From positions 1 to 36,957 of the forward strand of contig JAAWAY010000060.1 in assembly GCA_022792415.1 (NCBI GenBank): a DNA stretch of 36,957 nt, read 5' to 3'. Below are positions 1-36,957 of this stretch, in pieces. The notes below the pieces were generated by a model that saw only the letters and a list, made by a program, of their open reading frames with translations, made no database searches and was not told the origin of the DNA. The position numbers and the translations under genes were made by a program. Positions within the stretch are counted from its first letter, which is position 1; the number at the start of each line of letters is the position of its first letter. The stretch comes from Eggerthellaceae bacterium (GTDB lineage: Bacteria > Actinomycetota > Coriobacteriia > Coriobacteriales > Eggerthellaceae).

Positions 1-1326
1 CATCACGCCCAGCAGCCCCTCGATGTTGGCGGGGTGCAGCCCGATGGACGGCTCGTCAAGCACGTAGAGCACGCCGGTGGTGCGGCTGCGCACGGCGCGG
101 GTGAGCTGGACGCGCTGGCGCTCGCCGTTGGACAGCGTCTCGCTGGCGCGGTCGAGCGTGAGGTAGCCCAGGCCCAGCTGCCCCAGGCGCTGGATGGGCT
201 CGGCCATCTCGGCGGTGATCTGGTCGCTCATGGGGCGCATCTCGGGCGGCAGCCACGGCGCCAACGTGGGCAGCCACGCGCGCAGCTCGTCGAGCGACAG
301 GGCCGTCACCTCGGCCAGGTTGAGCCCGTCGATGGTGGACGAGCGCGCCTTCTCGGACAGGCGCGTGCCGTGGCAGGCCGGGCACGTGTCCTCGGTGAGG
401 AACTTGGCCACGCGCGCCATGCCCTTCTCGTCCTTCACCTTCGACAGCGCGTTCTTCACGGTGTTGACGGCGCTGTAGTAGGTGAAGTCGAGCTCGGTGG
501 CATGGTCTCTGCCCTTGGGGACGTAGAGGATGTGGCGCTTCTCCAGGGGGCCGTGCAGCACGATGTCCTTCTCGCGGTCGGTGAGGTCCTGGTAGGGCAC
601 GTCGGTGCGCACGCCCATCTCGCCGGCCACCTGGGACATGAGCGACCACATGAGCTGGCGCCACGGCGCCACCGCGCCCTCCTCCAGCGTGAGCGTGGGG
701 TCGGGGATGAGCGTGGACTCGTCGACGGTGCGCACGACGCCGGTGCCGCCGCACTCGGGGCACGCCCCGCCGCTGTTGAAGGCCAGGTCCTCGGCGCTGG
801 GGCCGTAGAACTCCACGCCGCAGGTGGAGCACGTGATGGGCAGGTCGGCCGCCACGTTGAGCGACGGGGCGTTCACGTGGCCGTTGGGGCAGACGTGGCA
901 GCCCAGGCGCGAGAACATGAGGCGCAGGTAGTTGAGCAGCTCGGTGGAGGTGCCGAACGTGGAGTGCACCCCGGGGATGCCGGGGCGTTGGCGCAGCGCG
1001 AGGGCGGCCGGCACGTGGAGCACCTCGTCCACGCTGGCGCGGCCGGCCTGGGAGATGCGCCGGCGCGTGTAGGTGGACAGCGCCTCCAGGTAGCGGCGCG
1101 ACCCCTCGGCGTAGAGCACGCCCAGGGCCAGCGAGCTCTTGCCCGAGCCCGACACGCCCGCGATGCCCACGAGCTGGCGCAGGGGGATGTCGACGTCGAC
1201 GTCGCGCAGGTTGTGCACGCGGGCGCCGCGCACCTGGATGGAGGAGGGCTCGCACACGTCGGCGGGGGCGACGTCGGGTGCGGTGTCGACGTCGGCAACG
1301 GTCGTCTTGTCGTTCGTGCTGGTCAT
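1..1326 (-). CDS. UvrA-like ABC ATPase, N-terminal part (C-terminus beyond window)
   Basis: First 442 codons of a UvrA-family protein; the rest runs off the left edge. The ATG at 1326 has a good AAGGAA Shine-Dalgarno. The Walker A GVSGSGKS is at residues 57-64. A UvrA zinc module follows (CSTCG, then ACPECGGTG near residue 190). The signature ASETLSNGERQRVQL and the Walker B LYVLDEPSIGL complete the first nucleotide-binding domain near the end of the fragment. In canonical UvrA the zinc module lies about 220 residues after Walker A, with the UvrB-binding domain between; here the gap is only about 120, so that domain seems to be absent. This is the geometry of UvrA2/drug-resistance-type paralogues rather than the repair enzyme. 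A role in DNA repair or in drug/antibiotic tolerance is inference. No second copy is visible in the window. Confidence 0.9.
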   Translation of the reverse strand, partial: MTSTNDKTTVADVDTAPDVAPADVCEPSSIQVRGARVHNLRDVDVDIPLRQLVGIAGVSGSGKSSLALGVLYAEGSRRYLEALSTYTRRRISQAGRASVDEVLHVPAALALRQRPGIPGVHSTFGTSTELLNYLRLMFSRLGCHVCPNGHVNAPSLNVAADLPITCSTCGVEFYGPSAEDLAFNSGGACPECGGTGVVRTVDESTLIPDPTLTLEEGAVAPWRQLMWSLMSQVAGEMGVRTDVPYQDLTDREKDIVLHGPLEKRHILYVPKGRDHATELDFTYYSAVNTVKNALSKVKDEKGMARVAKFLTEDTCPACHGTRLSEKARSSTIDGLNLAEVTALSLDELRAWLPTLAPWLPPEMRPMSDQITAEMAEPIQRLGQLGLGYLTLDRASETLSNGERQRVQLTRAVRSRTTGVLYVLDEPSIGLHPANIEGLLGVM

Positions 1327-1403
1327 GAGGTTCCTTCGCTTGACGGGTGCTGCCCGCCGCCGCGTTGCTCGGCGGGCGTGCGGGCCGTTTCGGGTGACAG
1401 TCC

Positions 1404-1409
1404 ATTCTA
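1404..1409 (-). promoter_or_regulatory. Candidate -10 box for the UvrA-like gene
   Basis: On the minus strand this reads TAGAAT, about 78 nt upstream of the start codon. No good -35 is seen at the expected spacing, so this is a weak call. Confidence 0.35.
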
Positions 1410-1567
1410 CCCCCTGGCGCGGGCGGGGCGTGAGCGCGCGCGACGCGGCGCGCCCATCCGTTACGCGAGGGGCGCAGGTCTGCTGCCACGCCGAAACGCG
1501 GGCGTGAGGCCAGGCCGGCTGTGCGAGGGGCGCGCGACGGCGGGGACGGGCGCGAAAGGGGCGGTGT

Positions 1568-1745
1568 TTTGGCAAGAAAAGCGAGATATGCGAAGCAGGC
1601 CGGCGCGGAGGAGCGTCGCTCTCATCGCCGCGTCTTGGACGCGTCGGCATATTCCCAGGTCGCCGCCGATGACGGGGTGCCTGCTCCTATGCCGGGCGCC
1701 TGCCGGCCCCCGAGGTCGCGCCATAAGTCGCATTTCTCGCCCACT
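1568..1745. repeat. Imperfect palindromic element, possible degenerate relative of the 20.2/21.5 kb repeats
   Basis: Lies in the 650 bp gene-free stretch 1327-1975. The left arm has GCGAGATATGCGA (from 1581) and the right arm TCGCATTTCTCGC (to 1740), 12 of 13 bp complementary. Inside these, GCCGGC plus GGAGC on the left face GCTCC plus GCCGGC on the right. The left edge carries GGCAAGAAAAGCG and then GCGAAGCAGGC, reminiscent of GCCAGAAAACGG and CGAGGCAGGC in the element at 20225. Total size is also similar. Apart from this element and the operator-like palindrome at 1860, I see nothing in the gap. Confidence 0.4.
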
Positions 1746-1859
1746 CCGGACGTAGATCCGGCCCTGCTCGCGTCCGCTCGGCTTCGTCCGGCCGCGCGCT
1801 TTGCCGGGTGCACGTCGAGGGGTGAGGCGAATGCCCTCCCAGACGTCATTGGCTCGCGT

Positions 1860-1875
1860 ATGGTAGCGTTACCAT
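1860..1875. promoter_or_regulatory. 16 bp perfect palindrome, operator-like
   Basis: ATGGTA-GCGT-TACCAT is a perfect inverted repeat in otherwise GC-rich non-coding DNA, 100 bp upstream of the GNAT gene. Dyads of this kind are typical binding sites of dimeric regulators (TetR or MerR type). No regulator gene is adjacent, so the binding protein is unknown. Confidence 0.4.
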
Positions 1876-1975
1876 GGGGCTACGTGGCACCTTGGCGCGC
1901 TCCCTGTTGGGAAAGCGCCCGGGGACGAAAAGCCTGAGGAGGCGGTGCGCCGCGGGCGCGAGGAAGGGAGGGGCT

Positions 1976-2500
1976 GTGGAAGAGATGCGGGCCAGAGAAG
2001 GCGCGCCCGGTCACGACGCGTGGCCCGGCGGCCTGGAGCTGGGCGTGGTCGCGGACCAGCCGGGGCTCATCGGCGAGGCGGCGCGCTGGTTCGCGGCACG
2101 CTGGAACGTGCCGTTGGAGGCCTACGAGGAGAGCATGGCCGCCAGCGCGGGCGATCGCCGCGCGGTGCCGCAGTGGCTGGTCGTGCGAGATACCGACCGC
2201 CCGGGCGCGCCCATCGTGGCGGGATGCGGGATCATCGAGAACGACTTCCACGACCGGCCCGACTGGGCGCCCAACCTGTGCGCCCTCTACGTCGACGAGC
2301 CGTACCGCGGGCGCGGCATCGCGCGGCGTCTGCTTGACGCGGCGCGCGCTGAGGCGGCGGTGCTGGGGCGTGATCGGCTCTACCTCATCACCGACCACGT
2401 CGGCCTCTATGAGCGCTGCGGCTGGGATCACGTCGGCTTCGCCAACGAGGAGGGCGGCGGCCGGGTGAGGGTCTACGCGGCCTCGGTGTCCCCCTCATAG
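1976..2500 (+). CDS. GNAT-family N-acetyltransferase
   Basis: 174-residue protein. The GTG at 1976 is preferred because GGGAGGGG lies just upstream; the in-frame ATG at 1985 is an alternative, and the open frame further upstream has no ribosome site. The acetyl-CoA-binding motif A is clear (ALYVDEPYRGRGIARRLLDA, the R-G-x-G-x-A pattern), followed by motif B with YLITDHVGLYERCGW, the usual GNAT ending (Y-x-x-x-G-F/W). The full domain is present in one copy. The substrate cannot be read from the sequence; small-molecule or antibiotic acetylation are possibilities. The gene stands alone between the UvrA-like gene and the addAB-like pair. Confidence 0.85.
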   Translation: MEEMRAREGAPGHDAWPGGLELGVVADQPGLIGEAARWFAARWNVPLEAYEESMAASAGDRRAVPQWLVVRDTDRPGAPIVAGCGIIENDFHDRPDWAPNLCALYVDEPYRGRGIARRLLDAARAEAAVLGRDRLYLITDHVGLYERCGWDHVGFANEEGGGRVRVYAASVSPS

Positions 2501-2525
2501 CCCACTGAGGCGCGAGATCCTCGGA

Positions 2526-2531
2526 TACAAT
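2526..2531 (+). promoter_or_regulatory. Candidate -10 box for the addB-addA operon
   Basis: TACAAT stands out as AT-rich in a very GC-rich context, 32 nt before the GTG start. The -35 region is not consensus. Confidence 0.45.
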
Positions 2532-2563
2532 AAGAATGAGTACGCCGTTGGAAGGACGCGAGG

Positions 2564-5536
2564 GTGACAGACGGGACGAACGTGACAGCGCATGAGGCGC
2601 CGCAGGCCGCGGACGGGGGCGCCCCGGCGCCGGCCGGCGGCCGCGAGCCGCGCGTGATCGAGGCGGCCGACGCCGACGAGGCGCTCGACGCCGCCCTGGG
2701 GGTGGCGCGCGAGGCTGCGGGCGCCGGCCGGCGTGCCTGGGTGCTCACCCCGTCGTTCCAGGCCGCCGCGGCCGTCAAGCGCTCGCTCGCCGCGGCGGGG
2801 GGCGCGCTCGGCGTGGAGGCCGCGCCGCTGGCGAGCTGGGTGGAGGACCGCTGGGCGCTCGCCGGGGACGGCAGGCGCCTGGCGGGCGCGGGGGAACGGC
2901 TGGTCGGCTGCGCCCGGGCGCTCGACGCCGCCCGGGCCCACGAGGCCACGCCGGGGCGCGTGGCGCTGCTGGCCGACCTGACGCGCGCCGACCTCCCGGC
3001 GCTCGTGGACGAGGGCCGGCGCGGCGACGACCTGGCCCCCGACGAGCTGGCCGTGCTGGACGCGGCGGCCCGCTACGCGTCCGACCTGGCCGCGCGGGGG
3101 CTCGTCGAGCCGTCCGAGGCCTGCGCGCTGCTGGCGGCGACCGCGAGGGACGGCGCGGCGCCGAGCGTGCTGCCCGGGGGCGCCGTCATCGCGCTCGGGT
3201 TCGAGGAGGGCGACCTCACGCGCCCCGAGGCCGACCTGCTCGGCGCCGTCGGCGCCGTGATCGTCCGCGATGCGCGCCTGTCCGCGCGCGCCGCCCGCCG
3301 CGCCCCCGAGCTCGACGCGCTGCTGGGCGCGCTCTATCGTCCCGACCCCACCCGCCCCGTCGAGGCGGCGGGCGCGGTACGTGCCGCGCTGGCGACGGGC
3401 CGGACGGCGGAGGGGCGCCTCATCGCCGACGAGGCCCTCGCCCTGGCGCAGGAGGCCGCGGGTGCCCCCGCCGGATCCTCCCGCCTGGTCGTGGTGGCGG
3501 CCGTCGACCCGCTGGCGCTGTTCGAGGACCACGCCGACGAGCTGGCCGCGGCCGGCGCCTCCGTCATGCTCGACGCGTCCGTGCCGCTCGAGCGCACGGA
3601 CGCCGGCCGGCTGCTGGTGGCGCTGGCGGGCGCCGCGGACGCCGACGAGGGCCGCGTGGCGGCCGCCCACGCCGCCGACGCCGCCCTGGACCCGGCGTCC
3701 GGCGTGCGCCGCACCGCCGCCTTCCGGGCCGACCGGGCGTGGCGCCGCGACCGTTTGGCGGACCCGGCCTCGGTGCTGGCGGACCTGGCGGAGGCGGCCC
3801 CCGAGGCCGTGTCCCGCGCCGTGGGCGCGCTCGCCCAGGGGCGCGTGGCGGACGGCATCGCGCAGCTGGCCCCGGCCCTGGCCGTCCAGGCCCGCGACGT
3901 GGGTGCGCGCGGGGCGGCGATGGCCGTGTGCGCCGCCGTCGCCGAGGCCGCCGGCCCGGCGCAGGAGGCGGGGATGCCGCTCGGGCGCCTGGTGGCGCTG
4001 CTGCGCTCCCGCCCCGTGCCGCTCTCCTTGCGCGTCGACCCGCCGGCGGATGCCGACCCGGCCGGCCCCGGGGCGCCCGCCGAAGGGGCCTCCGTCCTCC
4101 TCACCACGCTCTCCCGCGCCGCCGAGGCGGCCCCGGGGGGCGCGTTCGCCCTCATGGTGTGCGGGCTCACCTCCGCGGAGCGCCCCGTGCGCGCCCGGGA
4201 GGACGCCGGCGCCACGTTGCTGGCCAAGCTGGGGGCGGCCGTCTCCGCCGATCCCCTGGCCGCCCAGCGCCGCCAGCTGCGCGACGCCCTGGAGGCGGCG
4301 ACGGACGCGCTCGTCCTGGAGCGGTCGCTCAACGACGTGGGCGCCGAGCCCCTCTATCCCGCCACGCTGCTCGAGGACGTGACGGACTGCTACCGGCGCG
4401 ACCTGCGATCGGACGCCGAGGTCGACCGCGCCCTGGGGCTGCCGCACGTCCTGGCGCCCTTCGCGCGCACGCTGGCGGAGAGCCGCTTCGTCTACGGTGC
4501 CTGCGGCGTCGACGAGCAGGAGCCCGCCCTGGCCGCGCCGCTGCCCGCCACCGGCGTCATCGGCGAGGCGCTGGCCCCGTTCATCACGCTGCCGCGCGGG
4601 CCGGCCAGCGTCACGCGCGAGGGGCTCGACCTGTCGCCCTCGGCCATCGAGAGCTACCTGGACTGCCCCTACCGCTGGTTCACGCAGCGCCGGCTCGCCC
4701 TGGACGCGCCGGACGAGGGCTTCGGCCAGCTGGAGCGCGGCACGTTCGTCCACGAGGTGCTCCAGGCCTTCTACCTGCGCCTTGCCGAGGCGGGCCACGC
4801 CCGCGTGACCGACGCCAACGCACCCGAGGCCCTCGCGCTGCTGGACGAGGCCTTCGACGCCTGCTGCGCGGCCCAGGCCCTGCGCAAGCCCGGGCACCGC
4901 TACGTCCCCGTCGAGCGCCACGAGCGCGACGTGCGCGAGGCCCTGCGCCCGCGCCTGGCCCGCTACGTGGCCGCGCAGCCCTCGTTCCTGCCCGGGTTCG
5001 CGCCCGCCCACCTGGAGTGGGAGTACGGGCGCGAGGAGGGCGGCGTGCCCTACGCCGGGCACTGGATCGTGGGCACGGTGGACCGCATCGACGTGGACGG
5101 GGAGGGCCGCGCCGTCGTCATCGACTACAAGACGTCGCTCGGGCGCGCCTACCGCCTGCACGAGCGTGACGTCGACGCGGGGGCGCCCTTCGCGCTGCCG
5201 CGCCGGATGCAGGCTCTCATCTACTCCCGGGTGGTCGAGCGCCAGCTGGGCGTGCGCGTGGTGGGGGCGCTCTACGTCAACCCGCTGGACGGCGGCGTGG
5301 CGGGCGCCTTCGACGCGCGCTCGCTCGACGCGGCGGCCGTCCCCGGCCTCAACCCCGACTTCGCGCGCGTCCCCTACGGGCCCGTGTCGTCGTTCTCTGA
5401 CCTGCTCGACCGGGCCGAGGACGAGGTGGCGCGCCGCATGGCCGCGCTGGCCGCCGGCGACGTGAGGCCGAGCCCCGCCGATGCGGAGTCGTGCCGGTAC
5501 TGCCCGGCCGCGCTCTGCGAGAGGAGGCTGCCGTGA
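2564..5536 (+). CDS. addB: AddB-like PD-(D/E)XK nuclease/inactive helicase subunit
   Basis: 990-residue protein, likely the B subunit of an AddAB/RexAB-type helicase-nuclease that resects double-strand breaks for RecA loading. The GTG start at 2564 has GGAAGGA 7 nt upstream. The N-terminal part resembles a helicase fold but has no Walker A motif. The C-terminal third begins with LSPSAIESYLDCPYRWF, as in AddB nuclease domains. The nuclease motif VIDYKTS lies near residue 856. Four cysteines, C701 and C977-x2-C980-x4-C985, match the AddB iron-sulfur pattern, although the family usually has CX2CX5C. Its last base pairs overlap the start of the addA-like gene (GTGA), which implies translational coupling. 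The family assignment is firm; the symbol is by architecture and neighbour. Confidence 0.85.
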   Translation: MTDGTNVTAHEAPQAADGGAPAPAGGREPRVIEAADADEALDAALGVAREAAGAGRRAWVLTPSFQAAAAVKRSLAAAGGALGVEAAPLASWVEDRWALAGDGRRLAGAGERLVGCARALDAARAHEATPGRVALLADLTRADLPALVDEGRRGDDLAPDELAVLDAAARYASDLAARGLVEPSEACALLAATARDGAAPSVLPGGAVIALGFEEGDLTRPEADLLGAVGAVIVRDARLSARAARRAPELDALLGALYRPDPTRPVEAAGAVRAALATGRTAEGRLIADEALALAQEAAGAPAGSSRLVVVAAVDPLALFEDHADELAAAGASVMLDASVPLERTDAGRLLVALAGAADADEGRVAAAHAADAALDPASGVRRTAAFRADRAWRRDRLADPASVLADLAEAAPEAVSRAVGALAQGRVADGIAQLAPALAVQARDVGARGAAMAVCAAVAEAAGPAQEAGMPLGRLVALLRSRPVPLSLRVDPPADADPAGPGAPAEGASVLLTTLSRAAEAAPGGAFALMVCGLTSAERPVRAREDAGATLLAKLGAAVSADPLAAQRRQLRDALEAATDALVLERSLNDVGAEPLYPATLLEDVTDCYRRDLRSDAEVDRALGLPHVLAPFARTLAESRFVYGACGVDEQEPALAAPLPATGVIGEALAPFITLPRGPASVTREGLDLSPSAIESYLDCPYRWFTQRRLALDAPDEGFGQLERGTFVHEVLQAFYLRLAEAGHARVTDANAPEALALLDEAFDACCAAQALRKPGHRYVPVERHERDVREALRPRLARYVAAQPSFLPGFAPAHLEWEYGREEGGVPYAGHWIVGTVDRIDVDGEGRAVVIDYKTSLGRAYRLHERDVDAGAPFALPRRMQALIYSRVVERQLGVRVVGALYVNPLDGGVAGAFDARSLDAAAVPGLNPDFARVPYGPVSSFSDLLDRAEDEVARRMAALAAGDVRPSPADAESCRYCPAALCERRLP

Positions 5537-8500
5537 ACCTGGACGCCCTCAGCCTCACCGAGGCGCAGCGCGCCTCCATCGAGCACGTCAGCGGCCCGCT
5601 TCTGCTGTGCGCGGGCGCCGGGTCGGGCAAGACGTTCACGCTGCAGCAGCGCATCGCCTACGCGCTGTCGCCCGAGAGCGGGCCAGCCGTGGACGGCATC
5701 GAGCGCGTCATGGCCATCACCTTCACCGAGAAGGCGGCCTCCGAGATCAAGAGCCGCGTGCGCGCGGCCCTGCGCGCCGAGGGTATGCTCGACGCCGCGC
5801 TCAAGGTGGACGGCGCGTGGATATCCACCATCCACGCCATGGCGGGGCGCATCCTGCGCGCCCACGCCCTGGAGCTGGGGATGGACCCGGCGTTCGCGGT
5901 GCTCGACGACGTGGCCGCCGACGCGCTGCGCCACCGGGCCTACCAGGCGGCGCTCGACGCCGCCGAGCGGGACGGCGACACGGGGCCGGCGCTGCTGCTG
6001 GCGGAGTACCCGCCCAGCTCGGCCGAGCGGGCGGTCTCGGCGGAGTCGCTGGTCATGGCCGTGCTCGAGCGCGCCTCGACGCTGGCCGGCGGCCTGGATG
6101 CGCTGGACTGGGGGCCCGTCGGCGCGCGCACGCCCGGCGCGGTGGCCCGCGAGCTGGCGGTCGCCTACGCCGAGGTCGCCGAGCTGCCCCTCACCGAGAA
6201 GCAGGCCCTGGCGGTGGAGGAGGCGCGCGAGGCCCTGGGCGCCTACCTCGCCGACCCGGGCGAGCCCGACGACGATGGCTGGCGCGGGCTGCTCGAGGTG
6301 CTGGCGGGACTGGGCAAGCCGCGCGTGTCCAAGAGCGTGGCGGAGGGCGTCACGCGCCTCCACCAACAGCTCGACAAGGCGCTGCTCGAGGCCAACCTGG
6401 GGCTCGGGGGGCTCATGGCCGGGCGCCTCATGGCGCTCGCGCGGGCGACCGAGGCCGAGTACGTGCGCCTGAAGGAGCGCGCCGGCGCCGTCGACATGGC
6501 CGACCAGCTGCGCTTGGCCCTGGCCGCCCTGCGCGACCACCCCGCCATCGCCGAGGCGCTGCGCGAGCGGTTCCAGCTGGTGATGGTGGACGAGTTCCAG
6601 GACACCAACCAGCTGCAGATCGACCTCATCGAGCGCATCTGCCGGCCGGGGGCGGCCAACCTGTGCACGGTGGGCGACTCGCAGCAGTCGATCTACCGTT
6701 TCCAGGGAGCCGACGTGGACGTGTACCTGGGGCACAAGCGCGCCATGGCGTCGCCCGAGGTGGGGGCGCTGTGCCTGTCGCTCGACCGCAACTTCCGCAG
6801 CCACGGCGACGTGCTGGCCTTCGTCCGGCGCGTCTGCGGCCGGCCGGGGTACTTCGTCGAGGACTTCCTCGACCTGCAGCCCGGCCGCGACGAGGGGGCC
6901 GTCGTGGCGCGCGGGCGCCATTACCGCGGGGAGGGGCCGCGCATCGCGGTGCAGGCGGTGGCCTACTCGCCCCGGGGCGCGGGCGGCGCGGCCGCGCGGC
7001 AGGTGGAGGCCGCCGGCATCGCCCGGTGGTTCGCCGAGCTGCGCGACGCGGGGCACCGTGCGGGGGAGATGGTGCTGCTCATGGGCTCGATGAACCCGGC
7101 GCCCGCCTACGCCGATGCCCTGCGCGCCGAGGGGTTCTCGTGTGTCATGGCGGGCGGGTCGGGCTTCCACGCCACGGCCGAGGCGGCGCTGGCGGGCTAC
7201 CTGCTGCGCGCGCTCGCCCAGCCCGAGGACACCGAGGCGCTCTACGCCGTGCTGGCCGGCGAGCTGTTCTGCCTGGGGGCGGACGACCTCATGGAGCTGG
7301 CCACCCTGTTCTCCGAGGAGCAGGAGGCGCCCGACGCCCTGCCGCGGCGCTGCTCCATCGGGCGCAAGGCGTTCCCGCGCGTACCCGAGGCGGCCTCGCC
7401 GCGCCTGGCGCTGGCCCTGGGCGTGATGCAGCGCGCCTGGTGGGACGTCGGGCGCGTGCGCCCCTCGCGCCTGGTGCGACGCGTGCTGGCCGAGTCGGGG
7501 CATCTCGGGCGCCTGGCGGGGCAGGGCGCCGACGGCGAGGCGCGCGCGGCCAACCTGCTCAAGGCCGCCGCGCTCGTGGAGGACCTGGAGGCCGGGGGGC
7601 GGGACATGGTCGGCGTCGCCCGCGCCTGGGCCGACCATGCCGGCGACAAGGAGAAGCTTGGCGCGCTGGTGGGCGAGGCTGGCGACGCCGTGACCATCAT
7701 GACGGCCCACGGGTCGAAGGGCCTGGAGTTCCCGCTGGTGGCGGTGGTGGACTGCTACGACGGCAAGGCCGACGCGGGCAGGCTCCAGATGCTCGTGGCC
7801 GATGGCCGCGCGCAGGCGTCGCTGCTGCCCTCGGCCAGCGCGACGGGGCTGGACGCGCGTCCCCGGGGCGCCCAGCGCTACGACGCCCTGTTCGAGGAGG
7901 AGCGCGACGCCCTGATGCCCGGGGCCGGCTCGGTCGCGGCCGTGCTGGGCGCCCCGACCCCGGCGTTTTACCGCACGGCGATGGGCGCGGCGGCCGCGGA
8001 CGAGGCGGCCCTGGAGCGCCGGCGCCTGTTCTACGTGGCGGCCACGCGCGCCAGCGAGGCGCTGCTCGTGTCGTGCCGCGTGCAGCGAACCAAGGAGGGC
8101 CCCAAGCTGCAGGCCGTGCAGCAGGACGTGGCGGACGCCCTGTTCGAGGGCGAGGGCTTCCCCGCGGAGGACCGTCTCGTCGACTTCGGAGGGAGCGGGC
8201 CTCTGTCCTACCGGTTCGCGGATGCCGACGCCCTGGCCGCCGAGGCGGCCGCGGGGGAGGGATCCTGCGGCGTCGAGTCGGGCGAGGCGGGGGAGGCCCC
8301 GGCGCCTGACGCGCCGGACGCCGTCCTGGTCACGTACCCCGCGCCCGCCGCGCCGCCGCGCCTGCCGCGCGGGCAGGCGGGCCGCCCCGACGACGGCCTC
8401 GTGTCCTACAGCGCGCTGGCCGAGGCGGGCGGGGGCGCGGCGCCCGTGCCCTCGTCGGTGCCTGACGGCGGGGGCGTCCCCGCCTCGCGGGATGCGGGCG

Positions 8501-9153
8501 ACGACCAGGCGCCGGCCCCGCCCCGCACCGCGGACGGCGAGCGCTGGCCCCCGCACCTCGCGGCTGACCCCGACGAGGCCACCGACGTGGGCAGCGCCTT
8601 CCACCGCCTGGCGCAGCTGGACGCGCTGGCGGGCCCGGACGCGGCCCGCGCGGCCGTGGGATCCCAGGCCCGCGCCCACGGCGTGTCCGACGAGGGGCGC
8701 CTGGCCGCGGCCCTCGCGCGCTGGCTGGGAAGCGACGTGCGCGCCCGCGCCCGCCGCGCCCCGGTGCTCGAGCCCGAGCTGCCCTTCGCCGTGCCGATCG
8801 ACGGCGGGGCGGTGCTCCACGGCGAGCTCGACCTGCTGGCCGCCGATGCGCCCTGGGCCGCGCCCGGCGGCGCGGCGCTGGTGGTGGACTACAAGACGGG
8901 GGGCTGGGCCTCCGAGACGCCGGATGAGGTGCTCGCCAAGCACGGGCTGCAGGCGGCCTGCTACGCCTACGCCGTGCTCACGGCCGGCTACGACGCGGTG
9001 GAGCTGGCCTTCGTCCGCGTGGAGCAGGCCGACGCCGCCGACCCGCGCCAGCCCCAGGTGGCGGCCTACCGCTACGCCGCGGCCGATCTGCCCGCCCTGC
9101 GCGAGGCCGTGCTGGGGGCCCTCTGCGCGGCCTCATCCGACGACGCGTCCTGA
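5533..9153 (+). CDS. addA: AddA-like UvrD-family helicase-nuclease
   Basis: 1206-residue protein, the motor and second nuclease subunit paired with the preceding gene. The GTG at 5533 has GAGAGGAGG upstream and overlaps the addB stop by 4 bp; an in-frame ATG at 5491 lies inside addB and is less likely. Superfamily 1A motifs are all visible: Walker A AGAGSGKT (27-34), Walker B VDEFQDTN (D353, E354), GDSQQSIYRFQGAD, LDRNFRSH, TAHGSKGLEFPLV and FYVAATRASEALL. A linker rich in Ala, Pro and Gly (about residues 930-1010) leads to a C-terminal RecB-type nuclease with VVDYKTGG (D1119, K1121). Both subunits thus carry nuclease motifs, as in AddAB rather than RecBCD. Confidence 0.9.
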   Translation: MNLDALSLTEAQRASIEHVSGPLLLCAGAGSGKTFTLQQRIAYALSPESGPAVDGIERVMAITFTEKAASEIKSRVRAALRAEGMLDAALKVDGAWISTIHAMAGRILRAHALELGMDPAFAVLDDVAADALRHRAYQAALDAAERDGDTGPALLLAEYPPSSAERAVSAESLVMAVLERASTLAGGLDALDWGPVGARTPGAVARELAVAYAEVAELPLTEKQALAVEEAREALGAYLADPGEPDDDGWRGLLEVLAGLGKPRVSKSVAEGVTRLHQQLDKALLEANLGLGGLMAGRLMALARATEAEYVRLKERAGAVDMADQLRLALAALRDHPAIAEALRERFQLVMVDEFQDTNQLQIDLIERICRPGAANLCTVGDSQQSIYRFQGADVDVYLGHKRAMASPEVGALCLSLDRNFRSHGDVLAFVRRVCGRPGYFVEDFLDLQPGRDEGAVVARGRHYRGEGPRIAVQAVAYSPRGAGGAAARQVEAAGIARWFAELRDAGHRAGEMVLLMGSMNPAPAYADALRAEGFSCVMAGGSGFHATAEAALAGYLLRALAQPEDTEALYAVLAGELFCLGADDLMELATLFSEEQEAPDALPRRCSIGRKAFPRVPEAASPRLALALGVMQRAWWDVGRVRPSRLVRRVLAESGHLGRLAGQGADGEARAANLLKAAALVEDLEAGGRDMVGVARAWADHAGDKEKLGALVGEAGDAVTIMTAHGSKGLEFPLVAVVDCYDGKADAGRLQMLVADGRAQASLLPSASATGLDARPRGAQRYDALFEEERDALMPGAGSVAAVLGAPTPAFYRTAMGAAAADEAALERRRLFYVAATRASEALLVSCRVQRTKEGPKLQAVQQDVADALFEGEGFPAEDRLVDFGGSGPLSYRFADADALAAEAAAGEGSCGVESGEAGEAPAPDAPDAVLVTYPAPAAPPRLPRGQAGRPDDGLVSYSALAEAGGGAAPVPSSVPDGGGVPASRDAGDDQAPAPPRTADGERWPPHLAADPDEATDVGSAFHRLAQLDALAGPDAARAAVGSQARAHGVSDEGRLAAALARWLGSDVRARARRAPVLEPELPFAVPIDGGAVLHGELDLLAADAPWAAPGGAALVVDYKTGGWASETPDEVLAKHGLQAACYAYAVLTAGYDAVELAFVRVEQADAADPRQPQVAAYRYAAADLPALREAVLGALCAASSDDAS

Positions 9154-9185
9154 GGCCCGGCCGCGCGCCGTCCCGCCGTGGCCCG

Positions 9186-9240
9186 CATTACGCTTCTGTA
9201 AGGCGACGGGGCGGGCGGGCCGCGGGCCCCGCGGTATAAT
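9186..9240 (+). promoter_or_regulatory. Operator CATTAC-N6-GTAAGG with TATAAT promoter upstream of the two-component genes
   Basis: CATTAC (9186-9191), 6 nt, GTAAGG (9198-9203) forms a TTAC/GTAA inverted repeat. After exactly 31 nt comes TATAAT (9235-9240). The -35 region is G/C-rich and non-consensus, as expected for an activator-dependent promoter. The same sequence at the same spacing lies before the ABC transporter at 11226. Binding by the response regulator encoded just downstream is inference. Confidence 0.7.
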
Positions 9241-9293
9241 CGCCGGTGACCGGAGGGCGCCCGGGTGGGCGCCGGGCGCTGAAGGGACGGGCC

Positions 9294-9965
9294 ATGGACG
9301 TGCTGCTTGTTGAGGACGACCCGATGATCGTGGGGGTCCTCTCCGACCTGCTGAGAGACGAAGGCTACCGCGTGAGCGCGGTGGGCCGGCAGGACGAGGC
9401 GGTGGCGCTCCTGGCGTCCCAGGCCTTCGACCTGGCGCTGCTCGACGTGACGCTGGCCCAGGGCAACGGGTTCGCCGTGTGCGCGGCCGCGCGCGAGGCG
9501 CACCCCGGCATGCCGGTCATCTTCCTCACGGCCTCCGACGACGAGTACTCCACGGTGGCGGGGCTGGACATGGGCGCCGTCGACTACGTCGCCAAGCCCT
9601 TCCGCGCTCGCGAGCTGCTCTCCCGCGTGCGCGCGGCGCTGCGCCGGTCGGGCGGCGGGGACGCGGTGCTGGCGGCCGGCGACGTGCGGCTTGACCCCGC
9701 GTCGGCCACGGTGACCAAGGCCGGGCGCGAGGTGTTCCTGTCGGCGCTCGAGTACAAGCTGCTGCTCTACCTGCTTCAGAGCAAGGGGCGCCTGGTCACG
9801 CGCGAGAACCTGCGCGACGCCATCTGGGACAGCGCCGGCGAGTACGTGTCGGACAACTCCATCAACGTCTACATCCGCCGCCTGCGCGAGAAGGTGGAGG
9901 ACGACCCGGCCGATCCGTCCATCGTGGTGACGGTGCGGGGCCTGGGCTACAAGGTGGGGGACTAG
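9294..9965 (+). CDS. OmpR/PhoB-family response regulator
   Basis: 223-residue two-domain regulator. The ATG at 9294 follows GAAGGGACGG; an in-frame GTG at 9246 falls at the expected transcription start and is rejected. The receiver domain has the acidic pair E7-D8-D9, the phospho-acceptor D51 (ALLDVTLAQG), the T in FLTASDD and the K in VAKPFRARELL. The winged-helix effector domain (about 125-223) ends with INVYIRRLREKVEDDP and VRGLGYKVGD, the OmpR signature. It lies 1 bp before the kinase gene. The shared operator at 9186 and 11226 suggests it controls its own operon and the ABC transporter downstream. Confidence 0.93.
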   Translation: MDVLLVEDDPMIVGVLSDLLRDEGYRVSAVGRQDEAVALLASQAFDLALLDVTLAQGNGFAVCAAAREAHPGMPVIFLTASDDEYSTVAGLDMGAVDYVAKPFRARELLSRVRAALRRSGGGDAVLAAGDVRLDPASATVTKAGREVFLSALEYKLLLYLLQSKGRLVTRENLRDAIWDSAGEYVSDNSINVYIRRLREKVEDDPADPSIVVTVRGLGYKVGD

Positions 9966-9966
9966 C

Positions 9967-11022
9967 GTGGGCTCGCCGACGACGATGGCGCGCCAGTGCG
10001 CCGCCCTGGCCGCCCTCATGGCCGCGCTGTCCGCCCTGGCCGGCGCCGCGGCCGGGCGCGGGGCGGCGCTGTGGTGCGCGGCTGCCGGGGCGGCGGCGCT
10101 CGCGTTCTTCGCGGGCGTGTCCTGGAGCCGCCACCGCCAGATCCGCCGCCTCACGGCCGAGATCGACGAGGTGCTCCACGACGGGCGCCGCGTGGGCTTC
10201 AGCGACTGCCGCGAGGGGGATGTCGCTGTGCTCACCAACGAGCTGGGCAAGATGGTGGCGCGCCTGGCCCGCACCGGCGACCAGCTGGCGCGCGAGAAGA
10301 CGGCCCTGGCCGACGCGCTGGCCGACGTGTCGCACCAGATCCGCACGCCGCTCACGGCCGTGGGCCTCATGCTGCCGCTCATCGAGGCGGCCGACGACCC
10401 CGTGCGCCGCCGCCGCGCCGTGCGCGAGCTGGAGGCGCTCGTCGACCGGGTGTCATGGCTGGTCACGACGCTGCTCAAGATAGCCAAGGTGGATGCGGGG
10501 GCCATGCCGGTCGAGCGGCGCCCCGCCAACGCCGCGGCCATGGCCCGCGAGGCGGTGCGCCCGCTGGAGACGGTGGCCGATCTGCGCGACGTGGCGCTGC
10601 GCCTCGAGCTGGACGAGGCGGCCACGTTCACGGGCGACGCGCGCTGGACGGCCGAGGCCGTCGAGAACATCGTGAAGAACTGCCTGGAGCACACGCCGCC
10701 CGGCGGGTCGGTGACGGTGCGCGTGGCCGAGGACGCCCTGGCCACGAGCGTCACCGTGTCCGACACGGGGCCCGGCATCGCGCCGGAGGACCTGCCCCAC
10801 GTCTTCGAGCGGTTCTACCGCGGCCAGGCCGCCGAGGCGCCCGCCGCCCGCGACGGCGCGGAGGGCGCCGACCCGCACGCGCTGCGCAACCCGGCCGGCT
10901 TCGGCATCGGGCTCGCGCTCGCCCAGGCCCTCGTGTCGGCCCAGGGCGGCACGCTGCGCGCCGCCAACGGGGAGGGCGGCGGAGCGGTGTTCGCGCTGAG
11001 CTTCCCCAAGCTGGTCGTGTAG
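9967..11022 (+). CDS. Sensor histidine kinase with minimal external domain
   Basis: 351 residues, GTG start immediately after the regulator stop with AAGGTGGGGGA as ribosome site. Two hydrophobic helices (about 9-28 and 33-51) are separated by only a few residues, so there is practically no extracellular sensor. A short HAMP-like linker leads to the dimerisation motif DVSHQIRTPLTAV with H123. The ATPase domain has the N box ENIVKNCLEHTPPGG, G1 VSDTGPGIAPEDLPHVFERF and G2 GFGIGLALA. Kinases with this membrane layout (intramembrane-sensing type, as in Bce systems) typically sense through a partner transporter, and an ABC transporter follows directly. The ligand is unknown; a cell-envelope-active compound is a reasonable guess. 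Confidence 0.92.
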   Translation: MGSPTTMARQCAALAALMAALSALAGAAAGRGAALWCAAAGAAALAFFAGVSWSRHRQIRRLTAEIDEVLHDGRRVGFSDCREGDVAVLTNELGKMVARLARTGDQLAREKTALADALADVSHQIRTPLTAVGLMLPLIEAADDPVRRRRAVRELEALVDRVSWLVTTLLKIAKVDAGAMPVERRPANAAAMAREAVRPLETVADLRDVALRLELDEAATFTGDARWTAEAVENIVKNCLEHTPPGGSVTVRVAEDALATSVTVSDTGPGIAPEDLPHVFERFYRGQAAEAPAARDGAEGADPHALRNPAGFGIGLALAQALVSAQGGTLRAANGEGGGAVFALSFPKLVV

Positions 11023-11151
11023 GGGGATGAGGGGGGGCGGGGAGAGGCTTGCGGTCGCCTCCTCGCTGCGAATTCGCGAGGTGAGGTATACCACGCGAAT
11101 TCTTGCTGCGGGGGTGCTCCCTGCAGCCTCTCCCCGCCCCCTCGTCCCCCT
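11021..11151. repeat. 131 bp nested palindrome between the kinase and the ABC operon
   Basis: Outer arms 11021-11049 and 11125-11151 are nearly perfect reverse complements (the core GGGCGGGGAGAGGCT pairs with AGCCTCTCCCCGCCC). Inside lies a second inverted repeat, GAATTCGCG (11070-11078) with CGCGAATTC (11094-11102), and near the centre GGTATACC (11085-11092). All three share a centre near 11086-11088. It may act as a terminator/attenuator or may be a small mobile palindromic repeat. There is no U-tract. Confidence 0.65.
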
Positions 11152-11225
11152 CCGGGAGGGCGCCTGCTCCCTGGGCCCTTTCCTGCCTCCCCTGCGCCTC
11201 CCGCCGACGGGGCGAGGGGGCGTCT

Positions 11226-11280
11226 CATTACAATCCCGTAAGGTCCTGGTCGCAGCCGGGTAAGGGCGCTCGCCCATACT
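11226..11280 (+). promoter_or_regulatory. Operator CATTAC-N6-GTAAGG with -10 box upstream of the ABC transporter
   Basis: CATTAC (11226-11231), 6 nt, GTAAGG (11238-11243), then 31 nt and CATACT (11275-11280). Operator half-sites, spacer length and distance to the -10 box are identical to those at 9186-9240, whereas the spacer sequences differ. This is what two real binding sites for one regulator would look like. Confidence 0.68.
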
Positions 11281-11319
11281 CGTCCCCAGACCGAGTAATG
11301 CGAGAGGAAGGCGAAGGCC

Positions 11320-12003
11320 ATGGACATCCTTACCGTCAGCCACCTGACGAAGGTCTACGGGGAGGGCGCGGCGGCCACGCGCGCGCTCGACGACGTGTCG
11401 TTCAGCGTGCCCGAGGGCGAGTTCCTCGCCATCGTGGGCTCGAGCGGGTCGGGCAAGTCGACGCTGCTGCACCTCATGGGCGGCGTGGACAGGCCCACGT
11501 CGGGCCAGGTGCTGCTCAATGGCGTGGACGTGTACGCGCGCTCCGACGAGGAGCTGGCGGTGTTCCGCCGCCGCGAGGTGGGGCTGGTGTACCAGTTCTA
11601 CAACCTGGTGCCCGTGCTCAACGTGGTGGAGAACATGACGCTGCCGGTGGCGCTCGACGGACGCCCGGTGAACGAGGCGCGCCTGGCCGGGCTGCTCGAC
11701 ACATTGGGCCTGCGCGGCCGCGAGGGGCACCTGCCCAGCCAGCTGTCCGGCGGGCAGCAGCAGCGCGTGGCCATCGGGCGCGCGCTCATGAACGCCCCGG
11801 CCGTCGTGCTGGCCGACGAGCCCACGGGCAACCTGGACACGCGCAACAGCCGCGACATCATGGCGCTTCTGCGCGCGTCCAACCGCGACCTGGGCCAGAC
11901 GCTCATCGTCATCACCCACGACGAGGAGATCGCCCTGGCCGCCGACCGCATCATCGCCATCGAGGACGGTCGGGTGGTGCGCGACGAGAGGATCCGGCGA
12001 TGA
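11320..12003 (+). CDS. ABC transporter ATPase, MacB/LolD family
   Basis: 227 residues, ATG at 11320 with GAGAGGAAGG upstream. It shows a complete nucleotide-binding domain: Walker A GSSGSGKST (40-48), Q-loop in LVYQFYNLVPVLNVVENM, signature LSGGQQQRVAIGRAL (from 142), Walker B VVLADEPTGNLD (D166, E167) and H-loop VITHDEE. The Q-loop and signature wording are those of the LolD/MacB/FtsE group that pairs with FtsX-type permeases, and one follows here with a 4 bp ATGA overlap. It powers export or mechanotransmission rather than import. Probably controlled by the upstream two-component system. Confidence 0.94.
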   Translation: MDILTVSHLTKVYGEGAAATRALDDVSFSVPEGEFLAIVGSSGSGKSTLLHLMGGVDRPTSGQVLLNGVDVYARSDEELAVFRRREVGLVYQFYNLVPVLNVVENMTLPVALDGRPVNEARLAGLLDTLGLRGREGHLPSQLSGGQQQRVAIGRALMNAPAVVLADEPTGNLDTRNSRDIMALLRASNRDLGQTLIVITHDEEIALAADRIIAIEDGRVVRDERIRR

Positions 12004-14972
12004 GCGCGCTGGGCACCTTCACGCTGCGCTCGCTGCGGGCCAACCGCGTGCGCACGCTCGTGACCGTGGCGGGCGTGGCGCTGGCCGCGGCGCTGCTCAC
12101 GGCCGTGCTCACGTCCTACACCTCGCTCACGGGCTACCTGTACCGGTCCGAGGTGAACATGGCCGGCAGCTGGATGGCCTATGCGCTCCTGGAGCCCGGC
12201 GACGCGTCGCGCGACGAGGTGGGCGCGGTGACCGACGCGCCCGGCGTGGCGGGGGAGGCCGTGCTCACCGACGTGGGCTTCGGCCAGCTCACGAAGGACC
12301 AGCAGAACTGGGCCGGCACGTACCTGCCCATCCTCAGCATGGCCGGCGACGTCGGGGACCTCTGCGCCGTCCGCGCCAGCGAGGGGCGCCTGCCCGAGCG
12401 CGCGGGCGAGATCCTGCTGCCGTTGCAGTGGCAGGAGCGCGAGGGAGTGCAGGTGGGCGACGAGCTCACCGTCGAGGTGGGGCAGCGCGTGGTGGTGCCG
12501 GCGGAGGGCGCCGCGAGCGGCCAGGACGCCGAAGCCTCCGCGCCGTCCGACAGCCTCGGGTCCATCCTGGGCGAGGGGTCGGATGAGGGGGCCGAGGGTG
12601 ACTTCGGGCCCGGCACCGTGCTCGACTCGTCCATGGGCCTGCTGACCGGCGTCGGCGACGACCGCTACGGCGAGGAGCTCGTCGACATCCATCCCCGCTC
12701 CTACACGGTGGTCGGGTTCTACGACCGCATGCTGTACTCCCTGTCCATGAGCACGGGGCTGGCCGCCCTCACGGCGGACGACCCGGAGGCGGAAGGCCTC
12801 ATGGCCGCGTACGTGACGCTTGACGGCATGGGGTCGCAGGCGCAGGTGCGCGAGCGCATGGGCGAGCTGTTCCCCGGCGCGCCGACCGTGCTGCACACGG
12901 GGCTGCTGCGCTTCATGGGCGTCCGGGGCGCCGGCGCCATCTGGGACACGTTCTTCGGCATCGTGGCGGTGCTCGCCATCGTCATCGTGGTGGCCTGCGT
13001 GTCGCTCATCTACAACGCCTTCAATATCTCGGTGGCCGAGCGCATGCGCCAGTTCGGGCTGCTGGCCTCCATCGGCGCGTCCCGTCGCCAGCTGCGCCGC
13101 ACCGTGCTCGCGGAGGCGGCGCTCGTGGCCGGCGCGGGCATCCCGCTGGGCATCGTGGTGGGCCTGGCCGGCTGCGTGGCGACGTTCGCCCTGCTGGGGC
13201 CCTCGCTGCAGGCGGTTCTCGGCAACGCCGACGTGCCCTTCCTGGTGGAGCCGCGGCTGTGGGCCATCGCGTTCGCCGTCGCCCTCACGCTGGTCACGGT
13301 GCTCGTGTCGGCGTTCGTGCCGGCCCGCCGCGCGGCCCGCGTGTGCGCCGTGGAGGCCCTGCGCCAGACGGGCCCGTCCCGCGTCACGCGCCGGGGCGTC
13401 GCGGACGCCGCCCGCCGCGTCGCGCCCGACCGGCTGTGGCGCCCGCGCGGCGTGCTGGCCCGCGTGTTCGGCGTGGGCGGCACCATCGGCGCGCTCAGCG
13501 ACCGGCGCGGCACGGGCAAGGGGCGGGCGGCGTCGGTGTCGCTGGCGCTGGCCGTGGTGCTGCTCATGACGGCCGGGTCGCTCAACGTGTTCCTGGGCGC
13601 GCTGACCACGGGGGTGGGCCAGGGCCCCAGCTACGACATCGGCGTGAGCGTGATGCCGCGCGAGTCCCACCCGGATCCCGGCGCCGAGGGTCTTGCCAGC
13701 CCCGCCGAGGACGCCGAGCGCTACCGCGCCCTGTTCGCCGACCTGTGCGCGGTGTCCGGCGTCGAGCCGGTGGGCTGGTCGCTCAACGACTCGTTCCGCC
13801 CGCTGATCGTGCCCCAGGACATGGCCGGCAAGGCGCTGCGCACCAGCGCGTTTTCCGGGTCAGGCGTGCTTGCGGACGACGACCCGCTGGTGGCGCGCGT
13901 CGGAGGCGGCTGCGTCACCATGGCCCTCGTCGCCTACCTCGACGACGATGACTTCGACGCCTACGCCCGCCGCTACGGCGTCGATCCGGCGCTGTTCGCC
14001 GACCCCGCCGTCCCGCGCGCCCTGGCTGTGTCCACGGCCTACGGCAACGACGGCACCACCTACCAGCTGCAGGAGCTGTTCGGCCGGACGGGCACCGTGC
14101 AGCTGATCCTGGGCGGCCGCGCGGGCGAGGAGGAGGTGAGGGGCTTCAGCCAGAGCTTCGAGCAGAAGGAGGGCGTCTACGAGATGTCGCTGGTCCCCTA
14201 CGTCTTCGGTGACGACGACACCATGCAGGAGCTGGACTGGGACGACGTAGAGCTGGAGGTGCTCGACGTGGAGGTGGTCGGCCTGACGGCCGAGCCGCCC
14301 GCGTCGATGGGCCGGTGGAGCAGCGAGGCGCTGCTCGTCATGCCGCTGTCGACGATGGCCGCCGGCACGGTGCCCAGCGACGAGCCGACGTTCTCGGGCG
14401 CCTTCGACGCCCCGGCGGGTGATCACGCCGCGGTGACCGGGGAGCTGGCCGACGTGGCGGGCGCGTGGGTGGACGCACAGGGCGACCAGGTGTTCGAGGG
14501 AGGTTACTCCTCCTACGTCAACGACCACGCGGCCAACGTGGAGAGCACCCAGATGCTCGTGACGGTGGTCAACGTGTTCTGCCTGCTGTTCACCGTCATC
14601 CTGGCGCTCATCGCCCTGGCCAACGTGTTCAACACCGTGGCCAACGGGCTCATCCTGCGCCGTCGCGAGTTCGCCGTCATGCGCTCGGTGGGCCTGTCCA
14701 ACCGCCAGTTCCGCCGCATGATCGTGAGCGAGTGCGTGCGCTACGGGCTGCGCGGCCTGGTGCCCGGCCTGGTGGTGTCCGCGCTGGTGTCCTACGCGCT
14801 GTGGCGCATGGTGTCCCTGTCGCTGAGCGGGCTGGACTTCACGCTGCCCTGGGCCTACGTGGCGCTGGCCGTGGGCATGACGGTCCTGGCCATGGCGGCA
14901 TCGGTGGCCTACGGGCTGCGCCGCTGCCGCGCCGACAACGTGGTGGAGGCCCTGCGCACCGACGCGGCCTAG
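12000..14972 (+). CDS. FtsX-type ABC transporter permease, duplicated
   Basis: 990 residues, ATG overlapping the ATPase stop. It has two repeats of the FtsX/MacB plan. In repeat 1, TM1 is at about 18-39, an external domain spans about 40-315, and three helices (about 317-455) carry the motif MRQFGLLASIGASRRQLRR and end in VPARRAARVCAVEAL. In repeat 2, a helix is at about 512-535, the external domain at about 540-850, and the last three helices include FAVMRSVGLSNRQFRRM and end near DNVVEALRTDAA. This gives eight helices and two large outer domains. BceB-type permeases instead have ten helices and one outer domain, so this is not a plain Bce transporter. Likely role: export or removal of a lipid, peptide or envelope-active drug. 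Confidence 0.92.
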   Translation: MSALGTFTLRSLRANRVRTLVTVAGVALAAALLTAVLTSYTSLTGYLYRSEVNMAGSWMAYALLEPGDASRDEVGAVTDAPGVAGEAVLTDVGFGQLTKDQQNWAGTYLPILSMAGDVGDLCAVRASEGRLPERAGEILLPLQWQEREGVQVGDELTVEVGQRVVVPAEGAASGQDAEASAPSDSLGSILGEGSDEGAEGDFGPGTVLDSSMGLLTGVGDDRYGEELVDIHPRSYTVVGFYDRMLYSLSMSTGLAALTADDPEAEGLMAAYVTLDGMGSQAQVRERMGELFPGAPTVLHTGLLRFMGVRGAGAIWDTFFGIVAVLAIVIVVACVSLIYNAFNISVAERMRQFGLLASIGASRRQLRRTVLAEAALVAGAGIPLGIVVGLAGCVATFALLGPSLQAVLGNADVPFLVEPRLWAIAFAVALTLVTVLVSAFVPARRAARVCAVEALRQTGPSRVTRRGVADAARRVAPDRLWRPRGVLARVFGVGGTIGALSDRRGTGKGRAASVSLALAVVLLMTAGSLNVFLGALTTGVGQGPSYDIGVSVMPRESHPDPGAEGLASPAEDAERYRALFADLCAVSGVEPVGWSLNDSFRPLIVPQDMAGKALRTSAFSGSGVLADDDPLVARVGGGCVTMALVAYLDDDDFDAYARRYGVDPALFADPAVPRALAVSTAYGNDGTTYQLQELFGRTGTVQLILGGRAGEEEVRGFSQSFEQKEGVYEMSLVPYVFGDDDTMQELDWDDVELEVLDVEVVGLTAEPPASMGRWSSEALLVMPLSTMAAGTVPSDEPTFSGAFDAPAGDHAAVTGELADVAGAWVDAQGDQVFEGGYSSYVNDHAANVESTQMLVTVVNVFCLLFTVILALIALANVFNTVANGLILRRREFAVMRSVGLSNRQFRRMIVSECVRYGLRGLVPGLVVSALVSYALWRMVSLSLSGLDFTLPWAYVALAVGMTVLAMAASVAYGLRRCRADNVVEALRTDAA

Positions 14973-14989
14973 CCCCCGCCGCTCCCTCT

Positions 14990-15037
14990 CGCGCCCCGTC
15001 GCGGCCGCGCCTGCCCGGCGCCGCCCGGCGGGGCGCG
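14990..15037 (+). terminator. GC-rich hairpin after the permease gene
   Basis: CGCGCCCCG (14990-14998) pairs with CGGGGCGCG (15029-15037), with a further GCCCGGC-type stem inside. There is no U-tract, so termination is only suggested. Confidence 0.35.
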
Positions 15038-15093
15038 CCTATACCCGCGCGCCCGTCCCCGCGGTCGCTTCCCATCACCGGCTCTCCTTCCGC

Positions 15094-15143
15094 TTGACAC
15101 TGTGCATAGGTGTGTATATGATGTGTATATAGGGTATATACAC
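15094..15143 (+). promoter_or_regulatory. Strong promoter plus palindromic operator of the GntR/ABC operon
   Basis: TTGACA (15094-15099), exactly 17 nt, TATGAT (15117-15122). One nucleotide after the -10 box starts a perfect dyad GTGTATATA-GGG-TATATACAC (15123-15143). An operator over the transcription start is the classic layout for repression, and the first gene of the operon is a YtrA-type repressor. Confidence 0.8.
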
Positions 15144-15249
15144 TATTCACGATTCTCCCGCCGAAGGGACGCCGACGGCGGGAGGGTCACGCGAGAGGCG
15201 GGCGGCTCGGGCGAGGCCGTCCCGTGCCGCCCGCCGCGAAAGAGGAACC

Positions 15250-15624
15250 TTGGACATCATCATCTCGAACGCCAGCAGCGCGCCCATCTACGAGCAGATA
15301 GCGTCCCAGATCAAGGGAGCCATCCTCGCGGGCGAGCTGGCCGAGGGCACGCCGCTGCCCTCCATCCGCGCCCTGGCCAACGACCTGCGCATCAGCGTCA
15401 TCACGACCAAGCGCGCCTATGCCGAGCTGGAGGAGGCGGGCTTCATCGACACCGTGCAGGGCAAGGGCTCGTTCGTGGCCGGGGGCAACCTCGAGCTTCT
15501 GCGCGAGGAGCGCCTGCGCCGCGTGGAGTCGCTGCTGGCCCAGGCCGTGGCCGAGGCCGCGTCCGCGGGCATCCCGCCCGCCGATCTGCACGCCATGCTC
15601 GACCTCATGGCCGAGGACGCCTGA
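15250..15624 (+). CDS. GntR-family (YtrA subfamily) transcriptional repressor
   Basis: 124 residues. The TTG start at 15250 follows AAAGAGGAAC; no better start is seen. The N-terminal winged helix-turn-helix is typical (PIYEQIASQIKGAILAGEL, then LPSIRALANDLRISVITTKR and VQGKGSFVA). The tail of about 45 residues (RLRRVESLLAQAVAEA) is a short helical dimerisation segment, as in YtrA, not a ligand-binding FCD or UTRA domain. It is followed by an ABC ATPase and an ABC-2 permease, the standard ytr-like arrangement. It most likely represses its own operon through the dyad at 15123-15143 and is released by cell-wall stress or a drug; the inducer is unknown. Confidence 0.92.
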   Translation: MDIIISNASSAPIYEQIASQIKGAILAGELAEGTPLPSIRALANDLRISVITTKRAYAELEEAGFIDTVQGKGSFVAGGNLELLREERLRRVESLLAQAVAEAASAGIPPADLHAMLDLMAEDA

Positions 15625-15751
15625 CGCCCCGCGCCGGGACGCCACCGGGATCGCCCGGGCGTTCCGGCGGGCGGCCGCGGCGCGCCCGTGTGCCGTCGAG
15701 ACCCGATGTGACGAACGAGCCGCCCCGCGCGGCCCTAAGGAGATTGCTGAC

Positions 15752-16639
15752 ATGGACTATCTGCTGAGAGTGGAGGACCTGGCGAAGCGCTACGACGGCT
15801 TCGCGCTTGAGGGGGTGAGCCTGGCTGTCGAGCGCGGCATGGTCGTGGGGCTGGTGGGCTCCAACGGCGCCGGCAAGACGACCACCCTCAAGGCCGTCCT
15901 GGGCCTCATCGCCGCCGACGGGGGCGCCATTGAGCTGATGGGCGCGCCGATCGAGGGGCCGGGCAGCCGGGCGGTGGACGCCGTCAAGGCCCGCGTGGGC
16001 GTGGTGCTCGACACGTGCGCGTTTCCCGACAGCTGTCGCGTGGCGGATGTGGGGGCCATCGGGCGGGCGGCCTACCGCACTTGGGATGACGCCCTGTTCG
16101 CCGAGCTGCGCGAGCGCTTCGGCCTGGCGCCCCGCAAGACGGTGAGGGAGCTGTCCCGCGGCATGGGCATGAAGCTGTCGCTGGCGTTCGCCCTGGCGCA
16201 CCGCCCACAGCTGCTCGTGCTGGACGAGGCCACGGCTGGGCTGGACCCCCTGGCCCGCGACGAGGTGCTCGACCTGCTGCGCGCGTTCATGGCCGACGGC
16301 GAGCACGGCATCCTCATGTCCACCCACATCACGTCCGACCTGGAGAAGATCGCCGACGAGGTGGCCTGCATCGATGGGGGCCGGCTCGTGTTCGACGTGC
16401 CCCGGGACGTCATCTGCGACGAGGTCGGCATCGTCCGCTGCCGCGAGGCCGACCTGGACGCCGTGCTGGCCTGCGGGGCGCTCGCCCCCGGCCAGGCGCG
16501 CGTCATGCGGCACGGCTACAGCATCGACGTGCTCGTGCCCGACCGCGCGGCGCTCGTCCGCGCGCTGGACGGCGTGGCGGTTGACCGCGCCACCATCGAG
16601 GAGTACATGACGCTCATGCTGAGGGGGGAGGCCCGATGA
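15752..16639 (+). CDS. ABC transporter ATPase (drug/peptide export type)
   Basis: 295 residues; ATG at 15752 with AAGGAG 11 nt upstream (the longer open frame overlaps the repressor gene and is rejected). Walker A GSNGAGKTT, the signature LSRGMGMKLSLAFAL and Walker B LLVLDEATAGLDPL are intact, as is the switch histidine in STHITSDLEK. The signature reads LSRGM instead of LSGGQ, as is usual for the YtrB/EcsA-like export ATPases. The C-terminal 70 residues (RCREADLDAVLACG onward) form an extra domain seen in this group. Translationally coupled to the next gene (ATGA overlap). Confidence 0.92.
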   Translation: MDYLLRVEDLAKRYDGFALEGVSLAVERGMVVGLVGSNGAGKTTTLKAVLGLIAADGGAIELMGAPIEGPGSRAVDAVKARVGVVLDTCAFPDSCRVADVGAIGRAAYRTWDDALFAELRERFGLAPRKTVRELSRGMGMKLSLAFALAHRPQLLVLDEATAGLDPLARDEVLDLLRAFMADGEHGILMSTHITSDLEKIADEVACIDGGRLVFDVPRDVICDEVGIVRCREADLDAVLACGALAPGQARVMRHGYSIDVLVPDRAALVRALDGVAVDRATIEEYMTLMLRGEAR

Positions 16640-17346
16640 AGACGATGATCCTGTCCGACCTCATCATCATGAGGGACAGCCTGCTGCAGCTGCTGGGCAT
16701 CTGCGTGGTGGTGGGCGCCGTGCTGAGCGCCGCCATGGAGTCGGTGGTGTCCATGGCGGCCATGCTCACGGTGATGCTGCCGTTTCTGTACCTGACGTCG
16801 GTGAGCGCCTACGACGAGATGGGGCGCTGGGAGCTGTTCCGCCTGACGCTGCCGCTGTCGCGCCGCCAGGTGGTCATGGGCCGCTACGCGAGCCTGCTCG
16901 TGGTGACCGCCGGGGCGGCGGCGTTCGCGCTCGTGCTGTCGGCGGTGGTGCTGGCGGTGTGTGCCGCCGTGCTGGGCGACGCGGCGCCGGCGGGGCTCAC
17001 GCTGGCGGAGAACGCGCCGTTCGCCCTGGTCGGCTCGACGGCCCTCTCCGCGTGCGTCCTGCTGCTGGCGAGCGCGGTGGCGCTGCCGCTCATCATGCGC
17101 TTCGGCATGACCCGGTGGACGCGCCTCGCGCCCGTGGCGGTGGTGCTCGTCCTGGCCGCGGGGGTGTGGCTGCTCGGCGACGGGATGCCCGCGTCCGGCG
17201 CGCTCGACGGTGTCGTGGCGTGGCTCGAGGCGGGCGACGGCGCGAACCTGGCGCTGGCCTGCGGCATCGTCCTGGTGGCGGCGCTCGCGCTGTACGCGGC
17301 GAGCTCGCTTCTGGCCACGCGCCTCTACGAGGCCCGCGAGCTGTAG
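16636..17346 (+). CDS. ABC-2 type permease, six membrane helices
   Basis: 236 residues, start overlapping the ATPase stop. Hydrophobic segments follow a six-helix plan: a paired block after residue 15 (LLGICVVVGAVLSAAMES, then MLTVMLPFLYLTSVSAY), a second pair around 80-145, and a last pair to the C-terminus. The conserved cytoplasmic stretch YDEMGRWELFRLTLPLSRRQVVMGRY after helix 2 is typical of ABC-2 membrane proteins that partner YtrA-regulated ATPases. With the preceding ATPase it forms a homodimeric-type exporter. Substrate unknown. Confidence 0.88.
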   Translation: MKTMILSDLIIMRDSLLQLLGICVVVGAVLSAAMESVVSMAAMLTVMLPFLYLTSVSAYDEMGRWELFRLTLPLSRRQVVMGRYASLLVVTAGAAAFALVLSAVVLAVCAAVLGDAAPAGLTLAENAPFALVGSTALSACVLLLASAVALPLIMRFGMTRWTRLAPVAVVLVLAAGVWLLGDGMPASGALDGVVAWLEAGDGANLALACGIVLVAALALYAASSLLATRLYEAREL

Positions 17347-17361
17347 GGCCGCGGGGGCCGT

Positions 17362-17380
17362 GCGGGACCCTAGTTCCCGC
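17362..17380. terminator. Small hairpin between convergent genes
   Basis: GCGGGA pairs with TCCCGC around a 7 nt loop in the 41 bp gap between the convergent permease and EamA genes. It is a weak bidirectional terminator candidate. Confidence 0.35.
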
Positions 17381-17387
17381 CGCTCGG

Positions 17388-18299
17388 TTAGGCCTTCGGG
17401 CCCTGCGACAGCACCAGGCCGCCCAGCGTGAGGGTCATGCCCGCCACGACGGCTGGCGTGAGCGCCTCGCCCAGCACGGCGGCCGATGCCGTCGCGGTGA
17501 CGACGGGCACCAGGTAGATGTAGGTGCTCGTGGTGACGGCCCCCAGCCGGCTCACGGCGTAGCCCCAGGTGGCGAAGCAGGCGGCGGAGGCCACCAGCCC
17601 CAGGAACAGCAGGTTGGCGGCGAACACGGGGTCGATGAGGACGGCGGGGGCCGGCGCGGGGTAGCCGGCCAGCACGACGGGCGCCATGAGGACGAGGCCC
17701 CACGCGAACGTGCGCTTGGTGGCCGCGATGGTCTCATAGCCCGCGGCGGCAATGCGCGCCACCACCGTCGAGTAAACGGCCCACACCCCGGCCGCCCCCA
17801 GCGACAGCGCGCAGCCCAGCAGAAACGCGTCGCCTCCCGCCGGCGCCGCGCCCGCGCCTGCGCCCGCGCCATCGGGCGTGCCGGCGCTGCCGCCCAGGCT
17901 CACCAGCACGATGCCGGACATGGCCACGGCGAAGCCGGCCGCGAAGCGCGGGGTGAGCACGCCCCGCTGGCCCCGCAGGGCTGCGATGATGGCCGTGAAC
18001 AGGGGAGAGACGGTGACGATGATGCCGACGGCCGTGGCGCTCGCGTAGACGAGGGCCACGTTCTCCAGCAGGTAGTAGGCGGCGATGCCGGTGAGGCCGG
18101 CCAGGGCGAACAGCGCCTCGTCGCGCCGCGATGCCACGTGCAGGACGCGTGGGCGCAGGATGCACAGCGCCACGAGCCCCAGGGCGAAGCGGATGAGCAG
18201 GATCCAGCCCGGCGACAGGCCCTGCAGCAGCACCTTGGTGGACACGAACGTGATGCCCCACACGAACACGGTGAGCAGCGCGACGACGTGGGCCCTCAT
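17388..18299 (-). CDS. EamA/DMT-family transporter
   Basis: 303 residues, ATG at 18299 overlapping the stop of the upstream AraC gene (ATGA). It has ten hydrophobic helices in two EamA repeats: repeat 1 from the N-terminal VVALLTVFVWGITFVSTKVL, repeat 2 from FLLGCALSLGAAGVWAVYST. A glycine/alanine-rich linker (GTPDGAGAGAGAAPAGGD) separates them. The family exports or exchanges metabolites such as amino acids, drugs or nucleobases; no substrate can be deduced. Coupling to an AraC regulator is a common arrangement for such exporters. The long frame upstream of the chosen ATG is the overlapping AraC coding region in another frame. Confidence 0.9.
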   Translation of the reverse strand: MRAHVVALLTVFVWGITFVSTKVLLQGLSPGWILLIRFALGLVALCILRPRVLHVASRRDEALFALAGLTGIAAYYLLENVALVYASATAVGIIVTVSPLFTAIIAALRGQRGVLTPRFAAGFAVAMSGIVLVSLGGSAGTPDGAGAGAGAAPAGGDAFLLGCALSLGAAGVWAVYSTVVARIAAAGYETIAATKRTFAWGLVLMAPVVLAGYPAPAPAVLIDPVFAANLLFLGLVASAACFATWGYAVSRLGAVTTSTYIYLVPVVTATASAAVLGEALTPAVVAGMTLTLGGLVLSQGPKA

Positions 18300-19228
18300 C
18301 GGGCGCCTCCGCGGTCGAGGCCCTGCGCGGACGGTCGGCCGTCGGCCGTGCGGATGTCGACCGCTCGTGTCGTCTGCGAGGTGTCGTCCGCTCCGGCCAG
18401 CGCGTCGCGGTAGGCGCCGGGCGTGATGCCCAGGCGGTCGCGGAAGGCGCGGGTGAGGTGGGGTTGGTCGCTGAACCCGGTGGCGTGGGCGGCCTCGGCG
18501 CAGGACCGCCCCTGGGCCAGGAGAGCGCGGGCGCGCTCGACGCGCAGCGACGCGAGATGCTGCATGGGCGTGAGCCCGAACCGCCGCCGCCACGCGCGCA
18601 CCAGCTGCCAGCGCGACATCCCCGCGATGGCAGCCAGGTCGTCCAGGCGCACCGGACGCGCCAGCTGGGCTCGCAGGTGGGCCGCGGCACGAGCGAGGGG
18701 GTCGTCGGGCGCGGCTCCCGCTGAGGTGCGCGCGGCATCGCCGGCGCGATTCGCGCTACCCGGCTCGATGCCTGCGACAGACCCCGTGCCATCCGCCTTC
18801 GCCGCCAGGTGATCCGCCAGCAGGCAGAGCGTCTCGTCAGCCTCGTCGACGGCCTCCTCCTCGACGTGCGTGAGCAGTTCGTCGAGCAGGCGGGCGGCCT
18901 CCTCATCGCGCACGACCGGCCCCCCGAGGAGGAGCGCTTCTCCGGCCGAACCACCCTCGGGCAGCGTGGCGATGACGACCGAGTCGTAGGAGAGCGGCTC
19001 CTCGCCCTGCTGCTCGCAGCCGTGGGCATCGCCGGGGTTGAAGATGACGATATCGCCTGGCCCGATGTCATAGGGGGTTCCGTTGCAGGTGAGCGAGCGA
19101 CGTCCCTCGCGCACGATGCCGATGACGTGCCCGGCGTGGCGATGCGGCGGGAACGGGCGTGCCCATCCGCGAAAGCGGCGCGCCTCGATGCGGCCGCCTG
19201 CGCAGCTCGACTGACTCTTACCAGGCAC
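18296..19228 (-). CDS. AraC-family transcriptional regulator with cupin sensor
   Basis: 310 residues from the GTG at 19228, chosen because GGAGGGAAG lies 6 nt upstream; an ATG at 19357 would add 43 charged residues but lacks a ribosome site. The N-terminal half is a cupin-type effector domain (PPHRHAGHVIGIVREGRRS, then YDIGPGDIVIFNPGDAHGCE). The C-terminal half has two helix-turn-helix motifs (LDDLAAIAGMSRWQLVRAWR and EAAHATGFSDQPHLTRAFRD followed by LGITPGAYR). It is translationally coupled to the EamA transporter, which it probably controls. The last 30 residues beyond the DNA-binding domain are not conserved-looking. Confidence 0.9.
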   Translation of the reverse strand: MPGKSQSSCAGGRIEARRFRGWARPFPPHRHAGHVIGIVREGRRSLTCNGTPYDIGPGDIVIFNPGDAHGCEQQGEEPLSYDSVVIATLPEGGSAGEALLLGGPVVRDEEAARLLDELLTHVEEEAVDEADETLCLLADHLAAKADGTGSVAGIEPGSANRAGDAARTSAGAAPDDPLARAAAHLRAQLARPVRLDDLAAIAGMSRWQLVRAWRRRFGLTPMQHLASLRVERARALLAQGRSCAEAAHATGFSDQPHLTRAFRDRLGITPGAYRDALAGADDTSQTTRAVDIRTADGRPSAQGLDRGGAR

Positions 19229-19421
19229 GGTCTTCTTCCCTCCGTCGCTTAGGCGCCCCGGCGCCCGCAGATCCTGCCGCCGGCCCTTGCGGGCGCGGAT
19301 CTCCCGCTCGCTCTCGTTGGCATGGTCGCGGGCTTCCCGCGCTGTCCATCGTCTCATGATAGGGCAACGGCGCCGGCTGTCTTGAACGATCGTGCGGGCG
19401 GCGCCGGGGGGCGAGGACGAC

Positions 19422-19457
19422 GGAAGCCGGCCGCGCCCCGCGCAGCCGGCTTCCTCT
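19422..19457 (-). terminator. Hairpin downstream of the small secreted protein gene
   Basis: GGAAGCCGGC and GCCGGCTTCC pair perfectly (10 bp) around a GC-rich loop. It lies just after the stop of the minus-strand gene at 19498; the T-rich stretch (TCTT) is on the plus side, so the direction is uncertain. Confidence 0.5.
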
Positions 19458-19497
19458 TGGCGTGCCCCGGATGGGGTCGCGTTGTGCTCTGTCGACG

Positions 19498-19962
19498 CTA
19501 GTTGGTCTCGACGGGCTCCTCGGCGCCCTCGGCGGCGGTCGGGGTGGACGCGGCGGCCTTGTCCTGGGCCGTCAGGTCCTGGGACCCGGCGTCGTTCGCG
19601 GTGATGGGGGCGTTGGAGTCGGCGCTGATGGTGCTGCCGTTGACCTCAGTGGGCTCCTCGGCGCCCTCGGCGGCCGTCGGGGTGGACGCGGCCGTCAGGT
19701 CCTGGGCCGTCTGGCCGGCCTGGTCGAGCGGGGTGGCGTGCAGGGTGAGGGCGGCGTGCTCGATGGGGGCCAGCAGGCCGTCGGCCAGGGCCTCCTCGTC
19801 GACGATCTCCGTCACGCTCACGTGGTTGGGGCCGGTGGTCTGCGGCGCGCCCTCCTCGGCGAGGGCGGGCTGGGCCTGCAGCAGGGCCATGGCACCGCCC
19901 ACGAGGGCGCACAGCCCCAGGGTGCACAGCCCGGTGCTCAGCTTGGTCATTGCGTTGCTCAT
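19498..19962 (-). CDS. Small secreted protein with internal duplication, function unknown
   Basis: 154 residues, ATG at 19962 with GGAAGGA upstream. A clear Sec signal peptide (LCTLGLCALVGGAMALLQA, cleavage near AQPALA-EE) is followed by a low-complexity mature chain rich in Ala, Thr, Glu and Asp with no cysteine. The block STPTAAEGAEEP occurs twice (about residues 93-104 and 138-149); the second copy ends the protein. There is no LPXTG anchor and no lipobox, so it is presumably released or loosely attached. I do not recognise the family. The upstream TAAGAT on the minus strand at 20090-20095 is a possible -10 box. Confidence 0.75.
   Translation of the reverse strand: MSNAMTKLSTGLCTLGLCALVGGAMALLQAQPALAEEGAPQTTGPNHVSVTEIVDEEALADGLLAPIEHAALTLHATPLDQAGQTAQDLTAASTPTAAEGAEEPTEVNGSTISADSNAPITANDAGSQDLTAQDKAAASTPTAAEGAEEPVETN
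19513..19692 (-). repeat. Pair of 42 bp direct repeats inside the secreted protein gene
   Basis: Positions 19513-19554 and 19651-19692 are identical except for one base. They encode the repeated STPTAAEGAEEP block. Near-identity at DNA level points to a recent duplication or ongoing slippage/recombination. Confidence 0.8.
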
Positions 19963-20120
19963 GATGTGTCCTTCCGCTTGAGCTGGCTCGCCATGGCGGG
20001 CGCGGCTTCCGATCTGCCGATGGGCCCGGGGGACGCCCGCCGGGTGCTCGCGCGCCCGCGTGTGGTCCCTCGGCTCGGCTCTCAGGTCGATCTTAGGAAG
20101 CGGCGCGGAGGGCCTCCCTG

Positions 20121-20145
20121 AGGCCGCCCCATCCGTGGGCGGCCT
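20121..20145. other. Perfect 9 bp hairpin in the intergenic region
   Basis: AGGCCGCCC and GGGCGGCCT around a 7 nt loop. It lies in the gene-free stretch 19963-20418, which otherwise holds the promoter side of the secreted protein gene and the palindromic element at 20225. No U-tract. Confidence 0.45.
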
Positions 20146-20224
20146 GTGGCGCGCCCGTCAATCGCAGGTCACCGAGATGCCCCGGGACGCCGGGCCGCAT
20201 CACCCGAGGGACGGGTCGCGCGCC

Positions 20225-20386
20225 CTTCGTGCCAGAAAACGGCTCGATTCCGAGGCAGGCAAGCTCCCCAGCCTTGCCGTTCGCAGCGTTTTCGCAGGTC
20301 GCCTTCGCCTCGGCATCCTCTGGTGGCTCCCTTGTGCCCGTCTAGGGGCCGAAAACCTCGGAATCGTGCGGTTTTCTGGCATGAAC
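20225..20386. repeat. Palindromic element A (31 bp inverted arms, about 162 bp)
   Basis: Left arm 20225-20255 and right arm 20356-20386 are reverse complements at 27 of 31 positions; the shared core is TGCCAGAAAAC and CGATTCCGAGG. The 100 bp centre is unrelated to that of element B but also contains small hairpins (GGCAAG/CTTGCC). The right arm ends 32 bp before the nuclease-like gene. The same arm sequence recurs, with 28 of 31 matches, at 21487-21518 and 21629-21660. Confidence 0.9.
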
Positions 20387-20404
20387 GCACCAGTTGCCCC
20401 GTGC

Positions 20405-20410
20405 TAGACT
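20405..20410 (+). promoter_or_regulatory. -10 box of an apparently leaderless mRNA
   Basis: TAGACT lies 8 nt before the ATG at 20419, which would place the transcription start at or next to the start codon. The -35 region would fall at the outer edge of the right arm of element A. No Shine-Dalgarno is present. Confidence 0.45.
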
Positions 20411-20418
20411 TCCGCCCC

Positions 20419-21375
20419 ATGGGTGTCATTCTCTGTCATCGCTCGGCCTTCGACCTGCACCGGATGGACTGTCCCACCGAGCCGTTCTCCGGTAGCCTGG
20501 CCGCAGCGTGGGAAGGCGGAGATGTAAACGCGCGATTAGCCGATGTCGTCCGCCGGTCACCCTCGCAGGCGCGCTACCTGCGGGAACCCTACCATCTCCT
20601 CGTGCCGGGTGAGGTGAAGCGCCGTCCGTCTCATGGTGTCGTGCTCCATGGGGCGGGTGTCCCTCTGCCATCAGGATCGCTCCGGCGCGTGGCACCCGGG
20701 TTGCTGGTCGTGTCAGTCGAGTGCGCCTTGCGCCAGATGTCGGCTGACGAGCGCCTCCTCGACATCGTGCTCCTCTGCTATGAGGCGTGCGGCTGCTACC
20801 GAATGGGCCCAGGTGAGGATCGCCTCTTCGATCAGGGGCGTTTGACCACGGTCGACAGGCTGAAGCGCCATGTCCAGGCGAGCGCTGGCCTGCCGGGCGC
20901 GGGTGCCTTGGGCCGGGCGCTGCGCTTCGTGCGCGACGACTCGTTCTCGCCGGCCGAGACTGCCGCGGTGCTCCTGCTGTGCCTGCCGCGTCGGATGGGC
21001 GGCTATGGGCTGCCGTGGCCGGAGATGAACCATCGCGTCGATTTGGGCGCACGGCGTCGCTCGGCGGCGGGCCGGTCCTACCTGATATGCGATTTGTACT
21101 GGCCTGGATCGCGTCTGGACGTCGAGTACGATAGCGATCTGTGTCATACCGGATCCCAGCGCATCGCCCAGGACGCCATGCGCCGTGCCGACCTCTTCGA
21201 CCGAGGTATCAGCGTTCTGACCCTGACGAAGGGCCAGCTCTACGACGAGGAGGGCCTTGACGTCTTCGCGGCGGTGCTCGCACGCCAGCTTGGATATCGG
21301 TTGCGTCCGGTGGACGCGCGGGGACTGGCATCCAGGCGCGCGCTTCGATCGGAGCTGCTTGGCTCGCGTTGTTGA
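20419..21375 (+). CDS. Putative PD-(D/E)XK (Vsr/DUF559-like) nuclease of unknown function, flanked by palindromic repeats
   Basis: 318 residues from the ATG at 20419; the open frame upstream runs through element A and is not counted. The N-terminal about 200 residues match nothing I recognise; they contain a LVVSVECALRQM segment reminiscent of the middle of actinobacterial AbiEi/DUF559 proteins. The C-terminal part reads like a DUF559/Vsr endonuclease core: ICDLYWPGSRLDVEYDSD (D225, E236, D238, D240), H243 shortly after, then DAMRRADLFDRGISVLTLTK. The usual E-x-K is E-Y-D here, as in Vsr-like variants, so activity is uncertain. GC content and codon use are visibly less extreme than in the neighbours, suggesting transfer. 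Leaderless-looking start. The flanking inverted repeats suggest a repeat-associated or mobile unit. Confidence 0.7.
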   Translation: MGVILCHRSAFDLHRMDCPTEPFSGSLAAAWEGGDVNARLADVVRRSPSQARYLREPYHLLVPGEVKRRPSHGVVLHGAGVPLPSGSLRRVAPGLLVVSVECALRQMSADERLLDIVLLCYEACGCYRMGPGEDRLFDQGRLTTVDRLKRHVQASAGLPGAGALGRALRFVRDDSFSPAETAAVLLLCLPRRMGGYGLPWPEMNHRVDLGARRRSAAGRSYLICDLYWPGSRLDVEYDSDLCHTGSQRIAQDAMRRADLFDRGISVLTLTKGQLYDEEGLDVFAAVLARQLGYRLRPVDARGLASRRALRSELLGSRC

Positions 21376-21426
21376 CGCTTGTCTGTGTTTGGTGGGCGAT
21401 TCCGCCAATAGCGACCAGGGTCTCTT

Positions 21427-21452
21427 GTGGCGAGGCATTCCCGCTGCGCCAC
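21427..21452 (+). terminator. Hairpin downstream of the nuclease-like gene
   Basis: GTGGCG and CGCCAC pair around a 14 nt loop, 50 nt after the stop codon. No U-tract; a weak terminator candidate. Confidence 0.3.
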
Positions 21453-21486
21453 GGTCCGCCGGCTAACGGAAAGGGGGAATCCAGGC

Positions 21487-21660
21487 GGTTCGTGCCAGAA
21501 AACGGCGCCATTCCGAGGCTAGAGGCGACATGTCGGGGCGGCTCGGCACGTCTTGCGGGCGTTTCCCCAGGTGACGGATCATCCAATCGCGGGGCTCTCC
21601 GCCCGATCGTCGCAGAAATCGGTTCCAACCTCGGAATGGCGCCGTTTTCTGGCACGAACC
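21487..21660. repeat. Palindromic element B (perfect 32 bp inverted arms, 174 bp)
   Basis: Arms 21487-21518 and 21629-21660 are perfect reverse complements over 32 bp (starting GGTTCGTGCCAGAAAACGG and ending CCATTCCGAGG). The 110 bp centre has minor dyads (CGACATGTCG; CCGAT/ATCGG). Perfect arms with a divergent centre point to maintenance by selection or recent conversion. Together with element A it brackets the nuclease-like gene; the outermost arms at 20225 and 21660 have the geometry of terminal inverted repeats of a 1.44 kb unit. No clear target-site duplication is visible. Confidence 0.93.
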
Positions 21661-21691
21661 GCCCCACGAACCGCGCCCGCCCCCGCGCGCG

Positions 21692-22381
21692 TCAGCCCTC
21701 TACCACCACGCCGAGGCGGCGCGCCAGGCCCGCGGCCTGGATCAGGTCCATCTTGCACCCGCGCACCTCGTCCATCGCGTCGGACAGCACGATGCCCTCC
21801 AGCTGGCACCCGCGCAGGTCGATGCCGGCCAGCGACGTGCGGAAGAAGCTCGTGCCCACCAGCTTGACGTCGTCCAGCGCGACGTGGCGCAGGCTGGCCT
21901 CGGACACGTCGGCGCCGGACAGGTCGCAGGTGCGCGCGGCCACCGCCCACAGGCGCGCCTGGGTGAGCGCGCACAGCCCGCACGCGCAGCCGTCCAGCGT
22001 CACGTCCTCCAGGTTGGCCTCCAGAAACGACGCGCCCGTCAGCTTGCAGCCCGTGAACGAGCAGCGCCTCAGGTCGGCCTGGTCGAGCACCGCGTTGGAC
22101 AGGTCGCACTCCACGAAGGCCACGTCGGAAAGCGACGCGCCCTCCAGGAGGCAGCCCGCCAGCCGGCAGCCCTCCAGCCGCGCGCCGGACAGCTCCAGCT
22201 CCGCCAGGTCGCGCCCGCACGCGTCGACGCCCGTCACCACCAGGCCCTCCCACGGCTCGTCGCCCGGCTCCCACGCGGGCAGCGCGGACAGCGCGCGGGG
22301 GTCGCGCGGCTCGGCCGGGGCGGCAGGCGGGCGCGGCGCGGCGCCGAAGGCCTCGGCGGCGTGCAGGTGCGACAGGCTCAT
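21692..22381 (-). CDS. Pentapeptide-repeat protein
   Basis: 229 residues. After a 45-residue Pro/Ala-rich start, pentapeptide repeats of the A(D/N)Lxx type run from about residue 58 to 205 (examples: CDLSNAVLDQADLRRCSF, GASFLEANLEDVTLDGC, CDLSGADVSEASL). They predict a right-handed quadrilateral beta-helix of about seven coils. Cysteine often occupies the outward or first positions. The end (CKMDLIQAAGLARRLGVVVEG) is a helical cap common in this family. Members mimic DNA (Qnr/MfpA, gyrase protection) or have unknown roles; nothing here proves gyrase binding. It lies 19 bp downstream of pyrE, with a weak ribosome site. Confidence 0.88.
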   Translation of the reverse strand: MSLSHLHAAEAFGAAPRPPAAPAEPRDPRALSALPAWEPGDEPWEGLVVTGVDACGRDLAELELSGARLEGCRLAGCLLEGASLSDVAFVECDLSNAVLDQADLRRCSFTGCKLTGASFLEANLEDVTLDGCACGLCALTQARLWAVAARTCDLSGADVSEASLRHVALDDVKLVGTSFFRTSLAGIDLRGCQLEGIVLSDAMDEVRGCKMDLIQAAGLARRLGVVVEG

Positions 22382-22400
22382 GGCTGGGTTCCGCCCGGCC

Positions 22401-23081
22401 CTACGCCCGGGCGCCCCACTGCTCGTAGTACGCGTCGAGCGCGCCGGCCAGCGCGTCGTCGATGACCACGCGGCCGCCCACCTCGCGCCCGTGCAGGTAG
22501 GCGCGCACCTCGTCCATGGTGACGATGGCCGCGGTGGGGAACCCGTAGCGCTCGCTCACCTCGGCCAGCGCCGCCTGCGTGCCGCCCTTGCCCACCTCCA
22601 TGCGGTCAAGCGACACCATAAGGCCCACCACCTCGACGTCAGCCTGCGCCTTGATCAGGGGATACGTCTCCTCGATGGACTTGCCCGACGTGGTGACGTC
22701 CTCCACCATGACCACGCGGTCGCCGTCGCGCAGGTCGCTGCCCAGCAGGATGCCCGCGTCACCGTGGTCCTTGGCTTCCTTGCGGTTGGAGCAGTAGCGC
22801 GCCTCCTTGCCGTACAGCTCGTGCAGCGCCATGGTGGTGACCACCGACAGCGGGATGCCCTTGTACGCCGGCCCGAACACCACGTCGAAGTCCAACCCGA
22901 AGCGCTCGTTGATGGCCTGCGCGTAGAACAGGCCCAGGCGGTGCAGCTGGTCGCCCGTGACGTAGGCGCCCGCGTTCATGAAGAAGGGGGATTTGCGGCC
23001 GCTCTTCAGCGTGAAGTCGCCGAACTTGAGCACGTCGCTCTCCACCATGAACTCGATGAACTCCTGCTTGTAGGCATCCAT
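22401..23081 (-). CDS. pyrE: Orotate phosphoribosyltransferase
   Basis: 226 residues; ATG at 23081 with GGAAGGGG upstream. It converts orotate and PRPP to OMP in de novo pyrimidine synthesis. The N-terminal region LKFGDFTLKSGRKSPFFMNAG is the OPRT hood/orotate-binding part (lysine and SGRKSPFF conserved). FGPAYKGIPL and the PRPP loop VVMVEDVTTSGKS are intact. Length is typical. Other pyr genes are not adjacent; the only operon partner is the pentapeptide-repeat gene downstream. Confidence 0.96.
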   Translation of the reverse strand: MDAYKQEFIEFMVESDVLKFGDFTLKSGRKSPFFMNAGAYVTGDQLHRLGLFYAQAINERFGLDFDVVFGPAYKGIPLSVVTTMALHELYGKEARYCSNRKEAKDHGDAGILLGSDLRDGDRVVMVEDVTTSGKSIEETYPLIKAQADVEVVGLMVSLDRMEVGKGGTQAALAEVSERYGFPTAAIVTMDEVRAYLHGREVGGRVVIDDALAGALDAYYEQWGARA

Positions 23082-23388
23082 GGGGCGCCCCTTCCGTCCG
23101 GGCCGCCGCGCGGCCGTTGGCTACGTACCGCTGACATGATACCCGATGACCCCGGGCCCCGGGACGCCCTGGGATAAGATGGGGAAGAAGCGCGCGGTCG
23201 CCCCCGCGGGCGCCCCGGGGCTCCGGCGCGCGCCGGCCCGGGCCGCCCGCGTCGGGCGCGTCGCCTGCCGGGGCCCCGCGCCAGCCCCGCCGCCCGCGCC
23301 CGTGCCGCCCGCCCCGCAGGAGGAAGCGCGCGCCGCCGGCAGGGCCCGCCCCGCGCCTGCCGTCCGACCGCCGTCGAAAGGAGCCGCC

Positions 23389-24045
23389 ATGTCCTCAGGA
23401 CCCCGCGATACCCGCCCGGAGAGCGTCGTGAAGCGCGCGCTCGACGGCCTCGTCCTGCGCCACCCGCTCATATCCGCGGCCCTGGCCCTGCTGCTCGTGG
23501 CGGCCGTGGGCGGAGGCGCGGCGGGGCTGGGCTCGGGCGGGATCTCCCCCGCGGCCGGGGGCGGGCAGGCCCCCGCGACGTCCGCCACGGCGCAGCCCGG
23601 CCTGGAGCACGCCACGGTGGTGCGCGTGGTGGACGGCGACACGCTGGTGGTGAGCGTGGGCGGGCGCGACGAGCGCGTGCGGCTCATCGGCATCGACTGC
23701 CCGGAGAGCGTCGCCCCCGAGGAGGAGCGCAACACGCCCGAGGGCGACGAGGCGTCGGCCCACACCAAGGGCCTCGTGGGCGCCGGCGACGTCGTGTGGC
23801 TCGAGCGCGACGCCAGCGACACCGACCGGTACGACCGCCTGCTGCGCTACGTGTGGCTCGAGCAGCCCGACGACCCCGACGACCCCGACGAGATCGCCAC
23901 CAAGATGCTCAACGGCATCCTCGTGCGCGACGGCTACGCGCGCGCCAAGCGCTACGGCCAGGACACCGCCCACGCCGAGGCGCTCGAGGCCCTGGGCCGC
24001 GAGGCGTCCCGCGCCGGCCGCGGCGTGTCGGCTGCCTGGGGCTAG
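23389..24045 (+). CDS. Membrane-anchored thermonuclease (SNase-like)
   Basis: 218 residues from the ATG at 23389, which has GAAAGGAG upstream; an open frame continuing upstream to 23146 encodes only Pro/Ala/Arg-rich sequence and is not counted. One hydrophobic helix (about 27-47) and a Gly/Ala-rich linker precede the SNase domain (about 73-218). The domain has VVRVVDGDTLVV, the catalytic Arg in VRLIGIDCPES, the Glu region EERNTPEGDEAS and the second Arg in DRYDRLLRYVW. It cleaves DNA or RNA outside the membrane, perhaps for nutrient scavenging or uptake processing. The 307 bp upstream (23082-23388) is extremely GC-rich; a TAAGAT at 23175 is the only -10 candidate. Confidence 0.9.
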   Translation: MSSGPRDTRPESVVKRALDGLVLRHPLISAALALLLVAAVGGGAAGLGSGGISPAAGGGQAPATSATAQPGLEHATVVRVVDGDTLVVSVGGRDERVRLIGIDCPESVAPEEERNTPEGDEASAHTKGLVGAGDVVWLERDASDTDRYDRLLRYVWLEQPDDPDDPDEIATKMLNGILVRDGYARAKRYGQDTAHAEALEALGREASRAGRGVSAAWG

Positions 24046-24140
24046 GCGCGCCCCGGCCGGAGGGCGCCCCGGCCCGCCCGCCGCGCCGCCGCCGTGGTAG
24101 AATCGCCCCCTGAAGCACACGACCCGGATGGAAGCCGCCC

Positions 24141-24422
24141 ATGCAGACCTACCTCGCCCACTACCGCTCGCCCAACGCCTCGTCCGACCGCGCCCGCGGC
24201 CTGTTCGAGTTCGACAGCGACGCGCGTGCCGGCACCAAGGCAAACCTCCACGACGCGCGCGTGCGCATGCTGGAGCTGTACGGCAAGGACGCCGTGGGCT
24301 GGACCATCGACAAGGTGGAGCGCAAGCGCGCCAGGGAGGAAAAGACGGACGGCCAGCTCGAGCTGGACTTCCGCGCCCCCAAGCCCGAGCGCAAGCGAAA
24401 GCACAAGAAGGAGTACTGGTAG
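24141..24422 (+). CDS. Small conserved-looking protein with basic tail, function unknown
   Basis: 93 residues, ATG at 24141 with GGATGGAAG upstream and TAGAAT (24098-24103) as a possible -10 box. The N-terminal part (QTYLAHYRSP) is followed by a helical, charged middle (ANLHDARVRMLELYGKDAVGWTI) and a tail made largely of Lys and Arg (KPERKRKHKKEYW). This suggests nucleic-acid or ribosome contact. Not recognised. It precedes the M42 peptidase gene by 45 bp and may share its transcript. Confidence 0.7.
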   Translation: MQTYLAHYRSPNASSDRARGLFEFDSDARAGTKANLHDARVRMLELYGKDAVGWTIDKVERKRAREEKTDGQLELDFRAPKPERKRKHKKEYW

Positions 24423-24467
24423 GGGAGGCCGCCCCGCGCGCCGTCCCTCCCGCGAAAGGAAGCACCC

Positions 24468-25802
24468 ATGAAGAAGAAGCACCTGCGGTTCCTCAAGTCG
24501 CTGCTCGAGACGCCGTCGCCCACGGGCAGCGAGGTGCCCGTCGCCACGCTCGTGCGTCAGCGCCTGGCGCCCGTGGCCGACGAGATTGCCACCGACACCA
24601 TGGGCTCGGTGCACGCGCGCCTCGACGGGCGCGCCAACGGCCCGTCGCTCATGCTGGCCGCGCACATGGACGAGATCGGCCTCATGGTCACCTACATCAG
24701 CGACGACGGGTTCCTCTCCGTCGCGGCGGTGGGCGGCGTGGACGCGGCCATCCTGCCGGGCATGCGCGTGGACGTGCACGCGTCGGGCGCCGACGAGCCC
24801 CTGCGCGGCGTGGTGGGCCGCAAGCCCATCCACCTCATCGAGGCCGACGAGCGCAAGACGGTCACGAGCCTGGACAAGCTCGTCATCGACCTGGGCATGC
24901 CCGGCGAGGCGGTGCGCGACGCCGTGCGCGTGGGCGACGTCATCACGTTCGGTGTGGGCTTCGAGACCTTCGGCGACGGCATGGCCGTCTCGCGCGCCTT
25001 CGACGACAAGTGCGGCGTGTGGATAGCCTGCCGCGTCATGGAGAAGCTGGCCGCCGCCGGCCGCGCCCCCGGCGCGTTCATCGCGGCCGCCACCGTGCAG
25101 GAGGAGATCGGCACCCGCGGCGCCATGACGTCGGCCCACGCGGTGCGCCCCGACGTGGCCGTGGCCTTCGACGTCACGCATGCCACGGACTACCCGGGCA
25201 TCGACAAGGCCAAGTACGGACGCATCACGTGCGGGGAGGGCCCGGTCATCGCCCGCGGCCCCAACATCAACCCGGTGGTGTTCGACCGCCTGGTGGCCGC
25301 CGCCGAGGCCGAGGGCATCCCGTACCAGCTGGAGGCCGAGCCCTCCGTCACGGGCACCGACGCCCGCGCCATCCAGGTGACGCGCGCCGGCATCCCCACG
25401 GGGCTCGTGTCGGTGCCGCTGCGCTACATGCACACGCCCACCGAGGTGGTGGCCCTGTCCGACCTGGACGCCACCGTGCGCCTGCTCACGCGCTTCGCGC
25501 TCGACCTGGACGCCGACGCCTGCTTCGTGCCCGGCATGGCCGACCCGGTGCGCCCGGGCCGCCCCGTCACGCTGGGCGATGTGGCCGACGCGGACGAGGA
25601 GGAGGGCGCCGAGCCCGAGGCCACCGTCGCCGCCGCGGACGAGGCGGCCGCTGCGGACGAGGCGGCCGACGAGGCGCGCCGCGACGCCGCCGTGACGGCC
25701 GAGGTGGAGCAGCGCGCCGGAGAGCCGGCCGGCCCCGTCGACGGCGACGCGGCCGATGCCGTCATGGCCGCCTACGAGCCCAACGCGGCGTCCACGGAGT
25801 AG
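24468..25802 (+). CDS. M42-family metallo-aminopeptidase
   Basis: 444 residues, ATG at 24468 with AAAGGAAG upstream. The dinuclear metal site of M42 glutamyl/tetrahedral aminopeptidases is complete: H66 and D68 in AAHMDEIG, D179/D180 in AFDDKCG, E212/E213 in VQEEIGTRG, D235 in AFDVTHA, H322 in RYMHTPTE. It trims peptides in the cytoplasm. The catalytic domain fills about 360 residues, the usual family size. The remaining about 80 residues are an Ala/Glu/Asp-rich disordered extension (ADADEEEGAEPEATVAAADE and on), unusual for the family. Confidence 0.93.
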   Translation: MKKKHLRFLKSLLETPSPTGSEVPVATLVRQRLAPVADEIATDTMGSVHARLDGRANGPSLMLAAHMDEIGLMVTYISDDGFLSVAAVGGVDAAILPGMRVDVHASGADEPLRGVVGRKPIHLIEADERKTVTSLDKLVIDLGMPGEAVRDAVRVGDVITFGVGFETFGDGMAVSRAFDDKCGVWIACRVMEKLAAAGRAPGAFIAAATVQEEIGTRGAMTSAHAVRPDVAVAFDVTHATDYPGIDKAKYGRITCGEGPVIARGPNINPVVFDRLVAAAEAEGIPYQLEAEPSVTGTDARAIQVTRAGIPTGLVSVPLRYMHTPTEVVALSDLDATVRLLTRFALDLDADACFVPGMADPVRPGRPVTLGDVADADEEEGAEPEATVAAADEAAAADEAADEARRDAAVTAEVEQRAGEPAGPVDGDAADAVMAAYEPNAASTE

Positions 25803-25880
25803 CCCCGCCCGCGCCCCGCGCAGGCGCCCTCGGCCCCACGGGGCCGCGGTCGTCGGCGGGGCGCGCCCTTGCCAGAAGAA
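25803..25880. other. Structured GC-rich spacer before smpB
   Basis: CGGCCCC and GGGGCCG form a tight hairpin at 25832-25847. Flanking GCCCGCGCCCCGC and GGCGGGGCGCG can extend it. It may act as a terminator for the peptidase gene, but there is no U-tract. Confidence 0.3.
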
Positions 25881-25897
25881 TTCGCTCTGGAGGAGAC

Positions 25898-26365
25898 ATG
25901 AAGAAGAACGAGGAGAAGACCATCGCCAAGAACCGCCGCGCGTTCCACGACTACGAGATCCTGGAGACGTGGGAGGCGGGCATCGAGCTCACCGGCACCG
26001 AGGTGCGCTCGCTGCGCGACAACCACTGCCAGCTCACCGAGTGCTTCATCCTGGTGCGCGACGGCGAGCTGTGGCTCAACAACGTGCACATCCCGCCCTT
26101 CGCCCAGGGCAACATCGCCAATCCCGACCCCGACCGCAAGCGCAAGCTGCTGATGCACAAGCGCCAGATCCGCTACCTGCAGGAGAAGGTGCGCGAGAAG
26201 GGCCTGGCCATCGTCCCGCTCAAGCTGTACTTCAAGGACAACGGTTTGGTTAAGGTTGAGGTGGCCCTCGCCCGGGGCAAGAAGCTCTATGATAAACGTG
26301 AGAGCATGAAGGAACGCGATTCCAAGCGCGACATCGACCGCGCCATGAAGGAGCGCTCCCGCTAG
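25898..26365 (+). CDS. smpB: SsrA-binding protein SmpB
   Basis: 155 residues; ATG at 25898 with GGAGGAG upstream. Family motifs are clear: NRRAFHDYEILETWEAGI, LTGTEVRSLRD, AYI-equivalent ECFILVRDGELWLNNVHI, and the C-terminal LVKVEVALARGKKLYDKRES followed by a basic tail (RDIDRAMKERSR) that reads the mRNA channel. It brings tmRNA to stalled ribosomes. Its RNA partner is encoded at 31420-31787 in the same window, though on the other strand and with six genes between. Confidence 0.97.
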   Translation: MKKNEEKTIAKNRRAFHDYEILETWEAGIELTGTEVRSLRDNHCQLTECFILVRDGELWLNNVHIPPFAQGNIANPDPDRKRKLLMHKRQIRYLQEKVREKGLAIVPLKLYFKDNGLVKVEVALARGKKLYDKRESMKERDSKRDIDRAMKERSR

Positions 26366-26414
26366 CGCGCCGCGCCCCGCGGACGCGGTGACCCTACGAC
26401 GAAAGGAGCTGGTC

Positions 26415-27050
26415 ATGGGCTTGGACGACGAGCTTGAGATCATGGAGGAGACGGGCGAGACCGACGCCGAGCAGATCGACGAGGAGACCGAGATCCAGGA
26501 CGTCGAGGACGACGTCGACGAGATCCTCGACGCCGACGCCGAGGAGAGCGACCTGGAGCACGCCTACGCGAGCTTCGAGACCGACAACGAGACCGACTAC
26601 GACGGCTGGTCCGACGACGAGGTGACCGAGGCCGAGGCCGACGACGAGGCCGCCCGCGCGCTCAACAACGAGGGCTACGAGATCGAGGACGGCAACGACC
26701 TGGAGGCCGAGGTCATCGAGATGGAGATCGAGGACGGCGACGTCTACGCCTACATCGTGGACGAGGACGACAACGAGATCGGCTTCATCCTGCTCGACGA
26801 GGACGGCAACGAGCAGGAGTACTACTTCGTCGAGGACGACGACGAGCAGGACGAGGACGGTGATGACGGCGTGACCGTCATCCGCGCGTCCGACGAGGAG
26901 GAGTTCGACCTGGGCATCACCCGCGAGGGCGTGGCCGAGGCCACCGCCGACATGAACGCCATCTACAAGGACGGCGTGGCCGTGGCCGCCGAGCTCAAGG
27001 GCGCCTTCGATGACATCTCCGACAGCCTGAGCTTCCTCAAGAAGAAGTAG
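26415..27050 (+). CDS. Hyper-acidic protein, function unknown
   Basis: 211 residues from the ATG at 26415 (GAAAGGAGCT upstream). Residues 1-170 are dominated by Asp and Glu (for example DEETEIQDVEDDVDEILDAD and VEDDDEQDEDGDDG) with hardly any basic residue. A conserved-looking patch IEMEIEDGDVYAYIVDEDDN may be a small beta fold. The last 45 residues change character: an amphipathic helix-rich segment (GVAEATADMNAIYKDGVAVA) ending in SLSFLKKK. Such chains can mimic DNA, buffer cations, or act like the RNA polymerase delta tail, but nothing proves any of these. It follows smpB and ends at a strong terminator. Confidence 0.8.
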   Translation: MGLDDELEIMEETGETDAEQIDEETEIQDVEDDVDEILDADAEESDLEHAYASFETDNETDYDGWSDDEVTEAEADDEAARALNNEGYEIEDGNDLEAEVIEMEIEDGDVYAYIVDEDDNEIGFILLDEDGNEQEYYFVEDDDEQDEDGDDGVTVIRASDEEEFDLGITREGVAEATADMNAIYKDGVAVAAELKGAFDDISDSLSFLKKK

Positions 27051-27071
27051 CCGTGCCGACATCATCCCAAA

Positions 27072-27118
27072 CGCGAGGCGGCCCCGCACCAACGCACGGT
27101 GCGGGGCCGCCTCGCGTC
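27072..27118. terminator. Strong bidirectional terminator
   Basis: A perfect 19 bp stem (CGCGAGGCGGCCCCGCACC and its complement) with an 8 nt loop sits between the convergent acidic-protein and LuxR genes. A T-run follows on the minus strand only weakly (TTTGGG). Confidence 0.85.
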
Positions 27119-27122
27119 TGCC

Positions 27123-28586
27123 CTATCGCTCGATGGCGCGATCAACCTCGTCGATGAGCTCCTGCTGGGAATGGACGTCGAGCTTCGCGTAGATATGGCG
27201 CACATGGCTCTTCACGGTGTTGTGGGACACCACGAGGCGCTCCTGGATGACGGGGCTCGTGCGCCCGCGCGCGAGCAGCATGAGTACGTCGAGCTCGCGG
27301 CTCGTGAGCCCGTGCTCGAGCGCCACCTGCTCGCAGGCGCGCTGGAAGGGCGAGCCGCATTCCTCGGAAGACGCCTCGTCGCCTTCGTGCGCCGCAGCGT
27401 CTTCCCCTCCGCCCTCGATCGGCGTGACGGGCACGACTCCCGCAGCCGCCTCATCGAAGCTGAAGCGTCGAAGGGCGACGAACAGGTAGGCCACGAATAT
27501 GAGCGTGATGGTCGCGTTCGCGAAGATGAGCACGTCGGGCGCATCTGCGGAGAGGGTCTGGAGCGAGGCCATGAGAGCTGCCCCGCAGCCGATGCCCACC
27601 CATGAGGCGGCGAACGCCGACGCGGATGTCGTGAGCGCCCCCAGGGGGTTGCGTGCGCCGACGACGGCGATGATGTAGTACATGAGCACGGCGAAGCAGT
27701 CCGACCCGCCGCGCAGCAGGATGGCGCTCAGGTGCCCGTTGACGCCGAGGGGACTGGTGGGGAACAGCACCATGGGGAGGCAGAGCAGGCCGGCGAGCGT
27801 CAGCAGCCCCGAGACGGTCTCGAGCGCATCGGCGGAGACCGCCTCGCTGCGCCGGGCGATCCCGATGAGGAGAATGAGGGCGACGGGCAGGAAGCTCAGG
27901 CACGTCTCAAGGGGCGGCAACGGCCCGCTCGAGAGCAGCGCCTCGAAGCCGTAGGCCACGTTGAACAAGAAGATGGTGATGAACACCAGGCTCGAGAGGG
28001 GGAGGAACGAGGAGGGGTTGGTCGCGTCGAGCACGTTGGGGGACTCGTGGCGGCGAATGTCCTCGAGGAGTCCGCTGACGCTGGGCCTGACGAGCACGTA
28101 GGCGGAAACGACGGCGAGGAAGTAGACGATCGATGCCGTGAGCGGGGTGGGGCTCGCGGAGCGAAGCAGCGGCGTCACTGCGTACGCGAGCACGAACGCA
28201 AACGCGATGACCCCCAGGGCCTCGTCGCGGCCCAGGCGGGAGAGCGATGTTCCGATCAGTATGGAGAGCCACACGAGCCCGATGCCCCCGAGCGGGCTTC
28301 CCGCCAGGATGAGGACGGGCTCCTCCCACCGAAGCCCGACGCAGAGCAGGACGAGGCCTGCCGCGAGCAGCGCGAGCAGCGCGACGGACAGGGGACGCTC
28401 CCTCAGCAGCGCGGGATGCAGGTAGGCCCCGAGCGCGATGAGGACGGAGAAGACCGCCCCGCAGAACGTCGACACCTCGCGCGAGAGGGGACAGACCGTG
28501 GCCAGGTCGGGGAAGAGCACCGTGCTCAGGATGGTCGACGCCACCTGGAGCATGGTGAGCGCAGCGCAGATTTGGACCTGCCGCAT
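27123..28586 (-). CDS. Membrane-anchored LuxR-family regulator
   Basis: 487 residues from the ATG at 28586, chosen for the ribosome site AGGAAGGAGG 4 nt upstream (an ATG at 28625 has none). The first about 385 residues contain about 12 hydrophobic helices with few charges (examples: VALLALLAAGLVLLCVGL, VFITIFLFNVAYGFEALL). A Gly/Glu-rich linker leads to a C-terminal LuxR helix-turn-helix (TSRELDVLMLLARGRTSP, VVSHNTVKSHVRHIYAKLD). There is no receiver domain. Regulators with this plan are abundant in Eggerthellaceae and usually sit beside reductase genes. Here it is divergent from the flavoprotein/cytochrome pair, which it likely controls in response to a substrate sensed in the membrane (inference). 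Confidence 0.92.
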   Translation of the reverse strand: MRQVQICAALTMLQVASTILSTVLFPDLATVCPLSREVSTFCGAVFSVLIALGAYLHPALLRERPLSVALLALLAAGLVLLCVGLRWEEPVLILAGSPLGGIGLVWLSILIGTSLSRLGRDEALGVIAFAFVLAYAVTPLLRSASPTPLTASIVYFLAVVSAYVLVRPSVSGLLEDIRRHESPNVLDATNPSSFLPLSSLVFITIFLFNVAYGFEALLSSGPLPPLETCLSFLPVALILLIGIARRSEAVSADALETVSGLLTLAGLLCLPMVLFPTSPLGVNGHLSAILLRGGSDCFAVLMYYIIAVVGARNPLGALTTSASAFAASWVGIGCGAALMASLQTLSADAPDVLIFANATITLIFVAYLFVALRRFSFDEAAAGVVPVTPIEGGGEDAAAHEGDEASSEECGSPFQRACEQVALEHGLTSRELDVLMLLARGRTSPVIQERLVVSHNTVKSHVRHIYAKLDVHSQQELIDEVDRAIER

Positions 28587-28615
28587 CTCGCCTCCTTCCT
28601 GTCTCCCTGCGCTCC

Positions 28616-28621
28616 AGTATA
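28616..28621 (-). promoter_or_regulatory. Candidate -10 box of the LuxR gene
   Basis: Reads TATACT on the minus strand, 30 nt before the ATG. No consensus -35 is present. Confidence 0.45.
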
Positions 28622-28630
28622 GCAAGAGCG

Positions 28631-28730
28631 GGGTGGAAGGCTCGTCACCCCCAGAAGGTGAAACTCATCCATATGGCGGACAAAGCACCAGGTCAAAGCC
28701 GTATTGAAAATCGCACCATGAGGGTGGAGA
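28631..28730. promoter_or_regulatory. Cluster of GGTG/CACC half-sites in the divergent intergenic region
   Basis: Three small dyads are seen: GGGTG/CACCC (28631-28650), CACC/GGTG (28646-28660) and CACC-ATGAG-GGTG (28714-28726). TTGAAA at 28704 is a possible -35. They could bind the divergently encoded LuxR-type regulator; the evidence is only position and symmetry. Confidence 0.3.
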
Positions 28731-28818
28731 CGCGCAGGGGGCCACGGGGTAGCCTTTGGTCATATCGGCGGCCGCGCCAGAGGAGGGGCGGCCCGCATGC
28801 TTGTCACGAGGAGGGATC

Positions 28819-30525
28819 ATGACCAAAGAAACGAACGCCCGGATGTCCCGACGCAGCTTCCTGGGTTTGGGGGCCCTGGTGGCCGCCGGCTCGGCAGCCG
28901 GCCTGGCAGGGTGCGCGCCGAAGAGCCGTGAGGCGGGACTCGCCGTCGGGGGCGGATCGTCGAGCGCCGCGTCTGCCGGCGCGGCCGATTGGCTCGGCGT
29001 GGAGCCCCAGATCACCGATATCGCGCGTACGGAGGAAACGGATCTGCTCATCATCGGCGCGGGTACGGCTGGCCTGGCTGCCGCGGCGTCGGCGGCCGAC
29101 CTCGGGCTCGACTTCGTGCTGTGCGAGAAGAGCGGCACCGTCCAGGAGACGCGCGAGTACTGGGGCGGCGTCGACACGGGCTATCAGCGCGCAGCGCAGG
29201 TGGAGATCGACCACTTCAAGCTGCTCAACGAGCTGACGCGCTATGCCTCCGGCAAGTGCAGCCAGGATGTCATCAAGATGTGGATAGAGGAGAGCGGCGA
29301 GGCGATGGACTGGCTCGAGCCCCTCATGGCCGAGACCGGGAAGCCCTGCGTCCTTGAAGTCCACTCCGACCATCCCACGGGCGGAACCGACTACTACGTG
29401 CCCGTCCTGCAGCATATCTGGGTCACCCCCTACGCCCCGCCCACGCGCAACGACGTCCTCGCGACCCACATCGAGCAGCTCGGCAATCCCGCGCGCTTCA
29501 ATCACGAGATGGTGAGGCTCGTCCATGATGACGGCGCGGTAACCGGTGCCATCTTCGACACTGATGAGGGATATGTGCAGATCAACGCGAAGAACACGCT
29601 CATCGCGACGGGCGGCTACCCCGCCAACCCCGCTATGATGAGCGCGCTCTCCCCGCAGGCGCTCTCCGTGTGCACCGCCAGCAGCTTCGCGCCGACCAAC
29701 ACGGGCGACGGCATCAGGGCCGCCCTCTGGGCCGGCGCCACCAAGGATCCCGAGGCCGCTCCCATGATCTTCGATCGCGGCTCGGTGGCCCCCGGCGTCG
29801 ACTGCGGGTACGTGGGCGAGGGCGATGGGCGCATCCTCCCCGGCACCATCTTCCAGGAGAACATCGGCAGCCAGCCGTTCATGAAGGTGAACCGGCACGG
29901 AAGACGCTTCGTGAACGAGTCGATGCCCTACGATTTCATGTGCAACGCCGCAGGCCAGCAACCCGGCGGCGTCTGGTGCCAGGTGTTCGACGCGAACGCC
30001 CCCGAGGACATCCTGCGCTTCGACACCATCGGTTGCTCGGGCTTCGCCAAGCAGATGATGGCGGTCGGCATGCCCATCGACGAGTTCTGCGAGGCATCCA
30101 TGGCCCAGGGCATCATGGCGAAGGCCGATACCATCGAGGAGCTTGCGGACGCGCTCGGCTTCGTCGGTGACGACAAGGAGGCCTTCCTCGCCCAGGTCGA
30201 TCGCTACAACGCGCAGTTCGACGCCCAGGCAGACGACGACTTCGGCAAGGAGCCCTATCGCCTGTCCGCCATCCGGCAGGCGCCCTTCTACGGATGCTGG
30301 TTCGGCGGCACGCTGCTCACCACCCTCGACGGCCTGCGCATCAACGGCCACTGCCAGGTGCTTGACGCCGAGGATGAGGTCATTCCCGGCCTCTACGCGG
30401 CCGGAGACGCGTCAGGCAGCTTCTTCAGCGGAAACTATCCGGAGTACCTGGTGGGCGTGGCATGCGGCCGCTCCACCACCCAGGGACGCCACGTGGCGCG
30501 CTACCTGGCCGGCGAGATCTCCTAA
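28819..30525 (+). CDS. Tat-exported FAD-dependent fumarate-reductase-like flavoprotein
   Basis: 568 residues, ATG at 28819 with GAGGAGGGA upstream. The signal has a twin-arginine motif SRRSFLGLG (R11, R12) and then LAGC with C32, so it may be both Tat-exported and lipidated. The FAD_binding_2 domain starts with LLIIGAGTAGLAAAA (G80, G82, G85), followed by EKSG. Family motifs FMKVNRHGRRFVNES, GGTLLTTLDGLRING and the C-terminal IPGLYAAGDASGSFF are present. The NYPEYLVGVACGRSTTQG ending is typical of the large reductase families of gut Coriobacteriia. It presumably reduces an organic acceptor outside the membrane with electrons from the cytochrome encoded next; the substrate is not determinable. 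Confidence 0.92.
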   Translation: MTKETNARMSRRSFLGLGALVAAGSAAGLAGCAPKSREAGLAVGGGSSSAASAGAADWLGVEPQITDIARTEETDLLIIGAGTAGLAAAASAADLGLDFVLCEKSGTVQETREYWGGVDTGYQRAAQVEIDHFKLLNELTRYASGKCSQDVIKMWIEESGEAMDWLEPLMAETGKPCVLEVHSDHPTGGTDYYVPVLQHIWVTPYAPPTRNDVLATHIEQLGNPARFNHEMVRLVHDDGAVTGAIFDTDEGYVQINAKNTLIATGGYPANPAMMSALSPQALSVCTASSFAPTNTGDGIRAALWAGATKDPEAAPMIFDRGSVAPGVDCGYVGEGDGRILPGTIFQENIGSQPFMKVNRHGRRFVNESMPYDFMCNAAGQQPGGVWCQVFDANAPEDILRFDTIGCSGFAKQMMAVGMPIDEFCEASMAQGIMAKADTIEELADALGFVGDDKEAFLAQVDRYNAQFDAQADDDFGKEPYRLSAIRQAPFYGCWFGGTLLTTLDGLRINGHCQVLDAEDEVIPGLYAAGDASGSFFSGNYPEYLVGVACGRSTTQGRHVARYLAGEIS

Positions 30526-30536
30526 GGAGGCGACCC

Positions 30537-31256
30537 ATGAGTGATCCCAAGATGACGAACCCGGACAACGACCGGCCTGCCGGAGAGGCGCCGGCCTCCG
30601 AAAGCTCGCCGCGACGCCCCGCGGCGCGCCGGCGCCGGGTGATGGCGGCGGCGGTGGTGGCGCTCGTGCTGGTGGCAGCCGGGGCGGGTTTTTGGGTCTG
30701 GCATGAGCAGCCGGGATTCTGCAATGCCATCTGCCACAACCCGATGGATCCCTATCTGCCCACCTACGAGGCGGAGCCGGGCCAGCCGAGCGTCGACAAG
30801 TGGGGCAACGAGGTGCAGGATGCGGCTGGCATGATGGCGGCCGCGCATCGTGCCCAGAACGACGACACCTGCCTGAGCTGCCATGTGCCGACGCTGGGGG
30901 AGCAGGTATCCGAGGGTCTGGCCTGGGTGGCGGGGAACTACTATGACCCGCTTGATGAGCGCTCCGTCACCGACCTCACGGCTGCGCGCGGCGTGGCGGG
31001 CGACGAGTTCTGCCTGAACGAGGCGTGCCATGACCTGACCCGTCCCGAGTTGGTGGAGCTGACGGCGGATCGCGCGTTCAACCCGCATGTGTCCCAGCAT
31101 GACGAGTACGCCTGCTCCGATTGCCACAAGGCCCACCGCGCCTCGGTCATGATCTGCGCGCAGTGCCACACCGAGGCCGAGGTTCCTGCCGGGTGGATAC
31201 AGACCGTCGATGATGCGCAGCTGATGAAGCCCATTTCCGTCCCCGACGCCGCCTAG
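30537..31256 (+). CDS. Membrane-anchored multiheme cytochrome c (NapC/NrfH-like)
   Basis: 239 residues, ATG 11 bp after the flavoprotein stop with AAGGAGG. One N-terminal membrane helix (about 35-55, after an Arg-rich stretch) anchors an external domain with five possible haem sites: C62-x3-C66-H67, C112-x2-C115-H116, C159-x4-C164-H165, C193-x2-C196-H197, C207-x2-C210-H211. The first and third have non-standard spacing. FCNAICHNPMDPY at the start resembles the first haem of NrfH/NapC proteins. It most likely takes electrons from menaquinol and passes them to the flavoprotein. The pair forms a respiratory reductase operon ending at the terminator at 31311. Confidence 0.92.
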   Translation: MSDPKMTNPDNDRPAGEAPASESSPRRPAARRRRVMAAAVVALVLVAAGAGFWVWHEQPGFCNAICHNPMDPYLPTYEAEPGQPSVDKWGNEVQDAAGMMAAAHRAQNDDTCLSCHVPTLGEQVSEGLAWVAGNYYDPLDERSVTDLTAARGVAGDEFCLNEACHDLTRPELVELTADRAFNPHVSQHDEYACSDCHKAHRASVMICAQCHTEAEVPAGWIQTVDDAQLMKPISVPDAA

Positions 31257-31310
31257 CGGCCCGGTATTGGGACGCGGGGGCCGGCCGCCGCGCGATTGCG
31301 CCCTCCACTG

Positions 31311-31345
31311 GCGCCCCATCCCCACGCCGGGGGTGGGGCGTTTTC
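31311..31345 (+). terminator. Rho-independent terminator of the reductase operon
   Basis: CGCCCCATCCCC pairs with GGGGGTGGGGCG (12 bp, one G-T pair) around ACGCC, followed by TTTT. Confidence 0.85.
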
Positions 31346-31367
31346 CGCGCTCAGGGGTGATGTGCCA

Positions 31368-31411
31368 AGAAAAAGCCCCCTGAACTGCGAAAACGCATGG
31401 TTCAGAGGGCT
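31368..31411 (-). terminator. Rho-independent terminator of tmRNA
   Basis: On the minus strand AGCCCTCTGAAC pairs with GTTCAGGGGGCT (with inner TGCG/CGCA and a TTTT loop), followed by a T-run. It starts 9 nt after the CCA end of tmRNA. Confidence 0.9.
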
Positions 31412-31419
31412 AATCCAAC

Positions 31420-31787
31420 TGGTGGAGGCGCGGAGAGTCGAACTCCGGTCCATACTAGACGATCCATGAGGCGCTACAGGCTTAGTCGGCGATCAGGGTT
31501 CGGGGCGGGTCGGTCCGCCGACCGACGTCATCGTCCCTAGTCGGTTCAGTCTTAGCCTCGGCCATACCGGCTACGTGCCGAGGAGCATTCCCCTAGGTTG
31601 ACACCGCGCCCGGAGCGGGGACTATCCGGGGTTGGCGGCCAGGCGCGATTAAGCAGCCATGGCGAGCGCCGGAGCGCTCTGAGTGTGATTCTTGCCAATT
31701 AACTTGACGGTACCCCTGTTTAACGTGGCGAGGAGACCACGACCTGCTCCTCATCTCAGGCCTACCATGTCGAAACCAGTCGCCCCC
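31420..31787 (-). ncRNA. ssrA: Transfer-messenger RNA (tmRNA)
   Basis: 368 nt. The 5' end GGGGGCGACTGGTTTCGACA and 3' end GTTCGACTCTCC...CGCCTCCACCA form the tRNA-like domain; the acceptor stem GGGGGCG pairs with CGCCTCC and CCA is encoded. The tag frame is at 31649-31696: resume codon GGC, peptide GKNHTQSAPALAMAA, then TAA. The ALAMAA end is a protease-recognition degron of the usual kind. It is a one-piece (not permuted) tmRNA. Works with SmpB (25898). Confidence 0.97.
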
Positions 31788-31862
31788 TTGAGGTAAGCGG
31801 CGAAGCGCGGGCTGCCGTAGGCGTCCCGGTGCCGTCGCGAGGATGACCCAAAGGGATCACTC

Positions 31863-31890
31863 ATTCTATCCCCAAGCGGGCACCTGTCAA
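31863..31890 (-). promoter_or_regulatory. tmRNA promoter
   Basis: On the minus strand TTGACA (31885-31890), 16 nt, TAGAAT (31863-31868), a near-consensus promoter. Transcription would start near 31856, leaving about 70 nt of leader to be removed by RNase P, as is known for tmRNA. Confidence 0.8.
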
Positions 31891-31983
31891 GGATAACGTG
31901 GATTGATCGTGATGAATGGGCGGCCTCGGGGAGCCACCGCCGACGGTGTGCCAAAGTACGCGGAACAAGCGGAACAATTTGGT

Positions 31984-31989
31984 TACAAT
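31984..31989 (+). promoter_or_regulatory. Candidate -10 box of the L,D-transpeptidase gene
   Basis: TACAAT in a locally AT-rich stretch, 73 nt before the ATG. The -35 is unclear. Confidence 0.4.
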
Positions 31990-32062
31990 AATCTGCCACG
32001 CGACATCTCGGCAAGGATCGTCGCGTGCGCATCGAGGCAACGATCGACCCACGAGAGAGACC

Positions 32063-33766
32063 ATGGCAAAGCACACGGGAATGCACGGCAAGAAGAAGGC
32101 GGAGTCGTCCAAGGCGACGCCCGCCGCGACGTCGAAGGCCAAGGCCGCCAAGGCCGCGGGCTCGCACGCCCGCGCCGCGTCCCCGATCGCGGCCCCGGCC
32201 AAGGACGCCGCGGCGCCGAAGTCCGCCAAGGCGGCGCCGAAGCCAGGCAAGGCGGCCGCGGCGTCGAAGGGCTCCTCCGCCAAGGCGGCCGCGCCCGCGG
32301 CCCCGGCGGCGCCCAAGGCGGCGCGCGAGGTCAGCATGAAGGAAGCTGACCGCCGCCGCAACGGGCTCAAGGTGTTCGGCATCACCGTGGGGTCCGCCGT
32401 GGGCGTGGCCGCCGTCGTCTACCTGGTGGGCGTGGCCGTGTTCGCCAACCTGTTCTTCCCCAACACCGTCATCGCCGGCACCGACATCTCTCTCAAGACC
32501 TCCGACGACGTGCACGCCGTGCTGGAGGAGAAGGTGGCCGACTACGAGTTCACCGTCACGGGGCAGGGGCTCGACCTGGAGCTCACGTCCCAGCAGGCGG
32601 GCATGTCGCTGGACGGCCGTACCATCGCCCAGGAGATGCACTCGCGCGTCGACCCGTGGCGCTGGCCGCTGGAGCTGTTCGAGGACCACGACGAGACGGC
32701 CAGCCTGGTCGCCAGCTACCAGACCACCGAGCTGGCCGACGCGCTGGCCGCGGCCGCGGCCGAGGTGAACGCGACGGCTGAGCCGCCCGTGAGCGCCACG
32801 GTGGCCTTCGATGAGGCGCGCGGCGCCTTCGTGGTGGTGCCCGAGCAGTACGGCACCGCCATCGACCCCGACAAGCTCGTCGACGAGGTGTCGGCGCAGG
32901 CGGCCGTGCTCAAGCCGCGCATCGAGGTGTCCGCCGACGTGCTCGCCCAGCCCGAGGTGGTGCGGGGCGACCCGCTGCTGGACGAGGCCCTCGCCCAGGC
33001 CAACGCCCTCATCGCGGCCGACTTCGACCTCACCATGAACGGCATCGTCGGCGCCTCGGTGACGCCGAGCCTCGTGGCCTCGTGGGTGGTTGTCGGCCCC
33101 GACCTGTCGATCACGCTCGACGACGAGGCGCTCTCCGCCTGGGCCAAGGAGGTGGCGGCCACCAACTCCACCATCGGCACCACGCGCTCGTTCACCCGCG
33201 CCGACGGCAAGGCCGTCACGGTGTCGGGCGGCGACTACGGCTGGCGGGTGGATGCCGACGGCCTGGTGACGGCCGTGCGCGACGCCGTGTCGGCCGGGCA
33301 GCAGGGCGCGGTGGAGATGCCGCTTAAGAACTCCGCCGCCGCCTGGAACGGCGCCGGGGCGCCCGACTGGGGGCTGCGCCGCGCCGAGGTGGACCTCAGC
33401 CAGCAGCACGCGTGGCTCTACGGCGACGACGGCTCGGTCATCTGGGAGAGCGACGTGGTCACCGGCAACCCCACCCAGAACAACGCCACGCCCACGGGCG
33501 TCTTCTACATCAAGTCGAACGCGGGCGCCTCCGAGCTCATCGGGCTCAAGCCCGACGGCACCGAGGACTACCGCACGCCCGTGGACTACTGGATGCCGTT
33601 CAAGGGCAACTCCATCGGGTTCCACGACGCGGGCTGGCAGTCGTCGTTCGGCGGCAACCGCTACACCTACGCGGGCAGCCACGGCTGCGTGAACCTGCCG
33701 CCGGCCAAGGCCAAGGAGCTCCATGAGCTGCTGAAGGTGGGCGACCCGGTCATCGTGTACTCGTAG
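32063..33766 (+). CDS. L,D-transpeptidase (YkuD) with PG_binding_4-type domains
   Basis: 567 residues; ATG at 32063 with GAGAGAGA upstream. A cytoplasmic Lys/Ala/Pro-rich tail (1-95) is followed by one membrane helix (about 103-130, FGITVGSAVGVAAVVYLVGV). Two repeats typical of the VanW-associated peptidoglycan-binding domain follow (ADYEFTVTGQGLDLELTSQQ onward, then a second one around 300-400). The C-terminal YkuD domain (about 440-567) has the complete active site IGFHDAG...AGSHGCVNLP with catalytic C542 and nearby H540. It makes 3-3 peptidoglycan cross-links or attaches proteins to the wall on the outer face. Confidence 0.93.
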   Translation: MAKHTGMHGKKKAESSKATPAATSKAKAAKAAGSHARAASPIAAPAKDAAAPKSAKAAPKPGKAAAASKGSSAKAAAPAAPAAPKAAREVSMKEADRRRNGLKVFGITVGSAVGVAAVVYLVGVAVFANLFFPNTVIAGTDISLKTSDDVHAVLEEKVADYEFTVTGQGLDLELTSQQAGMSLDGRTIAQEMHSRVDPWRWPLELFEDHDETASLVASYQTTELADALAAAAAEVNATAEPPVSATVAFDEARGAFVVVPEQYGTAIDPDKLVDEVSAQAAVLKPRIEVSADVLAQPEVVRGDPLLDEALAQANALIAADFDLTMNGIVGASVTPSLVASWVVVGPDLSITLDDEALSAWAKEVAATNSTIGTTRSFTRADGKAVTVSGGDYGWRVDADGLVTAVRDAVSAGQQGAVEMPLKNSAAAWNGAGAPDWGLRRAEVDLSQQHAWLYGDDGSVIWESDVVTGNPTQNNATPTGVFYIKSNAGASELIGLKPDGTEDYRTPVDYWMPFKGNSIGFHDAGWQSSFGGNRYTYAGSHGCVNLPPAKAKELHELLKVGDPVIVYS

Positions 33767-33777
33767 GGGGGAAGCCG

Positions 33778-33812
33778 AGGGCCCCGGATCCGCTGGGATC
33801 CGGGGCCCTCTG
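33778..33812. terminator. Bidirectional terminator
   Basis: AGGGCCCCGGATCC and GGATCCGGGGCCCT form a perfect 14 bp stem with a GCTG loop between the convergent transpeptidase and YbaK genes. Confidence 0.85.
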
Positions 33813-33837
33813 TCGTTCGGGGTGTCGCGTCGCCGCG

Positions 33838-34323
33838 CTAGGCGGTGAGGTCGGCGTAGGAGAACGGCACTATCGGCTGCAGGTCGTCGGGGGCCATGGT
33901 GATCTGGCAGCCGATGCGCCCGCCCGAGAACATGATGTCGTCGAACAGCTGCGCCGTCTCGTCGATCACCGTGGTGAGCAGCTTCTTCTGCCCGATGGGG
34001 GAGCAGCCCCCGTGCACGTAGCCGGTGAGGGGCAAAAGCTCGCGTGCCTTGATCATGGCCACCGACTTCTCGCCCACGGCCGCGGCGGCCTTGCGCAGGT
34101 CGAGCTCGGCAGCCACGGGGATCATGAACACGTAGTGCTCGCCGGACTTGCCCACCGTGACGAGCGTCTTGAACACGCGGTCGGGGTCTTGGCCCAGCTG
34201 CGCGGCCACCTCCACGCCCGAGGGCGCACCCTCGCACTCGAACATGCGGTACTCGTGAGGGATGCCGGCGGCATCCAGCTCGCGCAGGGCGTTGGTCTTG
34301 GCTTCCTTGGGGTGCTTGGACAT
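33838..34323 (-). CDS. ybaK: Cys-tRNA(Pro)/YbaK-type deacylase
   Basis: 161 residues from the ATG at 34323 (GGAGG 5 nt upstream; another ATG at 34335 would add four residues). It hydrolyses mischarged Cys-tRNA(Pro). The YbaK/EbsC fold is shown by YRMFECEG, DRVFKTLVTVGKSGEHYVFMIP (with the essential Lys in VFKTLV), and LLPLTGYVHGGCSPIGQKK. The end FSGGRIGCQITMAPDDLQPI is also typical. Length fits the family (about 160). Confidence 0.92.
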   Translation of the reverse strand: MSKHPKEAKTNALRELDAAGIPHEYRMFECEGAPSGVEVAAQLGQDPDRVFKTLVTVGKSGEHYVFMIPVAAELDLRKAAAAVGEKSVAMIKARELLPLTGYVHGGCSPIGQKKLLTTVIDETAQLFDDIMFSGGRIGCQITMAPDDLQPIVPFSYADLTA

Positions 34324-34382
34324 GGGGGCCTCCATGGGGCGGTCGGGATGGCGCCGGGCGCGGTCGCCCGGCGCAGGGCGTG

Positions 34383-35030
34383 CTAGTCGCTCAGCAGGTC
34401 GTCGCGGACGAAGTTGGTCATCACCTTGGGCTCCGTCTCGGGCGGCTCGATGCCGGCGGCGCGCCCGGCCTCCACGCACTTCATGAGCCACGCGAGGTTG
34501 CGCCCCAGGACGCGCAGGGTGTGCAGGCCCTCGCCGTCGCCGGCCACCTCGCCCTCGGCGCGGCCATGGGCCACCGCCCAGTACGACGACGAGGCCACGG
34601 GCATGCAGTTGATCTGGAAGTACTTGTTGATCTGGTCGACGGTGAGCGTTGTGCCCGCGCGGCGCGCCACGGCGACGCCGGCCGCCGGCTTGTGGCGCAG
34701 GACCGACCCGCCGGCGTAGAACAGGCGGTCCATCAGGGATATCAGGCTACCGTTGGCGCCGGCGTAGTACACGGGCGACCCGACGACGAGCGCGTCGGCC
34801 TCCGCGCACTTGGCGATGAGCTCGTTGCAGGGGTCCTCGTCGAACACGCAGCGGTTGTCGCCGTTGCGCGAGCAGATGCCGCAGGCGATGCAGCCGCGGA
34901 TGGGCTTGTTGCCGATCCAGGCGATCTCGCACTCCACGCCCTCGGCCTCGAGCGCGCTCGCCACCTCCTCGAGCGCGCGGTTGGTGTTGCCCTTCCACCG
35001 GGGGCTTCCGTTGATGAGCAGCGTCTTCAT
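34383..35030 (-). CDS. NADPH-dependent FMN reductase / iron-sulfur flavoprotein-like
   Basis: 215 residues, ATG at 35030 with AAGGAGAC upstream. A flavodoxin-like fold with the FMN phosphate loop INGSPRWKGNTNRALEEV is followed by the cysteine motif CIACGICSRNGDNRC, characteristic of archaeal/bacterial iron-sulfur flavoproteins and related NAD(P)H oxidoreductases. LVVGSPVYYAGANGSL and RRAGTTLTVDQINKYF are the second flavin-contact and dimer regions. Probably a general electron carrier or quinone/nitro reductase in an anaerobe. The frame extends upstream to 35297 without a ribosome site, so the shorter form is used. Confidence 0.9.
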   Translation of the reverse strand: MKTLLINGSPRWKGNTNRALEEVASALEAEGVECEIAWIGNKPIRGCIACGICSRNGDNRCVFDEDPCNELIAKCAEADALVVGSPVYYAGANGSLISLMDRLFYAGGSVLRHKPAAGVAVARRAGTTLTVDQINKYFQINCMPVASSSYWAVAHGRAEGEVAGDGEGLHTLRVLGRNLAWLMKCVEAGRAAGIEPPETEPKVMTNFVRDDLLSD

Positions 35031-35215
35031 GGCTCGCGTCTCCTTCCGGGCGCCGGGCGCCCTCCTCGTCTTGTTCCGCGACGATTGTAAACCACGCCGC
35101 CGCGTTGCGCCCGCGCCGTCACCGCGCCGTGCCCTCCGCCGGGCCGCCCCGCGTCCTCGGGCGGAACGGCCCGATCGCCGGCGCGGGGCCGAGCGCCCTC
35201 CCCGGCGCGGTGCGG

Positions 35216-35221
35216 TATACT
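35216..35221 (+). promoter_or_regulatory. -10 box of an apparently leaderless murI mRNA
   Basis: TATACT is 8 nt before the ATG at 35230, placing transcription start at the start codon. No Shine-Dalgarno precedes the ATG. Confidence 0.55.
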
Positions 35222-35229
35222 TCCGTCCC

Positions 35230-36141
35230 ATGGACACCAGCACCCCGCATACCGCCGCGCGCGACGACGGCCTCGACGCGTTCGACAACGCCCCCATCGG
35301 CGTGTTCGACTCGGGCTACGGCGGCCTCACCGTCATGCGCGAGATCATGGCCGCGCTGCCCGAGGAGGACATCGTCTACGTGGGCGACTCGGCGCGCTGC
35401 CCCTACGGCCCGCGCGACTTAGACGAGGTGCGCTCGTTCGTGCGCCAGATCTGCCGGGTGCTCGTGGGACGCGGCTGCAAGCTCATCGTCATCGCGTGCA
35501 ACACGGCCACCGCGGCCGGCCTGGAGGCGGCCCAGCGCGAGTTCTCCGTCCCCGTCATCGGCGTGGTGGAGCCCGGCGCGCGGGCGGCGGCCATGACCAC
35601 CCGCAACCGGCGCGTGGGCGTGGTGGCCACCCGCGCCACCGTCGACTCCAACGCCTACGCCGACGCCATCCGCCACATCGACGCGGGCATCACGGTGTTC
35701 TCATCGGCGGCGCCGCGGTTCGTCGAGATCGCCGAGCTGGGCATCCGCATGGCCGAGGGCCCGTTCGAGAGCTACCTGTCCGAGGCGTCCAAGGTCTACA
35801 TCCGCCCGGAGTTCGAGGAGATCGCCCGCGAGTACCTGGAGCCGCTGCGCCGCTGCGACATCGACACGCTCGTGCTGGGCTGCACGCACTACCCGCTGCT
35901 CAAGGCGCTCATCGGCGGTGTGGTGGGACGTGACGTGACGCTCATCTCGTCAGCCGAGGAGACGTGCCGTGACGTGGCGGAGATCCTGCGCCGGCGCCGC
36001 GCCTTCGCGCGCCCGGGCAACGTGGCCGCCTACGAGTTCCTCACCACCGGCGACGATGTGGCCGAGTTCGCCCAGTTCGGCGGCCGCGTGCTCAACATGG
36101 ACCTGGCCCGCGCCCGCCACCTTGACCTGCCGCCGCTCTGA
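35230..36141 (+). CDS. murI: Glutamate racemase
   Basis: 303 residues. It makes D-glutamate for peptidoglycan. It starts with a 22-residue extension and then IGVFDSGYGGLTVMREI. The two catalytic cysteines are in place: C90 in IACNTATA and C218 in LGCTHYPLLK. Also present are VYVGDSARCPYGPR (substrate loop) and VIGVVEPGA. The start at 35230 is chosen because upstream in-frame codons lie in GC-rich non-coding DNA and a TATACT promoter sits 8 nt before. It is followed 45 bp later by the nucleotide pyrophosphatase gene, a common pairing. Confidence 0.96.
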   Translation: MDTSTPHTAARDDGLDAFDNAPIGVFDSGYGGLTVMREIMAALPEEDIVYVGDSARCPYGPRDLDEVRSFVRQICRVLVGRGCKLIVIACNTATAAGLEAAQREFSVPVIGVVEPGARAAAMTTRNRRVGVVATRATVDSNAYADAIRHIDAGITVFSSAAPRFVEIAELGIRMAEGPFESYLSEASKVYIRPEFEEIAREYLEPLRRCDIDTLVLGCTHYPLLKALIGGVVGRDVTLISSAEETCRDVAEILRRRRAFARPGNVAAYEFLTTGDDVAEFAQFGGRVLNMDLARARHLDLPPL

Positions 36142-36186
36142 GGCACCGCCCTCGTCCCGATTCCGCTCGACCGCTAGGAGAAGCCC

Positions 36187-36798
36187 GTGAAGACCGTCGT
36201 CATCGCCACGAACAACGCCCACAAGGTAGCCGAGATCACCACGGCCCTCGACTTCGAGGGCTGGGAGTTCAAGACCCTGCGCGACTTAGGCCTGGCCTCC
36301 GATCCCGACGAGGACGCCGACTCGTTCGAGGGCAATGCGCGCATCAAGGCGCTCGCGGCCCGCGCCGCCGCCGAGGCCGCGCTGGGGCGCCCCGTGGCCG
36401 CGCTCGCCGACGACTCGGGGCTGGAGGTCGACGCGCTCGGGGGCGCGCCGGGCGTGTACTCGTCGCGCTACGCGGGCGCCGACGGCGACGACGCGGCCAA
36501 CAACGCCAAGCTCCTGCGCGAGCTGGACGGCGTGGCCGACGCCGAGCGCACGGCGCGCTTTGTGTGCACGCTCGTGCTGGTGGACGAGGACGGCTCCGAG
36601 CAGGTGGCGCGCGGCACCATCGAGGGGCGTATCGGGCACGAGGGGCGCGGCGAGGAGGGCTTCGGCTACGATCCGCTGTTCATCCCCGACGAGTTCGGCG
36701 GGCGCCTCACCCTGGCCGAGGTGAGCCAGGACCAGAAGAACGCCGTGTCGCACCGTGGCAACGCCCTGCGCGCCCTCAAGGCGCAGCTGGCAGGGTAG
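36187..36798 (+). CDS. rdgB: Non-canonical purine NTP pyrophosphatase (RdgB/HAM1)
   Basis: 203 residues, GTG at 36187 with CTAGGAG upstream. It hydrolyses dITP/XTP to keep deaminated purines out of DNA. Typical motifs: VIATNNAHKVAEI (N-terminal, substrate phosphate), DSFEGNARIKA, ALADDSGLEVDALGGAPGVY, and the C-terminal EGFGYDPLFIPDE and SHRGNALRALK. Full length. Probably cotranscribed with murI. Confidence 0.95.
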   Translation: MKTVVIATNNAHKVAEITTALDFEGWEFKTLRDLGLASDPDEDADSFEGNARIKALAARAAAEAALGRPVAALADDSGLEVDALGGAPGVYSSRYAGADGDDAANNAKLLRELDGVADAERTARFVCTLVLVDEDGSEQVARGTIEGRIGHEGRGEEGFGYDPLFIPDEFGGRLTLAEVSQDQKNAVSHRGNALRALKAQLAG

Positions 36799-36846
36799 GG
36801 CGCGGCCCGCAGCGTGGGTTTCCCCGTCCCGCGGGGCGCCTTGGGG

Positions 36847-36852
36847 TATACT
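36847..36852 (+). promoter_or_regulatory. -10 box of the tRNA-Pro gene
   Basis: TATACT, 18 nt before the mature 5' end. No clear -35. Confidence 0.5.
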
Positions 36853-36870
36853 AGGCGACGCTGCTCACGT

Positions 36871-36947
36871 CGGGATGTGGCGCAGTCTGGTAGCGCGCCT
36901 GCTTTGGGAGCAGGATGTCGCAGGTTCGAATCCTGTCATCCCGACCA
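36871..36947 (+). tRNA. tRNA-Pro (anticodon TGG)
   Basis: 77 nt including an encoded CCA. The acceptor stem CGGGATG pairs perfectly with CATCCCG. The anticodon loop TTTGGGA in the stem CCTGC/GCAGG gives TGG, which reads CCA and by wobble other Pro codons. The T arm CAGG-TTCGAAT-CCTG is canonical. Confidence 0.96.
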
Positions 36948-36957
36948 CCGTCATCAC

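Follow-up and report, generated by a model that had tools for sequence, protein, structure and literature searches.

REPtrons (RAYT/TnpA-REP) consist of an enzyme gene bordered by genome-dispersed repeats that are enzyme-specific and co-evolve with it (PMC8266576); the enzyme, RAYT, is an HUH (Y1) transposase, and the REPs, 20-40 nt long, are single-stranded hairpins that carry a GTAG motif. The locus described here is similar in that its enzyme gene is likewise bordered by cognate repeats dispersed in the genome, but the enzyme has a Vsr/PD-(D/E)XK fold, the repeats are elements of ~120-210 bp (typically ~160 bp) built from two 25-35-bp arms and a CCWGG-containing core, and one genome holds several enzyme-arm pairs side by side. 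The nuclease domain shares its fold and its E, D, H and D residues (E180, D225, H243 and D252) with I-Bth0305I, an EDxHD homing endonuclease that reportedly forms a dimer on a target almost 60 bp long (PMC3943268). Unlike that phage intron-encoded enzyme, the gene studied here shows no intron sign and is bracketed by two intact elements, and a core is common to many dispersed putative targets of different enzymes. The type IV antitoxins AbiEi and Rv2827c (COG5340) bind 23-bp inverted repeats and autoregulate, and AbiEi bends DNA (PMC7319586); inverted repeats would serve as sites in both cases, and the fold of the C-terminal antitoxin domain is found in the N-terminal half of the protein studied here. 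This protein, however, seems to have no matching winged helix and is fused to a nuclease, its elements are dispersed in the genome, and no AbiEii (DUF1814 NTase) toxin partner was seen in the one downstream ORF scanned. Adlercreutzia and related gut bacteria look to harbour an undescribed kind of enzyme-plus-target mobile system.

The window, by which we mean the whole stretch of 36,957 nucleotides that was analysed, comes from a metagenome-assembled genome (77% complete) whose 234 contigs add up to 2.39 Mb. Judged by the window gene, its closest named relatives are Enterorhabdus sp. P55 and Adlercreutzia faecimuris JBNU-10, and we therefore place the host in the Adlercreutzia group of the Eggerthellaceae. 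The nuclease gene and its two flanking elements comprise the following features:

20226-20385: element A, whole, with 30-bp arms (27/30 matched) and a 100-bp centre
20226..20255, + strand: left arm of element A, TTCGTGCCAGAAAACGGCTCGATTCCGAGG
20283..20306, - strand: core of element A, reading GAAGGCGACCTGCGAAAACGCTGC on that strand, 17.8 bits
20356..20385, - strand: right arm of element A
20419..21375, + strand: nuclease gene, 318 aa, homologue of Coriobacteriia DUF559/REase_MTES_1575 proteins
20419..20934, + strand: N-terminal domain, residues 1-172, with a fold as in the AbiEi C-terminal domain
20941..21297, + strand: nuclease domain, about residues 175-293, Vsr/EDxHD fold
21484-21663: element B, whole, with 35-bp arms (35/35 matched) and a 110-bp centre
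21484..21518, + strand: left arm of element B, GGCGGTTCGTGCCAGAAAACGGCGCCATTCCGAGG
21556..21579, - strand: core of element B, reading ATCCGTCACCTGGGGAAACGCCCG on that strand, 22.5 bits
21629..21663, - strand: right arm of element B

An earlier sequence-only reading of this DNA had described two inverted arm pairs around a single gene, and this arrangement is confirmed, with the matched lengths revised from 27/31 and 32/32 to those listed above; extended to 45 nt, the arms of element B are still 91% matched. That the elements flank the gene likewise holds, with corrected distances: 33 bp from the end of element A to the ATG and 108 bp from the stop to the start of element B, in place of 32 and 111 bp. 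The same reading had considered terminal inverted repeats of a mobile unit, which does not fit the layout, as each side carries a complete arm-core-arm element. All four arms belong to one family, TTCGTGCCAGAAAAnnGCnCnATTCCGAGG, inverted about centres of 100 and 110 bp. A gene for a pentapeptide-repeat protein (window 21692-22381, - strand) ends 28 bp past element B.

The reading had made its proposal depend on the repeat recurring in the genome and on homologues of the protein carrying flanking arms, and both were found. When up to three mismatches to the arm core were allowed, four matches were obtained in the window against 0.00 expected from 100 dinucleotide shuffles, which excludes chance; pattern searches of the host genome returned 17-19 arm matches, compared with 0 for a reversed-pattern control. 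Eight complete inverted pairs were recovered, namely A and B themselves and one each on contigs C133, C144, C146, C194, C197 and C210, along with a single arm at the end of a contig and an everted pair (C165, L026:3955-4059), in which the arms face the opposite way and are separated by 53 bp that include a CCCAGGT core. Outside the window the arm pair thus recurs at about seven places. Contig C194 (L027, 11,961 bp) has the same element sequence at both of its ends, either an assembly repeat boundary or a duplicated segment. Within the family the arms are conserved and the centres diverge, being mostly not homologous apart from the core. A second arm family of the same genome, AGCCAAAACCGCGAGTTCTCCGAGG (L025:2929-3108, L027:11733-11894 and L030:3867-4046), lies very near window-family elements at several places, in some almost abutting them. 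Since its arm resembles the one found with the A. faecimuris orthologue of the nuclease, this second family may represent an older generation.

Six paralogues of the window protein are encoded in the host genome, several of which adjoin long inverted repeats with other arm sequences, and homologues are present in 29 of the 41 genomes searched, with up to 14 in each. One inverted-repeat detector was run on the DNA around 67 homologues, with random intervals of A. faecimuris as the baseline. An inverted repeat lay within 900 bp of 43/67 homologues, compared with 11% of random intervals, and 20/67 had inverted repeats on both sides, compared with 0.7%; a relaxed detector raised these counts to 50/67 with any element and 25 with both sides, and left 17/67 without a detectable element. 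The elements were found about equally downstream (31) and upstream (32), the upstream one often within 400 bp of the gene. Independently fetched named genomes gave the same picture, with elements on both sides in Gordonibacter and also beside homologues in Ca. Rubneribacter and A. murintestinalis.

The sequence of the arm differs from one nuclease to the next. Across the 20 bracketed genes, local scores between the upstream and downstream arms of the same gene ranged from 12 to 40, as compared to a mean of 6.7 and a maximum of 13 between genes (n=380), and each nuclease therefore has a private arm. This accounts for the absence of the window arm pattern from all 40 relatives searched, and the named-genome scan was likewise without a match. 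Close homologues retain similar arms and carry a weak overall correlation between arm similarity and protein identity (Spearman 0.13-0.20); run separately for the N- and C-terminal halves in search of the recognition domain, this correlation was not decisive.

Although the sequence-only reading was right that the centres differ while the arms are conserved, it had missed one short common core. Motif discovery in the ~100-bp centres, blind to the arms, returned one motif, YGACCWGGGnWWWYGC, with a mean of 10.9 log-units against 5.7 in shuffled loops; in refined form it is present in 85/128 elements against 17/2560 shuffled loops, and nearly all arm families have it. Of seven elements from the complete genome of another genus (G006) that had played no part in building the motif, five scored 16-21 bits for it and the other two 8.4 and 13.7 bits, and in another arm family of the host genome it reached 17-23 bits in three elements and 12.6 in a fourth. 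Its orientation relative to the gene is either way. A similar-looking stretch of the SRP RNA gene, GTTTACCAGGTCAGG, raised the possibility that the core is a piece of that gene, which was rejected because the matrix does not select it: the best score in the 3-kb SRP RNA locus of the host genome was 9.2 bits, outside the gene. The core contains CCWGG. Vsr acts at CTWGG/CCWGG-type sites, and membership of the core in the site family of Vsr-type enzymes is only a lead.

The position of the core relative to the arms is phased. On the left side the core-to-arm distances group at 38-39, 48-50, 59-60, 70 and 80 bp; on the right side the groups fall at 40-41, 50-51, 60-61 and 71-72 bp. The Rayleigh R at a 10.5-bp period is 0.63 (left) and 0.64 (right). 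Since members of one arm family are not independent, the analysis was repeated with one element per arm cluster (n=25), and the phasing persisted (p 2e-4 and 8e-5) and was strongest at a period between 10.5 and 11 bp. A repeat of ~10.5 bp is expected of a double-stranded DNA complex with its sites on one face of the helix and argues against an RNA or single-stranded DNA hairpin; it points to an element that works as a looped double-stranded complex rather than as a folded single strand, and the palindrome or hairpin framing of the earlier reading is not supported by these helically phased distances. Rfam returned no match above threshold, and none to introns in 19900-22000; its sole match, a sub-threshold MIR1437, was rejected as a chance long hairpin.

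A census of 800 kb of A. faecimuris, restricted to inverted repeats scoring 16 or more, yielded 60, compared with 1 and 4 in local shuffles. By arm they group into families with 10, 7, 5, 5, 4, 4, 3 or fewer members. The core is present in most of the larger families, and the arms of most correspond to those next to a resident nuclease. Outside elements the core is rare, at ten sites in the 800 kb, some of which are probably degenerate elements. One family has five copies, only one of them with the core, which may reflect the use of another core, or decay:

L160-L199; G001 C3:141643, 170491; C2:350541, 500515: arm family GCGCACATTTTTTCAACTTTGTCGC of A. faecimuris

In G006 the arm of one nuclease occurs 12 times at about nine sites (control pattern 0). 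Four of these elements (L256, L258, L260 and L261) have long flanks in common, of up to 1.1 kb, and several copies adjoin paralogous dmsC-like genes, with L260 and L261 carrying dmsC-like anchor genes. The shared flanks and the paralogues together indicate that some G006 copies spread by duplication of their neighbours and not by the enzyme; as duplication of the neighbouring dmsC-like gene accounts for them, these copies were rejected as proof of mobility.

Sixteen columns of the protein alignment are invariant among 23 diverse members, and E180, D225, E236, H243 and D252 are identical in 66/66 aligned homologues; the invariance of these active-site residues implies that catalysis is under selection. 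In an AlphaFold2 model (pLDDT 85.6, with residues 240-243 poorly placed), the C-terminal half matches I-Bth0305I with Z 8.6 and rmsd 2.7 over 96 residues, the Neisseria endonuclease-like protein NGO0050 with Z 8.5 and Vsr (1cw0) with Z 6.6, and profile searches agree with a nuclease fold (DUF559, MTES_1575, 3r3p). The earlier claim that a PD-(D/E)XK-type enzyme is associated with dispersed inverted-arm elements is thus borne out by this Vsr/EDxHD fold together with the elements flanking homologues. In Pfam the window protein has no match and does not reach the curated cut-off of DUF559 (PF04480), and 12/23 homologues, about half, show weak DUF559/REase_MTES_1575 matches (best 1.2e-6); DUF559-like homologues from actinobacterial classes outside the Coriobacteriia differ in having no core-bearing elements at the 17 loci examined. 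The likeness to the Vsr mismatch endonuclease lies in the fold and in the CCWGG of the core, but the sequence match is too weak for membership and there is no sign of a mismatch-repair role.

Modelled alone, the N-terminal half matches residues 67-195 of AbiEi (6y8q) with Z 8.4 and rmsd 3.5 over 120 aligned residues, and Rv2827c with Z 5.8; the AbiEi match comes from one aligner and does not appear in the Foldseek list, which held no convincing N-terminal match. The matched region starts at residue 67 of AbiEi, after the winged helix, and the DNA-binding winged-helix domain seems to be absent here. AbiEi and Rv2827c bind their repeats through that unmatched domain, so that for the N-terminal domain a part in arm recognition is only proposed.

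The window is syntenic with A. faecimuris over most of its length, which allowed empty and filled sites to be compared in a close relative, as the sequence-only reading had suggested. One such site was found:

9111..9176: empty site, where A. faecimuris has a paralogous element-nuclease-element unit of 2,978 bp (C3:382678-385656) between the same neighbours

The empty site lies at the end of an AddA-like helicase-nuclease gene; intergenic DNA between the congeners is too diverged to align, so that the comparison reads presence or absence of the unit and not its exact insertion points. Two further units are flanked by duplications. On contig C118 of the host genome (L034:2461-4589), a nuclease unit with another arm family sits between the two copies (95% identical) of an 87-bp direct repeat, a duplicate of the 3' end of the adjoining gene (SpoU/TrmH-like by eye); at this site A. 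faecimuris lacks a nuclease and has a lone element from a third arm family. In another genome (G024, L135:1831-4353), a nuclease lies between two direct 317-bp copies, 93% identical, each comprising a neighbour gene end and an element. In A. faecimuris the window gene has an orthologue at the corresponding locus, bracketed by an element pair of its own; the outer half of the arm has changed in the lineage, and the inner end, TTCCGAGG, is kept. The presence and absence of units between congeners and the flanking duplications, read from genome comparison, favour a system that is mobile or recently mobile.

We posit a homing-like selfish system, a reading to which we give an even chance, in which arm recognition, looping and nicking or cutting at the core would lead to recombinational spread. 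The nuclease, probably as a dimer, would recognise its own family of elements by their two inverted arms of 25-35 bp, and the ~100 bp between the arms would be drawn into a loop of an integral number of helical turns, bringing the conserved CCWGG-containing core close to the catalytic domains. Nicking or cutting at the core would follow, and repair by recombination with gene-bearing copies would spread both gene and elements; the dispersed solo elements would be targets, or leftovers. We infer each of these steps, from arm binding to repair-driven spread; what the data show are arms specific to each gene, a core common to the elements and its helical phasing, an invariant active site, dispersed copies, whole units that are present or absent between congeners and duplications flanking two units. 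In the classic homing layout the gene interrupts its own target, and the position of this gene between two intact targets speaks against homing. The 17/67 homologues without a detectable element, the DUF559 homologues outside the Coriobacteriia, the A. faecimuris arm family that mostly lacks the core and the G006 copies spread by gene duplication also count against this reading.

The strongest rival is a domesticated system, followed by an autoregulated defence-type nuclease. Were the system domesticated, the nuclease and its elements would serve the host, by shaping chromosome architecture or by acting in recombination or repair at fixed positions, a role already proposed for RAYT/TnpA-REP, with elements kept by selection and rarely spreading; conserved arms around diverging centres, an active site invariant in old paralogues and the retention of the window gene at one locus in A. 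faecimuris with its own element pair are all compatible with this. As many as 14 paralogues per genome, a patchy spread over 29/41 genomes, presence/absence between congeners and species-specific, fast-turnover arms look selfish rather than housekeeping, and we regard domestication as unlikely. Somewhat less probable still is a defence or toxin-antitoxin-like nuclease whose elements are operators bound through the AbiEi-like domain, the dispersed copies acting as decoys or self-marks that restrain an enzyme aimed at invaders. The fold of the N-terminal half, the autoregulation of AbiEi and Rv2827c through 23-bp inverted repeats (PMC7319586) and an upstream element often <400 bp from the gene would suit such a role; elements are, however, downstream as often as upstream and also lie at dispersed sites without a gene, no partner toxin gene was seen (the ORF scanned directly downstream encodes the pentapeptide-repeat protein, on the other strand), and PADLOC matches were weak only.

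Two other readings appear highly improbable. The size of ~160 bp, the inverted ends and the dispersal of the elements are reminiscent of MITEs, which would make them units of an ordinary DDE transposon with the nuclease as a passenger, but the arm sequence follows the individual nuclease gene, within a family most centres show no homology beyond the core, and no transposase was noticed beside the elements in the loci read. Equally, there is very little to expect from transcribed RNA hairpins acting as a guide, antitoxin RNA or processing signal for the nuclease: the long, almost perfectly paired arms would fold well as RNA, yet core-to-arm spacing follows the helical repeat of B-DNA, the core is used in either orientation relative to the gene, and Rfam is silent above threshold.

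The homing-like reading would make these loci a new class of bacterial mobile system in the Coriobacteriia, a proposition that we consider evenly balanced: many parallel Vsr-fold nucleases in a single genome, each with a private inverted-arm family, all acting on one phased CCWGG core, so that address (the arms) and reaction site (the core) form separate modules. No prior description of such elements was found in the open-access literature, which was the scope of the search (subscription journals lay outside it). If this is true, the system would constitute a second, unrelated solution to the logic of REPtrons, on double-stranded DNA, and would provide a substrate for the largely uncharacterised DUF559/MTES_1575-like nucleases of the Coriobacteriia. 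The enzyme-arm pairs of one genome would form a natural orthogonal set of long-target nucleases, whose recognition code could be deduced from sequence co-variation, and a good part of the long inverted repeats that these gut bacteria carry would be explained.

Follow-up and report, generated by a model that had tools for sequence, protein, structure and literature searches.

A flavoprotein–cytochrome gene pair with a divergent LuxR-type regulator in an Adlercreutzia-type genome: a candidate respiratory module of the Cgr kind

Dozens of orphan reductases of the respiratory type are found in Eggerthellaceae, and those characterised so far have dietary, host and drug molecules as their substrates. 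Little et al. (2024) is reportedly the main paper on such gut respiratory reductases. The locus described here, in which a flavoprotein gene is followed by a multihaem cytochrome gene, raises the question of what the reductase acts on and whether the genes around it serve it alone. The window is the whole stretch of DNA analysed, 36,957 nt from an Adlercreutzia-type genome (2.39 Mb in 234 contigs, 77% complete). The reductase is common to Adlercreutzia, Slackia and Eggerthella lenta, and it has kept an apparently private regulator and a short operator-like dyad.

The components that the first-pass annotation had read from the sequence were upheld. It had proposed a Tat flavoprotein with a possible lipid anchor, and both the arginine pair at residues 11-12 and the lipobox cysteine C32 are invariant in 25/25 aligned sequences. 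The adjoining membrane multihaem cytochrome has one helix and five haem motifs and is encoded 11 nt downstream of the flavoprotein gene. The regulator is divergent, multi-TM and LuxR-type (PF00196 GerE, 51.4 bits, C-terminal, minus strand). As for a terminator, a strong hairpin follows the pair, although it is absent from the output of a consensus terminator scan: the 57-nt stretch 31296-31352 has a folding energy of -34.6 kcal/mol, where shuffles give -23.3 (z -4.06), and only four T follow the G+C-rich part of the 33-nt hairpin at 31310-31342. Since reading frames, haem motifs and regulator are conserved across genera, these features are not due to chance. Good ribosome-binding sites (GAGGAGGGATC before the flavoprotein ATG 28819 and AAGGAGGCGACCC before the cytochrome ATG 30537) and the short gap make it very likely that the two genes form one operon. 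An inverted repeat recognised by eye at 31373-31410, just 3' of the tmRNA gene on the tmRNA strand, is perhaps the terminator of that gene.

Table 1. Features of the reductase locus, in window coordinates.
Feature	Position	Strand	Remarks
LuxR-type regulator gene, divergent	27123..28586	-	ATG 28586, 487 aa
Putative operator dyad TCACCCCCAGAAGGTGA	28645..28661	.	conserved across orthologous gaps
Second putative operator element AGGGTGG	28721..28727	.	conserved spacing from dyad
Flavoprotein gene (PF00890, predicted catalytic subunit)	28819..30525	+	ATG 28819, 568 aa
Cytochrome gene (Cgr1-like, predicted electron donor)	30537..31256	+	ATG 30537, 239 aa
Terminator-like hairpin downstream of cytochrome gene	31310..31342	+	folding z -4.06 (57-nt stretch)
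tmRNA gene	31420-31787	opposite to flavoprotein/cytochrome pair	next after hairpin

The flavoprotein scores 157.6 bits with PF00890 (cut-off 20.4), and its sequence indicates that it is probably Tat-exported and lipid-anchored. Tyr371, Asp372 and Tyr540 are as invariant as the export signals in the 25-sequence alignment, which comprises the window protein, 14 orthologues (63-83% identity) and 10 paralogues (48-57%); Tyr371-Asp372 and GNYPEY are its signature motifs. Among named orthologues, those of Eggerthellaceae MAG ABMPRH_67_1 (83%) and A. faecimuris (78%) are followed by those of Slackia faecicanis, S. equolifaciens, S. isoflavoniconvertens, a Slackia MAG and an Eggerthellaceae MAG (64-68%). 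G050, a genome of the same genus as the host, holds the orthologue, and a further fragment (76%, in G091) lies outside the set of 19 orthologous loci, window included, that is used below.

The best NCBIfam model for the flavoprotein is vinyl phenol reductase VprA (NF053717), at 165.4 bits against a cut-off of 600, and it is also the top model for the E. lenta orthologue (G070:C1:557836-559515) and for one FMN-fused Lachnospiraceae relative. VprA is not known to have Tat export or a cytochrome partner. The flavocytochrome c fumarate reductase model TIGR01813 gives 122.8 bits, below its cut-off of 285.45. Identity to E. lenta Cgr2, whose published closest homologues are <28% identical, is 25.7% over 544 aligned positions; the flavoprotein is thus not close to Cgr2, which has Trp at the position of Tyr371. 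The Cgr2 used was that of genome G070, treated as E. lenta of the DSM 2243 type because the protein has the published start and Y333, Y532 and G536 at their published numbers. More distant relatives (48-49%) in two Lachnospiraceae MAGs begin with a Tat-like sequence, share Tyr371 and Tyr540, and are fused to an FMN-binding domain. No multihaem ORF was seen beside them, one of the two contigs ending 430 bases after the gene. The EsxPYD and NYPEY motifs recur in these FMN-fused proteins, so the chemistry of the catalytic domain seems to be preserved despite a different electron input.

The first-pass annotation had noted kinship with fumarate and urocanate reductases and suggested a comparison with characterised enzymes by structure prediction. 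The kinship is seen in the fold. The flavoprotein model (pLDDT 81.4; residues 1-56 and 185-191 not confident) matched UrdA 6t86 (Z 36.0, rmsd 2.6 over 441), fumarate reductase 1qo8 (Z 34.9, rmsd 4.0 over 441), ketosteroid dehydrogenase 7p18 (Z 33.9, rmsd 3.4 over 444) and cyclohexanone dehydrogenase 8am3 (Z 33.2, rmsd 3.2 over 447). For this predicted structure, Z scores of 33-36 establish a shared fold and do not separate substrate classes, so that the comparison chooses none.

The kinship does not extend to the active site. In sequence alignments, Arg402 of flavocytochrome c3 corresponds to Tyr371 and His504/505 to Leu500/Thr501, and Tyr371 is also the counterpart of the tyrosine engineered into the R402Y mutant of that enzyme (1jrz). 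The arginine of the carboxylate-binding loop, which we take to be Arg544 in flavocytochrome c3 numbering, falls on Tyr543 in a profile alignment with a gap over 540-542, and whichever register holds, no arginine lies between residues 530 and 550 of the flavoprotein. According to passages in PMC10882135, reductases of urocanate and fumarate strictly conserve the first catalytic arginine and cannot work without it; they also equate Arg411 of urocanate reductase with Arg401/402 of flavocytochrome c3; the Arg411 position, too, is Tyr371 in the flavoprotein. Fumarate and urocanate are therefore unlikely substrates, given the tyrosine in place of the catalytic arginine and Leu and Thr in place of the two histidines. 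UrdA and flavocytochrome c3 differ further in having a fused haem or FMN domain, whereas the flavoprotein of the window is accompanied by a separate cytochrome chain.

Our tentative best guess at the substrate, drawn from the missing carboxylate-binding residues and the weak VprA score, is an alkene that is neutral, phenolic or keto-conjugated, resembling a vinylphenol or an enone. A reductase of carboxylate enoates (cinnamate, acrylate, itaconate or similar), binding the acid in another way and using tyrosine as proton donor, would agree with UrdA and flavocytochrome c3 being the top matches by both Z and Foldseek E-value, and with the E. lenta reductases crdC-D, presumably of the same superfamily, which passages of PMC13060105 name for cinnamic acid metabolism. 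We consider it rather unlikely, since the substitutions at Arg402, His504 and His505, the stretch 530-550 devoid of arginine and the essential role of the catalytic arginine in the known fumarate and urocanate enzymes (PMC10882135) all count against it.

The ketosteroid and cyclohexanone dehydrogenase structures align almost as well (Z 33-34), as they would if the enzyme worked oxidatively, as a dehydrogenase of that kind whose cytochrome carried electrons to the quinone pool. Tyr-type active sites are also typical of ketosteroid dehydrogenases. The family of the flavoprotein, on the other hand, is one of strict gut anaerobes. Cgr1/Cgr2, the best-studied pair of this architecture, reduces its substrate, according to passages of PMC5953540, and an oxidative direction is accordingly quite improbable. 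Reduction of an alkene remains the direction that we prefer.

The cytochrome resembles Cgr1 closely. It has a single hydrophobic helix near residues 35-57 and haem motifs in the order CX3CH, CX2CH, CX4CH, CX2CH and CX2CH, the combination of one membrane helix and haem motifs by which Cgr1 is recognised; all five motifs, and His104, 184, 188 and 200, are invariant in 15/15 aligned sequences. BLAST aligns it with E. lenta Cgr1 at 61% identity over 203 aa. The Cgr1 model NF051471 gives 332.7 bits, 7 short of its cut-off of 340, against 392.9 for E. lenta Cgr1. Its top-scoring matches in the PDB fall on the flavocytochrome c3 haem domain, with E 0.002 at best. The structure model is poor (pLDDT 59.7, pTM 0.34). 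Two matches to cytochrome c assembly families above the Pfam cut-off were found in the host genome. The flavoprotein is not Cgr2, the cytochrome falls narrowly outside the Cgr1 equivalog, and the residue comparisons speak against the known fumarate/urocanate type, as far as sequence can decide.

Whether the pair is dedicated, as had been proposed, received a divided answer. A cytochrome gene adjoins the orthologous reductase gene in three of the 19 loci (the window, G059 and G050), or 3/18 assessable ones, as the S. faecicanis locus (L020) ends 348 bases downstream of the reductase. E. lenta is among the negatives, as are two named species of Slackia. All 17 genomes with a full-length orthologue of at least 64% identity hold at least two Cgr1-like cytochromes, and the host genome holds ten, six or more of which have a flavoprotein next to them on their contig. 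As 15/18 orthologues lack a neighbouring cytochrome, yet every such genome holds at least two, donors encoded elsewhere must work there. Both counts fit a cytochrome that is a general quinol-oxidising hub, next to this reductase by chance and serving others too, a reading that we hold to be fairly unlikely in view of the inheritance of such pairs.

Pairing was followed in the four genomes that were fully scored for PF00890 (G000, G050, G059 and E. lenta G070). Eight of eight full-length PF00890 matches adjoin a cytochrome in G059 (10 cytochromes in total), and four of six in G050 (6 in total). E. lenta has 64 PF00890 matches (E 1e-8; two in one frame) and four Cgr1-like cytochromes, two of which lie beside a flavoprotein, so that most of its reductases must share donors or use others. 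Where flavoproteins of these genomes are orthologous (≥67%), their cytochromes are reciprocal best matches in 13/13 testable pairs; a fourteenth pair, at a contig end, is outside this count. The comparison covers cytochromes beside a flavoprotein, leaving out orphans and one frame-broken G050 flavoprotein, and the E. lenta share is three flavoproteins and two cytochromes. In a tree that includes orphan cytochromes, the three partners of the window-type reductase form one clade (98/92); 8 of the 45 rows, which are probably neighbouring multihaem ORFs, make up one long-branch group that was kept out of the interpretation. The match is looser in the reverse direction: some reciprocal best matches of E. 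lenta Cgr1 (57-59%) are cytochromes that accompany reductases without relation to Cgr2. Both the 13 conserved pairs and the single partner clade speak against a hub and indicate, at the level of sequence, that reductase and cytochrome are inherited together in the Adlercreutzia lineage. The dedicated pair therefore stands within that lineage and not across orthologues at large: set beside an adjacency of 3/18, it makes one-to-one wiring a property of the lineage rather than of the enzyme. Separately, one Cgr1-like cytochrome of the E. lenta type genome (L078 6165-8508) lies beside another multihaem protein and ORFs that read as cytochrome-c-assembly-like, and it may function as a subunit of the NrfH type or as a general hub.

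The regulator has about twelve hydrophobic stretches (hydropathy window, overlaps merged by eye) and likely starts at ATG 28586 rather than at TTG 28625, to which the ORF can be extended. Ten to twelve transmembrane helices and a C-terminal GerE domain define the 10-12-TM LuxR regulators, and the window protein shows both features. In passages of PMC9734109, DadR, HcdR and CadR have the same composition and likewise lie beside a reductase; their neighbour is a molybdenum catechol dehydroxylase, whereas that of the window regulator is a flavin reductase. All 19 orthologous loci have a divergent multi-TM ORF. A LuxR-type domain was seen in 17 of them, nine by Pfam (the window, E. lenta and seven others) and eight by motif; at L012 and L023 the TM part alone was seen. 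By BLAST, 12 of the 18 other loci match the window regulator at E 1e-60 or better, a count in which a wrong ORF was compared at L014 and L017. At L014 a transposase-like ORF lies between regulator and reductase. At L082 8902-10161 (G040), an ORF that reads as transposase-like separates the LuxR gene from the flavoprotein gene and the dyad described below is absent from the 260 nt upstream; this reductase may have lost its regulation.

The divergent gap between regulator and flavoprotein genes contains the dyad TCACCCNCNGAAGGYGA (28645-28661). The pattern TCACC-N7-[GA]G[CT][GT]A was found in this gap in 18/19 orthologues against a mean of 0.02/19 in shuffles (200 dinucleotide shuffles of 260 nt upstream), a contrast flattered by the pattern having been written after the sequences were viewed. 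A second element, rGGGTGr, lies 76-79 nt from the dyad in 14/19. When one mismatch was allowed, TCACCCNCNGAAGGYGA occurred just once per genome in the four genomes searched, each time at this locus; its reversed control gave 0, 0, 2 and 2. A wider dyad pattern, drawn from these loci, has one match in 7/8 further genomes, again always at this locus, and its reversed control none; in the eighth, which has no match, the site falls outside the pattern. Patterns of such length would occur about once per genome or less by expectation. Within the window alone and with up to two mismatches, the single match is unremarkable, as 21/100 shuffles had one. Because the position is conserved and a second site is lacking, there is no sign of a larger regulon, and regulation of the reductase unit looks private. 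The dyad is accordingly a putative operator, by its conservation.

Related arrangements occur among the paralogues. In the next paralogue tier (13 loci), TCACCC and CGGTGA lie 90 nt apart in five loci, a compact dyad occurs in two, and six have another or no such arrangement. No dyad was found within 300 nt upstream of cgr2 and cac4. If the spacing of TCACC/GGTGA half-sites is specific to clades, sequence could serve to assign each operator to its regulator. An RNA element, in which the outer TCACCC/GGGTGA arms could pair, was considered and rejected: a two-sided change is seen in one of ten predicted pairs, and among the outer-arm pairs in 14 sequences five never vary and the sixth varies only between U-A and U-G. 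The one Rfam match in the region scored 20.2 bits, where the gathering score is 65.3. The dyad region is taken as a DNA element. Among the matches listed, literature searches brought up no title dealing with this enzyme or with operators that TM-LuxR proteins read, a search by six locus tags near the estimated site of the E. lenta orthologue returned only a DadR paper, and a keyword search of the main text of PMC9734109 found no operator, inverted-repeat or binding-site motif for these proteins.

Taken together, we favour, with modest confidence, a module of the Cgr kind for anaerobic respiration, induced by its substrate and reducing an organic acceptor. The reading draws on the Cgr1-like cytochrome, the cgr2-cgr1 gene order, co-inheritance, and the conserved regulator and dyad. 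In such a module, electrons would pass from the quinol pool to the cytochrome and from there to FAD, on the outer side of the membrane; FADH- would then reduce a carbon-carbon double bond of the acceptor, Tyr371 donating the proton. The 12-TM domain of the LuxR protein would sense the acceptor or a similar molecule and activate the operon. Electron route and induction are argued by analogy with related families: passages of PMC5953540 propose the route from quinol through cytochrome to FAD for Cgr1/Cgr2, and passages of PMC9734109 report that the LuxR proteins DadR, HcdR and CadR activate neighbouring dehydroxylases upon induction by substrate. The E. lenta Cgr system also shares a flavoprotein followed by a Cgr1-type cytochrome, Tat export and a nearby multi-TM regulator (PMC9734109 and PMC5953540). 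Counting against the module are the 26% identity to Cgr2, the VprA score far below cut-off, the undiscriminating Z scores, the 15/18 orthologues without an adjoining cytochrome, the loose reverse match of Cgr1 and an operator recognised by conservation only.

A joint reading, to which we give even chances, combines clade-specific spacing of TCACC/GGTGA operators with two wiring plans in Eggerthellaceae: one-to-one in Adlercreutzia-type genomes, where one cytochrome per reductase is inherited as a unit, and shared in E. lenta, where few cytochromes serve dozens of reductases. The contrast between one-to-one and shared cytochromes makes it testable whether a reductase needs a particular electron donor. 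A reporter on the operator region would turn the substrate question into a screen, and E. lenta has genetics.

Two further observations concern the surroundings of the regulator. In the E. lenta type genome, an old-yellow-enzyme gene (L076 6007-7068, PF00724 Oxidored_FMN) is convergent to the regulator gene, and in two other genomes similar ORFs (L083 11085-12227 and L084 4040-5116, the likeness being N-terminal) lie near the regulator, close to an ORF that reads as leucyl-tRNA-synthetase-like. This neighbour was considered as a clue to the substrate and set aside, as it was seen in E. lenta, G066 and G003 and at none of the other orthologous loci; the PF00724 family search itself covered the E. 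lenta gene. In genus g5, four of the five orthologues (L021, L023, L024 and L025) have a compact near-palindrome, TCACCTCAGAGAGGTGA or TCACCTCAGAAGGGTGA, 137-159 nt upstream of the flavoprotein gene and lack the distal element, and the transmembrane part of their regulators is unlike that of the window; the fifth, L012, is of the window type. In this genus, the half-site seems to have outlasted an exchange of the regulator.
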